A stretch of DNA of 64,000 bases from Candidatus Zhuqueibacterota bacterium (GTDB lineage: Bacteria > Zhuqueibacterota > Zhuqueibacteria > Residuimicrobiales > Krinioviventaceae): NCBI GenBank assembly GCA_016934825.1, contig JAFGSB010000119.1, positions 1 through 64,000 on the forward strand. Direction: 5' to 3'. Positions 1 to 64,000 of this stretch are shown here, piece after piece. A program made the position numbers and the translations under genes. The stretch's first letter is position 1, and each line of letters starts with the position of its first letter. A model generated the notes under the pieces. That model searched no databases. It saw only the letters and a list, made by a program, of their open reading frames with translations, and was not told where the DNA came from.

Positions 1-147
1 AAACGTTCGGCTTATGGTTTTCACGATATTCAATATTTCTCTTTGAAAATTATTCAAGCTACTACCAACTAAAAGTTAGAAGAACCTTATTTAATATATA
101 ATGACAGTATTAATATTTAAAGTTCATGTCCACCAATAACATATATT

Positions 148-867
148 TTAAAAATTTAATTTTCTTTTTACTGAATATTTAAACTTTCTTAATAACACCG
201 ATATTTTAGTCAATTTGCCGTTTGTGGTATATATTTCTTTTACATTATATTTCGATAGTAAATAAGAACCCAGGCTAAAAAAATCGGCGTCGCAGTTACC
301 GCGCGACAAATGATTAATTAATACGGGGATAACATAACTGTCAAACATTTTTTCCCGCAAAGTCAAACAGGCATCAACGGCATATAAATGCCATCTTGTT
401 TTAAACTCCCGAAACAAATTATATTTTTCTATCGTTTTCCGATTTGTAATAATTACACACTCATCAATCGTATCAACTTTTTCCGGTTTTTCTATCCTGA
501 TAAATCCGGTTTCCCGTCCGCCGGAAATAATATTGTTTAGCCCCACACCCTCTTTATAACCTTTAACATTCTTTCTTCCCGCCGCACCTGCAAAATAAAA
601 ATCATCCCTGGAAATTTCGTGCAAATATTCTTCAATTTTAAAAAACGACTCCTTATCATAAAATATTACATCCTGATGTGTTATGATTAACGGCTCTTTT
701 TCGCTTACATTCTGTAAAAAATCTATAATGGCTTCGGCTACAGAGTTCCACTGCCCATTCTGATTATCCAGCAGGTTAAATTTAACATTGGTTATGATTT
801 CTGAATGACTGGCCAAAAGGCCCGCATTCAAAATATTTTTATTATTATATATTGATAAGAGCTGCAT
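148..867 (-). CDS. StrF-like glycosyltransferase domain protein
   Basis: This 239-aa protein resembles the small GT2-related family with the StrF-like domain. A Rossmann-like start is followed by a strand ending in a THQDV motif near residue 63, the place where these proteins carry the metal or nucleotide-binding acidic residue. An FAGAAG segment and a central ENxx-less region rich in aromatic residues follow, and the C-terminus is basic. No signal peptide or membrane helix is visible, so it is probably cytoplasmic. It is the last gene of the minus-strand polysaccharide cluster, eight bases after a flippase gene, and probably adds or transfers a sugar during repeat-unit assembly. The donor and acceptor are unknown. 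The Shine-Dalgarno sequence is weak. Confidence 0.6.
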   Translation of the reverse strand: MQLLSIYNNKNILNAGLLASHSEIITNVKFNLLDNQNGQWNSVAEAIIDFLQNVSEKEPLIITHQDVIFYDKESFFKIEEYLHEISRDDFYFAGAAGRKNVKGYKEGVGLNNIISGGRETGFIRIEKPEKVDTIDECVIITNRKTIEKYNLFREFKTRWHLYAVDACLTLREKMFDSYVIPVLINHLSRGNCDADFFSLGSYLLSKYNVKEIYTTNGKLTKISVLLRKFKYSVKRKLNF

Positions 868-875
868 ACAAATTT

Positions 876-2402
876 TTAAAATTTATTTTTTACTAGCAAA
901 TTAAATTTTTGAATGAGAAATGTTCTTAAATTATTATCTAACAATCCATACCAGGAAAATGCAATATAAACAACAATAAAAAAAGTAACAAAAATAATTT
1001 TTATTATAATATTATCCGGCAATACCGCCAAGAAAAAAATAATAAATGCAGACGCAATTCCAATATTATAGAGATTTTGTTTTTTAACATTCAATATTCG
1101 ATCCGCAAAGAAAAACAATAATACCGAATCCAGAATTGTTCTTATCATCCATGCAACTGCCGCGCCATTAATTCCAAATTGGTGAACAAGTATCCATAAC
1201 AATGAAAAATATAAAGGGAATTCAACAAGATGTAACTTGGCTGTTATATTTGGTTTGCCGGCCGCCTGAATCAGGCCGAATGATACCTGGGCCTGCGCAT
1301 TAAAAAACACCCCAATTGCTATACATTGCATAATAAAAGTGCTGTTTTTAACAAAATCGGAACCAACCCAAATTCCTAAAATATTTTCAGCTAATACTAT
1401 AACCGATAGTATGACCGGAAATAATATAATAAAAAGTGTTTTCCGCCCCCAATCATAAATTTGAAAAGCGCGTTCCGGCTGCATACTTTGACTGACTGAA
1501 AACGCGGGAAAAAGCACCCTGTTTAACGCGACAGCAACCATTAATAATTTTGTAACAACTTCATAAGGAGTCACATAATAGGTTACAGCGGTAACGGAGA
1601 TAATTGCTCCAATTAAAAATCTATCAAAATATACCATTAAAGGACTAATAATATTACTGATCGTCATCCAGAATCCAAGCCTGATAATGGGGCGTATAAC
1701 ACTTTTTGATAATATAAATCTTTTACGTAGTATGGGTAAAACAGAAAAACTGAAAAACAGAGAGACAAACCATAATAATAATCTCCCCAGTGTCATGCTT
1801 AATACTATATAACCGATATTTTGGGTGAACTGTAAAATAATTATCGGGAGTACAAGTGTTAAAGCACTGTTTAGTACGCGAATACAATTAACGGGTAAAA
1901 ACCGCTGACATGCCTCCATGACTCCCCATAATGCGGCTGTTGTAATGACCAAAGGGACGGATAATGCGATCATTTTAAAGGCTAATAACGATTCGGTTAG
2001 TAAATTTTGTGGTATTTTCAAAATATTATAAACCAGCCATGGGGAAACAATAAATACAATAACTGAGACAACTACTCCGATTACTGTCATGATAATAAAG
2101 CCGGTCCAATATAATGGCGGAATATCATCCGTTTGTTCGGCGGCAAGTTTTTCGCCAACCATTTTTATAAGAACACGACTTATGCCAAAATCAAACAGGC
2201 TAAAATAGCCCATAAACATCCACGCAATTGATAAAACACCGAATCTGTCCGTTCCGAGTCCCCTGATCAATATCGGAATAGTAACAAGTGCGATAACCAG
2301 CGGCACTGCCTGAAATACAATATTTAAAAGCGTGTTACGCGCCAGCAGGCCGCCGCGCGTCAGTTCGATCATGGTGTTTTTCGGTTCGGTTTCGTTAACC
2401 AT
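876..2402 (-). CDS. Polysaccharide flippase (Wzx/MATE-like), second copy
   Basis: A 508-aa integral membrane protein with about 12-14 hydrophobic segments and the layout of the polysaccharide_synt / Wzx branch of the MVF superfamily. These proteins move undecaprenyl-linked oligosaccharides across the inner membrane. An N-terminal GGLLARNTLLN segment precedes the first helix, as in many O-antigen flippases. The ATG overlaps the stop of the upstream flippase by one base (TAATG), which implies translational coupling. Two adjacent, clearly different flippases in one operon are unusual. They may serve two glycans or two lipid-linked substrates. Substrate specificity cannot be read from the sequence. 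Confidence 0.82.
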   Translation of the reverse strand: MVNETEPKNTMIELTRGGLLARNTLLNIVFQAVPLVIALVTIPILIRGLGTDRFGVLSIAWMFMGYFSLFDFGISRVLIKMVGEKLAAEQTDDIPPLYWTGFIIMTVIGVVVSVIVFIVSPWLVYNILKIPQNLLTESLLAFKMIALSVPLVITTAALWGVMEACQRFLPVNCIRVLNSALTLVLPIIILQFTQNIGYIVLSMTLGRLLLWFVSLFFSFSVLPILRKRFILSKSVIRPIIRLGFWMTISNIISPLMVYFDRFLIGAIISVTAVTYYVTPYEVVTKLLMVAVALNRVLFPAFSVSQSMQPERAFQIYDWGRKTLFIILFPVILSVIVLAENILGIWVGSDFVKNSTFIMQCIAIGVFFNAQAQVSFGLIQAAGKPNITAKLHLVEFPLYFSLLWILVHQFGINGAAVAWMIRTILDSVLLFFFADRILNVKKQNLYNIGIASAFIIFFLAVLPDNIIIKIIFVTFFIVVYIAFSWYGLLDNNLRTFLIQKFNLLVKNKF

Positions 2403-3844
2403 TATTTGTGACTACCTTCAAATGAATAATCGGATACTTTATTAAATAATTGGGTGATTAATTCCCAAATCAACCGGCCGTACAATTTTAAAATGAAAAC
2501 AGAATAGATGACAACAAAAATTAGTCCCGCTGTATACGACTTGAAAAAAACCGATAACCCGGCCACGGAGATAACGGTAAAAATCACAATATTTAATATT
2601 GTTTTGAAAACCCGGCGGGGAATATCCGTCCTGCTGTTTAAAAAATAATATCCCGCAAGGCCGATGATAACATTGCTGATTATCGTGGCCGCGGCCGCGC
2701 CGAAATAGCCGACCAGCGGGATCAGGATAAAATTCAGAGTAATGTTGACGACCGCACCGGCAAACATGGAGACCAGGTAGACTTTTTCATAGCCGCAGTA
2801 CAACAACGGACTTGTAAATATGAACTGAATAAAAACAAACAACAACGAAACACTTAACAGACGCAAGATGCCGATCGCGTTGAAATAAGACTGTTCAAAC
2901 AGTAATAAAATAATGTGATCGCCCAGCAAAAACATCAGACCGCAAACAAGTCCGGCAATGATCATCAGCAAAACACTGAAATAATTTAAGGTTTCCGCCA
3001 GATCGGCTGAACTGTCACGCTGTCTCGAAAAAACCGGGCCGAAAACAACCTGCATAATAATGGCCAGGCCGACGAACTGCAGGATCACTTTATAGGCCGC
3101 GTTATACCAGCCGACGGTTTCGGGGGTGGTAAACACGCCCAGCATCAGCGTGTCGAATGTATGGTAAACATTGATAATGACAAAAGAAAACGCCATGATC
3201 ACGGCAACCCGGATATATCCCGGCCAGACTTTCAAGTTCAGATCGGAAAACCGCGGCAGGGTGAAAATCTTTTTGACGATCAGCCAGAGTATCACAACAC
3301 TGATAATACCGGCGCCGGCTTTGTAATACGGCACGGTCCACAGGGAGGACCGGTCCCTGATCATAAAGTAAATCAGTATAAAATAAAACAAAAAATTGGA
3401 AATCCGCCACAGCGCAATACCGGCCATTCTTTCATATCCCTGGTAAATGAACTCGGGATTCAATGCCTGCGGGACCAGCAGCAGCGCCCCGCCGATGTAC
3501 AGTATTTTCAGCTCTGAAGACATATTCAGCAGCATAATAACGGCGGAAAAAATGACTAAAATAACCACCGCCAGCAGACTTTTTATGACAACGATGTTGG
3601 CGATAAATTCCGATGCTTTTTCTTTATAGCGGGCAATTTCCCGCGCCCCGTATACCGCCAGACCCATATCCATAATTAACAGCAAATATATGATTACCGA
3701 TTGTACATAGGACCAGTGTCCGAATCCCTGATCGGTTAACCGGCGCGCAAGGGTAACCTCGGTCAAAAACTCCAGGATACTCGCTACGACACCCCCCGAC
3801 AACAGGTAAAACAAATTCCCGGCAATCCTTTTCGATCCGCTCAT
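2402..3844 (-). CDS. Polysaccharide flippase (Wzx-like), first copy
   Basis: About 480 aa with 12-14 predicted membrane segments and the RfbX/Wzx-type organisation (SGSKRIAGNLFYLLSGG start, then alternating helices). It probably flips a lipid-linked repeat unit to the periplasm. I chose the ATG at 3844 rather than the upstream in-frame ATG at 3859, because a strong GAGGAG lies four bases before 3844 and nothing comparable precedes 3859. Its stop codon overlaps the ATG of the next flippase. It is more GC-rich than its downstream paralogue and the sequences are not close, so this does not look like a recent tandem duplication. Confidence 0.83.
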   Translation of the reverse strand: MSGSKRIAGNLFYLLSGGVVASILEFLTEVTLARRLTDQGFGHWSYVQSVIIYLLLIMDMGLAVYGAREIARYKEKASEFIANIVVIKSLLAVVILVIFSAVIMLLNMSSELKILYIGGALLLVPQALNPEFIYQGYERMAGIALWRISNFLFYFILIYFMIRDRSSLWTVPYYKAGAGIISVVILWLIVKKIFTLPRFSDLNLKVWPGYIRVAVIMAFSFVIINVYHTFDTLMLGVFTTPETVGWYNAAYKVILQFVGLAIIMQVVFGPVFSRQRDSSADLAETLNYFSVLLMIIAGLVCGLMFLLGDHIILLLFEQSYFNAIGILRLLSVSLLFVFIQFIFTSPLLYCGYEKVYLVSMFAGAVVNITLNFILIPLVGYFGAAAATIISNVIIGLAGYYFLNSRTDIPRRVFKTILNIVIFTVISVAGLSVFFKSYTAGLIFVVIYSVFILKLYGRLIWELITQLFNKVSDYSFEGSHK

Positions 3845-3864
3845 CTCTCTCCTCACCATCCGCG

Positions 3865-5532
3865 CTAATAATTCAGACTGAACTGCAGCCAGAATTCAGA
3901 CCTGTTGCCCGGATAATCCTGCTTTTCCGGCGCGTCGAATTGACCCCAAAAATAGTTATATTGAAGTTTGATAAAAAATTCGCGCGCCAATTCATAACTT
4001 ACATTCACGCCGGTACTTTTTGTTTTCTCAAGGATTCCGTCCAAAAAATGTACGGTTTCGGAATCCCCGAACCGGTGCGGCGCGAATATACTGCCGCCGT
4101 AATTGACCGAATCCTGATTTGCCCCGTGCCGCAGCACCTCGAAATACAAAAAAATCTTTAAGCGCCGCGAATAACGGTAAGCCAGTTCCAGGTACAGATC
4201 GTCGGCGTTGGGTCCGATCCAATGCCCGAGGCCGGTGATAAAATGCCGGTAACTGTTCAGTTCGAATTTATGGGAATAGGTATAGGGACGGACACGGGCG
4301 TATTCAAGCCGGACATCCAAATTCGGGATGCCCGCCATGTCCACATAATGGCCGCCGACAAGATAAGCGAACTTGTTGCCGTAAAAACCGGAGCTGAGCT
4401 TGCCGGTGGTCAGATCATCGATGAACAGTTCACCGTAAATTTTGGTATTCGGGATCAATTTCAGTTCGACATCCAGACCCATGGCGGCGTTGTCGCGGTC
4501 GCCCAGGTAATGTTCCGCCGAGCGGTAAAACATGACAGGGTTGAGGTAGCCCGGTTCAATTTTACGCCCGGAGTAGATGAGGGTTTCGTACAAGCCCAGT
4601 TCCATAAAATCAAAAGGGGCGCATTCAAGCCGGTGAGCGGCGATATATTTTTCCTGATGATTGCCGTAAAAAAAACCGGTATCGTAATGCTGCAGCACGC
4701 CCCACAAGCTGGTGAATTTGAAACGCTGCGAGACAACCTGTAATTTGGCGAAATCGTAACTTGTGGCCCGGCCGGAAAGGCCCAATTGTCCACTGTAGCC
4801 GGGGCCCCATAAATTTTTATCTTTGCCGAACTGTAAATAAAAGGTCTTGTAATTCAACACGACATAGGCCCGGGTTTCATCATGGTATATCTGGTCGCCG
4901 CCGCCCTGAACAAAGCCGAGCCCGACGGCAGTGGTGTTCACATATCCGGGATATAACCGCGTTCCCCATTCGCGCGTATCACGAACGTTGGTATAAAAGC
5001 CGACGTTATCGCCGATTGTTCCCCAAAACACGAAACCGTTGCTGTCCTCAAAAACACGTTCTCCACCGGACAGGGTGTCGGCATTCGCGTAAAGTCTTTT
5101 CCGGAACAGTATGGGATCCCAGTTAACCCGCAAGGGGCCGCTCGATATTGACAACAGGTTCCTGCCGTTGGCATAGATCAGGTCCGGTAAAACCGGATCG
5201 ATCCATTTACTGCCGGTAATACGACCCAGGGTTGTTTCCCGTCGGGAATAAATATCGACCAATTCTTCACGAAACTCGCCCAACAGGAACTGCAACTGGT
5301 CTTGCTCCACACGGTTCAATTTTTCTTTGTTTTGATAGGCAGATTTTAATAAACCGGCAATTTCATCCCGGGTCATGGGTTTGGTGCTGTTGAGAACAAA
5401 AGGCAACAGGTGTTTTGCCTCCAGTCTTTCAAGATATTCGTAAACCCAATGCTCGGAAGATACATATACCGTCTGTGAATATGAAGATGATATTAAAAAC
5501 AATATTAAAATTAAGACCGGTCTGCTTTTCAT
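3865..5532 (-). CDS. Capsule assembly Wzi-like outer-membrane barrel protein
   Basis: A 555-aa exported protein with a cleavable signal (hydrophobic ILILFLISSSYSQ). Next comes a segment beginning HWVYEYLERLEAKHLLP and KPMTRDEIAGLL, which resembles the SLH-like front part of Wzi-type proteins. The rest consists of alternating aromatic-rich strands typical of an outer-membrane beta-barrel and ends in the aromatic-terminal pattern WLQFSLNY. Wzi family proteins anchor or organise capsule at the cell surface. The start overlaps the 2-epimerase stop in an ATGA arrangement, so it belongs to the same operon. Family assignment rests on the N-terminal pattern, barrel composition and context. Confidence 0.72.
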   Translation of the reverse strand: MKSRPVLILILFLISSSYSQTVYVSSEHWVYEYLERLEAKHLLPFVLNSTKPMTRDEIAGLLKSAYQNKEKLNRVEQDQLQFLLGEFREELVDIYSRRETTLGRITGSKWIDPVLPDLIYANGRNLLSISSGPLRVNWDPILFRKRLYANADTLSGGERVFEDSNGFVFWGTIGDNVGFYTNVRDTREWGTRLYPGYVNTTAVGLGFVQGGGDQIYHDETRAYVVLNYKTFYLQFGKDKNLWGPGYSGQLGLSGRATSYDFAKLQVVSQRFKFTSLWGVLQHYDTGFFYGNHQEKYIAAHRLECAPFDFMELGLYETLIYSGRKIEPGYLNPVMFYRSAEHYLGDRDNAAMGLDVELKLIPNTKIYGELFIDDLTTGKLSSGFYGNKFAYLVGGHYVDMAGIPNLDVRLEYARVRPYTYSHKFELNSYRHFITGLGHWIGPNADDLYLELAYRYSRRLKIFLYFEVLRHGANQDSVNYGGSIFAPHRFGDSETVHFLDGILEKTKSTGVNVSYELAREFFIKLQYNYFWGQFDAPEKQDYPGNRSEFWLQFSLNY

Positions 5533-6599
5533 TCAACCCTGCCCAGGATTTGTGCAATTTTTTCACTCGATTTGCCGTCACCGTAATGGCTGGCTTGTTT
5601 ATGGTCAGGTGAAAATCCGGCAATCGCCTGTAATATTTTCTCCTTATCCGAGCCGACAAGCACGTTCCAGCCATCGCGGATGGTTTCCACCCATTCCGTT
5701 TCCGGGCGCATGGTAATACACGGAACCTGATAAAAATAGGCCTCCTTTTGCACGCCGCCGGAATCGGTAAGGATCTTTTTGGCGTTCCGCTCAAGCTGGA
5801 TCATTTCCAGGTAACCGACCGGCTCGATGAGTTTGATTTTAAAAGTTGCGGCGATTTTCTCCAGCAAACCGTATTTATTCATAAAACTTTTTGCGCGCGG
5901 GTGAGCGGGAAAAACGATGGTTTCGTCGCTTTCAATAAACGCCGCGATGATGGCGGACAAGGTCTCCCGGAAATCCGTGTTTTGCGGCCGGTGACAGGTA
6001 GCCAGCAGGTACGATTTCGGTTCCAGATCAAGCTTATTCAGCACCGATTCCTTGTGCTCCGCCTTTTCCGCAAAATACAGCGCGGCGTCGTACATGACAT
6101 CGCCGGTCAGGTGCACGCCCTTGACGATCCCTTCCCTGTGCAAATGTTCAAAAGCGGTAACGGTCGGACAAAACAGTAAATTCGAAATTTTATCGGTCAA
6201 TATCCGGTTGATCTCTTCCGGCATTGACATATTAAAACTGCGCAGACCGGCTTCTACATGGGCAACCGGGACATTTAATTTACTCGCCGTCAGGGAACCG
6301 GCTATGGTGGAGTTGGTATCGCCGTAAACCATCACACAATCCGGTTTTTGGGCCAAAATCAGCTTTTCCAGCGCGATCATCATCTTCCCGGTTTGTTCCG
6401 CATGTAGCCCGGACCCGATTCCCAGGTTTACATCCGGCTCCGGGATATCGAGCTCTTCAAAAAACAAACGGGACATATTTTCATCGTAATGCTGTCCGGT
6501 ATGGACAAGATATTCTTTATGATGCGTGCGCAATATACGAGATACCGGCGCGGCTTTAATAAACTGCGGACGCGCGCCAATGATTGTCAATATATTCAC
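5529..6599 (-). CDS. wecB: UDP-N-acetylglucosamine 2-epimerase (non-hydrolysing)
   Basis: A 356-aa cytosolic enzyme, normal length for the family, which interconverts UDP-GlcNAc and UDP-ManNAc (or the related GlcNAc3NAcA sugars). Signature segments are present: GARPQFIKAAPVSR at the N-terminus, HTGQHYDENMS, YGDTNSTIAG, HVEAGLRS followed by PEEINRILTD (family acidic catalytic residues), CHRPQN and SGGVQKEA in the C-terminal nucleotide-binding half. The start is GTG with AGGAG eight bases upstream. It lies between the acyltransferase and the Wzi-like gene, so it likely supplies a ManNAc-type sugar for the polysaccharide. The adjacent acyltransferase makes a WbpI-like diacetamido-sugar epimerase an alternative. 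Confidence 0.93.
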   Translation of the reverse strand: MNILTIIGARPQFIKAAPVSRILRTHHKEYLVHTGQHYDENMSRLFFEELDIPEPDVNLGIGSGLHAEQTGKMMIALEKLILAQKPDCVMVYGDTNSTIAGSLTASKLNVPVAHVEAGLRSFNMSMPEEINRILTDKISNLLFCPTVTAFEHLHREGIVKGVHLTGDVMYDAALYFAEKAEHKESVLNKLDLEPKSYLLATCHRPQNTDFRETLSAIIAAFIESDETIVFPAHPRAKSFMNKYGLLEKIAATFKIKLIEPVGYLEMIQLERNAKKILTDSGGVQKEAYFYQVPCITMRPETEWVETIRDGWNVLVGSDKEKILQAIAGFSPDHKQASHYGDGKSSEKIAQILGRVE

Positions 6600-6611
6600 C
6601 CTGAACTTCTC

Positions 6612-7364
6612 CTAATCCCATCCCTGGTTTTTTAACAATTGTTCCTCCGGCACATTACGGAAAAATTTTGCCGGCGCGCCGATCACGATCGTCCCCGGTT
6701 CCACATCCCGGGTCACAACGGCCCCGGCGCCGACAACCGCGTCCTCACCAATCACCCTGCCGGGCAAGATCACCGCGTGGCCCCCGATACGTCCGCCGGT
6801 TTTGATGGTCACGCCTTTAAAATGCTTGAATCGTTCTTCGGTACGGCCCAGAAAATTATCATTAGTCGTATGCACGCCCGGTGCGATAAAGCAGTAATCG
6901 CCAACCTGTGAATAGGCGGTAATATAACAATTGGTCTCCAGTTTACACTTTTTCCCTATGGTCGTAAAATTTTCCACCGTAGCGCTGCGGCCGATGATCG
7001 TATATTCACCGATGGTTACGTTTTCGCGCACGGCCGCGCCGTCCGCAACCAGAATATTGTCCGCCAGTTCACAGCCGGTATAAATGACCACCTGTGCCCC
7101 GAACATGCAGTTATTTCCGATTTTAACTGGCGGAAGTTTCTTTTCATCTTTGAATATACTGCGTTTTGCCCGCATCGGCTGCTTGCCGATGACGGTACAA
7201 TCATCAATCCGGACATTATCGCCGATTACGGACCCTTCCCGGATGACGACATTATGACCGATCTGGCAGTTTTCCCCGATCATGACAAAATCTTCAATAA
7301 CCGTAAAATGACCAACGGCCGTACCATTTCCCAATATTGCTTTATCTGATATATAATTTTCCAT
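6612..7364 (-). CDS. Left-handed beta-helix (hexapeptide) acyltransferase
   Basis: About 250 aa made almost entirely of hexapeptide repeats ([LIV]GxxxX), for example GENCQIGHNVVIREGSVIG, and ending in GAGAVVTRDVEPGTIVIGAPAKF, the usual end of sugar O/N-acetyltransferases. The central HTTNDNF segment is typical of WbpD/WlbB/WxcM-like enzymes, which acetylate amino sugars on nucleotide carriers. I prefer the ATG at 7364 over the GTG at 7370: GAGGAG stands five bases before 7364 and abuts 7370. Twelve bases separate it from the epimerase, so both probably make one modified nucleotide sugar. The exact acceptor is not determinable. Confidence 0.85.
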   Translation of the reverse strand: MENYISDKAILGNGTAVGHFTVIEDFVMIGENCQIGHNVVIREGSVIGDNVRIDDCTVIGKQPMRAKRSIFKDEKKLPPVKIGNNCMFGAQVVIYTGCELADNILVADGAAVRENVTIGEYTIIGRSATVENFTTIGKKCKLETNCYITAYSQVGDYCFIAPGVHTTNDNFLGRTEERFKHFKGVTIKTGGRIGGHAVILPGRVIGEDAVVGAGAVVTRDVEPGTIVIGAPAKFFRNVPEEQLLKNQGWD

Positions 7365-7510
7365 AATCACTCCTCGTTATTATATGGCTATGCCGGGCAT
7401 ACATTGTTCTGGTTACATCCCATGTTGTGTTGTGCTTTTCATTAAAATATCCCAAATATGACGTGAATTGAAATAAATAATTCAGGGCAGGGAGAACTCG
7501 AACGTAACTG

Positions 7511-8776
7511 TTATTTTTTATGAGGAATTTTATTCTTAAAAATATTCCAATCCTTTTTAAACTCTGAAAAAATAGAATCCAGTCGTTCTTTTTCCGCGGG
7601 ATATTTTTTTAAATTTTCATAAAAATGCAGTGTAAATTCCCACAAAATCGTTAACAGGATGCTGAGCAAACCAAAAACAATCACCAGCACCTTTTTCTTC
7701 GGAGAGCTTGGTATAACAGGCGGTTCGGCGTAATCCAGCACCTGTACGGTTGGCGTATTCCTGGCTTCCTCGATCTTCGCCTGATAATATTGTTGATTCA
7801 ATAATTCCCACACCGTTTCCTGAACTTTTACCTCGCGCGTTAATTCCGCCAGTTTCAATCCGACTTCGGGAACATCCGTAAACGGCAGATAGAACTCTCC
7901 CTCCGGTTCTTCCAAAGTCGCCTCCCCGTATTGAAGTTCTTTGTATCTCCGGTTTAATTCATCCAGTTCTTTTTGCGCCCGGACAACCAGCGGATTTTGC
8001 GGTTTCATTGTCTGCAGCATCACCCCGATTTGAACTTCCTTGGCTATAATTTGCCCCTTTAGTTCACCGGCCTGCTGGATGGAGGCCCTCATTTGCTCTT
8101 CAAGTGAAACGGCCTTGTTTTGCTGTTGAAAAACTGCCAATTCCTTGGTTGCGGTTTTCAGTTTATTGTTCGTTTCCCGGAGTTGCGATTCGATATAAAT
8201 ACGGGAATTTTTTGCCCGGGAAACGCTTTTCTCCTGGTTGATCCGATCCAACTCCTCCACATACGCGTTGGCGACATCAGCAGCCAGTTTCCGGTTATTC
8301 AGTTCAACGGCAATTGAAATGATCCCCTGTTTGGATACCGAAAAACGCGCTGTTCGGCTCATTTTGATTAAAGCTTTGGCCAAAGATGGGGATTTTAAAC
8401 ATTTATACAAAGGCAGCGAATCATTTTTACAGGCAAATTTTCGTTTCAAAACCTGCTCATTTACGGAACGGCTCTTTAATATTTCCACCATTATTTCGGA
8501 AGTGGAAGCAGTAGCGGCCGGCAGCGCCAATCCGGGCACATTGACATCGGTGAGCAGGGCGCTCATGGACATTTTTTCCATTTCCTGGGGAGGCATCAGG
8601 GTGGTCTCCGCCGTGTATTTTCTGGGTAGTATAAATGAAAAAATAATCACAATAACGACAATAACGGTGAAATTTCGTATTATTTTCCACCTGCTGTTTA
8701 CGATAATACTTATGAAATCAAGCAAATGGATTTCCGAAATGTTGTTATCGGCATTCTTTTGTTGTTTTGTGGGCAT
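7511..8776 (-). CDS. Wzz-type polysaccharide chain-length determinant
   Basis: A 421-aa inner-membrane protein with the Wzz layout. A transmembrane helix near residues 30-50 is followed by the PRKYTAETTLMPPQE segment, then a long periplasmic coiled-coil region (SQLRETNNKLKTATKELAVFQQQ, then KELDELNRRYKEL) with a proline-rich exit, and a second helix near residues 365-385. It lacks the C-terminal BY-kinase domain found in some export co-polymerases, so it would set chain length without a fused tyrosine kinase. It starts five bases after the exporter stop. A 140-base gap with no recognised gene separates it from the acyltransferase. Confidence 0.88.
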   Translation of the reverse strand: MPTKQQKNADNNISEIHLLDFISIIVNSRWKIIRNFTVIVVIVIIFSFILPRKYTAETTLMPPQEMEKMSMSALLTDVNVPGLALPAATASTSEIMVEILKSRSVNEQVLKRKFACKNDSLPLYKCLKSPSLAKALIKMSRTARFSVSKQGIISIAVELNNRKLAADVANAYVEELDRINQEKSVSRAKNSRIYIESQLRETNNKLKTATKELAVFQQQNKAVSLEEQMRASIQQAGELKGQIIAKEVQIGVMLQTMKPQNPLVVRAQKELDELNRRYKELQYGEATLEEPEGEFYLPFTDVPEVGLKLAELTREVKVQETVWELLNQQYYQAKIEEARNTPTVQVLDYAEPPVIPSSPKKKVLVIVFGLLSILLTILWEFTLHFYENLKKYPAEKERLDSIFSEFKKDWNIFKNKIPHKK

Positions 8777-8781
8777 ATTTA

Positions 8782-10737
8782 CTATTCAATGGCTCCTTCT
8801 ATGACCAGGTATATGGTTGCCAGTTGACCGGCAACCAGCATCGTATCGCGGAAAATTCTCCAAAAGTCCCTGTCCGGTTTGCGCGGCACCCAGATTCGGT
8901 CTCCAGGTGAAAATTTTTCTACATCTTCATCGTCTTTGATCTCACCGGTTACTTTGATGATCTTTGTATGTTTGGAATCGGCATCCCAGGTAAAACCGCC
9001 CGCCTTTTTTATATAATAATCAAAATCCGCGTTTTCTTTATAAATAATGCCGCCGTTCTTTGAAACCCTGCCTGTTACCATGACCACACTCGGCTGTTCC
9101 GGTATAAAAATGATATCACCCGTTTTTAATATGATATCTTCTTTTTTATCTCCCCGCGTCAGTAATTTCATAAAATCGACCACGATATTGTTTACATCAC
9201 GACTGTTTTGTTTCATGACAAAGTAATCGTACTCGTGTTCGCTCATCTCATTACGGCGCATTTCCTTTAACCGCTCAAATTCCTTGTCCTCAATAACAGG
9301 CTCGCTGTAACGAAATAGTTTTGCCTCGCTGATATTTGCTTTTTCGGTCAACCCGCCGGCATTTTTTATCACCTGGCTTAAAAAAGTAGAATCTTTCACA
9401 ATCGGGTAAAAACCGGGGAACCGGACTTGCCCTTTAATTTCCACAAGCGGTCCGACCTCCCATTGGGGTATACGCCGGATAAATACCTGATCATCGGCTT
9501 CCAGTAAAACATCCTGTTCCGGCGCTTCACCTTTTAATACACTATCAAGTTCCAAACGGCTTATTTTAAACGGTTTTTGCGGATCAACTTTGGCGACTTC
9601 CGCTTCAAGTAAAAACGCGCTGCGGGTCAGACCACCGGCTTTTAATACAAGTTCACTCACACGCAGGTTTTTTTCCAGATCATATTCACCCGGATTTTTC
9701 ACTTCGCCGTAAATGGAAACAATCTGTTTATGAACACGATCCAGAATAGAATAAACATGGACTTGATCGTTGTTTTGCAGATAAACATTCTCGGCAGAGT
9801 TTATATCTTTCTCGATCTTGCGATAATCATAATAATAAACGCTGCGGTGTCCGTCGGGATTTAAACGGCTCAATTCAATTTTCTCAAGCAATGCCATGTC
9901 CCTGAATCCGCTTGCCAGTTGTATTAAATCGGACAAACGTTCCCGCTTATGGGATAACAGCTCAAATATTTTTGTCCGGTACACTTCACCGCTAACCTCG
10001 ACCATGTTCTTTAACACCGGTACAAATATTCGGTCACGATTTTGCAGATATAACTTTTGAGGATTTTTTGATTTGAGCAGATAATCATATAAATCGATAT
10101 TGGTTATCAGGCTGTCTTTTCTGTAAAGCTGTATGTTTCGCAAAGATCCGTCTTCAGTTGGTCCTTTGGCATAAAGGACGGCATCAAGAGCCGTATTTAA
10201 CGCGTTAAGCGAGTAATTCCCCGGCGCTTTCACTTCCCCGACAACGCTTATCCGAACCTGTTTTGGTGTGATCAGCATGACGTCTACAATATAATTACTG
10301 TACAATCGTTCAAGACGTTTATCCAGTTGAAATTTAAATTCTTCCATTGTCATACCATAAACATTGAACAGGCCGACTGTGGGAACATATATTTTACCGT
10401 CGGCGCTGACACGCACTTCAAAATGTTGTTGCGCTTTGTCGCCAAGATATATCCCCAAAACGTCACCCGGTCCTAACGGGTAATCGGAAGAGACATCTCC
10501 CCCGGTTGATTCGGATTGTTTTATTGAAAATTGATCGAAAAATTGAATGCCGAATAATTTTTTATTCAGGTCGTTTGTTTCCGGGGATAAAGTTTCCTGA
10601 CCGGTTATGGAATCTGAATTTTCCCCTGTCGTATTATCATTCTGATAATACGTTATATCTTTCAGCTCCTGCGCAGCAAGAAAATTGACAGATAACATTA
10701 AAAAAAGGATGGTAATTATTTTTAAAAGTCGTTTCAT
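8782..10737 (-). CDS. wza: Polysaccharide export protein with SLBB repeats (Wza-type)
   Basis: A 651-aa exported protein with a signal peptide (IITILFLMLSVNFLAAQ) and a Poly_export domain starting at YPLGPGDVLGIYLG. About five SLBB-type units follow, beginning ISVVGEVKAPGNYSL, VEVSGEVYRTKIFEL, VSIYGEVKNPGEYDL, VEIKGQVRFPGFYPI and VMVTGRVSKNGGIIY. It is longer than E. coli Wza (about 380 aa), as usual for multi-SLBB exporters of Bacteroidota-like bacteria. A hydrophobic C-terminal helix may anchor it. It probably forms the outer-membrane export channel together with the Wzz-like protein encoded downstream. It is the first gene of the polysaccharide operon, with AGGG before the ATG. Confidence 0.9.
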   Translation of the reverse strand: MKRLLKIITILFLMLSVNFLAAQELKDITYYQNDNTTGENSDSITGQETLSPETNDLNKKLFGIQFFDQFSIKQSESTGGDVSSDYPLGPGDVLGIYLGDKAQQHFEVRVSADGKIYVPTVGLFNVYGMTMEEFKFQLDKRLERLYSNYIVDVMLITPKQVRISVVGEVKAPGNYSLNALNTALDAVLYAKGPTEDGSLRNIQLYRKDSLITNIDLYDYLLKSKNPQKLYLQNRDRIFVPVLKNMVEVSGEVYRTKIFELLSHKRERLSDLIQLASGFRDMALLEKIELSRLNPDGHRSVYYYDYRKIEKDINSAENVYLQNNDQVHVYSILDRVHKQIVSIYGEVKNPGEYDLEKNLRVSELVLKAGGLTRSAFLLEAEVAKVDPQKPFKISRLELDSVLKGEAPEQDVLLEADDQVFIRRIPQWEVGPLVEIKGQVRFPGFYPIVKDSTFLSQVIKNAGGLTEKANISEAKLFRYSEPVIEDKEFERLKEMRRNEMSEHEYDYFVMKQNSRDVNNIVVDFMKLLTRGDKKEDIILKTGDIIFIPEQPSVVMVTGRVSKNGGIIYKENADFDYYIKKAGGFTWDADSKHTKIIKVTGEIKDDEDVEKFSPGDRIWVPRKPDRDFWRIFRDTMLVAGQLATIYLVIEGAIE

Positions 10738-10835
10738 ATACCCTGCAGACTGAAATTGTTTCTCAAAATATAATTAAAACAACACTATTAATCAACATAA
10801 ATATAATGTTAATTCAAATACATAATAAATAAAAA

Positions 10836-10863
10836 CATTATGTTATCATGTAAAAACATAATG
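10836..10863. repeat. Inverted repeat upstream of wza
   Basis: Nine-base perfect arms CATTATGTT and AACATAATG enclose ten bases, about 100 bases upstream of the wza start. A second looser AACAT/ATGTT pair lies at 10794-10810. It could be an operator for the polysaccharide operon. It could also be chance in a very AT-rich spacer. Confidence 0.35.
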
Positions 10864-10899
10864 AAAAAAAGCCATCAACTCAAAGAATAAATGGCTTTT
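10864..10899 (-). terminator. Rho-independent terminator of the FN3 surface-protein gene
   Basis: Read on the minus strand, the stem AAAAGCCAT pairs with ATGGCTTTT and ends in a run of seven T, about 50 bases after the stop of the 10950-14744 gene. It separates that gene from the polysaccharide operon. Confidence 0.8.
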
Positions 10900-10949
10900 A
10901 TGTTAAATGTCCGTTTGAAAATTTTAGGAGTATGACAGCAATCATACTT

Positions 10950-13900
10950 TTATTTCAGAAACATCATCTTTTTAACCAATGATTTAAAATTTTTCTTTAC
11001 CGATGACCCGTTTTCAGCAGCTTTCCATACATTCAATCGATAAAAATATATCCCGGTGGCTACTACAGCGCCGTATTCATTCCGGCCGTCCCAAATCATA
11101 TTATAAAATCCCGGATCGGCTTTCGAATCAAATAAGGTTATCACTTTTCTACCCAGAATATCATAAATTTCCAGTTCCACGAACATTTCTGAAGATATCT
11201 CAAAACGGATTGTCGTTTCTGGATTAAAGGGGTTCGGATAATTTTGAAACAGGTTGAATGTTTCGGGTTTTGTTTCCGTAGAAGACGGCGTTCCGGGGGG
11301 TTTTTCGTCAAATAACACATCCGAGCTTATTTCATTAACAATCACCAGGTACATACTTCTGACATCAGCGGCCCCCTTTGCGTTATTCCCGCCCAGCACA
11401 ATCTCTCCGCCTTCAAACAATCCTTTCCAGACATCAAGCTTTTCAACGGGATCCGTTACCCCAAGATTCAGTTTCGTTTTCGTAAAATTATAAAGCAGCC
11501 ATTCCGGATAGGACGACGCCCGGGAATCATACGCAATATAAACAACGGCATCGTTTGTGAGTTGCAGGGTAAAATATCGTTCATCGGTTTTATCTTTATC
11601 ATTGTTGGGAGTTTTAATCATCCTGGCATTTTTCATTTCATCGGGGATTGCGGTTAAGATATAATTTCTGTCCACATAATATTTTTCCCCGATTGCAACA
11701 TTATCCATTTCAAGATTTTCCCTGCCTTCAAAAAGTATCCGCAACGACGGCAAATAAGAATAAGTATAATAAAGCAAAGGCGACTTTTCCGTCAATTTAT
11801 CGTTAAGCGCTTTTACATTTTCAACTTTTAATGTATAGGGTATGCTGTTAACATGGCTTGAAGTGACTAAAACAACCTGATCCTCCTGAACATCTACCTG
11901 TGCGGAAATGACATCAATGCCCGGGCTGATTTTATAATTATTTATATTCCCGGCTGTAACGGCATCCAGCGGTTTATTAAAAAAGAGTTTGACACTGTTA
12001 TTGTTCAAAAATTCAACATTGTCTATAACCAGTTGTTCGATATCGGAATCATCCATAAAATAATAAAAAGGGACAATTAAATTATTCTTTTTTTCATCTG
12101 TTCCGGTTATATTTCCGGTTTCGATCACATAACCCTGGTTCAGTTGATGTTCGGTTGTCCGTAATTTCACCTGTTCGGGCAATGTTTGCAGTTCCGCTGA
12201 GACAATCTTCACATTGCCGTCAATCCTGTAATTCCCGATATCCTCAGCCGTTTCTTTACTTAATTCCTTATCAAAATTTAATATGATTTCATTATTTTTA
12301 ATCGACTTTATATTGGTGATTTTCGGTCCCGTCGGTGAAGGGCTCGAATGATAATAGAATGAATATGTGTTGTTTTCCGGTATCATATTATTTGATAAAT
12401 CCCTTATACCTCTTACCTGCAGGTCATATAACGTGCCGGGTTCAAGTATTCCGGTTTTCATCTCAACAATATTACCGGCGCCTCCCCTTTCGATTGAAAA
12501 AATTTCTATATCATTATTCAGATCATAATTTTCCATCAACAAGATATCATTTTCATTCACGTGTTCACTAAAATGAATTTCCAGTAATTCCGTATCGATT
12601 ACGTTCACGCGTTTGATAAAAGGCGGAAGATCATCTTTATCATCTGTTTTATATGTAAAAAAGGAATTCGGCCTGCATAAATTTTGTTTGGGACTGTCAT
12701 CAGTTATATTATTAATCCGTAGAGTATATTTTTGTCCGAGAGAATGCGGTTCGGTTCGTAAATGCACAACATGTTTTGTCGCATCCAATCGCGCTTCCAG
12801 AATATTAAGGCCTTCCATAATTCTAAAATTTTCCGTTTTTTCCGCTTCGGACAGGGCAAGTGCTTCATTGAACAATATATCGATATTTTCATTATCAACG
12901 GGCTTTACAAGTGTTATAACCGGGCCCAGGTTGTCCCCTCCTTTGTATACATATCTGATATTATTTGCCGGGGGTAGATAGGTACTGTTTTGCCCGTTTA
13001 GATATATTCCGTTTGTACTCAGAGTATATGTTTTCATCGCTTGATGCGGTAACGTTTTTAATTTGACAATATTAACCTTGTTATCGAGAGTTGCCGACAA
13101 AATCCCCATCTCGTTATCTATAATATAATTATTAATATTTTCGGCAGATTTAATATCCACGGGATTATTAAAATAAACATTAACCGTTGTCGAATCCTTA
13201 ACTTCTACCCCGGCAATCAAAGGACCGGTTTGATTATTTTCAGATTCAACCGCATATTGAAAATAAAATGTATCATCCGTTTCATTTGAATTAAATGAAC
13301 AGTCCCGCACACCTTTGATTGCAATCGAATATATTTTATTAAAAACATGAGGAGTTGTCACCAGTTTGATTATGTCATCTGTAATGGTCAATTGTGCTTC
13401 CAAAACCTGGACGCCGGAATTTATAATATAATTCTCCGCCCGCTCAGCAGTGATTTCATCTACTTTTTCGGAAAGGAAAATATTAATATGAGTATTATCG
13501 ATCACTTCGACAGTTCGGATAAAAGGAGATATTAAATCCGGAGGCCCGTAAAGATAGGTATTCTCCATCCCGGAAGATACCGTGTTCGCATATGGGCTCA
13601 AATCGCTGATATAATTGATCTTAACGGCATAATGCCGGTCGGTCCGGTGTTCTGTTGTATTCAGGTGCACGACTTGATGATTTGTATCCAGTTGTGCCGA
13701 ATGGACCTGGATACCTCCGTTAATACTATAATTTGTAAGCGATTCAGCGCTTTTCCTCGTTACCGGTTCATTGAACATAATATCGATCTGGTCATTTCGC
13801 GGAAGATGAACCAGTGAAATTGCGGGACTTGTAATATCCCCCGGCGAATAACTGTATAAGAAAGAACTGTTGTCATGTATGATATTTTTATTATCCGAGG

Positions 13901-14744
13901 TGTCAAATATGTTATTTAATGTCAGATTGTATATTAAATTCACGGATTGAGGTAATGTTTCGAGACGTACAATATTTTCTTCCTTCATTGCGGCGGATGA
14001 GATATTAATATTATGATCTATGGAATAGTTCCTGATATCTGTTGCCGAAGCGGCGTTGACCGGTTCATTAAAATAAATATCTATATTGGTGGGGGATACA
14101 GCATTGATTAAAATAACTGCCGGCGGTATAACATCCAGCTTTTTTTCAATAACCTGATACGTTACGGTTCCATTGGAGATTTTATTTGACGGAAGTGAAA
14201 TATCCAGCACATTATTAATTAAAAGCGTGTAAGTTATATCGTATTCATGCCCGTCTGTAATCAATCGAACAGATTTCCCGTCTTTTTGTAAAAGTGCCTT
14301 TGAAATTTGAATATTACCATCAATTGAATAATTCTCCGGATTCTGGGACGTGACGGGATCTACCTTTTTATTAAAAACGGCCACTATATCAAAAGCGCTG
14401 AGTACTCTTACCGAATCCACTGTCAATTGCCGGGAATCATTTAATACGCAAAAAGATTCTTTGGAAAAGCCGCTTTCATTTCCTGCAGAATCATAAGCGG
14501 TCAAAGAAAAATAATATTCAAGTCCATCCTTGAGATCCTGTACAACGGTAATTGTTTTGTTGCCGACATCGATTTTCTGATCATAATTACCGGATGAATT
14601 TCCGTAATATAATCTATATCCGGCCAAATCAGGTTCCGTATTTTCCATCCAGGATATTTCAAGATCGCCGGCGGCAACCGGAGCGGTCAGCAAAAAAATA
14701 AATATAACAATTCTATACAATCTTTCCCTTGAAAAGTAAATCAT
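10950..14744 (-). CDS. Giant surface protein: FN3, nine Ig-like repeats, NYPNPFN tail
   Basis: About 1264 aa. The ATG at 14744 follows GAGGT at five bases and begins a signal peptide (IVIFIFLLTAPVAAG); the longer frame from 14777 has no such site. After one FN3 domain (ISWMENTEPDLAGYRLYYG) come nine repeats of about 100 aa. Each has a strand pair of the type ENYSIDGNIQI...AxL...VxL and a VDxxNIDIxFNEPV motif, close to SbsA/Big_5-like Ig folds. The protein ends with FQNYPNPFNPETTIRFEIS plus an FlgD-Ig-like module, the sorting tail of this group. It is probably a secreted adhesin or matrix protein. It has its own sigma-54 promoter and a palindrome upstream, and a terminator downstream. Confidence 0.82.
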   Translation of the reverse strand: MIYFSRERLYRIVIFIFLLTAPVAAGDLEISWMENTEPDLAGYRLYYGNSSGNYDQKIDVGNKTITVVQDLKDGLEYYFSLTAYDSAGNESGFSKESFCVLNDSRQLTVDSVRVLSAFDIVAVFNKKVDPVTSQNPENYSIDGNIQISKALLQKDGKSVRLITDGHEYDITYTLLINNVLDISLPSNKISNGTVTYQVIEKKLDVIPPAVILINAVSPTNIDIYFNEPVNAASATDIRNYSIDHNINISSAAMKEENIVRLETLPQSVNLIYNLTLNNIFDTSDNKNIIHDNSSFLYSYSPGDITSPAISLVHLPRNDQIDIMFNEPVTRKSAESLTNYSINGGIQVHSAQLDTNHQVVHLNTTEHRTDRHYAVKINYISDLSPYANTVSSGMENTYLYGPPDLISPFIRTVEVIDNTHINIFLSEKVDEITAERAENYIINSGVQVLEAQLTITDDIIKLVTTPHVFNKIYSIAIKGVRDCSFNSNETDDTFYFQYAVESENNQTGPLIAGVEVKDSTTVNVYFNNPVDIKSAENINNYIIDNEMGILSATLDNKVNIVKLKTLPHQAMKTYTLSTNGIYLNGQNSTYLPPANNIRYVYKGGDNLGPVITLVKPVDNENIDILFNEALALSEAEKTENFRIMEGLNILEARLDATKHVVHLRTEPHSLGQKYTLRINNITDDSPKQNLCRPNSFFTYKTDDKDDLPPFIKRVNVIDTELLEIHFSEHVNENDILLMENYDLNNDIEIFSIERGGAGNIVEMKTGILEPGTLYDLQVRGIRDLSNNMIPENNTYSFYYHSSPSPTGPKITNIKSIKNNEIILNFDKELSKETAEDIGNYRIDGNVKIVSAELQTLPEQVKLRTTEHQLNQGYVIETGNITGTDEKKNNLIVPFYYFMDDSDIEQLVIDNVEFLNNNSVKLFFNKPLDAVTAGNINNYKISPGIDVISAQVDVQEDQVVLVTSSHVNSIPYTLKVENVKALNDKLTEKSPLLYYTYSYLPSLRILFEGRENLEMDNVAIGEKYYVDRNYILTAIPDEMKNARMIKTPNNDKDKTDERYFTLQLTNDAVVYIAYDSRASSYPEWLLYNFTKTKLNLGVTDPVEKLDVWKGLFEGGEIVLGGNNAKGAADVRSMYLVIVNEISSDVLFDEKPPGTPSSTETKPETFNLFQNYPNPFNPETTIRFEISSEMFVELEIYDILGRKVITLFDSKADPGFYNMIWDGRNEYGAVVATGIYFYRLNVWKAAENGSSVKKNFKSLVKKMMFLK

Positions 14745-14795
14745 CAAAACCTCAAATATTAAAAAACGATTACACAAAAAAATCTTTAAAAAACA

Positions 14796-14812
14796 AACAA
14801 AAGCTGTGCCAT
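14796..14812 (-). promoter_or_regulatory. Sigma-54 promoter of the giant FN3 protein gene
   Basis: The minus strand reads TGGCACAGCTTTTGT: a perfect -24 element, correct ten-base spacing from GG, and GT instead of GC at -12. Transcription would begin about 41 bases before the ATG at 14744. Confidence 0.6.
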
Positions 14813-14894
14813 ATAAAACATTTGTTTTTTAAAGATTTATATCAATTCAACCCGAGAGATATTAACAATCTATAACATAATTGAACGACCGAAG

Positions 14895-14906
14895 TACAAA
14901 AATGTA
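14895..14906. promoter_or_regulatory. Activator-site palindrome TACAAAAATGTA
   Basis: The same 12 bases occur at 16831, 46498 and 48603. Its centre lies 90 bases upstream of the GG of the sigma-54 promoter at 14796-14812, a normal enhancer distance for an AAA+ activator. Confidence 0.6.
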
Positions 14907-14955
14907 TTTTCACAGTAACATTTAGACCTGTATCATGCTCCTAACAGGGATTATA

Positions 14956-15579
14956 CTAATGTACTAAAATCATACTTTTTTTAAATAATTGAGTCCTTGC
15001 TTCCAATTGATAAAAATAAACTCCCGAAGCGACCTTTTGCCCTTTGTCATCATATCCGTCCCAGTATGTATAATACTTGCCGGCCTCAAAAATATTATTT
15101 TCCAGGGTTCGGATCTTTTGACCAAGACTGTTAAATACGGATATGGTTACAAAAACCCGTTCCGGTACGACAAAATCGATATATGTACACGGGTTGAACG
15201 GGTTGGGATAATTATTTCCCAACTCTATAACGGAAGGAATTAAGGGCGCTGTACCCGCGACTGCCGAAACTTCCTTTGAAAACACACTTTCATTGCCCCA
15301 AAAATCTACGGCCGTTATCGCGAAAAAATAACGGACGCCGTCCTTCAGACCGGTAATCTTGTATTTCGTCAGTGAACTGACCCAACAACTTTCAGTATAT
15401 TTTTTGGGTATAATTCCCCAGTAGATCCTGTAACCCAATAAATCTTCTTCGTTATTGGCATCCCATTCTATAGTAAGAGATGCTGTTTGTGCTTTCAGAG
15501 GTAATACCATTAATATTAAAGAACAGAAAAATAATATTAAAAGTCGCTTTACCCGGATATCATATTTTTTAAAAACCAT
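14956..15579 (-). CDS. Small secreted FN3 protein with NYPNPFN tail
   Basis: A 207-aa exported protein with a signal peptide (LLILFFCSLILMVLPLKAQ). It has one FN3 domain (IEWDANNEEDLLGYRIYWG) and the C-terminal module LGNNYPNPFNPCTYIDFVVP ending GVYFYQLEARTQLFKKSMILVH. It looks like the two ends of the neighbouring 1264-aa protein without the nine Ig repeats. Sixteen bases separate it from the sigma-54 activator gene upstream, so the two probably share the promoter at 16732-16748. It may be an accessory or anchoring partner of the large protein, which is inference from shared architecture. Confidence 0.75.
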   Translation of the reverse strand: MVFKKYDIRVKRLLILFFCSLILMVLPLKAQTASLTIEWDANNEEDLLGYRIYWGIIPKKYTESCWVSSLTKYKITGLKDGVRYFFAITAVDFWGNESVFSKEVSAVAGTAPLIPSVIELGNNYPNPFNPCTYIDFVVPERVFVTISVFNSLGQKIRTLENNIFEAGKYYTYWDGYDDKGQKVASGVYFYQLEARTQLFKKSMILVH

Positions 15580-15594
15580 GAAAATTTGTGTTTG

Positions 15595-16683
15595 TTAACT
15601 ATGTTTACGCCAGCCGCGATATGTTATATTATGCTGAGATATTTTGTAATTTAAAGCTCGGGGTGAGACGCCTAACATTTCCGCCGCCACTTTTTGAACC
15701 CATTTTGATCTTTGCAAGGCGACAATAATTGCTTCCTTTTCAATTGCCTCAAGATTCAGTGTTTTGAAATTAGTCCCGGTTCTTTCACCTTCTCTGCGTT
15801 CGACAGCTCCGGAGCCGAAATAGTCCTTACCGGACATAGTTAGCACTTCGGGGGTAATTTTCCGTCCATCCGGGACGACAAGCACGGCCCGTTCAATAAT
15901 ATTTCTCAATTCCCTGATATTACCGGGCCATGAATGACTGACAAGCAAATTGAGCGCATCCCTGCTTAATTCGCGGACATCTTTTTTTAATTCGTGGGAA
16001 AATTTACGCCGAAAATATTCGGCCAGCATCGGGACGTCTTCCTTTCTTTCCCGCAAAGAAGGAATATGTAAGGGAACAACATTCAGCCGGTAATATAAAT
16101 CAACTCTGAACCTTCCTTCTTCAATATCTTTTGCCAGATCTTTGTTTGTTGCGGCAATAATTCGAACATCGACGTCAATTATTTTATTACCCCCAACACG
16201 ATTAATTTGTTTTTCTTGCAAAACCCGCAAAATCTTGGCTTGTGTTGACGGGTGCATATCCCCGATTTCATCTAAAAATAATGTCCCACCGTCCGCCTGT
16301 TCAAACTTGCCGTTATGTGTTGAAATTGCTCCGGTAAATGCTCCCTTTTCATGTCCGAACAACTCACTTTCAAGTAGATTTTCATGCAGCGCAGCGCAAT
16401 TAACGGTTACAAAAGGTTTGTTCGCACGTAAACTTTGCGCCTGGATTGTACTGGCTATCAGCTCTTTACCTGTACCTGTTTCTCCTTCTATTAATATTGA
16501 TGCATTACTCTTTGAAACTTTTTTTATCAAGTCGTAAATTTTTCTGATTTCCGAATTCCGGCTGAATTTGGGATAATACATTTCAAAACCGGATAAACCA
16601 TTACTTGATGCTTCGATATTATTGAGAGCTTCAAAGTCTACATCGGCAATATTAAATCCTTCAACTATTCCTGCTGCAATCAT
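15595..16683 (-). CDS. Sigma-54 activator without a sensor domain (PspF-like layout)
   Basis: A 362-aa AAA+ enhancer-binding protein. After about 45 residues without a recognisable receiver, GAF or PAS domain, it has Walker A GETGTGKE, the sigma-54 contact loop GAFTGA, LFLDEIGD (Walker B), the arginine-finger region [16 protein letters not shown] and WPGNIRELRN. It ends with a Fis-type helix-turn-helix (KVAAEMLGVSPRALNYKI). Without an input domain it may be controlled by its amount or by a partner, as PspF is. Its own promoter is a near-perfect sigma-54 site, suggesting positive autoregulation. It is co-transcribed with an FN3 protein and lies next to the polysaccharide locus. Confidence 0.9.
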   Translation of the reverse strand: MIAAGIVEGFNIADVDFEALNNIEASSNGLSGFEMYYPKFSRNSEIRKIYDLIKKVSKSNASILIEGETGTGKELIASTIQAQSLRANKPFVTVNCAALHENLLESELFGHEKGAFTGAISTHNGKFEQADGGTLFLDEIGDMHPSTQAKILRVLQEKQINRVGGNKIIDVDVRIIAATNKDLAKDIEEGRFRVDLYYRLNVVPLHIPSLRERKEDVPMLAEYFRRKFSHELKKDVRELSRDALNLLVSHSWPGNIRELRNIIERAVLVVPDGRKITPEVLTMSGKDYFGSGAVERREGERTGTNFKTLNLEAIEKEAIIVALQRSKWVQKVAAEMLGVSPRALNYKISQHNITYRGWRKHS

Positions 16684-16731
16684 AATTTTATTTATCCCTT
16701 AAACTCTAAAAAAACTAATTTAATAAATGAA

Positions 16732-16748
16732 TGCAAATTATTTGCCAC
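16732..16748 (-). promoter_or_regulatory. Sigma-54 promoter of the sensor-less activator
   Basis: The minus strand reads TGGCAAATAATTTGCAT. GG and GC are separated by exactly ten bases, with TGGCA at -24 and TTTGC at -12. Transcription would start about 38 bases before the ATG at 16683. Confidence 0.75.
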
Positions 16749-16830
16749 AAATTGGTAATTAAAAGTCCTTTATTTACAGTACTTTTAACAGCTCTAAAAT
16801 CACTGTTTTCAATATTGTATTTAATTTAAT

Positions 16831-16842
16831 TACAAAAATGTA
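16831..16842. promoter_or_regulatory. Activator-site palindrome TACAAAAATGTA
   Basis: Identical to the site at 14895-14906 and centred 90 bases upstream of the -24 GG of the promoter at 16732. This is the same spacing as at the FN3 gene, which suggests a common activator. Confidence 0.62.
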
Positions 16843-17083
16843 ATTCACGTATATTAATTTCTATGAGGGGCCACCTTGAGAATTGTTCACCTTTAAAACA
16901 AATGTCTTAATAATGGACAATCAACCTGAAAAATTATCGACAAAATCATACTATTTATTAAACACCTTCATAATTATTTTTATTTCTTTAATCTGTATCA
17001 CTAAAACTTATCCATTCCATAATACCTTATAGAGCCCGACAATTATAAAATATTTGAATAAAAAACTCGTAGGGGATCAAATG

Positions 17084-17947
17084 TTATTCCAATAAATCAT
17101 GATTTATTTTTTTCACTCGTTTCAACAATTCATCCAATCCGCCAGACCTGTTAATCGTCTCGGGTAACGGTTTTTTCAAATTTTTTAAAAATGAAATAAC
17201 ACCCGGTACTTCCAGGCCGGATACTTTCATTAATTCACTGTTATTGAACAAGTCGATGGGCCGCCCGTCAAAAAGAATTCGGCCTTTTACCATTAATATC
17301 ACCCTCTGCGCGATCAGCGCCACAAAATCCATATTATGGGTGATCAGGACAACCGATGTACCGTAATTCAGCAACTTGTTAACAATTTCTTCGAACCGTC
17401 TGATCCCGCCTGGATCAAGACCGGCTGTTGGTTCATCAAACACAACCATGCCGGGGTTCATTGCCAGGATTCCGGCAATAGCAACCCGCCTTTTTTCCCC
17501 CTCGCTCAATTTAAAAGGAGAGCGGTGGGAGAAAAAATCAAAATCAAGGCCGACAGCCTGCATGGCATTCCTTGCCCGATTTTGAATTTCTGAATCCGTA
17601 AATCCTAATTTTTGCGGTCCATAAGCAATATCTTTAAAAACGGTCTCTTCAAATAATTGAGATTCCGGGAACTGGAACACCAGCCCTATTTTTCTGCGTA
17701 ATTCCTTAAAGGGGAATTTTTTTGTCCAGATATCACGTCCGTTAAAATAAACATGTCCGCTAACCGGTTTTAACAATCCCGTAAAATGCTGAATCAATGT
17801 TGTTTTTCCGGATCCGCTTGGACCCAATATAGCGATACATTCACTTTTACTCAATTTCAGTGAAACATTTTCCAAAACGTTTTTATCGGAACCGCTTATA
17901 CCCGAATATTTAAAAAACACATTTTTTAATTCTAATGTAAAATCCAC
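17084..17947 (-). CDS. ECF-type ABC transporter ATPase (EcfA/CbiO family)
   Basis: A 287-aa ATPase with Walker A GPSGSGKTTLIQ, Q-loop FQFPESQLF (the ESQLF pattern is typical of energy-coupling-factor ATPases), signature LSEGEKRRVAIAG, Walker B MVVFDEPTAGLD and switch histidine ITHNMDFV. ECF ATPases power vitamin or metal uptake with an EcfT scaffold and an S component. Neither partner is encoded nearby, so the ATPase may serve subunits encoded elsewhere. The start is GTG. It follows the PHP phosphatase gene in the same direction with a short spacer. The substrate is unknown. Confidence 0.88.
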   Translation of the reverse strand: MDFTLELKNVFFKYSGISGSDKNVLENVSLKLSKSECIAILGPSGSGKTTLIQHFTGLLKPVSGHVYFNGRDIWTKKFPFKELRRKIGLVFQFPESQLFEETVFKDIAYGPQKLGFTDSEIQNRARNAMQAVGLDFDFFSHRSPFKLSEGEKRRVAIAGILAMNPGMVVFDEPTAGLDPGGIRRFEEIVNKLLNYGTSVVLITHNMDFVALIAQRVILMVKGRILFDGRPIDLFNNSELMKVSGLEVPGVISFLKNLKKPLPETINRSGGLDELLKRVKKINHDLLE

Positions 17948-17982
17948 ATTCAGTCCGTTTTCTTTTTGGTATTCAACCGTGA

Positions 17983-18771
17983 TTATAAGGGAATGCTTTT
18001 TCGTTTCCTTTTATCATAAACACAGGTTTCACTAAAACCAATTTTTTTCAATAAATCCCTGGTTTCTTCAAATGCGTATGCGACATGCGAGGGCTGGTGA
18101 GCGTCGCTTCCCAAAATAACCGGGATATTATACTCAAGCGCCTGTTGCAATATTTTTTCCGACGGATGTATCTCCTTTACCGGTTTCCGCAGACCGGAGG
18201 TGTTTACATCCAGAACAAGATCGTTATCTTTGATGATTTTTAATGTTTCATTTATATCCCGGCTCAAATCGACCGTGGCCCTATAGCCAAACTTTTTGGG
18301 AATATCAAAATGCCCGATTATATCATAAAGTCCGGTTCCGGCGGCTTCACGTACCAGCTTGTAATATTGCCTGTAAGTATGATCAATATCGTAATTCTCA
18401 TAATGCTTCTGATATAAAGGATTGGTAAAATCCCACTCATCAATAAAATGAACGGAACCGATGATAAAATCAAAAGTGTATTGATTCAAAAAATCTTCAA
18501 TAAAACTCATATGGACCGGCATATAGTCCGCTTCAATGCCCAGCAGTATTTTAATTTCTTTGTACTTTTTTTGCGCCTCTTTAATGAATTTCAGGTACAA
18601 TTCAAATTCGTCAATTCGCATACGTCCATCAGGATCATGCAGACCGCGTATTGGTATATGCTCGGCGAATCCGATTTGCTCAACTCCTTTTTTTATCGCC
18701 GATTCGACATATTCATAAACCTGTCCCTCTGCGTGTTTGCATAAAAAAGTATGTACATGATAATCATTCAT
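17983..18771 (-). CDS. PHP-family histidinol-phosphatase-like phosphoesterase
   Basis: About 262 aa with PHP metal-binding motifs: DYHVHTFLCKHA at the N-terminus, GFAEHIPI, GIEADY, GSVHFID, IGHFDIPKKFG and the late GSDAHQPSHV. The pattern matches HisJ/HisK-type histidinol-phosphatases, which remove phosphate from L-histidinol phosphate. No other his gene is nearby, so a different phosphoester substrate is possible. The GTG at 18777 and ATG at 18771 are both in frame; the ATG has GGGG eight bases upstream. The gene overlaps the end of the DUF2520 gene by eight bases, so translation is probably coupled. Confidence 0.82.
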   Translation of the reverse strand: MNDYHVHTFLCKHAEGQVYEYVESAIKKGVEQIGFAEHIPIRGLHDPDGRMRIDEFELYLKFIKEAQKKYKEIKILLGIEADYMPVHMSFIEDFLNQYTFDFIIGSVHFIDEWDFTNPLYQKHYENYDIDHTYRQYYKLVREAAGTGLYDIIGHFDIPKKFGYRATVDLSRDINETLKIIKDNDLVLDVNTSGLRKPVKEIHPSEKILQQALEYNIPVILGSDAHQPSHVAYAFEETRDLLKKIGFSETCVYDKRKRKSIPL

Positions 18772-19669
18772 CCTCACGCCCCGACACCTGTTTTTTGGTC
18801 ATCAGCATATCTTTAATTCGATCCAGTTTTTGTTTGTCGCTGTCCGGCATACCATAAACGGTTTTTATCAAGCGGTTTCCCAATTCAATATAAAAGGGGA
18901 TCAGTTCCGGATTATATTTTTCAAGATTTTCAAGATGCATTTTTACGGTCCCCGCATCGCCGCGCGGGATCGGACCGGTTGCCGCCAGCGCCGGACCTTT
19001 ATCCTTTATATTATTAAACGTGCTGTTTATTAATGGCTGTAAAATTTCTATACTCTCTTGTTCCGAAAAACCGACAGACGCCATCACTTGCAATGCCCCG
19101 TTAATCAATGAAACAAAATAATTAGAGGCAATGACACATCCAAGGTGATACAGCCCTTTTTTATCGGCAGGAATTATAACAAAGCGGCTCTTGAATATAT
19201 TCACGATCCGGGTTAATTTATCCATGGAATACGAATCCCCCTCGATGCCGAAATAAATTCCGCTGAATCTTTGCCAGTCCTGTTCCAGACCGGGGAATGT
19301 TTGTGCCGGATGAAATGAAACGAGATGCTTTGTTTTAATAGCTAACGGTGATAGCGCATCGGAACCGAGCGCGCCCGAAAAATGCGCAACAATTGTCTGT
19401 GAAGAAATCGGTACTTTTTCGGCTACTTCATGGGCAACGGATGAAATGCGATCATCGGGAACGGACAGGAACAAATACCTCAAATCCCCCGGAAAATTTT
19501 CAAGAGGCAAATATTTTGTTTTATTTTCACAGAATAACGCACATTGATTTGCTTTTTCGATATGGTGATCGTATACTGCGGCAACCCGTAATCCTGTATT
19601 ACATAAAGCCTTTGCGAATGCCCTGCCAACTTTACCGGTTCCTATAATTGCAATTTTTTCTTCCGTCAT
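18764..19669 (-). CDS. Rossmann-fold / DUF2520 dehydrogenase-like protein
   Basis: A 301-aa protein with an NAD(P)-binding start (IAIIGTGKVGRAFAKAL). Next come FLSVPDDRIS and a VAHFSGALGSDAL segment, then a mostly helical C-terminal half (GCVIASNYFVSLINGALQ; GPIPRGDAGTVKMHLENL). This is the organisation of the Rossmann-like plus DUF2520 family, related to ketopantoate reductase and 6-phosphogluconate dehydrogenase folds. Its substrate is not known. It sits between the MEMO-family gene (six-base gap) and the PHP phosphatase in one apparent minus-strand operon. Confidence 0.8.
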   Translation of the reverse strand: MTEEKIAIIGTGKVGRAFAKALCNTGLRVAAVYDHHIEKANQCALFCENKTKYLPLENFPGDLRYLFLSVPDDRISSVAHEVAEKVPISSQTIVAHFSGALGSDALSPLAIKTKHLVSFHPAQTFPGLEQDWQRFSGIYFGIEGDSYSMDKLTRIVNIFKSRFVIIPADKKGLYHLGCVIASNYFVSLINGALQVMASVGFSEQESIEILQPLINSTFNNIKDKGPALAATGPIPRGDAGTVKMHLENLEKYNPELIPFYIELGNRLIKTVYGMPDSDKQKLDRIKDMLMTKKQVSGREDE

Positions 19670-19675
19670 AATTTT

Positions 19676-20527
19676 TCAATTTGTAATAACGGCGGAAACA
19701 TAACCAACGGTCCAGCCGCTTTTAATACCCGTGATATCCGCAGAATTTGTTCTTGCGATAATCTTTACTTCTTTCGCTCCCATTTCCCTTGCGGCAACCT
19801 GCATTGCTGTTATAGGCCCGGCGCCACACGCCTGATATCTTGACATGTGGAATCCAGCACAAAAATTTTCAGGTTCAAACGCTTCAATACCCTTCACAGT
19901 TTCACTATCAATACGAATACAGTCCTCATAAGAATAGCCGTGATATAAATCGGAACTGGCCACGATCAGTGCCGTATATTTCCCGTTCAGAACTTCCGAA
20001 ATAGCATTGCCCAACGCCTTGCAATTTTCCCAGCGATAATCATGAAAAACAATAGGGACCAGTTCAAAATCATTCTTTAAAGCTTTTTGTAAAAACGGCA
20101 AATGCACTTCAAGCGAATGTTCAGCCCGGTTGCCAAAAGTCCGGTGACCGGCGTCAGACAACTTTATAAGAGAATTTTTCGCACACAACGCTTTTGCCAG
20201 TTCCTGATCCACTTTAATCAATCCAAGAGGTGTTTCATAGTATTCGCCGTTAAATATCGAAACGCCGTTAAATATTTCCGTATGACTTGGAGCTAAAATA
20301 ATTACTTTATCATATTCTTTATCTTCTATTTGCCTGTAAGCTGCCGCCGCGGTCTGCCCGGAATATTCATACCCGGCATGGGGTGCAATCAAACCGATTA
20401 TCCGGGAGGCAATATTTATCGAGCTTTCTTTTTTCCAAAAACCATCTATCATTTTTACCAATTTTTCAGGGTCTGCCGGATAAAATGTTCCATCCCACGC
20501 GGCTTTACGAATTTTGGAATTTTTCAT
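19676..20527 (-). CDS. amrB: MEMO-family protein (AmmeMemoRadiSam system protein B)
   Basis: A 283-aa protein with the MEMO pattern: AAWDGTFYPADPEKL at the N-terminus, LIAPHAGYEYSGQTAA (metal-binding histidine), ILAPSHTEIFNGVS, EHSLEVHLPFLQ, and a late SSDLYHGYSYEDC, GCGAGPITAM series. Related iron-binding MEMO proteins are dioxygenase-like. In bacteria they often accompany an AMMECR1 protein and a radical-SAM enzyme. Neither partner is in this window, so only component B is seen. It is the first gene of the 17983-20527 operon, with GGGGCAGG before the ATG and a hairpin element at 20557-20583 just upstream. Confidence 0.88.
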   Translation of the reverse strand: MKNSKIRKAAWDGTFYPADPEKLVKMIDGFWKKESSINIASRIIGLIAPHAGYEYSGQTAAAAYRQIEDKEYDKVIILAPSHTEIFNGVSIFNGEYYETPLGLIKVDQELAKALCAKNSLIKLSDAGHRTFGNRAEHSLEVHLPFLQKALKNDFELVPIVFHDYRWENCKALGNAISEVLNGKYTALIVASSDLYHGYSYEDCIRIDSETVKGIEAFEPENFCAGFHMSRYQACGAGPITAMQVAAREMGAKEVKIIARTNSADITGIKSGWTVGYVSAVITN

Positions 20528-20556
20528 GGCCTGCCCCTTTTATTTACTGCAAATTC

Positions 20557-20583
20557 ACCGGTATCCGATAAACGGACACCGGT
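20557..20583. repeat. Hairpin repeat ACCGGT(A/G)TCCG, copy 1
   Basis: Arms ACCGGTATCCG and CGGACACCGGT (10 of 11 paired) enclose ATAAA, 30 bases upstream of the MEMO gene start. Related hairpins occur at 40678 and 63824, in each case shortly upstream of a minus-strand gene. Confidence 0.7.
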
Positions 20584-20662
20584 TCTTGATAATATTTACG
20601 AATATTATAATATGAAATTATTATGACAGTTCAAACAATTTCTTTATTTCTCAGACAATTTA

Positions 20663-20774
20663 TTATGACCGGACCCCTGTAAACGTACCATAAAAATATT
20701 ATCCGCTATTTAAAAAAAAACTTTATTATTGATGTTAGAATTATTAATTTCAAAAAAAATTTATCCGGTCATAA
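20663..20774. repeat. Perfect 11-bp inverted repeat ending at the deacetylase start codon
   Basis: TTATGACCGGA at 20663-20673 is perfectly complementary to TCCGGTCATAA at 20764-20774, with 90 AT-rich bases between. The right arm ends three bases before the ATG at 20778, where a Shine-Dalgarno sequence would be expected. It may be a miniature element or an RNA structure that affects translation. Confidence 0.6.
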
Positions 20775-20777
20775 AAA

Positions 20778-22136
20778 ATGGAACATTATTGCATAAATCA
20801 TCCTGATCGTAAATCACGGAAAAAATGTCAGCACTGTTCAGAGTACATTTGCAGTGAATGCGAGTTACACTTTCTTGGTCAGACTTTTTGTAGTTTGTCA
20901 TGTTTATCCAGGGCATTTCTGAAATCATTCCTTGCCTTGTTTAACATAAAGCCGAAAACTTCGGCGGACCACCGCGCTTCAATTATGCACAGGCTCCATA
21001 TAAAACCGTTAAAAGTATTTCTTTATATGGGCATCGCGGTAATTTTTATAATTTTATGGATTTCACTACGAAACCTTTCCGATGAGATCCGGTTGTTACG
21101 GATTGAACAACAAAACAGCCTGATCTCCACCGGAAGATACCCGGCCCTGCAACCCGATACGACTGAATTTAATATCAAAAAAACACCCGACGCGATGGTC
21201 GTATCCAATACGATCGATATAATCGGCGAGGCGGCGGACAGTATCATCCTCAGCCTTAAGGTAAACGGCCGTTTAACGGCTGTAACACTCCCGGAACAAA
21301 ATAAATTCGAATTCAAAGACATTAAACTCAATTACGGTTCGAATGAAATCATCGTACATGGTTTGGATACGGACGGGAATACGGCCATTCTGCAAAAAAT
21401 CATTACATATTACGGCAGACCCCGCCTCGATTTTCTGGCCAGGGATTTCACACGTGGAAATATAAATAAAAAGAATATCGCCCTGACATTTGATGGAGGC
21501 GCCGGAGACGGCGCAGCCGCCGAAATTTTGGATTATCTGTCTGAAAAAAAAATAAAGTGCACCATGTTTTTAACCGGCAGTTTTTTAAAAACCTACCCGG
21601 ATATTGTCAAAAGAATGGTGAAAGAAGGGCATGAGATCGGCAATCATACCTGGAGTCATCCGCATTTGACAACATTTGTTAAAAATCAAAAACATGAAAC
21701 AGCCCCGGGCATTACTGAAAAAAAACTGCATAGCGAATTAGATAAAACATCGAAATTATTTGAAAAAATAACAAAAACCAAAATGAGCCCTTTTTGGAGA
21801 GCGCCGTACGGCGAGCACAATCTGCAAATAAGGAGATGGGCTTCCGAATTGGGGTACCGGCAGATCGGCTGGACATTGGGCAACGGTGAAAACCTGGACA
21901 CACATGACTGGGTCATCGATACGACGTCCACAATATACAAAACTCCACAGCAGGTCATGGATAAAATCCTGAATTTTGGCAACGGATCATCTAAAAAATC
22001 CAATGGCGGTATTATTCTCATGCACCTGGATTCACAAAGGAAAAATAATCAAATTCATCACATGGTCCCGGCCCTGATTGACAGTCTGCATAATCGTGGT
22101 TATCAACTCGTAAAGGTGTCCGAGCTTTTGGAATAA
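20778..22136 (+). CDS. Membrane-anchored polysaccharide deacetylase with N-terminal zinc finger
   Basis: A 452-aa protein with three parts. Residues 1-45 carry paired Cys/His motifs (CINHPDR, CQHC, CSEC, FCSLSC) resembling a B-box-type zinc finger. One membrane helix (VFLYMGIAVIFIILWISL) follows, then an Ig-like linker. The C-terminal NodB domain has TFDGGAGD, GNHTWSHPHLT (metal-binding HxxxH), WRAPYGEH and LMHLDS. The first motif has DG where many family members have DD, a variant known in the family. It probably de-N-acetylates a cell-wall or exported glycan outside the membrane, with the zinc finger in the cytoplasm. No Shine-Dalgarno sequence is visible. Confidence 0.85.
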   Translation: MEHYCINHPDRKSRKKCQHCSEYICSECELHFLGQTFCSLSCLSRAFLKSFLALFNIKPKTSADHRASIMHRLHIKPLKVFLYMGIAVIFIILWISLRNLSDEIRLLRIEQQNSLISTGRYPALQPDTTEFNIKKTPDAMVVSNTIDIIGEAADSIILSLKVNGRLTAVTLPEQNKFEFKDIKLNYGSNEIIVHGLDTDGNTAILQKIITYYGRPRLDFLARDFTRGNINKKNIALTFDGGAGDGAAAEILDYLSEKKIKCTMFLTGSFLKTYPDIVKRMVKEGHEIGNHTWSHPHLTTFVKNQKHETAPGITEKKLHSELDKTSKLFEKITKTKMSPFWRAPYGEHNLQIRRWASELGYRQIGWTLGNGENLDTHDWVIDTTSTIYKTPQQVMDKILNFGNGSSKKSNGGIILMHLDSQRKNNQIHHMVPALIDSLHNRGYQLVKVSELLE

Positions 22137-22160
22137 AAAACATATAATGACCGAGGACAT

Positions 22161-22727
22161 TTGTATAAACCAAATCATAAAAACAACTTTTTACAATTAA
22201 TTAAAGCACGCAAAAGTGTAAGAAAATACCAGGACCGGCCAATTGCGAAAAAAGAACTTTTAAAATGTGTTGAAGCCGCCCGATTGGCGCCGTCAGCAAG
22301 TAATTCCCAACCCTGTCGTTTTATGATTATTGACGATCCGGAAGTAAAAACCCGTTTGACCCGGTTTGCTTTTTCGGGAGTATATGCCGTCACAAAATGG
22401 GCTGCAAAAGCTCCGGTTATCGTCGTTCTGCTGGCCGAACGTGATCTGCTGACGAACAGGATAGGCAAACAAATAACCGGACTGCATTTTTATTTGATCG
22501 ATGCCGGAATTGCCGGTGAACATTTTATTTTACAGGCGCAAGACCTGGGTATCGGAACCTGCTGGATTGGCTGGTTCAGCGAGAAAGGAATAAAAAAGGC
22601 GCTTAATCTTCCGGCCAAATACAAACCGGTAGCTTTAATCGCGGCCGGATACCCGGTAAATCCCAAAACCGGAAGAAGAAAACGAAAAACGTTAAGAGAT
22701 ATACATTGGTTTAACAGGATCAGATAG
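22161..22727 (+). CDS. Nitroreductase-family flavoprotein
   Basis: A 188-aa protein with the nitroreductase fold pattern: LIKARKSVRKYQDRPI (FMN phosphate contact), AARLAPSASNSQPCRFMII, then LIDAGIAGEHFILQAQDLGIGTCWIGWF and ALIAAGYP. These enzymes use FMN and NAD(P)H to reduce quinones, nitro compounds or similar substrates. The length is typical for the short group. The start is TTG with GAGG four bases upstream. It opens a plus-strand run with SfsA and the lipase. Its physiological substrate is unknown. Confidence 0.88.
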   Translation: MYKPNHKNNFLQLIKARKSVRKYQDRPIAKKELLKCVEAARLAPSASNSQPCRFMIIDDPEVKTRLTRFAFSGVYAVTKWAAKAPVIVVLLAERDLLTNRIGKQITGLHFYLIDAGIAGEHFILQAQDLGIGTCWIGWFSEKGIKKALNLPAKYKPVALIAAGYPVNPKTGRRKRKTLRDIHWFNRIR

Positions 22728-22733
22728 TACAAG

Positions 22734-23450
22734 ATGAAATTGCCCCCCCTGCGAAAAGGAATATTGTTAAAACGTTATAAACGATTTTTAGCCGATATCA
22801 GTCTCGATACCGGTCAAACCATAACTGCCTATTGTCCCAATACCGGCAGTATGTTATCATGTGATAAGCCGGGCAGTCCAGTGTTGGTATCATTCCACCC
22901 TAAACCGGGAAGGAAATATCAATATACATGGGAACTGATTTATGTCCATCAAAACTGGGTGGGTATTAATACGATGTATCCCAATAAAATTGTGAAAGAG
23001 GCAATAAAAAACAAACGAATTCCCGAATTAATTGATTTTGATAAAATTCAATCGGAGGTTGCATACGGCGAAAACAGCCGCATTGATTTACTGTTACAAA
23101 AAAATAAAACCCTTTGTTATGTTGAAGTAAAAAATGTGACGCTGGCAAAGGACAATACCGCTTTTTTCCCCGATGCCGTAACGGCCCGCGGCACCAAACA
23201 TCTTTTGGAACTGGCCAATATGGTCAAATTGGGGCACAGGGCGGTTATGTTTTATCTTGTGCAGAGAACGGATGCCGACCTGTTCAGACCGGCAATAGAT
23301 ATTGATCCAACCTATTCACAAACGCTGGATAAAGTTCATAAAACCGGAGTGGAAATTCTTGTTTATCGAACAAAAATAAGCCCGGAAGAAATTATTATTG
23401 ACAGGGCATTGCCTTTTAAATTAGATCATAAAACAACATATAACTTTTAA
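22734..23450 (+). CDS. sfsA: SfsA family DNA-binding/nuclease protein
   Basis: A 238-aa protein with the full-length SfsA pattern: RYKRFLADISLDTGQTITAYCPNTGSM at the N-terminus, WVGINTMYPNKIV in the middle and a nuclease-like core YGENSRIDLLLQ, CYVEVKNVTLA, FFPDAVTARGTKHL. The acidic E-x-K arrangement in VEVKNVT resembles PD-(D/E)xK nucleases. E. coli SfsA was named for effects on maltose metabolism, and its exact role is uncertain. The gene starts seven bases after the nitroreductase stop, so both are probably in one transcript. Confidence 0.93.
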   Translation: MKLPPLRKGILLKRYKRFLADISLDTGQTITAYCPNTGSMLSCDKPGSPVLVSFHPKPGRKYQYTWELIYVHQNWVGINTMYPNKIVKEAIKNKRIPELIDFDKIQSEVAYGENSRIDLLLQKNKTLCYVEVKNVTLAKDNTAFFPDAVTARGTKHLLELANMVKLGHRAVMFYLVQRTDADLFRPAIDIDPTYSQTLDKVHKTGVEILVYRTKISPEEIIIDRALPFKLDHKTTYNF

Positions 23451-23461
23451 AAAGTGCGAAT

Positions 23462-24325
23462 ATGGAAACCAAACACATTTACAGGGAAAATTTTTTCACA
23501 ACCGGACACGGAATAAAAATATATTACCAATACTGGATCCCGCAGAGGAATCACCGGGCAAATTTAATATTTGTTCACGGAATGGGGGAACATTCCGGCC
23601 GGTATAAAAACATCATTGATTATTTACTGCCAAAAGGATTTGCCCTGTTTGGCCTTGATATTCAGGGTCACGGTAAATCCGAAGGAAAAAGGGGACATAT
23701 ATCGCATTTCAGCGATTTTGCCGCGCAGGTTGACCAATTAATTGCCGTAACAAAAGTTCAACAAAACAATAAAGTTTTGTTTTTATATGGTCATAGCATG
23801 GGCGGTCTGATCGTTTTCGATTATCTGACAAAATATTCAAATCATGATCTGGGAGGGGTAATATTCACATCTCCGGCTTTTGATATTTCGATTAAAATTC
23901 CCGCCTGGAAGATGAGTTTGGGTAAAATAATATCGTTTTGTGCCCCATCCGTAACAATGAACAACGGAATCAATCCCGATGAATTGTCCCATGACAAAGT
24001 CGTCGTTGAAATGTACGAGAAGGACGAACTGGTTCATGACCGTACCAGCGCCGGTTTATTTTTCTCAATGCTGAATGTGATAAAAAAAGCAAAATTAAAA
24101 GCCGGTGATATTCAAACCCCGGTTTTATTAATGCTTGGCGGCAATGATAAAATCATCAGCAAAGAAGGGGCTCTGTCGCTATTTAATATATTAGGAAGTA
24201 AAGATAAAGAATTTTATATTTGTCCTGATTCAAGTCATGAACTGCTCAACGAAATCGAAAAATCGAAAAATTTAAATATAATCTGGCAATGGATTGAACC
24301 AAGATTAAATCAAAAGCTGGCATAA
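23462..24325 (+). CDS. Alpha/beta hydrolase, monoacylglycerol-lipase-like
   Basis: A 287-aa serine hydrolase of the Hydrolase_4 (serine aminopeptidase S33) family. Visible elements are FVHGMGEHSGRY (oxyanion region), LDIQGHGKSEGKRGHI, the nucleophile elbow GHSMGG, the late acid LGGNDKIIS and the histidine in CPDSSHELLNE. The HG-x-GEHSGRY and GHGxSEGxRGH patterns are characteristic of monoacylglycerol lipase and lysophospholipase homologues. No signal peptide is present. It lies 11 bases after sfsA. The likely role is hydrolysis of lipid esters, but the substrate is inferred from family only. Confidence 0.88.
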   Translation: METKHIYRENFFTTGHGIKIYYQYWIPQRNHRANLIFVHGMGEHSGRYKNIIDYLLPKGFALFGLDIQGHGKSEGKRGHISHFSDFAAQVDQLIAVTKVQQNNKVLFLYGHSMGGLIVFDYLTKYSNHDLGGVIFTSPAFDISIKIPAWKMSLGKIISFCAPSVTMNNGINPDELSHDKVVVEMYEKDELVHDRTSAGLFFSMLNVIKKAKLKAGDIQTPVLLMLGGNDKIISKEGALSLFNILGSKDKEFYICPDSSHELLNEIEKSKNLNIIWQWIEPRLNQKLA

Positions 24326-24362
24326 TACACACAGATAATAATGCAGCAGAGGAGAATTTTAT

Positions 24363-25355
24363 ATGATAGTTAGAACCAAAGCTTTTACACGTGCCGGACT
24401 TGCGGGTAATCCCTCGGATGGTTATTATGGGAAAACACTTTCCGTCACTTTTAAAGATTTCTTCGCTGAAGTGACAATGTATGAAACCCCGGATATTGAA
24501 ATCATTCCAAATGAGCGCGATCATTCCTATTTTACCAATCTCGAACACCTGGTAAAAGATGTTCAGAGACATGGTTATTACGGAGGTATCAGGCTCATCA
24601 AAGCCGCCGCTAAAAAGTTTTATGACTATTGTATAAGTAAAGGCATTATTCTCTCCGACAAAAACTTTACCGTACGCTACTGTTCAAATATACCGGTGCA
24701 GGTAGGTTTGGCGGGATCGAGCGCAATTGTGACGGCGACAATCCGGGCGCTGATGACATTTTACGGAATAGAAATTCCAAAACCCCTTATCCCGGGATTG
24801 ATTCTCAGTGTAGAGACGGATGAACTGCAAATTTCCGCAGGTCTGCAGGACAGGGTTGTACAGGTTTACGAAAACCTCGTTTATATGGATTTTGATAAAA
24901 AATTACTGGACACCCAGGGACACGGAAATTATGAAAATCTGGACCCGAACCTGCTGCCTCCTATATATCTTGCCTATATCAGCGATTTATCGGAGGTTTC
25001 CGGTATCGCGCACGGTAATTTAAGGGGCCGTTTTATGGCCGGCGACCTGAAAGTAATCGATGCCATGAAATTCTTTGCCGAAATGGCTGAAAAAGCCCGT
25101 GAATGCCTGCTTAACCATGAACCGGAAAAACTCGGAAAGATCATGAACGACAACTTTGATAAACGAAGGGAAATATTCCCGATCAGCAGGATGAACCTGG
25201 AAATGATAAACCTGGCCAGGTCCGTCGGGGCCAGCGCGAAATTCTCCGGCAGCGGAGGGGCTATTATCGGAACTTATGAAGATCCCAAAATGCTGGAAAA
25301 ACTAAAACAGACTCTGTCTGAAATCGGGGCCGTCGTCATAAAACCGCAAATATAA
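24363..25355 (+). CDS. GHMP-family sugar kinase, glucuronokinase-like
   Basis: A 330-aa GHMP kinase. The N-terminal RAGLAGNPSDGYYGKTLSV resembles the start of plant glucuronokinases. The phosphate-binding motif VQVGLAGSSAIVTATIRAL (PxxxGLxGSSA type) and the C-terminal KFSGSGGAIIGTY motif are both present. It would phosphorylate a sugar, possibly a uronic acid, at C1 using ATP. AGAGG precedes the ATG. A nucleotide-sugar pyrophosphorylase partner is not seen nearby, so the glucuronokinase assignment is only the best guess. GHMP membership is firm. Confidence 0.75.
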   Translation: MIVRTKAFTRAGLAGNPSDGYYGKTLSVTFKDFFAEVTMYETPDIEIIPNERDHSYFTNLEHLVKDVQRHGYYGGIRLIKAAAKKFYDYCISKGIILSDKNFTVRYCSNIPVQVGLAGSSAIVTATIRALMTFYGIEIPKPLIPGLILSVETDELQISAGLQDRVVQVYENLVYMDFDKKLLDTQGHGNYENLDPNLLPPIYLAYISDLSEVSGIAHGNLRGRFMAGDLKVIDAMKFFAEMAEKARECLLNHEPEKLGKIMNDNFDKRREIFPISRMNLEMINLARSVGASAKFSGSGGAIIGTYEDPKMLEKLKQTLSEIGAVVIKPQI

Positions 25356-25390
25356 CATGTCTTTTTGGCTCTGACAACTCTTTTTAATAT

Positions 25391-26500
25391 ATGACACATA
25401 AAAATGACACTCGCTGGATAAAAAAATTCAGAAAAAAATTGACAACCTGGTTCGAATCCGAATTGCGGGATCTTCCCTGGCGGAATACAAAAGATCCTTA
25501 TAAAATATGGATCTCTGAAATCATGCTTCAGCAAACCCAGGTCAACAAAGTCATTCCTTATTACCTGAAATTTATCGAATCGTTCCCGGATATACACTCG
25601 CTGGCAAATGCGGATTTGTCCCATGTGTTGAAAATATGGGAAGGGTTGGGATACTATGGCAGGGCGCGTAATCTGCATAAAGCGGCCAAAGAAATAATAA
25701 AAAATTTTCAGGGTCTCTTTCCCGATGATTTTGAGAGTGTTCGAAAACTTCCGGGGATCGGATTATACACTGCAGCCGCCATTATGAGTATTGCATTTAA
25801 ACAGGATTATGCCGTGGTGGACGGCAATGTCCGCCGGGTTTTATGCAGGTTGTTCACAATAACCGGCAATCCCAAATCCGGACAGGGGAAAAAGATCATT
25901 CAACAGCAGGCGCAATCACTCCTGGCAACTGAAAATCCGGGCGATTACAACCAGGCGATAATGGAATTGGGGGCGCTCATTTGCACGCCTCGTTTGCCCA
26001 AATGCCGGCTTTGCCCGGTTGCTGAATTTTGTCAAGCTCAAAAATCAGGGCTTCAGCACGAATATCCGATTAAGACTGCGAAAAAACCCCGGCCCCATAA
26101 TATAATTGCGGCCGGAATCATTTACAAAGGAGATAAAATCCTCATTGCCCGAAGACCGGAAAACGGCCTGCTGGGCGGATTGTGGGAATTCCCGGGCGGC
26201 AAACTTGAGGACGGTGAAACCCCGGAACAGGCTGTGAAGCGTGAAATCCTTGAAGAATTGGGGATTTCGGTTAAGGTTAACGATCTGTTTGCGATAATAA
26301 ATCATCAATACACTCATTTTACGATCACTTTGTATGTTTATAATTGCGAATATATATCAGGTATGCCTGAAACGCTCGGCTGCGCCGATTGGCGCTGGGT
26401 TACGCTGAAAGAAATGGACAAATATGCGTTCCCCCGCGCCAATCGTAAAATCCTCGATCAGTTACTCAAAACAGAAAAAAATAATAGTGCTGACTCGTGA
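25391..26500 (+). CDS. mutY: MutY adenine DNA glycosylase with intact C-terminal Nudix domain
   Basis: A 369-aa repair enzyme. The N-terminal HhH-GPD domain has SEIMLQQTQV (catalytic Glu), LPGIGLYTAAAI and VDGNVRRVL (catalytic Asp). The iron-sulphur cluster motif is complete: C-x6-C-x2-C-x5-C in CTPRLPKCRLCPVAEFC. The C-terminal part is a MutT-like domain with an intact Nudix box, G-x5-E-x7-REILEELGI. In classical MutY this domain recognises 8-oxoG and its box is degraded, so here it may also hydrolyse oxidised nucleotides. MutY removes A paired with 8-oxoG. The next gene overlaps its 3' end. Confidence 0.93.
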   Translation: MTHKNDTRWIKKFRKKLTTWFESELRDLPWRNTKDPYKIWISEIMLQQTQVNKVIPYYLKFIESFPDIHSLANADLSHVLKIWEGLGYYGRARNLHKAAKEIIKNFQGLFPDDFESVRKLPGIGLYTAAAIMSIAFKQDYAVVDGNVRRVLCRLFTITGNPKSGQGKKIIQQQAQSLLATENPGDYNQAIMELGALICTPRLPKCRLCPVAEFCQAQKSGLQHEYPIKTAKKPRPHNIIAAGIIYKGDKILIARRPENGLLGGLWEFPGGKLEDGETPEQAVKREILEELGISVKVNDLFAIINHQYTHFTITLYVYNCEYISGMPETLGCADWRWVTLKEMDKYAFPRANRKILDQLLKTEKNNSADS

Positions 26501-27344
26501 AAAAATCGAGCTTTTGCGGGATAACACTTTCCGCAGAACAACAAAATTACAGGTTCGTTCCATAAAGGAGGCGCTGGATTTTGTTAACAGCGTCGGGTTT
26601 TGTTTTGCATTCAGGGCGCGCAATTCGGAACTCCCCTGCCTGTGGCATGCGGCGTGCGGCGAACGGAAACCGGTTTATCCGCTGCACAGCCATCATGATC
26701 CTTATATTGGCCTGGTTTGGGAAGCAAAAGATGTTTTACCCGCCGCCAAAAAAATTTATTACGGCAAGGCATTAAAAAACCGTCCGAGCATGATTTCACT
26801 GGATTATTTGCCTTATTTTTATAAATTATTAAATAACGAAGGTAAAGAAGATGCTTATTTACGGAAATATATAAGCGGCAACCTGTCCAGTGAAGCAAAA
26901 AAAATTATGGATGCTTTATCGGAAAATTCACCCATGGTCACCGCGGATTTGAAACTGGCAAGCGGAATGGCGAATCCGCAAAAAAGGACAGCATTTGACC
27001 GGGCAATGGCGGAACTGCAAATGAATATGTTCGTCACAAAAATTGCGGAATTTTATGATCCGTTTACGTTTTTATGGGACCTGTTCACCAACCGGTACCC
27101 GGATGAAATAAAAATTTCCGGTCGGATCAATAAAAAACAGGCGAGAAAAGCCATCCTGCAAAAGTATTTTACCATCATTTATATCTCTCACCCCGATGAA
27201 ATCAAACGTTTGTTCGGCTGGTCAAAAAAAGATATCGACACAATCCTGCAGCAATTGCTCAATGAAGGATTTATTCGAAAAGACATCCAGATCAAAAATG
27301 AAAAGAAAACTTTTTACGGTCCTTCAATCTTAAACAACCAGTAA
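26487..27344 (+). CDS. AlkZ-related winged-helix protein
   Basis: About 285 aa. I place the start at the GTG at 26487 (VLTREKIELL), because the longer in-frame ORF from 26424 would lie inside mutY. The conserved-looking parts are FCFAFRARNSELPCLWHAACG, HHDPYIGLVWEAKDVLPAAKKIYYGK and MISLDYLPYFYKL, followed by two probable winged-helix segments (ELQMNMFVTKIAEF; DIDTILQQLLNEGFIRK). This resembles proteins labelled AlkZ-related, distant relatives of the YcaQ/AlkZ DNA glycosylases. A 14-base overlap with mutY suggests coupled expression and a role in base repair. The enzymatic activity is unproven. Confidence 0.6.
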   Translation: MLTREKIELLRDNTFRRTTKLQVRSIKEALDFVNSVGFCFAFRARNSELPCLWHAACGERKPVYPLHSHHDPYIGLVWEAKDVLPAAKKIYYGKALKNRPSMISLDYLPYFYKLLNNEGKEDAYLRKYISGNLSSEAKKIMDALSENSPMVTADLKLASGMANPQKRTAFDRAMAELQMNMFVTKIAEFYDPFTFLWDLFTNRYPDEIKISGRINKKQARKAILQKYFTIIYISHPDEIKRLFGWSKKDIDTILQQLLNEGFIRKDIQIKNEKKTFYGPSILNNQ

Positions 27345-27431
27345 ATAACACCAAATTATCATTTCATTACTATTTACCTTGCATTAATTCCCAATTTTTT
27401 TTAGTATTAATTTAAAACCGTTGAGGAATAT

Positions 27432-28454
27432 GTGAAAAAAATAAAAAACATTTTGGTTTCACGTCTGCGTTTTATGGGCGATATTATTCTAACAACACCG
27501 GTTTTATATAATTTAAAATCACTGTTTCCAGAGGCAGAGATCACTTATCTTGCGGAAGAACCCTACATCAATTTGCTACAAAACCACCCGGCTGTATATC
27601 GTCTTTTACCGATAAACAAAAAAAACAGGTTACAACAGTTTAAATTAATATTTAATCTTATATTTAAAAAATACGATGTGGCCATAGATTTGTTCGGCAA
27701 TCCCCGTTCCGCTATCCTCACGTGGCTATCCGGTGCGAGAGTCAGGATAGGCGGTAATTTTCGAGGTCGGAAATATCTGTATAATCGAAGAATAGAAGAC
27801 GACGGCAGGGTAAAATCCGCCGTTCAGTTTCACTTGAACTATCTCGCCCCGCTGAACATACCTGTTTATCCGGTTGATCCTTATATTATTTTAAGCACGG
27901 AAGAAAAAGAATGGGCAAAGAAATATCTGGATTACAAGGGATATGACTTGTATAACAAGCTGATCGGTATCCATCCCGGCGCGTCCTGGCCCGCTAAAAA
28001 ATGGCTGCCCGAAAGATTTGCCGAATTGGCCAACAGACTGGCTAAACAAAAACACACGCAAATTCTTTTCACCATGGGTCCGGGGGAGGAAAAACTTTTG
28101 CGTTCCATAATTGATTTATGCAAATTTGATGTTATCGAACCGGAATTTTTCTCATTCAGACAGCTTGCCGCGATACTGCATAATCTCAATGTATATATTT
28201 CCAACGACTGCGGCCCCCTGCATCTGGCCCCCGCCGTTGACACGCCCACGGTCGGACTATTTGGTCCGGGCGAACCGGATATATGGTTTCCGTATAGTCC
28301 GTCCAGGGGACACAGACTGGTTTATCACAATATTGATTGCAGCCGCTGTCACAAGGATTTGTGCGAAAAAATGGATTGTATGAAAGCCATAACCGTTGAC
28401 GATGTCTACGACGCGGTGATGGATACGATCAATTCGAAGGATATTTTCAGATGA
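27432..28454 (+). CDS. Family 9 glycosyltransferase (heptosyltransferase-like)
   Basis: A 340-aa GT9 protein with ILVSRLRFMGDIILTTPVLYNLK at the N-terminus, GIHPGASWPAKKWLPERFAELANRL in the second Rossmann domain and the characteristic SNDCGPLHLAPAVDTPTVGLFGPGEP segment. GT9 enzymes transfer ADP-heptose or related sugars to lipopolysaccharide core at the inner face of the cytoplasmic membrane. A late cysteine-rich stretch (CSRCHKDLCEKMDC) matches the C-x2-C pattern found in many homologues. The start is GTG with GAGGAAT upstream. The NYN gene overlaps its stop by four bases. Confidence 0.9.
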   Translation: MKKIKNILVSRLRFMGDIILTTPVLYNLKSLFPEAEITYLAEEPYINLLQNHPAVYRLLPINKKNRLQQFKLIFNLIFKKYDVAIDLFGNPRSAILTWLSGARVRIGGNFRGRKYLYNRRIEDDGRVKSAVQFHLNYLAPLNIPVYPVDPYIILSTEEKEWAKKYLDYKGYDLYNKLIGIHPGASWPAKKWLPERFAELANRLAKQKHTQILFTMGPGEEKLLRSIIDLCKFDVIEPEFFSFRQLAAILHNLNVYISNDCGPLHLAPAVDTPTVGLFGPGEPDIWFPYSPSRGHRLVYHNIDCSRCHKDLCEKMDCMKAITVDDVYDAVMDTINSKDIFR

Positions 28455-28951
28455 CGGCGCAACAATTAATCATTGTTGACGGATACAACTATATATTGCG
28501 ACAAAAATTTATTACTGATGACGATAAAAATTCCCTGTGGCATGCCCGGGAAGAATTGATTCGACAACTCATCGCCTTCCGGGGCAATAAACAGATAAAC
28601 ATCACCATCGTTTTTGACGGTCAGGATTTAAAGGGATTAACAAAAGCCCACCGGCCGCGCGGCATCAATATAATGTTCTCGGAAGCGCCGCAAAAGGCCG
28701 ATCCGCTCATTATCAGGCTTATCGAAAAATCGCCTCAACCCCGGAATATCAGCCTGGTCACATCGGACCGTTCCCTGGCCAACCTGGCACGTTCGATTGG
28801 CTGTATGGTCTGGAGTACGAAAACTTTGGCAAAAAAATTGCCGCAACCCGACATAGAATCGGAATATAAAAATAAATTCAACACAACACTCACTCCCAAA
28901 GAACTTGAAGAATGGGAACAAATCTTTAACAATGGTAAATATAAAAAATAA
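28451..28951 (+). CDS. NYN-domain (YacP/Rae1-like) putative ribonuclease
   Basis: A 166-aa protein with the NYN pattern: LIIVDGYNYILR (first acidic residue), the helix REELIRQLIAFRG, ITIVFDGQD (second acidic residue) and VTSDRSLANLARSIG. NYN/PIN-like proteins cleave RNA in a metal-dependent way, and the YacP/Rae1 group acts on ribosome-associated mRNA. Its ATG overlaps the GT9 stop (ATGA). A sensor kinase gene follows after 11 bases, although kinase, nuclease and glycosyltransferase show no evident functional link. The precise RNA target is unknown. Confidence 0.85.
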   Translation: MTAQQLIIVDGYNYILRQKFITDDDKNSLWHAREELIRQLIAFRGNKQINITIVFDGQDLKGLTKAHRPRGINIMFSEAPQKADPLIIRLIEKSPQPRNISLVTSDRSLANLARSIGCMVWSTKTLAKKLPQPDIESEYKNKFNTTLTPKELEEWEQIFNNGKYKK

Positions 28952-28962
28952 ATTTTCCCCAG

Positions 28963-30312
28963 ATGATTTCTAATACCTCGAAAAACAACAAAAGCCCGAA
29001 CTCCCGGTTGTTAAGCCGGCGAAAACTGGCGGTGATCGCCGTAATTTCGGTCACTTTTTTATTTTTACTGCTGTTCAACATCGGCAGTTACCTGTTCATT
29101 AATAAAATCGGCGGCTATCTTGAACAGGGGCTTGACGCCCGTCTTAAAACAACGGCCCTTATGGCTTCGGGACTTTTAGAAAGAGACCTGAATAATATAT
29201 ATAATCCGACGGAACAATCCTATATCAGGCTCAGGCTGGAACGTTTAAGAACACAAAACGAATTGGAAGCCGCCTATATTATTAATGCCAATATCGATGT
29301 TATCGTCGATTCCCGTCCGGAGCTGGAAAATGTCAGCCGGGGTTACCTGCGCGAAGACAGCCTTGCATTGCGTATGATCGAAACCGGCCAAACAGCGACA
29401 TCGGAACTGCATACCGTTGCCGGCAACCACTTTAAAAATGTTTACGTGCCGATATATGACCTGTACGGCAATACAGCTATCCTCGTTCTGGAAGCCAGCG
29501 CCGAATATTTCAATATTATCACTTTTTTCCGCAAAGGATTATATCTGGGTTCGATCATAAGTTTATTGCTGTTAATATTACTGATCTTCTTTTTGACCTG
29601 GGCGACCAGAATGCTGTTGAAAACCGAATCGGAACTGCAAAAATCACAACGACTCGCGGTTATGGGACAGATGGCCGCGACCGTTGCGCATGAGATCCGT
29701 AACCCCCTGGGCATTATCAAAAGCACAAGCGATGTGCTGCGGGAAAAATACCAGGACACGGCACAGCCGGATGAAATGTTTGGTTTTATCAACGAGGAAA
29801 TTAACAGGCTGAACCGGTTGGTGAACGATTTTTTATCGTTCTCCCGCGAACCGAAACCGAATTTATCCGCGAATGATTTGTATCAACTAACGCGGGAGGC
29901 AATTAATTCCTACCCGGAAGAGGAATTCGGCAAAACGAAAATAATATATCATCCCGGCAACAGTGAATTACGGGTAAACTGTGACAGGGACATGATTCAC
30001 CGGGTATTGTTGAACCTGCTCATCAACGCACGGCAGGCGGTAAAAACCGGAGAAGCCGTAATTACCGTCAACATATCCCGCGAGCAGAAAAAAGGCAAAC
30101 CCGTCGCCCTTGTTAAAATAAGCGATAACGGCGCCGGTATCGAGGGCGATCCCGAAGAAATATTTAATCCCTTTTTTACGACCAAAACAAAGGGGACGGG
30201 ACTCGGTCTGGCGGTCAGCCGCAACATTATAGAAAAACATGGCGGGAAAATGAGCGCGTTTAACAATTCCGGCTCCGGCGCGACGATACAGTTCACATTA
30301 CCGTCGCTTTAA
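28963..30312 (+). CDS. Sensor histidine kinase (NtrB/ZraS-like)
   Basis: A 449-aa membrane kinase. A first helix (AVIAVISVTFLFLLLFNIG), a periplasmic domain of about 140 residues and a second helix (IISLLLLILLIFFLTWA) precede the cytoplasmic part. I see no clear HAMP domain. The HisKA motif MAATVAHEIRNPLG places the phosphorylated histidine at residue 243. The ATPase boxes are NLLINARQAV, DNGAGI, TKTKGTGLGLAV. It is followed by a sigma-54 response regulator 41 bases downstream, so the two form a two-component system of the ZraSR/AtoSC kind. The stimulus is unknown. Confidence 0.92.
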   Translation: MISNTSKNNKSPNSRLLSRRKLAVIAVISVTFLFLLLFNIGSYLFINKIGGYLEQGLDARLKTTALMASGLLERDLNNIYNPTEQSYIRLRLERLRTQNELEAAYIINANIDVIVDSRPELENVSRGYLREDSLALRMIETGQTATSELHTVAGNHFKNVYVPIYDLYGNTAILVLEASAEYFNIITFFRKGLYLGSIISLLLLILLIFFLTWATRMLLKTESELQKSQRLAVMGQMAATVAHEIRNPLGIIKSTSDVLREKYQDTAQPDEMFGFINEEINRLNRLVNDFLSFSREPKPNLSANDLYQLTREAINSYPEEEFGKTKIIYHPGNSELRVNCDRDMIHRVLLNLLINARQAVKTGEAVITVNISREQKKGKPVALVKISDNGAGIEGDPEEIFNPFFTTKTKGTGLGLAVSRNIIEKHGGKMSAFNNSGSGATIQFTLPSL

Positions 30313-30353
30313 TAACGTGAATTTATATATATGTCTTAAATAAAGGAACCATT

Positions 30354-31706
30354 ATGAGCAACGGCAGGATTCTCATTGTTGACGATGAACGCAAAATGTG
30401 TGTTGTTTTAAAAGCCGCCTTTGAGCACATCGGCCTGGCCGTCACCACCGCGGACAGCGGTGAAGCGGCCATAGCGGCGTTGAGTCTGGACAAATTCGAT
30501 GTAATCATCAGCGACATCAAAATGCCGGGTATGAGCGGACTGGATCTGCTGGATAAAGTCAAATCCGGCCGGCCGGAAACGGAAGTGCTGCTCATGACCG
30601 CTTACGCCGACGCGCAAACCGCCGTCAACGCCATGAAAAAAGGCGCTTATGACTATATTATCAAACCCTTTGAAATTGATGAACTGCGCCACAAAGTCAG
30701 CCACATCCTTGAAAAACACGACCTGAAAGCGGAAAACAGGGAACTCAGGAAAAAACTGAGGAACCGCTATTCGCTGGACAATATGGTCGGTCAAAGCGGC
30801 GCCATGCAAAAAGTATACGAACTGGTGGAAAAAGTGGCGCCCAGCGACGCCACGGTGCTGGTGCGCGGCGAAAGCGGCACCGGCAAGGAACTGGTCGCGC
30901 AGGCCATCCATTACACCAGTCACCGAAAGGATTTCCCGTTTATGGCCGTCAATTGCAGCGCCCTGCCGGAAACGCTATTGGAAAGCGAACTGTTCGGTTA
31001 TGAAAAGGGAGCATTTACCGGCGCGGACAGGCAAAAACCGGGACTGTTCGAGATGGCCGGCAAAGGAACAATTTTTCTGGACGAGATCGGCGATATGACC
31101 CCGGCGACACAGGTCAAAATGCTGCGGGTCCTGCAGGCGCGGGAAGTCATACATCTCGGCGGCGCAAAATCCATCCCGATCCAGGCCCGTACCATCGCCG
31201 CCACCAACCGCGACCTGGAGCAGGCGGTGAAGGAAAAGGCCTTCCGGGAGGACCTGTATTACCGCATCAATGTATTTCCAATATTCCTGCCGCCGCTGCG
31301 GGACAAAAAACAGGACGTGCCCGACCTGGTGGCTCACTTTATGCGCGGGCAAAACGCCGATCCGCAACAGATAGATCCCAAAGCCCTGAAACTGCTGATG
31401 GAATACCCCTGGCCCGGCAACGTGCGCGAACTGGAGAATGTGGTGGAACGGGCGCTGATTATGGCCGGGGACGGGACGATAACAATTAACGACCTGCCGC
31501 CGCACATCCGCGGCGAGGCGGAGATGCCGATCGATATACAGACGGAAACAGACGATATGCCGACCCTGGACGACATGGAACGCCGTATGATCCGGAGGGC
31601 CATCGCCAAAGCCGGGGGCAACAAAACCCGGGCCGCGGAAATGCTGGGCATCACCCGCCGCCAGCTATACTCGAAAATGGAACGGTTGATGCCGGGGATG
31701 GAATAG
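30354..31706 (+). CDS. Sigma-54 response regulator (NtrC/ZraR family)
   Basis: A 450-aa regulator with three domains. The receiver has acidic DDE near the start, phospho-acceptor Asp54 in ISDIKMPG, the conserved TAYADAQTAV and K in IIKPFE. The AAA+ domain has [23 protein letters not shown] and [10 protein letters not shown]. The C-terminal Fis-type helix-turn-helix is NKTRAAEMLGITRRQLYSKM. Phosphorylation by the adjacent kinase would allow oligomerisation and ATP-driven opening of sigma-54 promoters. Codon usage is visibly GC-richer than in most neighbours. No target promoter with its own motif was recognised in the window. Confidence 0.93.
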   Translation: MSNGRILIVDDERKMCVVLKAAFEHIGLAVTTADSGEAAIAALSLDKFDVIISDIKMPGMSGLDLLDKVKSGRPETEVLLMTAYADAQTAVNAMKKGAYDYIIKPFEIDELRHKVSHILEKHDLKAENRELRKKLRNRYSLDNMVGQSGAMQKVYELVEKVAPSDATVLVRGESGTGKELVAQAIHYTSHRKDFPFMAVNCSALPETLLESELFGYEKGAFTGADRQKPGLFEMAGKGTIFLDEIGDMTPATQVKMLRVLQAREVIHLGGAKSIPIQARTIAATNRDLEQAVKEKAFREDLYYRINVFPIFLPPLRDKKQDVPDLVAHFMRGQNADPQQIDPKALKLLMEYPWPGNVRELENVVERALIMAGDGTITINDLPPHIRGEAEMPIDIQTETDDMPTLDDMERRMIRRAIAKAGGNKTRAAEMLGITRRQLYSKMERLMPGME

Positions 31707-32245
31707 AAGTATACGGGAAGAGTATGTGCGACCCACTTTTTAAGTGCCTCGCACATATTTTACAATAACCAACCCCACCGGAGCCTCATTCATTAAAAGC
31801 CAGTCTCTTTACACGCCTCTCGCCTGTTATTTCGAAAAGCAAAACGACAAAAAATCCTGTGCCCGAAAATAAATTTGTATTCTGCCCGGATATGGTAGAT
31901 TCATGTTTAATCAATCCTCGGGAGAACGTTTGAATTACGGGAATCGCTTATTTTACTGCACAAAAAAATAAATCTGTTAAAAATTTTTTATTCCCTGTTT
32001 ACATGTTTGAAAATTTATTTAAATTAAATTACCTGCTATACAAGCAGGTAAAAACACAGCGCGTATATTATTCATTTTAGCCTGAAAAAATCATCTCATA
32101 ATAAAACATTTGTTTTCGCTTTGAATGGATTATTATGACCAATAAATAATTCGGGACCTGGTTTAATAAAACAGGTCACTGCTGGAACTGAATTTCCATT
32201 CCTCAATAATCACTTAACAGCCGGAAAACGGCAGGGAGGCGATAT
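31707..32245. other. Intergenic region between the two-component system and the VCBS protein
   Basis: This 539-base spacer holds the terminator-like hairpin at 31722-31761 and a perfect nine-base inverted repeat (TTACCTGCT / AGCAGGTAA) at 32029-32051, about 195 bases before the VCBS gene. I see no gene or convincing promoter. Confidence 0.6.
31722..31761 (+). terminator. Terminator-like hairpin after the response regulator
   Basis: TATGTGCGA pairs with TCGCACATA and an inner CACTT/AAGTG stem extends it. A short TTTT follows on the plus strand. It lies 16 bases after the stop of the response regulator. Confidence 0.6.
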
Positions 32246-34267
32246 ATGAAGAAGAGAATTTGTTTTTTGATATTATTTATCGGTATAATAACCAATCTTT
32301 TTGCTCAAGATCCCGTCTGGCAGATTGAGTATCAGGCCAAAATAGATGGAGAAAAAACCGCCGCCTATTCCGGCGGATTTGACTATCCGACACCCGTTCT
32401 CGTGGATATCGACGCCGATGGGGACCTGGATCTTTTTATCGGCTACTCTAACGATAACGGCGTCTGCTTTATACGAAATGATGGGACAAATTCAAAACCG
32501 GCCTGGGTTCTCATTTCCAGAAACATATTCGATTTTCGCCAGGCATTTACCGCACCGACCTTCTGCGACATTGATCACGACGGAGATCTCGATGCCTTTG
32601 TCGGCGGATGGGACGGTAAAATCAGATTCGTTCGTAACACCGGCAGCGCCGGGAATCCCGCCTGGAAGCTGGAAACTGATGATTTTGCGTCAACAAGCGG
32701 TCCCGCTCACTCGGCCCCCGCTTTCTGTGATATGGATGGCGATGGTGATGATGACCTGTTGATCGGAAACACCGATGGAGATGTGCGGTTTTATCGTAAT
32801 ACGGGTTCCGACACCGCGTTTGTTTTCACGCTTGAAAATGATAAATTCGCCATAGGTTATCCCGGCGGTTATTGTTTTCCGCTTTTTTACGACATTGACA
32901 ATGACGGCGACCAGGACCTTTTTGTCGGCGCCGCCCGGTCTATTTACTTTTATGAAAACCAGGGCACTGCCGCGAACGGCGCATGGACTTTGATTACCGA
33001 GACGTATAAAGATATCAGGGCAGAAAGGTATGCCCCTATGGCGCTGGGAGATCTTGACGGCGATCATGACCCGGACATGATCATCGGAGAATCGGATGAT
33101 GGATTAAGTTATTACCGTAATAAAGGTGATTTATCCAATGCGGACTGGGAACTGGTGAAAAACAATTACATGACGATTGATGTCCTGTATCCCTGTTTCC
33201 CCGCTTTTGTCGATATTGACAACGATAACGATTACGATATGTTCCTGGGAAGATATTTTTGGGGAATCGTTCAGTATTTAAACCAGGGAGACATGAATGA
33301 ACCCGACTGGTTGTCTTCCGATAAAATAGATCTCGCTCCCGGGTATATACCCGCATTTTGTGATATTGATGACGACGGCGACCAGGATGCTTTTCTGGGT
33401 CAAATTAACGACGGAACCCTAAAATATGTCGAAAACCTGGGAACTCCCGGGAATGCCGTTTGGAGCACTCCAGATTCAAATTACGCCGCCGCCGATGTGG
33501 GTGACGGTTACTGCTCGCCCGCATTTACGGATATCGACGCGGACGGTGATTTTGATCTGTTCCTGGGAAGCGGCGAAGGCAACCTCTATTTTCTTGAAAA
33601 TACGGGAACGGCGGGCGAACCGGCATGGGCGGCCCCGGTCGCGGATTATGCTTCCGCCACCCAACTCAATACCTCGCGGCTAATGCCCGAATTTTATGAT
33701 ATTGATAAGGATGGAGACCCGGACCTGTTCGTCGGCGGATACAACGGCCGCGTGGCTTTTTATCGTAATATCGGCTCACCGGACAGCGCAAATTTTAAAT
33801 TTGTCACTCCCATGTACAATGATTTCAGGTTCGATTACCAGACACGTCCTGTGTTTTGCGATATCGACGGCGACGGCGACCGGGATATGTTCTGGGGAAT
33901 GGCCGAAGGCGGATTGCTGTTCTGGCGAAACGCAGAACCATCCGGAGTTGAAAAAGATAAAATCGGTACAAGTCCGGGATCTTTTGTTCTGCAACAAAAT
34001 TATCCGAATCCGTTTAATCCCGTTACCACCATTAACTACCGGCTTTACCGGCCGGCAATGGTCACGATCCGGGTGTTTGACATTCGGGGGCGGGAAATAA
34101 AAACTCTGCTGTCCGCGCAAAAAGATACGGGTGTTTATTCGGTCAAATGGGAAGGGACAAATAACAAAGGGGATTTGGTATCCAGCGGAGTGTATTTTTA
34201 CAGAATGGAATTTTGGTCCGGCAAGAATTATTCCGTGGATATAAAAAAGATGATACTTGTTCGTTAA
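32246..34267 (+). CDS. Secreted VCBS/FG-GAP repeat protein with NYPNPFN tail
   Basis: A 673-aa exported protein with a signal peptide (ICFLILFIGIITNLFAQ). Ten repeats are centred on calcium-binding loops of the form DIDADGDLDLFIG, spaced about 55-60 aa apart, each followed by a strand such as FYRNTGS. This is the pattern of VCBS/FG-GAP propeller repeats. The C-terminus is LQQNYPNPFNPVTTINYRL with an FlgD-Ig-like module ending KKMILVR. It is probably an extracellular, calcium-stabilised propeller used for adhesion or binding. AGGGAGG precedes the ATG. The ligand is unknown. Confidence 0.85.
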   Translation: MKKRICFLILFIGIITNLFAQDPVWQIEYQAKIDGEKTAAYSGGFDYPTPVLVDIDADGDLDLFIGYSNDNGVCFIRNDGTNSKPAWVLISRNIFDFRQAFTAPTFCDIDHDGDLDAFVGGWDGKIRFVRNTGSAGNPAWKLETDDFASTSGPAHSAPAFCDMDGDGDDDLLIGNTDGDVRFYRNTGSDTAFVFTLENDKFAIGYPGGYCFPLFYDIDNDGDQDLFVGAARSIYFYENQGTAANGAWTLITETYKDIRAERYAPMALGDLDGDHDPDMIIGESDDGLSYYRNKGDLSNADWELVKNNYMTIDVLYPCFPAFVDIDNDNDYDMFLGRYFWGIVQYLNQGDMNEPDWLSSDKIDLAPGYIPAFCDIDDDGDQDAFLGQINDGTLKYVENLGTPGNAVWSTPDSNYAAADVGDGYCSPAFTDIDADGDFDLFLGSGEGNLYFLENTGTAGEPAWAAPVADYASATQLNTSRLMPEFYDIDKDGDPDLFVGGYNGRVAFYRNIGSPDSANFKFVTPMYNDFRFDYQTRPVFCDIDGDGDRDMFWGMAEGGLLFWRNAEPSGVEKDKIGTSPGSFVLQQNYPNPFNPVTTINYRLYRPAMVTIRVFDIRGREIKTLLSAQKDTGVYSVKWEGTNNKGDLVSSGVYFYRMEFWSGKNYSVDIKKMILVR

Positions 34268-34587
34268 TCTATTATCTAAAAACAATCGTCGCCCGGGAAG
34301 ACAGTTCCCGGGCGACAATGAAAACCGCAACCATCCATTCCAGGTAAAAATCCCGAAGCTCTAAGCCCGTTTTAATGTTTCATTTGAGACCATAATAATA
34401 AATCGTGGTAGAAATTCGTAATTTCCATCCATTCAAATAATCTTTATATTTATCCCCGGTCATATATCTGGGATGAAACAGGACCATAACCTGTTATATT
34501 ACGTTTTTTTAAATTAACCTTGCATATAATTAAAATAATTTACAATTTATAAAAGATAATTTGAACAAACCAGAAAGGACATTGCCA
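34268..34587. other. Spacer between VCBS protein and isomerase genes
   Basis: About 320 bases. It contains the perfect hairpin at 34288-34316 and otherwise AT-rich sequence. The frame of the downstream gene extends to a TTG at 34561, but no ribosome-binding site supports that start. Confidence 0.6.
34288..34316. terminator. Strong GC-rich hairpin after the VCBS gene
   Basis: Twelve-base perfect arms GTCGCCCGGGAA / TTCCCGGGCGAC start 21 bases after the stop codon. There is no T run on the plus strand, so it may act in RNA stabilisation or as a factor-assisted terminator. Confidence 0.5.
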
Positions 34588-35469
34588 ATGAAACGAAGAG
34601 ATTTTATAAAGACCACAGCCGGAGTCGCGTTAAGCGCCGCCCCTGTTTTGAATTTTGCCTGCGGTCCGAAACCGAAAAAACTGGAAAAAATCGGACTCCA
34701 GCTTTACAGTGTACGCGATTTAATGCAGGACGATTTCGAAGGGACAATTACTAAAGTGGCGGAAGCCGGCTTTGCCTATGTGGAATTTGCCGGGTACTAT
34801 GACCGTTCGCCGCAGGATGTTCGGGCTCTTCTTGACAAGCTCGGCCTAACCTCCCCGGCAAATCACACCGGTTTCAATTTGCTTACCGAAGAAAACCTGC
34901 CGCAAACCCTTGAAGCGGCCAAAATTATCGGTCATGAATACGTGGTATTACCCTCATTGCCGAGAGAAAGACGAGATCCGGGACAACCGCGGGATCAACG
35001 TCCTTCGGAACCTGTCTTTACCGCCGATAAAATCAAAGAATTTGCGGAAACATTTAACCGTATCGGCGAAAGCTGTAAAGCGGCCGGATTGCGGTTCGCT
35101 TATCATAATCACCGCACCGAATTCCAGCAAATTGAAGGCGGCGGCATCCTGTATGATATGCTGGTTGAAGGGACCGATCCTGCCCTGGTTGATTTCGAAA
35201 TGGACCTGGGCTGGGCCGTTGCCGCAGGCGCCGATCCGCTGGTTTATTTCGAAAAATATCCCGGAAGGTTTCCACTGTTCCATATAAAGGATTTTAATGA
35301 AGAAATGCAGCCGATTGTTATCGGTCAGGGTTCGATTAACTATACGCCGATGTTTGCCAGGGCCGAACAGGCGGGCGCGCTTTATTATATTGTCGAATAT
35401 GAGGGCCTGGAAGACACCATGGGCAACTCGATTGCATGTCTGGATTATTTAAAAAAGCTGACTTTTTAA
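34588..35469 (+). CDS. Tat-exported sugar phosphate isomerase/epimerase-like TIM barrel
   Basis: About 293 aa starting at the ATG at 34588 after GAAAGGAC. The N-terminus has a twin-arginine signal (MKRRDFIKTTAGVALSAAP) ending near NFACG, whose cysteine may be lipidated. The rest is an AP-endonuclease-2/xylose-isomerase-like TIM barrel: KIGLQLYSVRDLM, AGFAYVEFAGYY, FAYHNHRTEF, DFEMDLGWAVAAGADP and FHIKDF, which carry the usual metal-binding His, Glu and Asp residues. Export of such proteins is common in Bacteroidota-like bacteria, where they act on glycosides or 3-keto sugars. The substrate is unknown. Confidence 0.87.
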   Translation: MKRRDFIKTTAGVALSAAPVLNFACGPKPKKLEKIGLQLYSVRDLMQDDFEGTITKVAEAGFAYVEFAGYYDRSPQDVRALLDKLGLTSPANHTGFNLLTEENLPQTLEAAKIIGHEYVVLPSLPRERRDPGQPRDQRPSEPVFTADKIKEFAETFNRIGESCKAAGLRFAYHNHRTEFQQIEGGGILYDMLVEGTDPALVDFEMDLGWAVAAGADPLVYFEKYPGRFPLFHIKDFNEEMQPIVIGQGSINYTPMFARAEQAGALYYIVEYEGLEDTMGNSIACLDYLKKLTF

Positions 35470-35547
35470 GTAATCCGATCCAGACACTTTTAATTGAAAA
35501 TATTAAACCCGGTTGTTACGGAAAATTTGCATATTAACGATCGATTC

Positions 35548-35573
35548 CGGGCGGGATTCCCCAATCCTGCCCG
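35548..35573. terminator. Hairpin in the convergent spacer
   Basis: CGGGCGGGATT pairs with AATCCTGCCCG around CCCC between the convergent isomerase and MFS genes. No clear T run is present on either strand. A second pair, GGGGTA / TACCCC, lies at 35659-35686. Confidence 0.4.
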
Positions 35574-35744
35574 AAAAGCTCCGGGGAATTTTATGTTTCA
35601 CATTTAATAAACTCGAAATTCGTCCCTGTTAAATTAAGACCCGGAATCTGCCCGCCCCGGGGTATGGGTTAATTTTCGCTTACCCCGCAGTATTTTGATA
35701 AAGAATTGAATATCCCCAGCTAATTTCTGCTTGTTATGGTGTTT

Positions 35745-37079
35745 TTAATTTAGGGTATGGGCTTTCTCTTTTATCGTTACCGCCAACAGAACCATCGCAA
35801 CACACGCCAAAAATGCGCCCGTCCCGAATGCAGCCATTGCTCCGAATTCCTTGTATAACAAGCCAAAGATAATACTGGCCGGAAGCGCGCCCAAACCGAT
35901 TGTAAAATTAAACAGACCGAACGCACCGCCTGATTGCTCCGGTTTTACAATATCCGCCACAAATGCCTTTTCCGCCCCTTCACAGAATGCATAATACAGG
36001 GCATATATGGCAAACAGGATAAAAGTAACAATAATCTGCAAAGAATCCGGAAATCTGTCAAGGAGCGCAAAAGCGAGGTAAACAAAAGCATATATACCCC
36101 AGCCTATATTAATGACAATTTTTCTGCCGATTTTATCCGAAAGCGCCCCCAATGAGGTCGAAAAAGCAACCTTGATGATATGAAAAAAAGCCCAGACCAA
36201 CGGTATGAATAGAATATCGATCAGTTTCCGCTGCGCCTGCAAATCTCCAAATCCCCTGACCATATCATTGATAAAAGGTGTAGAATAAACACAAGAATAA
36301 AGCGAACGACTATCATGAACGGCTTCCTGAACTCTGAGCAGCAAAAAAGCATCGGATGAATTGCCGAGGGTAAACAGCAACACAATAAATAAATAAGAAA
36401 TAAAATTTTTATCAAATTGCCGCAAAGAAAAATTAAACTTCTTCCCGGTTGGAACCGGATCGGCTTTTTCCTCAACAAACAACAAAAGCGCCAGCAGCGC
36501 ACATATCCCCGGAATGAGTGCGAGCAAAAATGTCCAGCGGAGAACGGACAGAGTGTCCTGCATTTTAAAAACAAGTATAAGTACAGCTAAAACAATCAAA
36601 GCTAAAAACGGTCCGGCAACTGCGCCGGCATGGTCCATGGCCCTGTGAAATCCGTATGCTTTTCCGCGGATGCTGTTATCGACGGATGAAGCGATAAGGG
36701 CATCACGGGGGGCCGTACGAATTCCTTTACCGATCCGGTCCGTCATCCGGACAAATATAATCTGCCATGCCGCGGATACAAGACCTGTCAGGGGCCTCAC
36801 AAGCGTCGATATTCCGTATCCGATCACGACCAGCAATTTTCTTTTGCCAATTTTATCGGAAATGATCCCGCTGACCAGTTTCAGCATGGCGGCCGTTGTC
36901 TCCGCAACGCCTTCTATCACTCCCAAAATCAGGGCGCTTGAACCCAGCAATGTTACGAAAATGGGCACCAGCGGATAGATCATTTCGGATGCCGCGTCGG
37001 TAAACAAACTCACAATTCCAAGTGTGATAACATTACGTGGAATGGCGGCCTTTTTCGTATTTTTTTTATCCAAAATCAC
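35745..37079 (-). CDS. Major facilitator superfamily transporter
   Basis: About 444 aa with 12 predicted membrane helices. An MFS loop motif lies between helices 2 and 3 (GIISDKIGKRKLLVVIGY) and a related one in the second half (GALSDKIGRKIVINIGW). The sequence pattern resembles the YfkF-like group of uncharacterised permeases. I prefer the GTG at 37079, which has AAGGGG five bases upstream, to the TTG at 37100 that has no suitable site. The transported compound cannot be inferred. It is transcribed in the same direction as the subtilase gene, from which it is separated by a strong hairpin. Confidence 0.85.
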   Translation of the reverse strand: MILDKKNTKKAAIPRNVITLGIVSLFTDAASEMIYPLVPIFVTLLGSSALILGVIEGVAETTAAMLKLVSGIISDKIGKRKLLVVIGYGISTLVRPLTGLVSAAWQIIFVRMTDRIGKGIRTAPRDALIASSVDNSIRGKAYGFHRAMDHAGAVAGPFLALIVLAVLILVFKMQDTLSVLRWTFLLALIPGICALLALLLFVEEKADPVPTGKKFNFSLRQFDKNFISYLFIVLLFTLGNSSDAFLLLRVQEAVHDSRSLYSCVYSTPFINDMVRGFGDLQAQRKLIDILFIPLVWAFFHIIKVAFSTSLGALSDKIGRKIVINIGWGIYAFVYLAFALLDRFPDSLQIIVTFILFAIYALYYAFCEGAEKAFVADIVKPEQSGGAFGLFNFTIGLGALPASIIFGLLYKEFGAMAAFGTGAFLACVAMVLLAVTIKEKAHTLN

Positions 37080-37156
37080 AAAAGCCCCTTGACCTGTCAA
37101 AAAATGTTATGATTGAACTCCTGCTATATTCCATCTTCCCATCGTAATCCTGTACG

Positions 37157-37190
37157 ACACACCCCGGCATCCGTATGTTCCGGGGTGTGT
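37157..37190. terminator. Hairpin downstream of the subtilase gene
   Basis: Eleven-base perfect arms ACACACCCCGG / CCGGGGTGTGT lie eight bases beyond the subtilase stop. The T-rich tract is on the plus-strand side, so termination of the minus-strand transcript would rely on the stem alone. Confidence 0.5.
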
Positions 37191-37198
37191 TTTATTCT

Positions 37199-40100
37199 TT
37201 ATTTCACCAGCAGCATTTTGGCCGTACGGGTAAAACGTTCGGTCTCCATTTTGTACAGGTAAACGCCGCTTTGCAGAGTTGACGCGTCAAACCGCACATT
37301 GTGACTGCCCGGTTCCCGGATTTCATTGACCAGCAGGGCAACTTCCTGCCCCAGCAGATTATATACGTTGAGCCGGACGTGAGTCCGTACGGGCAGACTG
37401 AAATCTATGGTCGTGACCGGGTTGAACGGATTCGGATAGTTCTGCTCCAGCGTATAAACCGCCGGTGTTGTATTTTTTTCCTGAACCGCCGTGCCGGAAT
37501 TGATGTTGACGGTCACCATAACCTGTGGTTCATCCGGATCGTTTGATTGTATGGTAATGGTTCCGGTTTGCGGACTGCTGCCGGCATCCTTCCAGTCCAC
37601 ATTCACCTGCACCTGCTGGAAAAATCCGCTGTTGATATCAAAGGGCGTGCCGGAATACCCGGACGTCGTCAGCCAGGTTTTATCGCTGGTTATGGATGAA
37701 ACGGTGAGTTTTTTCAGACCGTTATTCTGAATAATGAAAATCGGGGTGTCGTTACTGGTCCCGGCCGCCGTGATAGCTTTGTAGATGTTAAGCTTACCGT
37801 GTGTAACACATTTCCCGATCATGGCGCCGTTAACGTCCACATTGTCCAGAATAGTATTCTTCAGATCGAGCCATGTTAACTCCGGCTTGTGTGAAAGCAG
37901 CAGTGCGGCGGCTCCTGAAACCTGCGGCGTGGACATGGATGTACCTGAAATAACACCATAATATTGTAAATTCAGCCCGGCGCCGGGTGTGCCGAAATTT
38001 ATGTCCGTAACATTACCGGGTTTTGTCGATAAAATATCCGTGCCGTATGCGGCAAGATCCACCGTGGTGGCGCCGTAATTTGAAAAAGTGGAAATATAAT
38101 CATCATGGTCGAGCGAGGCAACGGTGATAATATTGTCGCAGTTATATCCGCCCGGATAATGCGGCTCGGCATCAACATCTTTGGAATCATTGCCTGCCGA
38201 GGAAACAAACAAAACATTGGAATTTCGAATGGCCATCTCATACATCGTGTTATAAGAACCACCGCCGGTGCTGTTCTGGATAACATCCACGCCGTTTGCA
38301 ACGGCATATTCTATGGCGGTGATCGCGTTGGAATTGCTTCCAGATCCCTCATCATCAAGATATTTCAGGACCATCATTTTTACGGTCCAGCATACACCGG
38401 TTACTCCTTCGCCATTGTTGCCCACGGCGCCGACGGTTCCGGCCACGTGGGTGCCGTGACCGCAATAATCGGATGGATCATTATCATTATAAGCCCAGTC
38501 CCAGCCGTAAACATCATCCACATAGCCGTTCTTATCATCATCGATTCCGTTATTCGGCGTTTCATCGGGATTCACCCACATATTCGCCGCCAGGTCCGGG
38601 TGGTCATAATCGATTCCGGAATCCAGAACACCGACGATCACATTATTATTGCCTGTATTGGTATCCCACGCTTCCGGGGCGTCTATATCCGCATCATTCG
38701 TACCCCCGGTCTGACCGGTATTGTGCAGTCCGAACAACCCTTTAAAGCCCGGGTCATTTGGTACGGCGTCGATTGAATTTTTCATGTTCGGCTCAATCAG
38801 TTCCACCTCCGGGAGGTCCAGAAGGGACCGGGCTTTATCGCCCACATTCTGCGAGTCGGTAATCCTGACATAAAATCCGTTGGGGATGATCTTATAAGCC
38901 CTGATAACTTCAAGTCCATGATCCCGCATAAACGTTGTTATTTGCTCCGCCGTTAACGTGTCCCTGAACTTTATCAGCAGTTCATTCTCCGTATGTTCCG
39001 CTTTTAATTGAACCTCAAGTCTTTCTCTTTTGGATTGAAGCGCATTGATGTTTGCCGGTTTTTGTAAACTTCCCGGCGGTGGAGGATTCAGGTACAGGAC
39101 AGAATTCTGCAAATTTATATCCGGTTCTCCGGAGGTAACATTAATTTTTAATTTCTCATAAAAATAACTGGCGTTGTTGTCTTCATCTGATTCAGCTATT
39201 TCTCCCTTATTATCTATAAATACAATCAGATAATACTCGCCGGCCGGAATTGAACCGAACATGGACAAATCCGCACTCGATTCGATTGTATAATAATAAC
39301 CCGGCAGTAATATATCCGGGGTGCTGGCATCAGTCACCATCAGGTCCTGGTCGGTCAGGACCAAATCCTGTGAAATATACCAACCGGTGCTGAAAACCGG
39401 GGCGGTTGTTTGACCAAAGTTCCCGATACTTATCACAACATCCAGTTTTTTTGTCAGATCATTGTAACGGTATCCGTTCGTGGAACCGACCCCCTGGTAA
39501 AAAGAGAGATCGGGCGAACCGGTGCCGCCGAAGAATATTTGTTGAGAAACAAAATAATTGGCGTTATTGGTTTCATCACTCTCCAGAACATTATTCAAAT
39601 CATCCGCCACCACCCACAGGTAATAATTACCCGCCTTTAAACCGCTTACATTATCCAAATCCACGTTTGCGGTTGCGTTGACAAAATAACCGGGTTGTAA
39701 CCCGGCGCTCATATTTGCTGATATAATGAAAAAATCGCTGATACCCAGGGTCGTATATTCCGACAGGTACCATCCGACCCGGTAACTCCCGGCATTTGCG
39801 GTGCCATTATTGGCTATACTGTTGGTAACGGTCAGTGCATTTGTCGCTGAATTAAATGAAAAATTATTAGTGGAATTGGTCCCGGTATATATAATTAAAT
39901 CCGGTAGTCCGGAGCCGGAATATGTGATTTGGGGACTGGAAAAATAATTATAATTATTGGTCTCGTCCGATTCCCCTACTGAATTCAGATCGTCGGTAAC
40001 AATCCACAAATAATAGGTGCCGGATTGTAAATTGGAAACATTATCGAGATCGGCCGTGGCCTGCAGATTTACATAATAACCGGCCGCCAGTCCCGCGGCC

Positions 40101-40636
40101 TGGGTGACTGAAGTGACAAAATAATCATTAACATCCAAAACAAGGTTGTTTGACAGATACCAGCCGACGCGGAAAGCGCCGCTGGCAGCGTTACCCCCGT
40201 TTGCGAAACTGTTGTATACATTAAGAACATTCGTACTTGTATTGAACGTGAATGAATTATATGAACCGGAACCGGTATACAGATAAAGATCAGGGGCCAG
40301 CAAAGATTCATCAGTCCCGGTAACTGATGTTAAAGAATTGTTTTTATAGAATAAATCGGAACCGTTCAATTCAATTGTTTGTTCACCCGTTTCTTCAAAT
40401 AATAATGTTCCCGATGTCCTTGCCATTTGAAAAATGTTTTCGGATTTCGGCGAACCGGCCTGGCGGCGCAGAACCGGCTCTTTTAACAGTTCGGTTGAAT
40501 CCAGAGACGATATACGGATCCGTTTTTCAGGATCGATGCTCACTTTAAATCCCGCTAATATACCTGAATTTCCGGCAATCGCGAAATGAGTTAAAAACAG
40601 GAAAGCAATGGTGAACATCACGGAAAATCTTTTCAT
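37199..40636 (-). CDS. Secreted subtilisin-like protease with CARDB repeats and NYPNPFN tail
   Basis: An 1145-aa exported protein. A signal peptide (FTIAFLFLTHFAIAG) is followed by three CARDB-type repeats of about 125 aa (each with PDLxxYxGxxSxNxFxF and GWYLS), and then a prodomain-like segment (ELLIKFRDTLTAEQITTFMRD). The S8 peptidase domain has Asp in VGVLDSGIDYDHPDL (about residue 672), His in CGHGTHVAGT (about 727) and Ser in ISGTSMSTPQVSGA (about 898). It ends with EQNYPNPFNPVTTIDFSLP and an FlgD-Ig-like module. CARDB domains before the catalytic domain are unusual and may bind the cell surface. GAGGAGAAAAGG precedes the ATG. Confidence 0.9.
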   Translation of the reverse strand: MKRFSVMFTIAFLFLTHFAIAGNSGILAGFKVSIDPEKRIRISSLDSTELLKEPVLRRQAGSPKSENIFQMARTSGTLLFEETGEQTIELNGSDLFYKNNSLTSVTGTDESLLAPDLYLYTGSGSYNSFTFNTSTNVLNVYNSFANGGNAASGAFRVGWYLSNNLVLDVNDYFVTSVTQAAGLAAGYYVNLQATADLDNVSNLQSGTYYLWIVTDDLNSVGESDETNNYNYFSSPQITYSGSGLPDLIIYTGTNSTNNFSFNSATNALTVTNSIANNGTANAGSYRVGWYLSEYTTLGISDFFIISANMSAGLQPGYFVNATANVDLDNVSGLKAGNYYLWVVADDLNNVLESDETNNANYFVSQQIFFGGTGSPDLSFYQGVGSTNGYRYNDLTKKLDVVISIGNFGQTTAPVFSTGWYISQDLVLTDQDLMVTDASTPDILLPGYYYTIESSADLSMFGSIPAGEYYLIVFIDNKGEIAESDEDNNASYFYEKLKINVTSGEPDINLQNSVLYLNPPPPGSLQKPANINALQSKRERLEVQLKAEHTENELLIKFRDTLTAEQITTFMRDHGLEVIRAYKIIPNGFYVRITDSQNVGDKARSLLDLPEVELIEPNMKNSIDAVPNDPGFKGLFGLHNTGQTGGTNDADIDAPEAWDTNTGNNNVIVGVLDSGIDYDHPDLAANMWVNPDETPNNGIDDDKNGYVDDVYGWDWAYNDNDPSDYCGHGTHVAGTVGAVGNNGEGVTGVCWTVKMMVLKYLDDEGSGSNSNAITAIEYAVANGVDVIQNSTGGGSYNTMYEMAIRNSNVLFVSSAGNDSKDVDAEPHYPGGYNCDNIITVASLDHDDYISTFSNYGATTVDLAAYGTDILSTKPGNVTDINFGTPGAGLNLQYYGVISGTSMSTPQVSGAAALLLSHKPELTWLDLKNTILDNVDVNGAMIGKCVTHGKLNIYKAITAAGTSNDTPIFIIQNNGLKKLTVSSITSDKTWLTTSGYSGTPFDINSGFFQQVQVNVDWKDAGSSPQTGTITIQSNDPDEPQVMVTVNINSGTAVQEKNTTPAVYTLEQNYPNPFNPVTTIDFSLPVRTHVRLNVYNLLGQEVALLVNEIREPGSHNVRFDASTLQSGVYLYKMETERFTRTAKMLLVK

Positions 40637-40677
40637 GACCTTTTCTCCTCAAATTTTATCCATCTGACAAACAAATC

Positions 40678-40841
40678 ACCGGTGTCCGGTTAACGGACGC
40701 CGTTGCCTGATTCGGTTTAAAAGTTCAATAAAATTAATTTGAATAATTATAACAATTTAATTTTGTTTACACATCAAATGCTAATCTAATTTAGAAAACT
40801 TTAATAACATAATATGTTGAGAGTGTCGTGTCCGGGTTTAA
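40678..40841. repeat. Hairpin plus 19-mer repeat, copy 2
   Basis: A hairpin ACCGGTGTCCG / CGGACGCCGTT at 40678-40704 is followed 119 bases later by GTGTCGTGTCCGGGTTTAA at 40823-40841. The same pair occurs near 63824-63977, where the 19-mer is identical. Here it lies 42 bases upstream of the subtilase start. Confidence 0.72.
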
Positions 40842-41278
40842 TCGCACACTGGTAAAAACAAATATAAAATATTATCATTCTCGGATTATGCGCTCGCTCA
40901 CAATATAAGTAATTCTTTTACTCATTTTAAAATTGAATAAAATGTTTAAAACGGTTTTGATATTTCCCCCGGTTAAAAAAAGCTGGTATTCCTGCATTTT
41001 CCATTGCGGTCCGGTTATGTCGCACACATACAATCCTGTTTATTTAATCATCATGAAAATATAAAACAATAATAATGGAAATTAATAAAAAAGTCAATAA
41101 TTATTAAAAATCGATATGAATACAATTTATATAAAATTTTTTACTTCCGGGAAATGGTAGCCGGTATTCTTTTCACGGGATTTCCCTATGATCCGCACTA
41201 TACGCTTCATAGCGCACCTGGGGATCGCCGTCACCCAACGTGTAATCCACCTGATGGCACTGCAGAAATTATTAATTA

Positions 41279-41357
41279 TGATTGATTCAGAACAAATTCC
41301 AATCCTTACTATAGTTTTGAAAGGTGGTCTACACACGGCATTTCAGACATGATCCGG
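41279..41357. repeat. 79-base dispersed repeat, copy A
   Basis: It begins TGATTGATTCAG and ends ATCCGG. It aligns without gaps to 44479-44557; 34 of the first 42 bases are identical and the middle part is diverged. The two copies flank the CBM9/DUF5916 gene in direct orientation. Confidence 0.65.
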
Positions 41358-41685
41358 ATTCACGCCCCGGGGCTTCATCAATTACACTCCGGACTGGGGT
41401 GTTGGAGACGAGCTAGGAATATGTCGCACTAATTTCCCCGCTCCAGCAATATCAAATACTGACCTGGTCATTGAATAAATCCAAATGAGTATTATAAACT
41501 TGAACACTATCAATAGGTTTTTTATATTATTTGTACAATGTCTTAACATAAAAACAATAAAAATTCTCTTACACAGTCTAAAGTATATTCGGCAAAAAAC
41601 AAAGCCGTAACATCCGTATAAAAAGCCATATCAAATTTGTTTGCTTGTTCATTCGTAATGTTACGTTTTCGTCAGGAGTATCCTT

Positions 41686-43899
41686 ATGAAATATTCCGTT
41701 TCTCACAGCATGACCTTTATTATATGTCTTTTTATGTTTAATCCCGCTTTATCCGCAGTGCAAAATCAAAACCGGACGCAACCGGATTCCACTCTTAACA
41801 GAGACAAAATTGAAATTTTTGTTCATTGGACGGATAAAAAAATTGTGGTTGACGGCGTACTGGACGATAAAGCCTGGAACGATGCCGAACCTTACGAGGA
41901 TTATTTTTTTCAGCATCAGCCCCTCGACCGGGAACCCTCCAGTGAAAAAACCCGCGTAATGGTCCTGCAGGACGATAAAATGATCTATTTCGGATTTCAA
42001 TGTTACGATTCCGAACCGGATAAAATATTCGCCTCATCTATGCGCCGGGATATGAATTACGGCAGTGGTGAAGTCATTGAACTACTGCTTGATACTTTTC
42101 AGGACAATCGGAACTGTTACGCTTTTGATACCAATCCCCTGGGGGGAAAGGGCGACGCGATCATCAGTGATCAGGGCAACCATATTAACAAACAATGGGA
42201 CTGTGTTATAAATATGGATGGTAAACTGAATGATAAAGGCTGGGCGGCCGAATTCGCGATTCCGTTTAAATCGCTCAAGTATAAACACAGTGAGGTTGTC
42301 GACTGGAACATTAACATTACGAGGGAAATCAAACACCGACAGGAAGAAACTTATCTTGTGCCTGTTCCGCGAGAGCTGGGGCATTCGGCCAAATTTCGGG
42401 GTGAATTATTTGCACTCCTTCACAATATCAGGCCGCCTGAACAAGGGCTCAATTTCGAAGTTTATCCTTACGCGCTCACCGGACAAACAAACATTTATGG
42501 GAATGAACAACAGAAAACAAACGAATTCCACAGCGGGATAGATTTTAAATATGATATTACCCCGCAACTGGCCCTGGACCTCACTTATAAAACCGATTTT
42601 GCCCAGGCGGAAGCGGAAGAAGAAATCGTCAACGTGACAAGGTTCAATGTCCGCCGCGAGGAGAAACGGGAATTCTTTTTACAAAACGCCGGTCTGTTTC
42701 AGTTCGGACCCGGGCAGAGATCACAATCCAATTTTATCCTTTTTGATTCCCGGACAATAGGAATTCAGGACAGGCAGCGCATTCCGCTGCTCGGCGGCGG
42801 CAAGCTGACCGGCAAAGCAGGAAAATATTCCATTGCCGCGCTCAGTTTACAGAGTGAGGGGACCGCACTGGAAGGAGGAATACACCAGTCGTCAACCAAT
42901 TATACCGCTGTGCGGATCAAGCGGGATGTTTCAAAAAATTCACATATTGGTCTTATGACGCTAAACCAGCAGTCAACTTCAGATCAATATTCACGTGTTT
43001 TCGGTGTGGACGGTCTTTGGAATGTAACCCAGGCCATACGGTTCGATGCCTCCGCGGCTAAATCATTCTCTCCGCAAACAACATCCACATCCAATGATAT
43101 GGCCGGAGATGTTGGCTTTGTTTTGAACAAAAAATGGATCGATTTAAATATCAGATATACACACATCGACTCCTTATTCAATCCGCAAATGGGATTTGTA
43201 CGGCGGTCCAACATTCGCAACACGGACGGAAATGTAATTTTAACAAAATGGTTCAATGGAAAGATTATCGACAATATTGCTTTTTCTTCCGGGCTGTTAT
43301 ACATCACGGACCACCACCAGGTATTACAGACACGCAATAATACATTTTCCGGCTCCATGTTACTACGGAGAGGGGATGAAATAAGTCTGACCATTACACG
43401 TTCTTATGAATTTGTCCCCGTTGATGCGTCTATCCGCGATATGACAATTTTTGCCGGCGTTTATGATACCTGGTTTCAGTCGATCAGTTTTGATTCTTAT
43501 CGGGCAAGACCCGTGAATATTGATTTGACTTTTCAGTGGGGTCAATTGTTTGACGGTAAACAGCAATCGGCCAATTTGACGGGAACAGCTAAATTATCCA
43601 ATCATTTGTCTGTGGACATGGCATATACTTACAATCACCTGGATTTGCTTAACGGCGGTCTTTATTCGCATATCCTGTCTACACGCTGGGCCTATTCCTT
43701 TACACCCGATTTTTTTACTAAAGTTTATTTACAATGGAACACAGCGGACAATCGCTTTTCCGCCAATTTTATTTTAGACTATACCTACCGGCCGCGCAGT
43801 CATATATACCTGGTCTACAACGAAAATCAAAATACGCTGCTGCATGAACCAACGGACCGGATTATCATGCTGAAAATGACCTGGTTATGGCAAATTTAA
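41686..43899 (+). CDS. CBM9-like / DUF5916 outer-membrane protein
   Basis: A 737-aa exported protein with a signal peptide (FIICLFMFNPALSA). Residues 45-240 match the carbohydrate-binding family 9-like domain (VVDGVLDDKAWNDAEPYEDYF, GWAAEFAIPFKSL, WNINITREI). The remaining 490 residues are the DUF5916 region, rich in alternating aromatic strands and ending in a barrel-like terminus (LYLVYNENQNTLLHEPTD, then MLKMTWLWQI). Such proteins are probably outer-membrane barrels with a sugar-binding plug or cap. CAGGAG precedes the ATG. It is flanked by repeats and has no operon partner, so its ligand is unknown. Confidence 0.82.
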   Translation: MKYSVSHSMTFIICLFMFNPALSAVQNQNRTQPDSTLNRDKIEIFVHWTDKKIVVDGVLDDKAWNDAEPYEDYFFQHQPLDREPSSEKTRVMVLQDDKMIYFGFQCYDSEPDKIFASSMRRDMNYGSGEVIELLLDTFQDNRNCYAFDTNPLGGKGDAIISDQGNHINKQWDCVINMDGKLNDKGWAAEFAIPFKSLKYKHSEVVDWNINITREIKHRQEETYLVPVPRELGHSAKFRGELFALLHNIRPPEQGLNFEVYPYALTGQTNIYGNEQQKTNEFHSGIDFKYDITPQLALDLTYKTDFAQAEAEEEIVNVTRFNVRREEKREFFLQNAGLFQFGPGQRSQSNFILFDSRTIGIQDRQRIPLLGGGKLTGKAGKYSIAALSLQSEGTALEGGIHQSSTNYTAVRIKRDVSKNSHIGLMTLNQQSTSDQYSRVFGVDGLWNVTQAIRFDASAAKSFSPQTTSTSNDMAGDVGFVLNKKWIDLNIRYTHIDSLFNPQMGFVRRSNIRNTDGNVILTKWFNGKIIDNIAFSSGLLYITDHHQVLQTRNNTFSGSMLLRRGDEISLTITRSYEFVPVDASIRDMTIFAGVYDTWFQSISFDSYRARPVNIDLTFQWGQLFDGKQQSANLTGTAKLSNHLSVDMAYTYNHLDLLNGGLYSHILSTRWAYSFTPDFFTKVYLQWNTADNRFSANFILDYTYRPRSHIYLVYNENQNTLLHEPTDRIIMLKMTWLWQI

Positions 43900-44009
43900 T
43901 CATCCTGCTCCCTGTTAAACACCTGTTTTACGTCAAGGACCAACTTAAACAATGGAAGGCAATCCAATATATTGCCCAACCTGAGCCGCTCCTGAAATTA
44001 TTTTCCCCC

Positions 44010-44037
44010 GTAGAGGCGAGGCATGCCTCGCCCCTAC
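44010..44037. repeat. 28-bp palindrome GTAGAGGCGAGGCATG...
   Basis: Two 14-base arms meet at GCATGC with a single mismatch and end in GTAG / CTAC. Similar GTAGGGGCG-type palindromes are dispersed in many environmental bacterial genomes. It lies about 110 bases after the CBM9 gene and may work as its terminator hairpin. Confidence 0.7.
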
Positions 44038-44478
44038 AAAATATCTTTCACCTCCACCGGACCGGTCGTCAAGTAGCGAGTTTCGTACCACCGGGCGGAA
44101 CGAGACGAGTGTATCGAGAAGTGGTTCTGAGCGAAAAAATTCTGCAATGTTTGCCCAAAGCGTCCCCTCGGTACGAGACACCTCTCCCGCTCCCGGAGCG
44201 GGAGGACCGCTGTCTCTACTCGGGAACCACGCAACGGGGTGATATGACGGTCCACGCACCGGGGTGTTGGACCGGTCGTCGAGTAAGGCTGTCGAGCTTA
44301 GCGAGACAGACTATATTGAGACGACCTTCGGCGCCGGGATAACCACTGGATTAAAATGAAAATGTCACCTCGATACGTTCCTCCATCCCGTTTTGCGGGA
44401 CAGGAGGAACCACCCGGTGACCGGTGTTCCGGTATAAAGTAATGTAAAGTCCACCTAAAGACGCTGATAATTTTTTTA

Positions 44479-44557
44479 TGATTGATTCAGTACAAAAACC
44501 AATCCTCCCCACTGTTTTGAGAGGTGAATTACACCTGAATCGGACAGTCATATCCGG
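44479..44557. repeat. 79-base dispersed repeat, copy B
   Basis: It aligns gap-free with 41279-41357. It lies directly behind the 3' end of the NifA-like gene. Both copies contain a short minus-strand frame with related peptides (KTxxRIGxCxESII), which follows from the repeat itself. Confidence 0.65.
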
Positions 44558-44590
44558 TGCAAATTGAGCGGATTACACCTGATTAAACAT

Positions 44591-46156
44591 TTATTTTTTA
44601 AATCTCTTGACGTCGATTTCATAGAGATTAACTTTGTAGCCGATGATCCTCTCCGTGGTATTCAATAATCGCGCGGCTTTGGCGCGGTTACCGCGTGTCG
44701 ATTTCAGGGCGTCCTGGATCAGCTCTTTTTCATAGGCCGCCACAGACTCATCAAGCGAGAGGCGGGTAACGGTATCGCTGGCTTCAGCCGTCTGCAGCGT
44801 CGGCGGTAAATGATAACTGTGAATGACCTGATCGTCGCACAGCAAAACCGCCCTTTCGATGCAGTTTTCCAGTTCACGGACGTTGCCCGGCCAGTGATAC
44901 CGCAGGAGCATATCGATAGCGGGAGTGGAAATTCGCTTGATCGACTTTCCCTGCTGGCGGCCGTACTTGAGCATAAAATGATCCGCTAATAGTAAAATGT
45001 CTTCCTGTCTTTCCCGCAGCGGCGATAAAAAAATGGAAAACACATTCAACCGGTAATACAGGTCGTCCCTGAATTTTCCGTTAGTCATTAATTTTTCCAG
45101 GTCCGCATTCGTGGCCGCGATCACCCGGACATCCACTTTGATTGTCTCGGTTCCTCCAACCCTTTCAAACTCCTGTTCCTGCAGGACGCGCAAAATTTTC
45201 ACCTGCGTCATTTGTGACAGATCGCCAATTTCGTCCAGAAAGATCGTGCCGCCGTCAGCCAGTTCAAACCGGCCCTTTTTCCTGGCTATAGCGCCCGTAA
45301 AAGCCCCCTTTTCATATCCGAAAAATTCCGACTCTATCAGATTTTCCGGGATGGCCGCGCAGTTAACGCGGATGAAGGGGTTTTCACTGCGGTATGAATT
45401 ATAATGTATGGCCTGTGCAATCAACTCCTTGCCGGTGCCGGATTCGCCGCGGATCAGGACAGTCGTGTTCGCCCTGGCAACCTGGGCAACTTTTTCATAA
45501 ACATCCCTCATTTCATGGCTGGTGCCGATAATATTGTGAAAACTGTATTCTTCCTGCAGTTTGTGTTTCAGCATAACGTTTTCATCGATCAGTCTTTGCC
45601 GCTCCTGCTCGATGATCTTTTTAAGCCGGATGGGCTGGACAAGAGCCGATGCGACCAGAATTAAAAATTTAATCGAATCGTCATAGTCCCTTTTCGCATT
45701 ATACGGAAGATTGACGATCAGAACACCCAGGGTTTTATAATCCAGCTCTATCGGCACCCCGAGATACGATTGTTCGCGGTCCCGCGCCGGGTCCCAGGAA
45801 CTCATCCGGTTCAAAAACAACGGTTCTTTACTGACCTGGGGGACTATAATCGGTTTGCCGGTTTCAGCAATACGTCCGGTTAATCCTTCTCCCATCCTGT
45901 ACTTTGTTTTGGCCAGTTCCGTTCGATAGCCGATCGTGGCCGCCATTTCCAGAATATTCTCTTCATCATTGGTCAGAAAAACGGCGCCGGATTTGATCTT
46001 GTAGGATTTATGCAGAATTTGTAAAGACGCTTTTAATGACTGCTGAAGTTCAATAGTTCTGCTTACCGCCCGGTTTATGTCGATTAATATTGACAGTTTG
46101 CGATGATTACTTTCCGATTTGGGTGATTTTTTAATTTCTGCCGGCGTTCGCGCCAT
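44591..46156 (-). CDS. NifA-like GAF / sigma-54 activator
   Basis: A 521-aa regulator with an N-terminal GAF domain (about residues 30-180; [25 protein letters not shown], then [20 protein letters not shown]). The central AAA+ domain has [39 protein letters not shown] and [10 protein letters not shown]. The C-terminal Fis-type helix-turn-helix is [20 protein letters not shown]. The order GAF-AAA-HTH and lack of a receiver match NifA and related regulators. It diverges from the P-II/amtB operon, whose sigma-54 promoter and paired palindromes suggest it is their activator. P-II could control its GAF domain, as in diazotrophs. No nitrogenase genes are visible. AAGGAG precedes the ATG. Confidence 0.9.
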
Positions 46157-46251
46157 TTTATTTACTCCTTTAATGATTGGAAAATATATAATTATAATTT
46201 TAAAAACCCGTCATACAAAAACGACAATAAAGTAATACATTATTCACAAAA

Positions 46252-46265
46252 CTACAATTTTGTAG
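46252..46265. promoter_or_regulatory. Palindrome CTACAATTTTGTAG near the NifA-like gene
   Basis: CTACA-N4-TGTAG, about 100 bases upstream of the NifA-like start. A weaker six-of-eight match (GACA-N4-AGTA) is centred exactly 30 bases away at 46228. It may mediate autoregulation. Confidence 0.5.
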
Positions 46266-46497
46266 AATAAAGTTACCGAATAAAAATAAAAGACACAATA
46301 TATTTTTTACAGGTATATAAAATTGTTGTAAGAAATTGCAAATATTGTCATACCTCTGATCGCGCCGCCCTAGAAACTACGCCGGTTGAAAAAAGAATGT
46401 TTACATTTTTAATAAAACTTCTCTGCGGCATGTTAAAGTTAAAAATCCATGCACTGTCAAAAAAAAAATTATTATTAAAGAACTCAATTATAAATTA

Positions 46498-46539
46498 TAC
46501 AAAAATGTAGTTTTATAAAAATAATCATACATTAATGCA
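46498..46539 (+). promoter_or_regulatory. Paired activator sites of the P-II/amtB promoter
   Basis: TACAAAAATGTA (46498-46509) and TACATTAATGCA (46528-46539) have centres exactly 30 bases apart and lie 87-117 bases upstream of the -24 GG. That is a typical enhancer position for a sigma-54 activator. Confidence 0.65.
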
Positions 46540-46618
46540 TTAATTCTTTAAATATCTATATGCGCTTGCAACGCTTTAACCTATTGTTTATTATTATTTA
46601 AAAACAATTTTGAAAAAG

Positions 46619-46634
46619 CGGCACATATCTTGCC
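46619..46634 (+). promoter_or_regulatory. Sigma-54 promoter of P-II/amtB
   Basis: CGGCACATATCTTGCC: GGCAC and TTGC with exactly ten bases between GG (46620-46621) and GC (46632-46633). Transcription would begin about 54 bases before the ATG at 46699. Confidence 0.8.
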
Positions 46635-46698
46635 ATCAGCACAAATTATAAAAATTATTTCTCTGTATATTTTTTCCAAATTGTTTAGGAGAGCACAT

Positions 46699-47040
46699 AT
46701 GAAACTTATCGTGGCATATATCCAACCGGCAAAACTGAATGCTGTCAAGCAAGCCTTGTATGAACGAGAGATATATAAAATATCGGTTACAAACGCCCTG
46801 GGCTGCGGTCAGCAGATGGGTTATCACGAAACCTATCGCGGGGCCGACATTGAGGTGAATTTATTGAAAAAAATCAGGATAGAAATTGCTGTTAATGACG
46901 AGTATGTCCAGCCTACAATCGAAGGTATTATTGCCGGGGCAAAAACCGGGAATATTGGCGACGGTAAAATATTCATTCAGGAGTTAATAGAGTGTATCCG
47001 AATTCGAACCGGTGAAACCGGGAAAGAAGCAATCGGTTAG
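46699..47040 (+). CDS. glnK: P-II nitrogen regulatory protein (GlnK-like), T-loop Tyr51 replaced
   Basis: A 113-aa P-II trimer protein. The ATG at 46699 is preceded by AGGAGAG; an upstream in-frame extension covers the promoter and is not real. P-II marks are [20 protein letters not shown], the T-loop YRGADIEVN, the B-loop ATP-binding [10 protein letters not shown] and the C-loop arginines in IRIRTGE. Position 51, the uridylylated tyrosine of enteric GlnB/GlnK, is isoleucine here (RGADI rather than RGAEY), so GlnD-type uridylylation at this site is impossible. It would sense ATP/ADP and 2-oxoglutarate and block AmtB. It shares the operon with amtB. Confidence 0.92.
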
Positions 47041-47071
47041 GACAACTCAGAAAACTGCAATGGAGAAATAT

Positions 47072-48457
47072 ATGAAAAAGTTCAAGTTACATTTAATAAT
47101 TTTCAGTATTGTGTTGTTTTTTATAATGACTTTTACACCGGCATTGGCGGCCCAAGAGGAAGCAACAATACGAGAGGTATCGACTGCGAACCATAATACC
47201 GCCGCAATTTCCGCGCTTGAAGAGGTGCAAAATAATATAAATATTGTCTGGACCAGTATTGCCGCTTTTCTGGTATTTTTTATGCAGGCGGGCTTTGCTT
47301 TGGTGGAAAGCGGATTTACCCGTGCTAAAAACAGTGTAAATATTATGATGAAAAACCTGATGGATTTTTCGATCGGCACGCTTGTTTTCTTTGCTATCGG
47401 ATTCGGTTTGATGTTTGGCGCTACAAACGGATTTTTCGGCGTTACCAGATTTTTTTTGTTGGGTACTGATATAATGGGTAAAGACTGGAACTGGACATTT
47501 TTAATTTTTCAAACCGTATTTGCCGGAACAGCCGCCACCATTGTGTCCGGATCGATGGCGGAAAGGACAAAATTTAGCGGTTATCTCGCTTACAGTGTTT
47601 TTACCTGTGCGTTTATTTACCCGGTTTTTGGTTCCTGGGCATGGGGATCTTTACTTGACGGCGGCGGCTGGCTGGAGAACCTGGGATTTCAGGATTTTGC
47701 CGGATCTACGGTCGTTCACTCTGTTGGCGGCTGGCTGGCCCTGGCCGGAGCGATAATCGTGGGACCCCGAATCGGTAAATACGGGCCGGACGGAAAACCC
47801 CGCGCGATTCCGGGACACAATATCCCTTTAGCGGCCCTCGGTGTGTTTATTTTATGGTTTGGCTGGTTCGGTTTCAATCCCGGAAGCACAACATTTGGCG
47901 ACGGCAATATCGGCCGAATCGCCGTAACAACAAACCTGTCGGCGGCTGCAGGCGCTGTTTTGGCCATGACAACCTCATGGATTATTGCCAAAAAACCGGA
48001 TGGCTCAATGGCATTAAACGGAGCACTGGCGGGACTGGTTGCCATAACTGCGCCATGCGCAACCGTCACGCCGGCTGCTTCGATTATGATCGGCGCTGTA
48101 GCGGGTATTCTTGTCGTTGTCAGCGTATATTTTGTTGACCGCGTATTAAAAGTCGATGACCCGGTTGGAGCAGTCAGCGTGCATGGCGTTAACGGCGCTT
48201 TCGGCACACTGGCCGTTGGTTTATTCAACCACAACGGAGGACTGTTTTATGGCGGCGGCTTTAAATTATTGGGCGTACAGACTCTGGGTGTTGTCACCGC
48301 ATTTGTCTGGGCCTTTGGACTGGGTTTTATTTTGTTTACGATGATTAAGCGCACAGTTGGCCTGCGCGTATCGGAAGAAGAAGAATTGCGCGGCCTGGAT
48401 ATCGGCGAACATGGTATGGAAGCCTATAACGGGTTTCAAATTTTTACGACTCAATAA
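47072..48457 (+). CDS. amtB: Ammonium transporter AmtB
   Basis: A 461-aa inner-membrane channel with a signal-like first helix (LHLIIFSIVLFFIMTFTPALAA) followed by eleven helices. Family motifs are FFMQAGFALVESGFTRAKN, the first twin-histidine helix DFAGSTVVHSVGGWLAL, the second VSVHGVNGAFGTLAVGLF and LWFGWFGFNPGS. It conducts ammonia/ammonium inward under nitrogen limitation. I place the start at the ATG at 47072, six bases after GGAG, since the longer frame overlaps the P-II gene. The gap to P-II is 31 bases and a terminator follows at 48485. P-II probably docks into its cytoplasmic pore. Confidence 0.96.
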   Translation: MKKFKLHLIIFSIVLFFIMTFTPALAAQEEATIREVSTANHNTAAISALEEVQNNINIVWTSIAAFLVFFMQAGFALVESGFTRAKNSVNIMMKNLMDFSIGTLVFFAIGFGLMFGATNGFFGVTRFFLLGTDIMGKDWNWTFLIFQTVFAGTAATIVSGSMAERTKFSGYLAYSVFTCAFIYPVFGSWAWGSLLDGGGWLENLGFQDFAGSTVVHSVGGWLALAGAIIVGPRIGKYGPDGKPRAIPGHNIPLAALGVFILWFGWFGFNPGSTTFGDGNIGRIAVTTNLSAAAGAVLAMTTSWIIAKKPDGSMALNGALAGLVAITAPCATVTPAASIMIGAVAGILVVVSVYFVDRVLKVDDPVGAVSVHGVNGAFGTLAVGLFNHNGGLFYGGGFKLLGVQTLGVVTAFVWAFGLGFILFTMIKRTVGLRVSEEEELRGLDIGEHGMEAYNGFQIFTTQ

Positions 48458-48484
48458 TCCCAAATTATTTTTATCTATCTCGTT

Positions 48485-48515
48485 ATTCCCCCGGATTTTT
48501 TGGGGGGATTTTTTT
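48485..48515 (+). terminator. Rho-independent terminator of P-II/amtB
   Basis: ATTCCCCC pairs with GGGGGGAT and is followed directly by a run of seven T, 28 bases after the amtB stop. Confidence 0.85.
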
Positions 48516-48601
48516 GATAGAAATAGTTTTACCAGAATAATGGGACTTGAATTTTTCCCGAAGGAGTATTTGATCCTGCTGGATTCGGCTAAACACAGTA
48601 C

Positions 48602-48645
48602 CTACAAAAATGTATGATTGTGATAAATAAAATACATAAATGTAG
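48602..48645 (+). promoter_or_regulatory. Distal pair of activator palindromes
   Basis: TACAAAAATGTA (48603-48614) and TACATAAATGTA (48633-48644) have centres exactly 30 bases apart, about 330-360 bases upstream of the porin promoter. Confidence 0.6.
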
Positions 48646-48827
48646 CAAAGCGGTAATTAACAACTCCAACGACGAATAAATAAACACGTCGTTTCTTTCA
48701 GAAAGCCCGGATTCTGTATATTTTTAACATCGATGCCTTAAAATCAACTCATGGCGTGGAAAAATTATCAATAACCGATTTGTTTTTTATTTCGAAATTA
48801 TATATGCCTTCCTTAAAATTCAAAATC

Positions 48828-48870
48828 CTGCATAATTGTAGAAATTTAAAACAAAATCAACATTTTTGTA
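48828..48870 (+). promoter_or_regulatory. Proximal pair of activator palindromes
   Basis: CTGCATAATTGTAG (48828-48841) and AACATTTTTGTA (48859-48870) again have centres exactly 30 bases apart, 105-135 bases upstream of the -24 element of the porin gene. Confidence 0.58.
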
Positions 48871-48967
48871 TGATTTTTAATTTTTTGTTTTGCTTTCATA
48901 TCGAAACAAACTTATTAAAAACAATTATTTATAACTAAAGTTAGTTTTGTGTTTTCCATTATTAATT

Positions 48968-48983
48968 TGGCATATTGTTTGCT
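48968..48983 (+). promoter_or_regulatory. Sigma-54 promoter of the TorF-like porin gene
   Basis: TGGCATATTGTTTGCT has GG (48969-48970) and GC (48981-48982) with exactly ten bases between. The predicted leader is about 52 bases, close to that of P-II/amtB. Confidence 0.8.
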
Positions 48984-49045
48984 TCTGTCGATGAAATTAA
49001 AGCAACGTAATTGATAATGATTTAACAGGTGAATACGGAGGCCGG

Positions 49046-49747
49046 ATGACACTTTTTACAGATAAAAAAAATAATGTTTCGATTATACTCTTACTTTTGA
49101 TACTGATAAATTATGCCGGCGCTGAAGTGAAATTCTCCGGAGATGTTACAGGCGTAACAACCTATGTCTATCGCGGTATCAAACAATACACCGGCCCCGC
49201 CATGCAGGGAACCGCCGGCTTTAGTTATGGCGCTCTATCATTTGGTCTGTGGTGTTCCAGTGTAGTTTATTATGACGACACCGAAGTCGAATCTGATCCC
49301 TATATAGAATTATTTTTACCTACAGGTTCTGTTGCAACATCCGTTGGCGTTATAATTTCTACGCTTGATCTGTTCGAATCTTTTAATGACGACGCTAATT
49401 ATGAATACGAAGTATTTGCCAAAGCCGGTTCTGGTGCTTTTGGTCTGGCGGCTTTTTTCGTTCCCTCACAGAGCAGCACAAAGAACAATATAAATGAATC
49501 GGATTACTGGGTCGAAGTTTCAGGTGAAACGGCTTTCAAAGGAGCGGACCTGACATTAACATTAGGTTACGGAACATATTCCAGCAAGTGGCTTGCCGAA
49601 CCCAAAAAAGACGCTGTAAGCTGTGTGGTGCTGACCGCCGGAAAACCGATTTCGGAAGTACTATCCGTTAGCTGGAATTACTCTATAGGACTCGATGACG
49701 CCATGGAAAACATTTTATGGATGAGTTTTACTTACGGATTTTTATAA
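49046..49747 (+). CDS. TorF-family putative porin
   Basis: A 233-aa exported protein with a hydrophobic signal (VSIILLLLILINYAGA) followed by KFSGDVTGVTTYVYRGIKQY, the hallmark start of the TorF/Gcw_chp family. Regular amphipathic strands then run to the aromatic terminus WMSFTYGFL, as expected for an outer-membrane barrel. Genes of this family often stand beside glnK-amtB in other bacteria, which fits here. It may admit ammonium or small nitrogen compounds through the outer membrane. It has its own sigma-54 promoter and two pairs of upstream palindromes, independent of amtB termination. The 275 bases that follow hold nothing recognised except AAGGAG for the next gene. Confidence 0.83.
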   Translation: MTLFTDKKNNVSIILLLLILINYAGAEVKFSGDVTGVTTYVYRGIKQYTGPAMQGTAGFSYGALSFGLWCSSVVYYDDTEVESDPYIELFLPTGSVATSVGVIISTLDLFESFNDDANYEYEVFAKAGSGAFGLAAFFVPSQSSTKNNINESDYWVEVSGETAFKGADLTLTLGYGTYSSKWLAEPKKDAVSCVVLTAGKPISEVLSVSWNYSIGLDDAMENILWMSFTYGFL

Positions 49748-50022
49748 TGCGCTTTACAATATTAATGTTTAATCAAAATGAATAGATAATCTGTAAATAA
49801 TATGTCTGCCCTGAATAAACGGATTATCATTGTGCACAAACGGGATCACACTTTAACTGGCTGTCAGAGCGAACATGAAATTCACTGATTTAAAAAATAT
49901 AGCGTAAACAAATAGCGGCATTGTTCGTAATTTTTTTTTATAAAACTTTACTTATTGCCGCTAAGAATAAAACCAAAATTTAAATTATATATTTTTTTAA
50001 ATTTTAACATAAAGGAGTTAAC

Positions 50023-52221
50023 ATGTCTAACAACATAATACCCCGTACCCAGGTTCTAATGAATATTGCCGCCAAAGATTCAAAACCTTTTGAGATACGT
50101 GAAAAAAATAATGCCGGATATTTTGGCGAAAACACTTTTAACGACAGGGTCATGCGGGAAAAATTGTCCAAGGATGTATATTATAAACTGCGCGACACAA
50201 TAAAGAAAGGCGAAAAACTTGATTTAGGTATTGCCAATATGGTTGCCCATGCAATGAAAGAATGGGCCATCAGTAAAGGTGTAACACATTTTACGCACTG
50301 GTTTCAACCGCAGACAGGTCTAACCGCGGAAAAACATGATGCGTTTTTGGAACTGGATGAAGAGGGCGTTATAGAACGTTTTCGCGGCAACCAGCTCGTT
50401 CAGGGAGAACCGGATGCTTCGTCATTTCCCAGCGGCGGCTCGCGTACCACTTTTGAAGCGCGCGGTTATACCATGTGGGACCCGTCCAGTCCGGCATTTA
50501 TTGTCGACGGCCCCAAGGGCGGTATTCTGTGTATTCCGTCCGTATTCATCAGTTATACCGGCGAGGCGCTGGACAAAAAGACGCCGCTGCTGCGTTCAAT
50601 GGAAGCGATTTCCAGATCCGCTTTGAAGGTATTACGGATGTTTGGCAACAACACGGCAACGCGGGTAGTCACGACAATCGGTACTGAACAGGAGTATTTT
50701 CTGATCGACAAGTCATTTTACCTCCTGCGACCGGATCTGCAGCTCACCGGCCGCACGCTGCAGGGGGCCAAACCGCCGAAAGGACAGCAGCTTGACGATC
50801 ATTATTTTGGTTCCATTAAAGAGCGCGTATTGGCCTTTATGCAGGATTCGGAAACAGAGTTGTATAAACTGGGAGTTCCGGCAAAAACAAGGCACAACGA
50901 AGTGGCGCCGCATCAGTATGAAATCGCGCCTATTTTTGCCGAAGCGAATGTCGGGTCCGACCGAAACCAAATGATTATGGAGGTTTTGAAAAAAGTTGCG
51001 AATCGTCATGGACTTGCATTACTCCTTCATGAGAAACCCTTTGCCGGTATTAACGGCAGCGGGAAACACAACAACTGGTCAATGGCCGATTCGGAAGGCA
51101 ACAACTTACTGGACCCGGGCGACACTCCGGAAGAAAATTTACAGTTTCTGGTTTTCCTGGTCTCCACACTGCGGGCGGTGCATAAATACGGCGATCTGTT
51201 GAGAATGTCAATCGCTTCCGCCGGGAATGACCACCGGCTTGGCGCAAACGAAGCCCCCCCGGCCATTATTTCCGTTTTTTTGGGAGAACGGTTGAGCAGA
51301 ATATTGAATGATATGAAAGCGGGTAAAAAATCGAAAAAAGCCGACGAATATATTATCGACCTGGGTTTGAGCAAGCTGCCGTCTATTTTCCGGGACAATA
51401 CGGATCGGAACCGGACTTCGCCGTTTGCTTTTACCGGGGAAAAATTCGAATTCAGGGCAATCGGTTCGAGCGCATCCGTTTCTCTGGCGAATACGGTCCT
51501 AAGCGCGGCGGTTGCAGATTCTATCGAGGTTATTATTGCCGACATCGAAGCCAAAACGGCCAAAGGCGCGGACCTGAAAGAAGCGGTATTATCCGTTTTA
51601 CAAAAATATGTCATCGAAACGGAACCCATTCGTTTTGAAGGCAACAATTACAGTAAAGAGTGGGAAGCAGAAGCAAAAAAACGCGGGTTGCCGAACGTTA
51701 AAAACACCGCATACGCGCTGGATGCATTTTTGAAACCCGAAAATATCGAAATGCTGGAAAGACAAAAAGTTTTTTCAAGACAGGAAATCGAGGGCCGCTA
51801 TAATACCAAGATCGAACAGTATATAACGGCAATCGAAATAGAAGTTGAGACTTTTAGCGATATGGTTTACACAAAGATTCTTCCGCCCGCAATTGCGTAT
51901 AAAAACGAACTGATTTCCGCGGTGCGCGGCGTGAAGGAATTGGGCGCGTTATTGCCAAGCGGATCCGCAAAAACGGAAGTTGATCTGCTGAAAACGATAA
52001 TCAGGTGCATTGACGACCTGGAAAACGGATGCCGAAAGCTGAAAACCAAAATCGAAGAAGCGGAAAAAGCAAAAACGGATCCCGACAAGGCAAAGTTTAT
52101 CGCCGACAATGTCAAAGGCTTGATGGATGATATCCGCGTACCGGCGGACGAACTCGAAAAGCTGGTCCCGGATCACATGTGGCAATTGCCCAAGTATTCG
52201 GAAATGCTGTTTATCATGTAG
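50023..52221 (+). CDS. glnN: Type III glutamine synthetase
   Basis: A 732-aa enzyme, the normal length of GSIII and about 1.6 times that of GSI. It makes glutamine from glutamate, ammonia and ATP. GSIII marks include HFTHWFQPQTGLTAEKHDAF near the N-terminus, FPSGGSRTTFEARGYT, GTEQEYFLID (metal-binding glutamates), RHNEVAPHQYEIAP, the NGSGKHNNWS loop and NRTSPFAFTGEKFEFRAIGSS. It completes the ammonium route started by AmtB and the porin. A -24/-12 promoter was not found in the 275-base upstream spacer, so regulation may differ. AAGGAG lies seven bases before the ATG and a terminator follows. Confidence 0.97.
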   Translation: MSNNIIPRTQVLMNIAAKDSKPFEIREKNNAGYFGENTFNDRVMREKLSKDVYYKLRDTIKKGEKLDLGIANMVAHAMKEWAISKGVTHFTHWFQPQTGLTAEKHDAFLELDEEGVIERFRGNQLVQGEPDASSFPSGGSRTTFEARGYTMWDPSSPAFIVDGPKGGILCIPSVFISYTGEALDKKTPLLRSMEAISRSALKVLRMFGNNTATRVVTTIGTEQEYFLIDKSFYLLRPDLQLTGRTLQGAKPPKGQQLDDHYFGSIKERVLAFMQDSETELYKLGVPAKTRHNEVAPHQYEIAPIFAEANVGSDRNQMIMEVLKKVANRHGLALLLHEKPFAGINGSGKHNNWSMADSEGNNLLDPGDTPEENLQFLVFLVSTLRAVHKYGDLLRMSIASAGNDHRLGANEAPPAIISVFLGERLSRILNDMKAGKKSKKADEYIIDLGLSKLPSIFRDNTDRNRTSPFAFTGEKFEFRAIGSSASVSLANTVLSAAVADSIEVIIADIEAKTAKGADLKEAVLSVLQKYVIETEPIRFEGNNYSKEWEAEAKKRGLPNVKNTAYALDAFLKPENIEMLERQKVFSRQEIEGRYNTKIEQYITAIEIEVETFSDMVYTKILPPAIAYKNELISAVRGVKELGALLPSGSAKTEVDLLKTIIRCIDDLENGCRKLKTKIEEAEKAKTDPDKAKFIADNVKGLMDDIRVPADELEKLVPDHMWQLPKYSEMLFIM

Positions 52222-52250
52222 TATATAGCTGTTCAAATATCAACACCAAA

Positions 52251-52286
52251 AATCCCCCGGCCGGGGCACGGTCGGGGGATTTTTTT
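52251..52286 (+). terminator. Rho-independent terminator of glnN
   Basis: AATCCCCCG pairs with CGGGGGATT around a GC-rich loop, followed by a run of seven T; it begins 30 bases after the stop. Confidence 0.88.
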
Positions 52287-52606
52287 ATTACCGCGATATT
52301 AGGATCGTGGAATTTTTCAATAAAATTCATTTCACGTAAAAGCTACCCGGAACTTCACTCCCTTACATCCTTTCAAGAGCTGCCCGAGCTCACAGACCCG
52401 GTTATCGAGTAGCCCCTCTTTTTTCACCACGTTGCCAATCTCCTGATTGGCAAGACAATTGGGCCCAAAACTCTGTTTTGGACTCCTTCAAGCCAGGTAC
52501 TTATACCGGACGTATATCTGGTTTTATTTAATTTGCAGGATGAATATCCGTAACAATCTTGAATCGATTTAAGGTGTACAGAACAGTAAAATTTAAATGT
52601 TGACTA

Positions 52607-52728
52607 TAAAAATTTTAAAATAATCTAAATATTTCTTGATTTTTGAACAAAATATTTTTAATTAATATTATCACTTCAGAAATGACATGATGATTCAGAG
52701 CCGGGAAAGCTTTTCAATATATTATATT
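52607..52728. repeat. About 120-bp direct repeat, left copy
   Basis: It starts TAAAAATTTTAAAATAATCT and contains GATGATTCAG and AAGCTTTTCA. It aligns with 55578-55699 over its whole length with small gaps. The two copies bracket 2.97 kb with the CPBP and propeller genes. Confidence 0.75.
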
Positions 52729-52844
52729 TTTTTGTCCACATAGATTTAAATAAACGAACTGCTTGATTCACCTACCTGAATGCCGGTTTGTAAAATTTAC
52801 AAAATTATAATGTTGTGAATGTCAGGCTGTATTAGGAGGTCATT

Positions 52845-53717
52845 ATGACAACCCTCAAGTCTTTCATCAAGAGTAAGCCGGTGTTGTCCTACTATGTTTT
52901 AACGTTTGCCATCACCTGGGGCGGTATTCTTCTGGTCATCGGCGGACCCGGCGGCGTCCCGGGGACCCCGGAGCAATTCGAAACAATGTTACCGTTCATG
53001 ATCCTCGCGATGCTTGCCGGTCCCAGCGTTGCAGGAATCCTGCTGACCGGCCTCGTCCATGGTGGAGCGGGTCTGCGAGAGTTTTTGTCACGGTTGCTAA
53101 AGTGGCGGGTGGACGCCCGTTGGTACGCGGTCGCGCTTCTGACCGCCCCGCTCCTGATGACGGTTATACCCCTTGCGCTCTCGCTTCTCTTTCCCGAATT
53201 CCTTCCCGGCATAATCACGAAGAATGACAAGGCATCCCTGCTGCAATTGAGTATCATGGCGGGGCTTGGAGCCGGCATCTTCGAGGAGATTGGCTGGACG
53301 GGTTTCGCCATCCCCATGTTGAGAAAGCGGTACGGCATCCTTGCTACCGGGCTTATCGTGGGCTTTCTGTGGGGTGCGTGGCACGTGCTTGTGAACTTTT
53401 GGAGCAGCGGCAGTCCCTCCGGAGCGATCTCGCTGCCCCTTCTGCTGCACTCGCTGTTTTTCTCCGTCGGGATACTGCCGGCATTCAGGATATTGATGGT
53501 GTGGGTTTACGACCGCACCGCCAGCCTTCTGGTCGCCATGCTCATGCACTTTAGCCTCACCGCCGGCAATGTGCTCCTTGTGCCGTTGGCCTCCGGTGCA
53601 CCCCTCGTGACCTGGTCCATTGTAATAGCCGCCGCGATGTGGGTCGTCGTTGCGGCGCTGGTCCTGACCAACCGCGGACAGTTCTTGAGACAGCCGCTCC
53701 CGGTTCAGACGGCTTAA
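52845..53717 (+). CDS. CPBP-family intramembrane metalloprotease
   Basis: A 290-aa membrane protein with about eight helices and the CPBP (Abi/Rce1-like) motifs: IFEEIGWTGFAIPML (the EExxW[RT]G type), GAWHVLVNFW (F/WxxxH type) and AMLMHFSLTAGN (HxxxN type). Such proteases cleave membrane substrates, process prenylated peptides, or confer bacteriocin self-immunity. Base composition is clearly GC-richer than in adjacent genes, and it lies between the copies of a direct repeat, so acquisition by transfer is likely. AGGAGG precedes the ATG. The substrate is unknown. Confidence 0.87.
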   Translation: MTTLKSFIKSKPVLSYYVLTFAITWGGILLVIGGPGGVPGTPEQFETMLPFMILAMLAGPSVAGILLTGLVHGGAGLREFLSRLLKWRVDARWYAVALLTAPLLMTVIPLALSLLFPEFLPGIITKNDKASLLQLSIMAGLGAGIFEEIGWTGFAIPMLRKRYGILATGLIVGFLWGAWHVLVNFWSSGSPSGAISLPLLLHSLFFSVGILPAFRILMVWVYDRTASLLVAMLMHFSLTAGNVLLVPLASGAPLVTWSIVIAAAMWVVVAALVLTNRGQFLRQPLPVQTA

Positions 53718-53857
53718 CTTTAATTGCCGCCTGATCTTATGTTATATGGACATCCCATTAAAGATAGAAGGATAATTGTTTACACAACAGAAATCCCATT
53801 TATGATCATTTCAAATAATTCAAACGAATTTACCTGTTTAAATTAAGGAGATTCGAC

Positions 53858-55363
53858 ATGAAAAAATTAACTTTCCTTTTAGTTGTATCGACTTGTTTTT
53901 ATGGCAATCTTTTTGGGCAAGCGCCCGATACTTCCTGGACAAAAACTTATGGAGGGGAAGAACGTGAGATAGGTCATGCAGTCTGTCAAACCAAAGACGA
54001 TGGGTATATAATAGCGGGGATAACGGAATCTTTTGGAGCGGGTGGAGAAGATATTTTTCTTGTAAGAACTGATACGGATGGCGACACACTCTGGACTAAG
54101 ACTTTTGGCGGGACAGAAAGTGATTGGGGCTATGCTGTACAACAAACTGATGACGATGGATACATAATTGCCGGATTCACCTCTACATTCGGAAACGGCG
54201 ATAATGATGTGTACCTTTTAAAGACTGATGCAAACGGCGATACACTCTGGACTAAAACCTATGGTGGAACTGAGGATGACAGAGCCTTATCGGTTCGACA
54301 AACTTCCGACAACGGATATATTGTTTCAGGAGTTACGAGTTCATTCGGGACTGGCGATTATGATTTATATCTTTTAAAAACTGATGCAAATGGCGACACA
54401 CTCTGGACTAAAACCTATGGCGGCGCAGAAAGAGACGCAGGCTATTCTGTTCAAATAACTTCTGATAATGGCTACATAGTTACCGGATACACTTCATTAA
54501 GCGCTGTTCACAGGGCGGTATTTCTTGTAAAGACGGACTCGGATGGCGATACACTCTGGACAAAAATTTATGGAAAAGAATTTTTAGCAGTGGGAGCTTC
54601 AGTTAAGCAAACATCAGATAACGGATATATTATAGCAGGCACAAAAGTTATTAATAATGCTGTACCTGATTATAATTTTTATCTTATTAAGACTGATGCA
54701 AATGGGGACACTCTTTGGACCAGAGACTATGGAGGAGAATATGTTGAATGGGGGTCTTCATGCCAACAGACCTCGGATGGAGGATATTTGCTTGCAGGAA
54801 CCAGATCAGACTCACCAGAAGGGGTTTACGACAATAGGGAAGTAAATGATATTTTCTTAGTAAAAACTGACTCAAATGGTGATACACTCTGGACAAAAAC
54901 CCTGGGAGGACCGGAGCATGATGCAGTAGGTGAATCAAGTAATACTATGCAACAGACATCCGACAACGGCTACATAATTGTGGGAAGTACAAAATCAGTC
55001 GAATCAGGGGATATTGATGTGTGGTTAATTAAAATTTCGCCGGAAGCTACAATTGTATCAGAGAAAAATTATTTTTATCCTTCTTCATTCGCACTTTATC
55101 AAAATTATCCGAATCCCTTTAACTCTTTTACTAAAATTAGCTATTCGGTCAAAGAATCCGGCCCGGTCAAGTTAAATATCTATGATATATCAGGAAGTAT
55201 TGTTCGTTTACTGGTCAATGAAGAAAAACTTTCGGGTAATCATATTGCTGTTTGGGATGGAAGAAACGAGCAGGGGAAATCGGTTGCAAGTGGGATATAT
55301 TATTATACTCTTACAGTTGGTGAAACCACTCTGAATTCAAAACGTATGATCCTGCTTAAATAA
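53858..55363 (+). CDS. Secreted seven-repeat propeller-like protein with NYPNPFN-type tail
   Basis: A 501-aa exported protein with a signal peptide (LTFLLVVSTCFYGNLFGQ). Seven repeats of about 55 aa follow, each with GDTLWTKTYGG and SVQQTSDNGYIIAG patterns, consistent with a seven-bladed propeller. The repeats stay similar at the DNA level (GGCGACACACTCTGGACTAA-like units), a sign of recent expansion or gene conversion. The C-terminus is LYQNYPNPFNSFTKISYSV plus an FlgD-Ig-like module ending SKRMILLK. It is probably an extracellular surface protein. TTAAGGAG precedes the ATG. It lies between the two copies of the 120-bp repeat. Its ligand is unknown. Confidence 0.83.
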   Translation: MKKLTFLLVVSTCFYGNLFGQAPDTSWTKTYGGEEREIGHAVCQTKDDGYIIAGITESFGAGGEDIFLVRTDTDGDTLWTKTFGGTESDWGYAVQQTDDDGYIIAGFTSTFGNGDNDVYLLKTDANGDTLWTKTYGGTEDDRALSVRQTSDNGYIVSGVTSSFGTGDYDLYLLKTDANGDTLWTKTYGGAERDAGYSVQITSDNGYIVTGYTSLSAVHRAVFLVKTDSDGDTLWTKIYGKEFLAVGASVKQTSDNGYIIAGTKVINNAVPDYNFYLIKTDANGDTLWTRDYGGEYVEWGSSCQQTSDGGYLLAGTRSDSPEGVYDNREVNDIFLVKTDSNGDTLWTKTLGGPEHDAVGESSNTMQQTSDNGYIIVGSTKSVESGDIDVWLIKISPEATIVSEKNYFYPSSFALYQNYPNPFNSFTKISYSVKESGPVKLNIYDISGSIVRLLVNEEKLSGNHIAVWDGRNEQGKSVASGIYYYTLTVGETTLNSKRMILLK

Positions 55364-56088
55364 TTACACCACCTTACTTCCCTCAAGGGCTGAATTGGTT
55401 TGGGAATCCTTTCGTCCCGCAGAGGCTCCGGCCTCCGCGTTTATATAATTTTATCAATATTTTTTCTGTTTATTCCGCCGGAACAGGAGTCCTTGCGGAA
55501 TTAACCGGGAATCAGAGATTCCCGCACATGTTCGTTCCAATCCGGAGAGTGGAACGAGAGGGAGAGCGGGCTACACGTAAAAATTTTAAAATAATCTAAA
55601 ATATTTCTTGTTTTTTCAATAAAATATATTTAATTAAAATTATCAAAACAGAAGCGACACGATGATTCAGGGGCGGGAAGCTTTTCAGTATATTTTATAA
55701 TTATGATAAAATAGACAATTTCAGGGATATAGATTTTGCACCGTTATAAAAATCTTCTTTTTGCGGATTTCACTTGAGACGGATTTTCGATTTTAAAACG
55801 GCGCGAGAAAAAATAGAAACGACTAAATTTATACATGTTTTAAAGGGCGGTAATTGAATCAAAAATATACTGAATTATTAATAAATAGAAATAAATTAGA
55901 TTACAATAAAGAGCAACATTTGCAATTATTATTAGTATACCTAATCTTATGTTATGGTGATTAAATATTTTAATTATTTACTGTTGAAATAAATATTGTC
56001 AACTCATAACTAATAGTAAAAGTTGTTGATTAGCTGAATATTTCTTATTAGCAAAAAAGATGCGCTGATTATATAAAAGGATTTCAAT
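55364..56088. other. Non-coding region upstream of the Qat operon
   Basis: This 725-base region contains a hairpin-rich part (AGGCTCCGGCCT-type and GGGAATCAGAGATTCCC stems around 55415-55530), the right copy of the 120-bp repeat (55578-55699) and a very AT-rich stretch leading to qatA. The Qat promoter must be here, but I cannot place it. The short minus-strand frame at 55999-56247 overlaps the qatA start and is not supported. Confidence 0.6.
55578..55699. repeat. About 120-bp direct repeat, right copy
   Basis: The copy of 52607-52728, with the same order of motifs (TAAAAATTTTAAAATAATCT, GATGATTCAG, AAGCTTTTCA). It separates the CPBP/propeller segment from the Qat operon. Confidence 0.75.
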
Positions 56089-57987
56089 TTGTGGCATGAC
56101 AATGAAACCAGTATTGATCTTTTGGATTACCAGCATTTGGTTGATACGGTAATTGGAATAATAAAGGACGATGGGCTTCTTCCCGCAACAATTGGAGTTT
56201 ATGGAGATTGGGGTAGTGGAAAATCCAGTTTGCTTAGGATGATCCAAGATAGACTGAAAGAAGATGAGGATGTTTATTCGATCAATTTTAATGGCTGGCT
56301 TTTTGAGGGATATGAGGATACCAAATCAGCCTTAATGGGAACCATTCTTGAACAAATTGCAGAGAATGAAAAATTTGATGTGAAAGTAAAGAAAAAAGCG
56401 TTAAGCCTTCTTCAAAAAATTGATTGGATGAAGGTGGCAGGTACCCTATCAAAACATGCTATTGCTCTTGCTGCATTGGGGCCTGCCGGATTAGGAATTA
56501 CAACTGTCTCGGATGCAGTTGCCAAGATTATAGAAGTAGCAAAGGATGGAGCCAATAATGTTGATACGGAAACAATAATCAAAGCTATTGCTAGTAAAGA
56601 GGAGCAAGGGAGGCAATTAAGAAAAGGGATAAGGGAATTTCATACTGAATTCGAGCAACTACTTGAGAACACAAAAATAGAAACACTGGTGGTTTTTATT
56701 GATGATTTGGACAGGTGCAATCCCGAAACTATAATTGAAACACTTGAAGCTATCCGACTCTTTCTTTTTGTTAAAAAAACAGCCTTTGTAATAGGTGCTG
56801 ATGAAAGATTGGTAAAATATGCCGTCAGACGCAGATTTCCCGAAATACCAGGTGAAAGAGTTGAAGTCGGAAGAGATTACCTTGAAAAACTCATTCAATT
56901 TCCAGTAAGGATTCCACAGCTTAGTAGAAGGGAAATAGAAACTTATATAAATCTATTATTTGTCGAATCTTCATTAGATGAAAAACTTTTTAAATCAACT
57001 AGGAAAAAAATATTCAAAAAGAAAAATGTGGACTCATTTGAGCTTCCCTTTAATTATGGTATGGTAAAAGAATTATTATCTGAAGAAGAATTTTCAAAGA
57101 TTGAAGCTGACCTTAATCTTGCGCAGTATCTATCGCCCATATTAACGGTAGGGTTGGGGGGAAATCCACGACAATGCAAAAGATTTCTTAATACGTTAAT
57201 GATGCGTATTGGCATGGCTAATTCAAAGGGAATAAAACTTGAAAAGCGAATTTTAGCCAAGTTGATGCTTCTGGAATATTTCAAGACAGAATGGTTTAAG
57301 AAATTAGCTGAATTACAAGCAGCACAAGATGGAAGACCGAAGGAAATTGAATTTTTAGAAAAACATCTTTCCGCCGATGGTAAAAAGAATGATGGAAAAA
57401 ATGGCGATAAAGACAATCTTAAGTTCTCAAAAGAATTTCAAGAATGGGAGTCCGATCCTTGGATGTGCGACTGGCTGAAATCCGAACCTAAACTGTATAA
57501 AACAAAACTTGCACCATATTTTTATTTCTCAAGGGATACTCTTAGTTCATTTGCCGGTACAGTGCAAAGAATGAGTCCGGTAGCACAGGAGCTAATATTA
57601 AAACTTCTCAGTGATAGCGAAGCCACAAGAAAAGTTGCCATCAAAAATGGTGATAAGCTTAATGAGGCAGAAAAGGCAGCGGTTTTTGAAACACTCTGTG
57701 AAAAGGCAAAAACTATAGAACCAGATTCCAGCGGAAATCAAATACTCGAAACGCTGATTGAATGGGCAAAGGCAAGAAGGAATTTACTTGGTCAGCTTAT
57801 AACATTCTTAAATGGTTTCCCCGAAAAAGGATTGGCTATAAGTCTTGTTGTAAAAATTGAAGGCGCAATAAAAGATAGTCCTTTTAAGGAATCAGGTGAA
57901 AAGTTATTGCAGAAATGGAGCAAAAGCACAACAAATAAGCTTCTTGCCCAAGCTGCTAAAAAGAGATTAGAAGGGAGTAATTATTAA
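56089..57987 (+). CDS. qatA: QatA: KAP-family P-loop ATPase of the Qat defence system
   Basis: A 632-aa KAP NTPase with Walker A GVYGDWGSGKSSLL near residue 45, Walker B TLVVFIDDLDRCNPETI near residue 210 and GNPRQCKRFLNTL in the lid region. The insertion between Walker motifs contains a hydrophobic helix (AIALAALGPAGLGITTV) that may contact membrane, as in other KAP ATPases. The start is TTG with AGGA seven bases upstream. The stop overlaps the ATG of the next gene by one base. Order and partners (QatB, QueC-like, TatD-like) match the QatABCD anti-phage system. The gene is AT-rich compared with the neighbouring CPBP gene. Confidence 0.88.
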   Translation: MWHDNETSIDLLDYQHLVDTVIGIIKDDGLLPATIGVYGDWGSGKSSLLRMIQDRLKEDEDVYSINFNGWLFEGYEDTKSALMGTILEQIAENEKFDVKVKKKALSLLQKIDWMKVAGTLSKHAIALAALGPAGLGITTVSDAVAKIIEVAKDGANNVDTETIIKAIASKEEQGRQLRKGIREFHTEFEQLLENTKIETLVVFIDDLDRCNPETIIETLEAIRLFLFVKKTAFVIGADERLVKYAVRRRFPEIPGERVEVGRDYLEKLIQFPVRIPQLSRREIETYINLLFVESSLDEKLFKSTRKKIFKKKNVDSFELPFNYGMVKELLSEEEFSKIEADLNLAQYLSPILTVGLGGNPRQCKRFLNTLMMRIGMANSKGIKLEKRILAKLMLLEYFKTEWFKKLAELQAAQDGRPKEIEFLEKHLSADGKKNDGKNGDKDNLKFSKEFQEWESDPWMCDWLKSEPKLYKTKLAPYFYFSRDTLSSFAGTVQRMSPVAQELILKLLSDSEATRKVAIKNGDKLNEAEKAAVFETLCEKAKTIEPDSSGNQILETLIEWAKARRNLLGQLITFLNGFPEKGLAISLVVKIEGAIKDSPFKESGEKLLQKWSKSTTNKLLAQAAKKRLEGSNY

Positions 57988-58838
57988 TGGGTACTTCTGG
58001 ATCATACGGTGGTCCTAGTAGTATGCCACCCCTGCTTCCTCCATGGTTACCTGGGCCTGGCCCTCCGATACCGCCAGATCAAGAACCAAAACCAGACGAA
58101 ATTTCTGATAGTGATAACGAAAAGAAGCCAAAACAAGAGAAAAAACCAGACGAATATGTTCAGACATCAACATGGACCTCAGCAAAAACGAGCATGACAA
58201 AGTATGTCAATTCTGGTAACGTAGGATCCCTTAGAGGAATTGGACGCAAATATGTTGGTACTCGTGGTGGAAGCTCAGGTATTGCAAGATCGGCGTTTGC
58301 AGGTAAGAGAACAGCAACAACATTTGGATCGTTTTTAAGAGATGTAGCGACTCAAGGCTTTATTTCAGCATTAGAGAAAAGGGGATTACAGGATTTAATA
58401 GGCGAATCTGCCGATATAATTATCGCTGAAATTGCCGACAAACTTGCTCCTTCTGGTGAAACGAATGAAGAAGCTGTGGCTCGGCAAGCAATGATCGAGG
58501 CAATGGCTTATCTGTATGACGAATATGATTTAGAAGAAGGGGATTTGACAGAGCTTGATTATATAGGGAAGGATGATGTTGAGAAAGTATTTGAATCTTA
58601 TGTGGTATCCTACATATATGGGCGATGGCTTCATGAATTAGGAAAAAGAATAGAAGACAATGCGATTTCGGAAAGCATGGCCATAAAATTAGAAAAACAA
58701 ACCAAAGATTATGTTAAAGGAGCTGTTGAAATTGATTTCGGAATTAATGATTTGCTGGCAATAGATTGGAACAAATCTGCTGGAATTGTTGACAATATCT
58801 TTACTCAGGCTTACTCATTCTTAGAGGTGAAGGAATGA
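57987..58838 (+). CDS. qatB: QatB: Qat system protein
   Basis: A 283-aa protein with the N-terminal signature MGTSGSYGGP common to QatB proteins, a proline-rich low-complexity stretch (PPLLPPWLPGPGPPIPP) and a charged linker. A mostly helical domain follows (FGSFLRDVATQGF; ANxxIIAEIADKLAP-like; acidic YDEYDLEEGDLTELDY). The conserved Gly2 could be a modification site: QueC-like enzymes in type IV CBASS have been reported to attach a deazaguanine to the N-terminal glycine of a partner protein, and QatC could do the same here (inference). It overlaps qatA by one base and qatC by four. Confidence 0.82.
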   Translation: MGTSGSYGGPSSMPPLLPPWLPGPGPPIPPDQEPKPDEISDSDNEKKPKQEKKPDEYVQTSTWTSAKTSMTKYVNSGNVGSLRGIGRKYVGTRGGSSGIARSAFAGKRTATTFGSFLRDVATQGFISALEKRGLQDLIGESADIIIAEIADKLAPSGETNEEAVARQAMIEAMAYLYDEYDLEEGDLTELDYIGKDDVEKVFESYVVSYIYGRWLHELGKRIEDNAISESMAIKLEKQTKDYVKGAVEIDFGINDLLAIDWNKSAGIVDNIFTQAYSFLEVKE

Positions 58839-60166
58839 AATATCATATAATCTGCCGTGTAGGCAAAAAAGATAAATATTCAATTAAGGGTATAAATAAG
58901 GATAATTCAACTGTCCTACCCTTTTTGGGCAATCAAATGGTAGATAGATCTATTAGGTATAATACATTTAATCTGCTCTCATCAACTAACCTAATCCCTA
59001 ATGGAAATACAATAGACCTTCTGATAACATCAATTGCAGCATTTTCAGCAGATAAAATTGTTTCAAGATCAAAGGGATTCGAGGATTGGAGCAGGTATTT
59101 TGTCGTCCATTTGCCAGTGGTTGATATAAAAGTATGGGAAAAAGCTAAAGATAAATTGCAAAAAATGCTCTCCTTCTTGAGTGGCGATCATTGGGAATTT
59201 GAACTAAGGGAAAGAAAGGAAATAAAAATTAAGGGCAAAAAGAAAAAGCAACCTGTAGACATAAATAAGGTGTGTCTCTTTTCTGGGGGGCTTGATTCCT
59301 ATATCGGCATAGTTGACCTTTTAGAAAAATACAGCAAGGATAAAATTGCGTTAGTAAGCAAGCATGGGCAAGGACAAGATGAAAGCAAACCACAAGACAG
59401 GATAATTAAAATAATAAATAATAAATATTCACAAGAAAGGTTTTTGAATTTCAAATTTTTTATATCAGCCTATAATAGTGTTGAACCGACTACCCGTTCA
59501 AGATCTATTCTATTTTTGGCACACGGTATTGCTGTTGCCCATGCATTAGGGAAAGATGTACCGCTTTATGTTCCTGAGAATGGGCTAATTTCTTTGAATA
59601 TTCCTTTAAATCCTTCACGTATGGGAAGTTCAAGCACGAGGACAACTCACCCCTATTTCATATCCTTATTCCGAGAAGTTATAAAAATTCTTGGTATGGA
59701 GAATCCCATTTTGAATCCATATCAATTTATTACTAAGGGTGAAATGATTATTGATTCTATGGCTCCTGAATTTATAAAGCAAAGTGCTAAAGAAACCATG
59801 TCATGTTCTCATCCAAGCGTAGGAAGATATAAGTATCGAGTTTGTGACAAACATTGTGGATATTGTGTCCCATGTATAATTCGTCGTGCAGCAATGAATA
59901 AAGCAAAAATTGATACACCCAAGGAGTACAATGTAAACATCTTGAAAAATGCTCTAAGCCCTAAGACAAAAGCGGGTCAGGATCTCCGTGCATTCCAAAT
60001 GGCTATAGAAAGATGGAAACAAAATAAAATATCTCCATTGCTTCAAGTATTGGCATCTGGCCCATTACCTTGTTCTGTTAAAGATAAAAAACAATATGCC
60101 GAAGTTTACATAAGAGGGATGAATGAGGTTGCTACTTTTCTAAGGGAAATTAATGGAAAAGTCTGA
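58835..60166 (+). CDS. qatC: QatC: QueC-like PP-loop enzyme of the Qat system
   Basis: A 443-aa protein with a PP-loop ATP-pyrophosphatase core, VCLFSGGLDSYIGIVDLL near residue 147, after a 140-residue N-terminal extension absent from QueC. It has a zinc-binding cysteine group in the C-terminal part (CSHPSVGRYKYRVC, then CGYCVPC) as in QueC, the enzyme that makes preQ0. The KHGQGQDESKP and FLAHGIAVAHALG segments are family features. Its ATG overlaps the qatB stop (ATGA), and qatD starts 14 bases before its end. It probably activates a deazaguanine-like or carboxyl substrate for defence signalling or modification. Confidence 0.88.
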   Translation: MKYHIICRVGKKDKYSIKGINKDNSTVLPFLGNQMVDRSIRYNTFNLLSSTNLIPNGNTIDLLITSIAAFSADKIVSRSKGFEDWSRYFVVHLPVVDIKVWEKAKDKLQKMLSFLSGDHWEFELRERKEIKIKGKKKKQPVDINKVCLFSGGLDSYIGIVDLLEKYSKDKIALVSKHGQGQDESKPQDRIIKIINNKYSQERFLNFKFFISAYNSVEPTTRSRSILFLAHGIAVAHALGKDVPLYVPENGLISLNIPLNPSRMGSSSTRTTHPYFISLFREVIKILGMENPILNPYQFITKGEMIIDSMAPEFIKQSAKETMSCSHPSVGRYKYRVCDKHCGYCVPCIIRRAAMNKAKIDTPKEYNVNILKNALSPKTKAGQDLRAFQMAIERWKQNKISPLLQVLASGPLPCSVKDKKQYAEVYIRGMNEVATFLREINGKV

Positions 60167-60899
60167 AAATATCTTTTTTGTCGATACACACTTTCATTTG
60201 GATCTTGCCAAGAATCCTGAAAAGTTAATACATGAAATAGAAAAAAATCAAATTTACACAATTGCTGTAACAAATGCTCCAGCGGCGTTCCCATTTACTT
60301 TTAGTTTTTGCACAAATATGAAATATATCCAACCTAGTATAGGTCTTCATCCCCAATTGGCAAGAGAAAGACAACAAGAGTTATCCCAATTTGATGAAGC
60401 TTTGAAGAAAACCAAATATGTTGGTGAAATCGGTTTGGATTATTCTGGAAATGATAAATTATCGGAAGAAATTCAAAGAAATGTCTTTAAGAAAATTCTC
60501 GAAAAATGTGCTTATCACAAAGATAAGATTCTCAGCATACATTCTCGTAGAAGTGCTGAAGACATTATATCATTTATTGGCAATAATTATCCAGGCAAGA
60601 TAATATTGCATTGGTATAGTGGGAATCTCAAATTGCTTGAGAAAGCTATAAAATATGGTTTTTACTTTTCCGTGAATTATGCCATGTCTATTTCAAAAAA
60701 TGGAAAAAGTATTATTCAGGCTATACCGTTGGACCGTCTTCTTACCGAGTCAGATGGTCCATTTATTAAAATCAAAGGGAAGCCTTGTGAACCTATGAAT
60801 ATTTCTTATTTAATAGTGAAAATTGCTAAAATTCTTAATAAAAATCCTTTAGAATTTAAGAATACAGTTTTTTCAAACTTTAAAAAAGTTATTACTTAG
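60153..60899 (+). CDS. qatD: QatD: TatD-like metal hydrolase of the Qat system
   Basis: A 248-aa TatD-family hydrolase. The metal motifs are FVDTHFHLDL (HxH), GEIGLDYSG (bridging Glu), ILSIHSRRS (His), ILHWYSG (His) and TESDGPF (late Asp). TatD proteins are metal-dependent nucleases or phosphoesterases. In the Qat system the gene is the fourth component needed for defence. It overlaps qatC by 14 bases, so the four genes form one tight operon. The following 199 bases up to purC contain nothing recognised. Confidence 0.87.
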   Translation: MEKSENIFFVDTHFHLDLAKNPEKLIHEIEKNQIYTIAVTNAPAAFPFTFSFCTNMKYIQPSIGLHPQLARERQQELSQFDEALKKTKYVGEIGLDYSGNDKLSEEIQRNVFKKILEKCAYHKDKILSIHSRRSAEDIISFIGNNYPGKIILHWYSGNLKLLEKAIKYGFYFSVNYAMSISKNGKSIIQAIPLDRLLTESDGPFIKIKGKPCEPMNISYLIVKIAKILNKNPLEFKNTVFSNFKKVIT

Positions 60900-61098
60900 A
60901 ATACCAAGTTTTTTCCTCAATTAAATAACCTGTAGAATAGGACCTTTGCCCCATCTTTATCTTTAGCATCACAAACATCTATATTTTCAAAACCAATCAA
61001 CAAATTCCGCACAAAACATAAAATCGCCAACAAAATACTTTGATTATTTTCCGTAAAATGATACATTACGATAAAAGCAAAAACTACCGGAGGGTTTT

Positions 61099-61899
61099 AT
61101 GGCCATCAATTTTTCACAACTAAAAAAACTGAACGAAGGCAAAACCAAGGTCATCTATGAAAATCCGGATGATCCGAAAACCGTATATATGCGTTTCAAG
61201 GACGATATCACCGCCGGGGACGGCGCCAAACACGACATCATCGAGGGCAAGGCGCTCATCGACTGGCAGACCAACAGGGACATTTTCGAATACCTGAACC
61301 GCTGCGGCGTGCAGACCCATTATATCAGCAGTCCCGAGGAAAAAGTGTCCGTCGTCAAAAAACTGGACCAAAAGATCAACTTAGAGGTCGTCTCCCGCCG
61401 GGTGGCGACCGGCTCCATCCTGCACTGGGGAAACGCCGTGGAAGGCACGCGCTACGATCCGCCCATTACCCAGTTCCATTACAAGGACGATCCCCTGCAT
61501 GACCCGCTCTTGGATGAAAAATACGTCGAATTTATCATCGCCAAAAAGAACGGCTGGGAATACCGAAAAATGGTGGAATTTAATGTGGAGGTATTCCTGC
61601 ACCTGGAACGGGCCTTTGCGCATTTTAATATCCAGCTTGTGGACATGAAACTGGAATACGGCATCATCGACGGGGACGTGTACCTGATCGACGAGATCAC
61701 CGGCGGGTCCTTCCGGCTGTGGCCGTACGCGAAAGAGAACCCGGATCTGAACCAGGCGAACGTCCTGTCCGAACTGGACTCCAAAGGCCGACTGGACAAG
61801 GACACCTACCGTATGGGCGAAACCCTGGACAAGGTCTTTTCCAAGTTTGCCGTGATCGCCAATATCACCAAAAACTTTAAAGATCTGAAAGTGAATTAA
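61099..61899 (+). CDS. purC: SAICAR synthetase PurC
   Basis: A 266-aa cytosolic enzyme of purine synthesis that joins CAIR and aspartate with ATP. Family marks are LNEGKTKVIYE at the N-terminus, FKDDITAGDGAKHD, VVSRRVATGSIL, the VDMKLEYGIIDGDVYLIDEITGGSFRLW active-site segment and the C-terminal GETLDKVFSKF. Length is somewhat above the E. coli enzyme (237 aa). GGAGG precedes the ATG. It is a conserved housekeeping gene immediately beyond the Qat operon and is GC-richer, so it marks the edge of the accessory region. A terminator follows. Confidence 0.96.
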   Translation: MAINFSQLKKLNEGKTKVIYENPDDPKTVYMRFKDDITAGDGAKHDIIEGKALIDWQTNRDIFEYLNRCGVQTHYISSPEEKVSVVKKLDQKINLEVVSRRVATGSILHWGNAVEGTRYDPPITQFHYKDDPLHDPLLDEKYVEFIIAKKNGWEYRKMVEFNVEVFLHLERAFAHFNIQLVDMKLEYGIIDGDVYLIDEITGGSFRLWPYAKENPDLNQANVLSELDSKGRLDKDTYRMGETLDKVFSKFAVIANITKNFKDLKVN

Positions 61900-61907
61900 A
61901 TTATACG

Positions 61908-61933
61908 GCGGCTCTTACCGGGCCGCTTTTTTT
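61908..61933 (+). terminator. Rho-independent terminator of purC
   Basis: GCGGC pairs with GCCGC and is followed by seven T, ending right at the ATG of the next gene (61934). Confidence 0.8.
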
Positions 61934-62356
61934 ATGATACTCAAGACAAGATTATACGCGCTTGCTGTGGTTTTACTGCTGACGCCAACCGGATTATACA
62001 GCAAATTTTATCACGGCCCGGGGTATATCTGGGTCAACAGTTACGCGGGGGATATTTTTTACCCCATGTTCTGGTTTTTCGTGCTGATATTTATACGGCC
62101 CCGGATTTCCCCCGTAACAGCGGCGATGATCGTCTTTATGTTTTCCATGGTTATCGAATTCAGCCAGCTTTTATCTTTCCCCGTACTCGAACAAATTCGA
62201 AACACATTTATCGGCAGAACGCTTATCGGCGTCCGGTTTGTTCCGGTCGATATTGTTTACTATGCCGCCGGTTGTTTGCTCGCGTTTGGATTATACAACC
62301 TGTTACACTTTTTTGGTTTTCCAGTTCCCCCTTCTGAACCAGAGCGCCATCGTTAA
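61934..62356 (+). CDS. DUF2809 membrane protein
   Basis: A 140-aa hydrophobic protein with about four membrane helices and the DUF2809 pattern: GLYSKFYHGPGYIWVNSYAGDIFYPMFWFF, SMVIEFSQLL and FVPVDIVYYAAGCLLAF. Function is unknown. The ATG directly follows the purC terminator, so little room exists for a promoter or ribosome-binding site; expression may come from readthrough. Its 3' end overlaps the convergent MATE gene by 54 bases. The frame and family match support it as a real gene. Confidence 0.78.
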   Translation: MILKTRLYALAVVLLLTPTGLYSKFYHGPGYIWVNSYAGDIFYPMFWFFVLIFIRPRISPVTAAMIVFMFSMVIEFSQLLSFPVLEQIRNTFIGRTLIGVRFVPVDIVYYAAGCLLAFGLYNLLHFFGFPVPPSEPERHR

Positions 62357-63739
62357 CCCCTTCATACCGGTTGTCGACGCGATGGCCCACCAGATACCGA
62401 CACTTCCCATACCCAGGGTGTGCGCCAGTACAATCGCCAGGGGAATGCGCAGCCATGTCATCGGAACGGATATCAGCATGGGCGGGAGAGAATTCCCCGC
62501 ACCGCCGAAAGCGCCTTCAAATACGATTTCTAATCCCAAAAAAATTTCAAACATGGCAATTATTTTTAAATACCGGGCGCCTTCGGTAATAACATCGGGA
62601 TCATTAATAAAAAAGCGGACGATCCATTTACCAAAAAAGAAAAAGGTCATGGAGACCGCCAACAGAAGAACGGAAATGTAAAGTACGGACAGCCACGCCG
62701 CTTTTTCGGCGCGTTCCGGTTTGCCCGCGCCCAGGTTCTGACCCACCAATGTGGCGGCCGCCACGGAAAACCCCACTGCGGCGAAATAGGCCAGTCCCTC
62801 GATTCTGTGCCCCAGGCCCAGCGCCGCCAGCGGTTCGGACCCGTAACGGGTGATGACGCGGGTCAACAGCATATAGCTGACGCTGAACATGATCCCGCTG
62901 AACGCGATGGGCGCGCCGATGCGGGTAATGCGCCATACCAGGCTGAAATCGAAAAATTTCCGGAGATTCCAACTGATCTTGATGTGCACCTTTCGGCGTT
63001 TCAACAGGAAAATACTGATCACGACGGCCAGGGCATGACTGAAAACTGTAGCGAGAGAGGCGCCGCCTGCTTCCAGTCTCGGGAACGGGCCCACGCCAAA
63101 AATCAGTAACGGGTCGAGGACCAGATTTAAAAACAAAGCCGCGGAGATAATTTTAAGCGGTGTTTTGGTGTCGCCCATGCCGCGGAAAGCCGCGTCGGCC
63201 GCAAAAGTCATAAAAATGGTTGTCATACCGATCAGGATATAAAACATATATGACCTGGCTTGCAGCAAAACCCCGGTTTCCAGTCCCATGTATTGGTAAA
63301 TCATGTCCTGACAATAATATCCTATGATTCCGAAGCCGACAGCCAGTACAGTAGCCATGATCAACCCCTGCCCGACAACGCGGCTTGCCAGTTCCGTATT
63401 TTTCGCGCCGATAAATCTCGCGACCATGGCGTTTACGCCCGTTTCGACCAGCGTGGCCAGCGACTGTAATGTCCATACAATAAATGAGGCCGCGCTGACG
63501 CCGGCTAACGCCTGCGCGCCCAATTTACCCACCCACCAGATATCGATCAAATTAAATATCATCAAAAAGACCATCGACGTTATAGCGGGCCACGCCAGTT
63601 TGAATATTGCCCGGGTTAAGGGTATCCTGGTCAATTCCGGTCCTTCTTCCGAGGCCGGTAAAACTGTGACCAGTTCGGGGGTCCCGTGCCAGTCCAACGA
63701 CGGTTCTTTTTTTATAAATTTTTCCGAGCTGTTTTCCAT
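62303..63739 (-). CDS. MATE-family efflux transporter
   Basis: About 478 aa with twelve membrane helices and the MATE pattern: WPAITSMVFLMIFNLIDIWWVGKLGAQALAGVSAASF in helices 1-2, a mid-protein repeat IGAPIAFSGIMFSVSYMLLTRVITRYGSEPLAALGLGHRIEGLAYFAA, and VGQNLGAGKPERAE. MATE proteins export cationic drugs or metabolites with a Na+ or H+ gradient. The ORF can begin at 63766, but the ATG at 63739 with GGAA six bases upstream looks better. It ends inside the last codons of DUF2809 on the other strand. A hairpin repeat lies 58-85 bases upstream of the longer start. Confidence 0.88.
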   Translation of the reverse strand: MENSSEKFIKKEPSLDWHGTPELVTVLPASEEGPELTRIPLTRAIFKLAWPAITSMVFLMIFNLIDIWWVGKLGAQALAGVSAASFIVWTLQSLATLVETGVNAMVARFIGAKNTELASRVVGQGLIMATVLAVGFGIIGYYCQDMIYQYMGLETGVLLQARSYMFYILIGMTTIFMTFAADAAFRGMGDTKTPLKIISAALFLNLVLDPLLIFGVGPFPRLEAGGASLATVFSHALAVVISIFLLKRRKVHIKISWNLRKFFDFSLVWRITRIGAPIAFSGIMFSVSYMLLTRVITRYGSEPLAALGLGHRIEGLAYFAAVGFSVAAATLVGQNLGAGKPERAEKAAWLSVLYISVLLLAVSMTFFFFGKWIVRFFINDPDVITEGARYLKIIAMFEIFLGLEIVFEGAFGGAGNSLPPMLISVPMTWLRIPLAIVLAHTLGMGSVGIWWAIASTTGMKGLTMALWFRRGNWKTKKV

Positions 63740-63823
63740 ATTTGTTCCGGATGCCGATCGCGGCATTTTGTAAAGTAAAACAAATAAACAGTTTTTTTAT
63801 TTTTAAATTTATTATATTATATC

Positions 63824-63977
63824 ACCGGTATCCGGCAAACGGACATCTCTGATTGAACCGGAGACAGGTGCGGTATAATTGGTGATATAACATTAATTTC
63901 TTATATAAATCGAGGAACGATTGTTTGTCAAAATCCTCTATTTGATATCCGGATAAAGGTGTCGTGTCCGGGTTTAA
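63824..63977. repeat. Hairpin plus 19-mer repeat, copy 3
   Basis: ACCGGTATCCG with a partly paired CGGACATC arm begins at 63824. The 19-mer GTGTCGTGTCCGGGTTTAA at 63959-63977 is identical to 40823-40841. The distance from hairpin to 19-mer is 135 bases here and 145 at copy 2. Confidence 0.7.
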
Positions 63978-64000
63978 AAGGTCACGAACACAAAAAATTA

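What the first reader, a model, noticed from the sequence alone, without database searches (positions are those of the whole stretch)
56089..60899. Complete QatABCD anti-phage operon
Seen: a KAP ATPase, a protein starting MGTSGSYGGP, a QueC-like PP-loop enzyme with an N-terminal extension and a TatD-like hydrolase, in that order with overlaps of 1, 4 and 14 bases. Known: this set is the described Qat defence system. New aspects are its occurrence in this lineage, a TTG start for QatA, the proline-rich linker in QatB and its island position next to repeats.
Basis: partly seen in the sequence, partly recalled or inferred. Interest (0 to 1): 0.6.

Follow-up and report, generated by a model that had tools for sequence, protein, structure and literature searches.

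The report
Ordinary, intact QatABCD anti-phage operon
This is a complete, apparently working copy of a known four-gene bacterial defence system against viruses; it is ordinary in make-up, but it and its relatives in other bacteria suggest that the system's key enzyme does not use the deazaguanine compound used by its best-studied relative.

Summary
The finding is correct. Four overlapping genes at 56089-60899 (+) encode QatA, QatB, QatC and QatD, with overlaps of 1, 4 and 14 bases as stated. PADLOC Qat profiles match all four almost end to end (E 4e-42 to 2e-151). NCBIfam curated cut-offs are passed by QatB, QatC and QatD; QatA scores 578 against a cut-off of 600. Residues known to matter are intact: QatB MGTS N-terminus, QatC SGGLDS, STRTTHP and four zinc cysteines, QatA Walker A/B, QatD metal ligands. 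The TTG start of QatA aligns with annotated QatA starts elsewhere. The system is widespread (at least 577 loci); the nearest QatC is 42% identical, so this is a divergent new member of a known kind. 'Defence island' is not supported: it is a low-GC insert beside conserved purC, absent from the other relatives searched. Extra result: this genome has no QueC and no detectable QueE, and 12 of 32 other QatC-bearing genomes lack QueC, the whole QueD family and any clear QueE. 7-carboxy-7-deazaguanine is therefore unlikely to be QatC's universal co-substrate, in line with its altered base-recognition residues. This inference needs a bench test.

The parts
56075..56081 (+). Shine-Dalgarno-like AAAAGGA, 7 bases before the TTG start of qatA
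   Evidence: sequence
56089..57987 (+). qatA: KAP-family P-loop ATPase, TTG start; Walker A GDWGSGKS, Walker B LVVFIDDLDRC
   Evidence: PADLOC QatA 1.5e-151; NCBIfam QatA 578.3 bits against cut-off 600; Pfam KAP_NTPase 7.3e-48; start aligns with annotated QatA starts
57987..58838 (+). qatB: MGTS N-terminus, proline-rich tail of about 60 residues, helical domain; putative substrate of QatC
   Evidence: PADLOC QatB 4.4e-42; NCBIfam QatB 129.7 bits against cut-off 100; phmmer to QatB structures 9vll and 9zee
58835..60166 (+). qatC: QueC-like PP-loop ATPase with N- and C-terminal extensions; SGGLDS, STRTTHP, zinc cysteines 324, 341, 344 and 347
   Evidence: PADLOC QatC 1.1e-124; NCBIfam QatC 451 bits against cut-off 280; phmmer to QatC structures 9vlk (5.6e-69) and 9zee (8.8e-64)
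60153..60899 (+). qatD: TatD-family metal-dependent nuclease; H13, H15, E92, H130, H153 and D201 present
   Evidence: PADLOC QatD 2.9e-77; NCBIfam QatD 275.5 bits against cut-off 230; Pfam TatD_DNase 2.3e-49
55580..55720 (.). copy of a dispersed AT-rich intergenic repeat, upstream of the operon; not regarded as part of it

Best explanation
The operon is a complete, apparently functional QatABCD anti-phage system acquired horizontally. Overlapping stop and start codons couple translation of the four proteins. By homology, QatB and QatC form a 1:1 complex that is the core of defence. [quoted passage not shown] QatC activates a carboxylate-type small molecule with ATP and conjugates it to that glycine. 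QatA (DNA-binding KAP ATPase) and QatD (TatD nuclease) widen the range of phages that are blocked. Shown here: the sequence features, membership and operon structure. Known from published work on other members: the complex, and the need for QatB G2, the QatC PP-loop and the two threonines. Inferred: the conjugation chemistry and the activity of this copy. The small molecule is probably not 7-carboxy-7-deazaguanine (CDG), because the host and many other QatC hosts appear unable to make it.
For: Profiles and cut-offs; structure-sequence matches; residues tested as essential in PMC13279940 are present: PP-loop serines, both threonines of STRTTHP, QatB MGTS, and the conserved Pro and Trp of the tail as P18 and W20, as are the zinc cysteines. 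QatA Walker motifs and QatD ligands are invariant in the alignments. All four genes, qatA to qatC in the same order, occur in nearly all of 80 loci from many phyla. Host and CDG pathway.
Against: QatA falls 22 bits short of the NCBIfam curated cut-off. No activity was measured. Published attempts to reconstitute QatC catalysis failed (PMC13279940), so the conjugation step is unproven.
Confidence: 0.93

Rival explanations
1. The system is Qat, and QatC attaches CDG itself to QatB exactly as Cap9 does in type IV CBASS (the reading preferred in PMC13329287).
For: Same fold, same N-terminal glycine logic and ATP site.
Against: The CDG-recognising Tyr/Asp are replaced by invariant threonines (here STRTTHP). 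Twelve of 32 other QatC-bearing genomes lack canonical QueC and the whole QueD family (PF01242) and show no clear QueE; this host lacks QueC and detectable QueE. Lysinibacillus fusiformis (queC present) and L. cavernae (queC and queD absent) carry nearly identical QatC.
Confidence: 0.3
2. The operon is a decayed or silent remnant.
For: Host expression unknown; QatA just under one cut-off; no strong promoter signal.
Against: Four full-length overlapping frames, all functional residues kept, conserved start positions.
Confidence: 0.05
3. QatC here is a housekeeping QueC that makes preQ0 for tRNA.
For: Pfam QueC match 3.2e-6; the host lacks another QueC.
Against: NCBIfam QueC 15.6 bits against cut-off 150.3 while QatC scores 451 against 280; YPDC motif replaced; E. 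coli QatC did not restore queuosine in a queC mutant (PMC13329287); qatABD context.
Confidence: 0.02

Closest known systems
QatABCD anti-phage system (Gao et al. 2020; solved QatBC members 9zee/9zef and 9vlk/9vll)
   Same: All four proteins, gene order, 1- and 4-base overlaps, MGTS, SGGLDS, STRTTHP, zinc site, TatD and KAP motifs
   Different: Sequence divergence (nearest QatC found is 42% identical); TTG start for qatA; 14-base qatC/qatD overlap
Type IV CBASS Cap9 with its CD-NTase
   Same: QueC-fold enzyme with a partner whose N-terminus is M-G; Cap9 conjugates CDG to that glycine
   Different: No CD-NTase or Cap10; QatC has extensions and Thr/Thr in place of the Tyr/Asp that bind the base
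[quoted passage not shown]
   Same: PP-loop ATPase core and zinc site
   Different: Lacks the YPDC signature; scores a tenth of the QueC cut-off

Membership tests
QatABCD defence system | Four adjacent genes qatA-qatB-qatC-qatD in one operon | tested here: met
QatABCD defence system | QatA: KAP P-loop ATPase matching the QatA family | tested here: met
   PADLOC 1.5e-151 over nearly full length; Pfam KAP 7.3e-48; Walker A/B present. The NCBIfam equivalog cut-off is missed (578.3 against 600)
QatABCD defence system | QatB with N-terminal MGTS and a C-terminal domain matching the QatB family | tested here: met
QatABCD defence system | QatC: SGGxDS, Thr/Thr, zinc cysteines, N- and C-terminal extensions | tested here: met
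QatABCD defence system | QatD: TatD nuclease with metal ligands | tested here: met
QatABCD defence system | Protection against phage | not testable with these tools
   needs plaque assays
Canonical QueC | Score over TIGR00364 cut-off; YPDC base-recognition motif | tested here: not met
   15.6 bits against 150.3; STRTTHP at that place
Type IV CBASS | CD-NTase as partner of the QueC-like protein | tested here: not met
   The partner matches QatB, and no CBASS profile matches any of the four proteins

The most novel reading that the evidence does not exclude
QatC conjugates something other than CDG to QatB. Intact Qat operons occur in bacteria with no QueC, no QueD-family protein and no clear QueE, and QatC replaces the base-binding Tyr/Asp by invariant threonines. 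If so, Qat is a second, chemically different N-terminal protein modification used in anti-phage immunity, and hosts without a queuosine pathway would be the right place to look for the adduct.
Probability: 0.5. Interest if true: 0.6.

Novelty: new member of a known kind. Interest (0 to 1): 0.28.

Why it matters
The operon adds a divergent, apparently intact Qat member to a lineage where no other of the nearest genomes searched has one. Its wider use is that the open question for Qat is which molecule QatC attaches to QatB. The co-occurrence data give a concrete prediction: defence should not depend on queD or queE.

Tried and rejected
A single-sequence scan of genome contigs with the window QatC found nothing because its peptide patterns were too specific; an alignment of eight QatCs then found 577. 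The idea of a large defence island was rejected: neighbours with domain matches are not defence genes, no tRNA lies in the window, and no integrase was noticed in the ORF lists. The idea that the flanking repeat mobilises the operon was rejected: it is dispersed over the genome and lies on one side only, with no matching copy found beyond qatD. Weak QatC hits in relatives (L003, L004) are not Qat operons: no qatA, qatB or qatD was seen beside them. The second QatBC structure paper (PMC13376578) is not held.

Full report
Observation. ORF listing confirms four overlapping genes on the + strand: 56089-57987, 57987-58838, 58835-60166 and 60153-60899. Overlaps are 1, 4 and 14 bases. A Shine-Dalgarno-like AAAAGGA (56075-56081) precedes the TTG start of the first gene. 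The stretch occurs once in the host genome, which has 5.39 Mb in 179 contigs at 95% completeness.

Identity. PADLOC profiles give QatA 1.5e-151, QatB 4.4e-42, QatC 1.1e-124 and QatD 2.9e-77, each covering nearly the whole protein. NCBIfam equivalog cut-offs are passed by QatB (129.7 against 100), QatC (451 against 280) and QatD (275.5 against 230). QatA scores 578.3 against 600, just short. Pfam gives KAP_NTPase, QueC and TatD_DNase; QatB has no Pfam family. By sequence, QatC and QatB match the solved QatC and QatB chains 9vlk/9vll and 9zee/9zef. QatA has no solved relative detectable by phmmer.

Integrity. Alignments with seven Qat operons from plasmids show QatC SGGLDS, STRT and HP, and the zinc cysteines (window C324, C341, C344, C347) invariant; QatB MGTS in all eight; QatA Walker A (G-W-G-GKS) and Walker B (D-LDRC); and QatD H13, H15, E92, H130, H153 and D201. 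PMC13279940 reports that the PP-loop serines, the two threonines, QatB G2 and QatB residues 16-22 are needed for defence in P. aeruginosa Qat. All have counterparts here, including the conserved Pro and Trp of the tail (P18, W20). The TTG start of qatA falls where annotated QatA proteins start, for example MWRDSETEVDYL in Enterococcus lactis against MWHDNETSIDLL here.

Distribution and setting. The best match to the window protein is 42% identical. In nearly all of the 80 loci kept, all four genes are present and qatA, qatB and qatC keep the same order; most exceptions are loci cut short by a contig end. In a tree of 43 QatCs the window protein is a lone branch without a supported nearest relative. 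Among the 60 genomes searched (the host and its nearest relatives), only the host has QatC over the cut-off. In the same-genus genome G001, purC, the DUF2809 gene and the MATE gene are in the same order, but a different gene stands upstream of purC and there is no Qat. The operon has about 31-41% GC, against 47-52% on the purC side. Horizontal gain beside purC is the natural inference. The intergenic repeat upstream (55580-55720) is a dispersed genomic repeat. The neighbours with domain matches are not defence genes, so 'island' overstates the setting.

Mechanism. The published model is that QatB and QatC are the minimal defence unit and that QatC modifies the QatB N-terminal glycine, with the co-substrate unknown. 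CDG was not seen in the crystal, and the base-binding Tyr/Asp of QueC and Cap9 are Thr/Thr in QatC. PMC13329287 nevertheless describes carboxydeazaguanylation as the proposed reaction. I asked whether QatC hosts can make CDG. In 33 QatC-bearing genomes (the host and 32 others, mostly named isolates), 9 have canonical QueC over the cut-off and 20 have any PTPS/QueD-family protein. Twelve of the 32 lack both: Faecalitalea, Sporofaciens, Lysinibacillus cavernae, two Peptoniphilus, Mediannikoviicoccus, a Streptococcus, Petrocella, Streptohalobacillus, Lachnoanaerobaculum, a Streptomyces and Pseudochrobactrum. In these twelve, three QueE models give nothing above 39 bits, and those weak hits cover mainly the radical-SAM core. 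The first of these models scores 43-376 bits in most queC-positive genomes but misses two of them, so QueE absence alone is weaker than QueD absence. The window's own genome has a QueD-type protein (96.8 against cut-off 89.25) but no QueC and no QueE hit above 28 bits. Its best QueE hit is an ORF that, read by eye, looks like an anaerobic reductase activator. The twelve genomes carry full-length QatC with STRTTHP and SGGxDS, and hits to the other three Qat proteins (in L068, Sporofaciens, QatA gives only a partial frame). They are spread over the QatC tree: supported branches force at least 4 changes. L. fusiformis (with queC) and L. cavernae (without queC and queD) have nearly identical QatC. 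This argues that de novo CDG is not a general requirement for Qat. Caveats: presence is not activity; uptake of CDG or an unknown QueD replacement is possible; completeness was not given for the 32 genomes; no Cap9 control was run.

Verdict. The listed 'new aspects' are minor: a TTG start, a proline-rich tail typical of QatB, and a plain insertion site. The useful addition is the co-occurrence result on the QatC co-substrate.

Noticed in passing
L142:6922-9568 (G008, same family as the host): A QatC-like protein (PADLOC QatC 3.7e-45) with an extra C-terminal region of about 200 residues, overlapped by an upstream 299-aa gene that begins MGHERMG. No qatA, qatB or qatD; a ParB-like gene and a serine recombinase lie nearby. 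The base-site motif reads ASRTAHP instead of STRTTHP. Possibly a different QueC-like defence pair.
   Followed up: partly
L141:4784-7462 (G050, same class): A QatC-like protein (PADLOC QatC 7.1e-49) with SGGLDA and NTRASSP in place of the Qat motifs, followed by an XRE/ImmA-IrrE-type protein (RmrA-like in PADLOC) and a small gene that looks like a PIN-domain protein. Not a Qat operon.
   Followed up: partly
L039, L042, L044 (cyanobacteria): qatA-qatB-qatC are in order but the QatD match lies on the opposite strand nearby, unlike in the other loci.
   Followed up: no
L110-L119 (viral contigs): Qat operons occur on predicted viral contigs from IMG/VR, most with all four genes and some with the STRTAHP variant; two Listeria phage records also hold a QatC-like stretch. 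Phages or prophages may carry Qat.
   Followed up: no
window 55490-55580: Two hairpins in tandem ahead of the dispersed repeat; fold only mildly better than shuffles (z -1.7). About a dozen copies of this part are found elsewhere in the genome.
   Followed up: partly
window 53858-55363: Secreted protein with six or more repeats of about 52 residues (GDTLWTKTYGG) and a FlgD/Por-type sorting tail; accounts for most of the direct repeats seen near the operon.
   Followed up: partly
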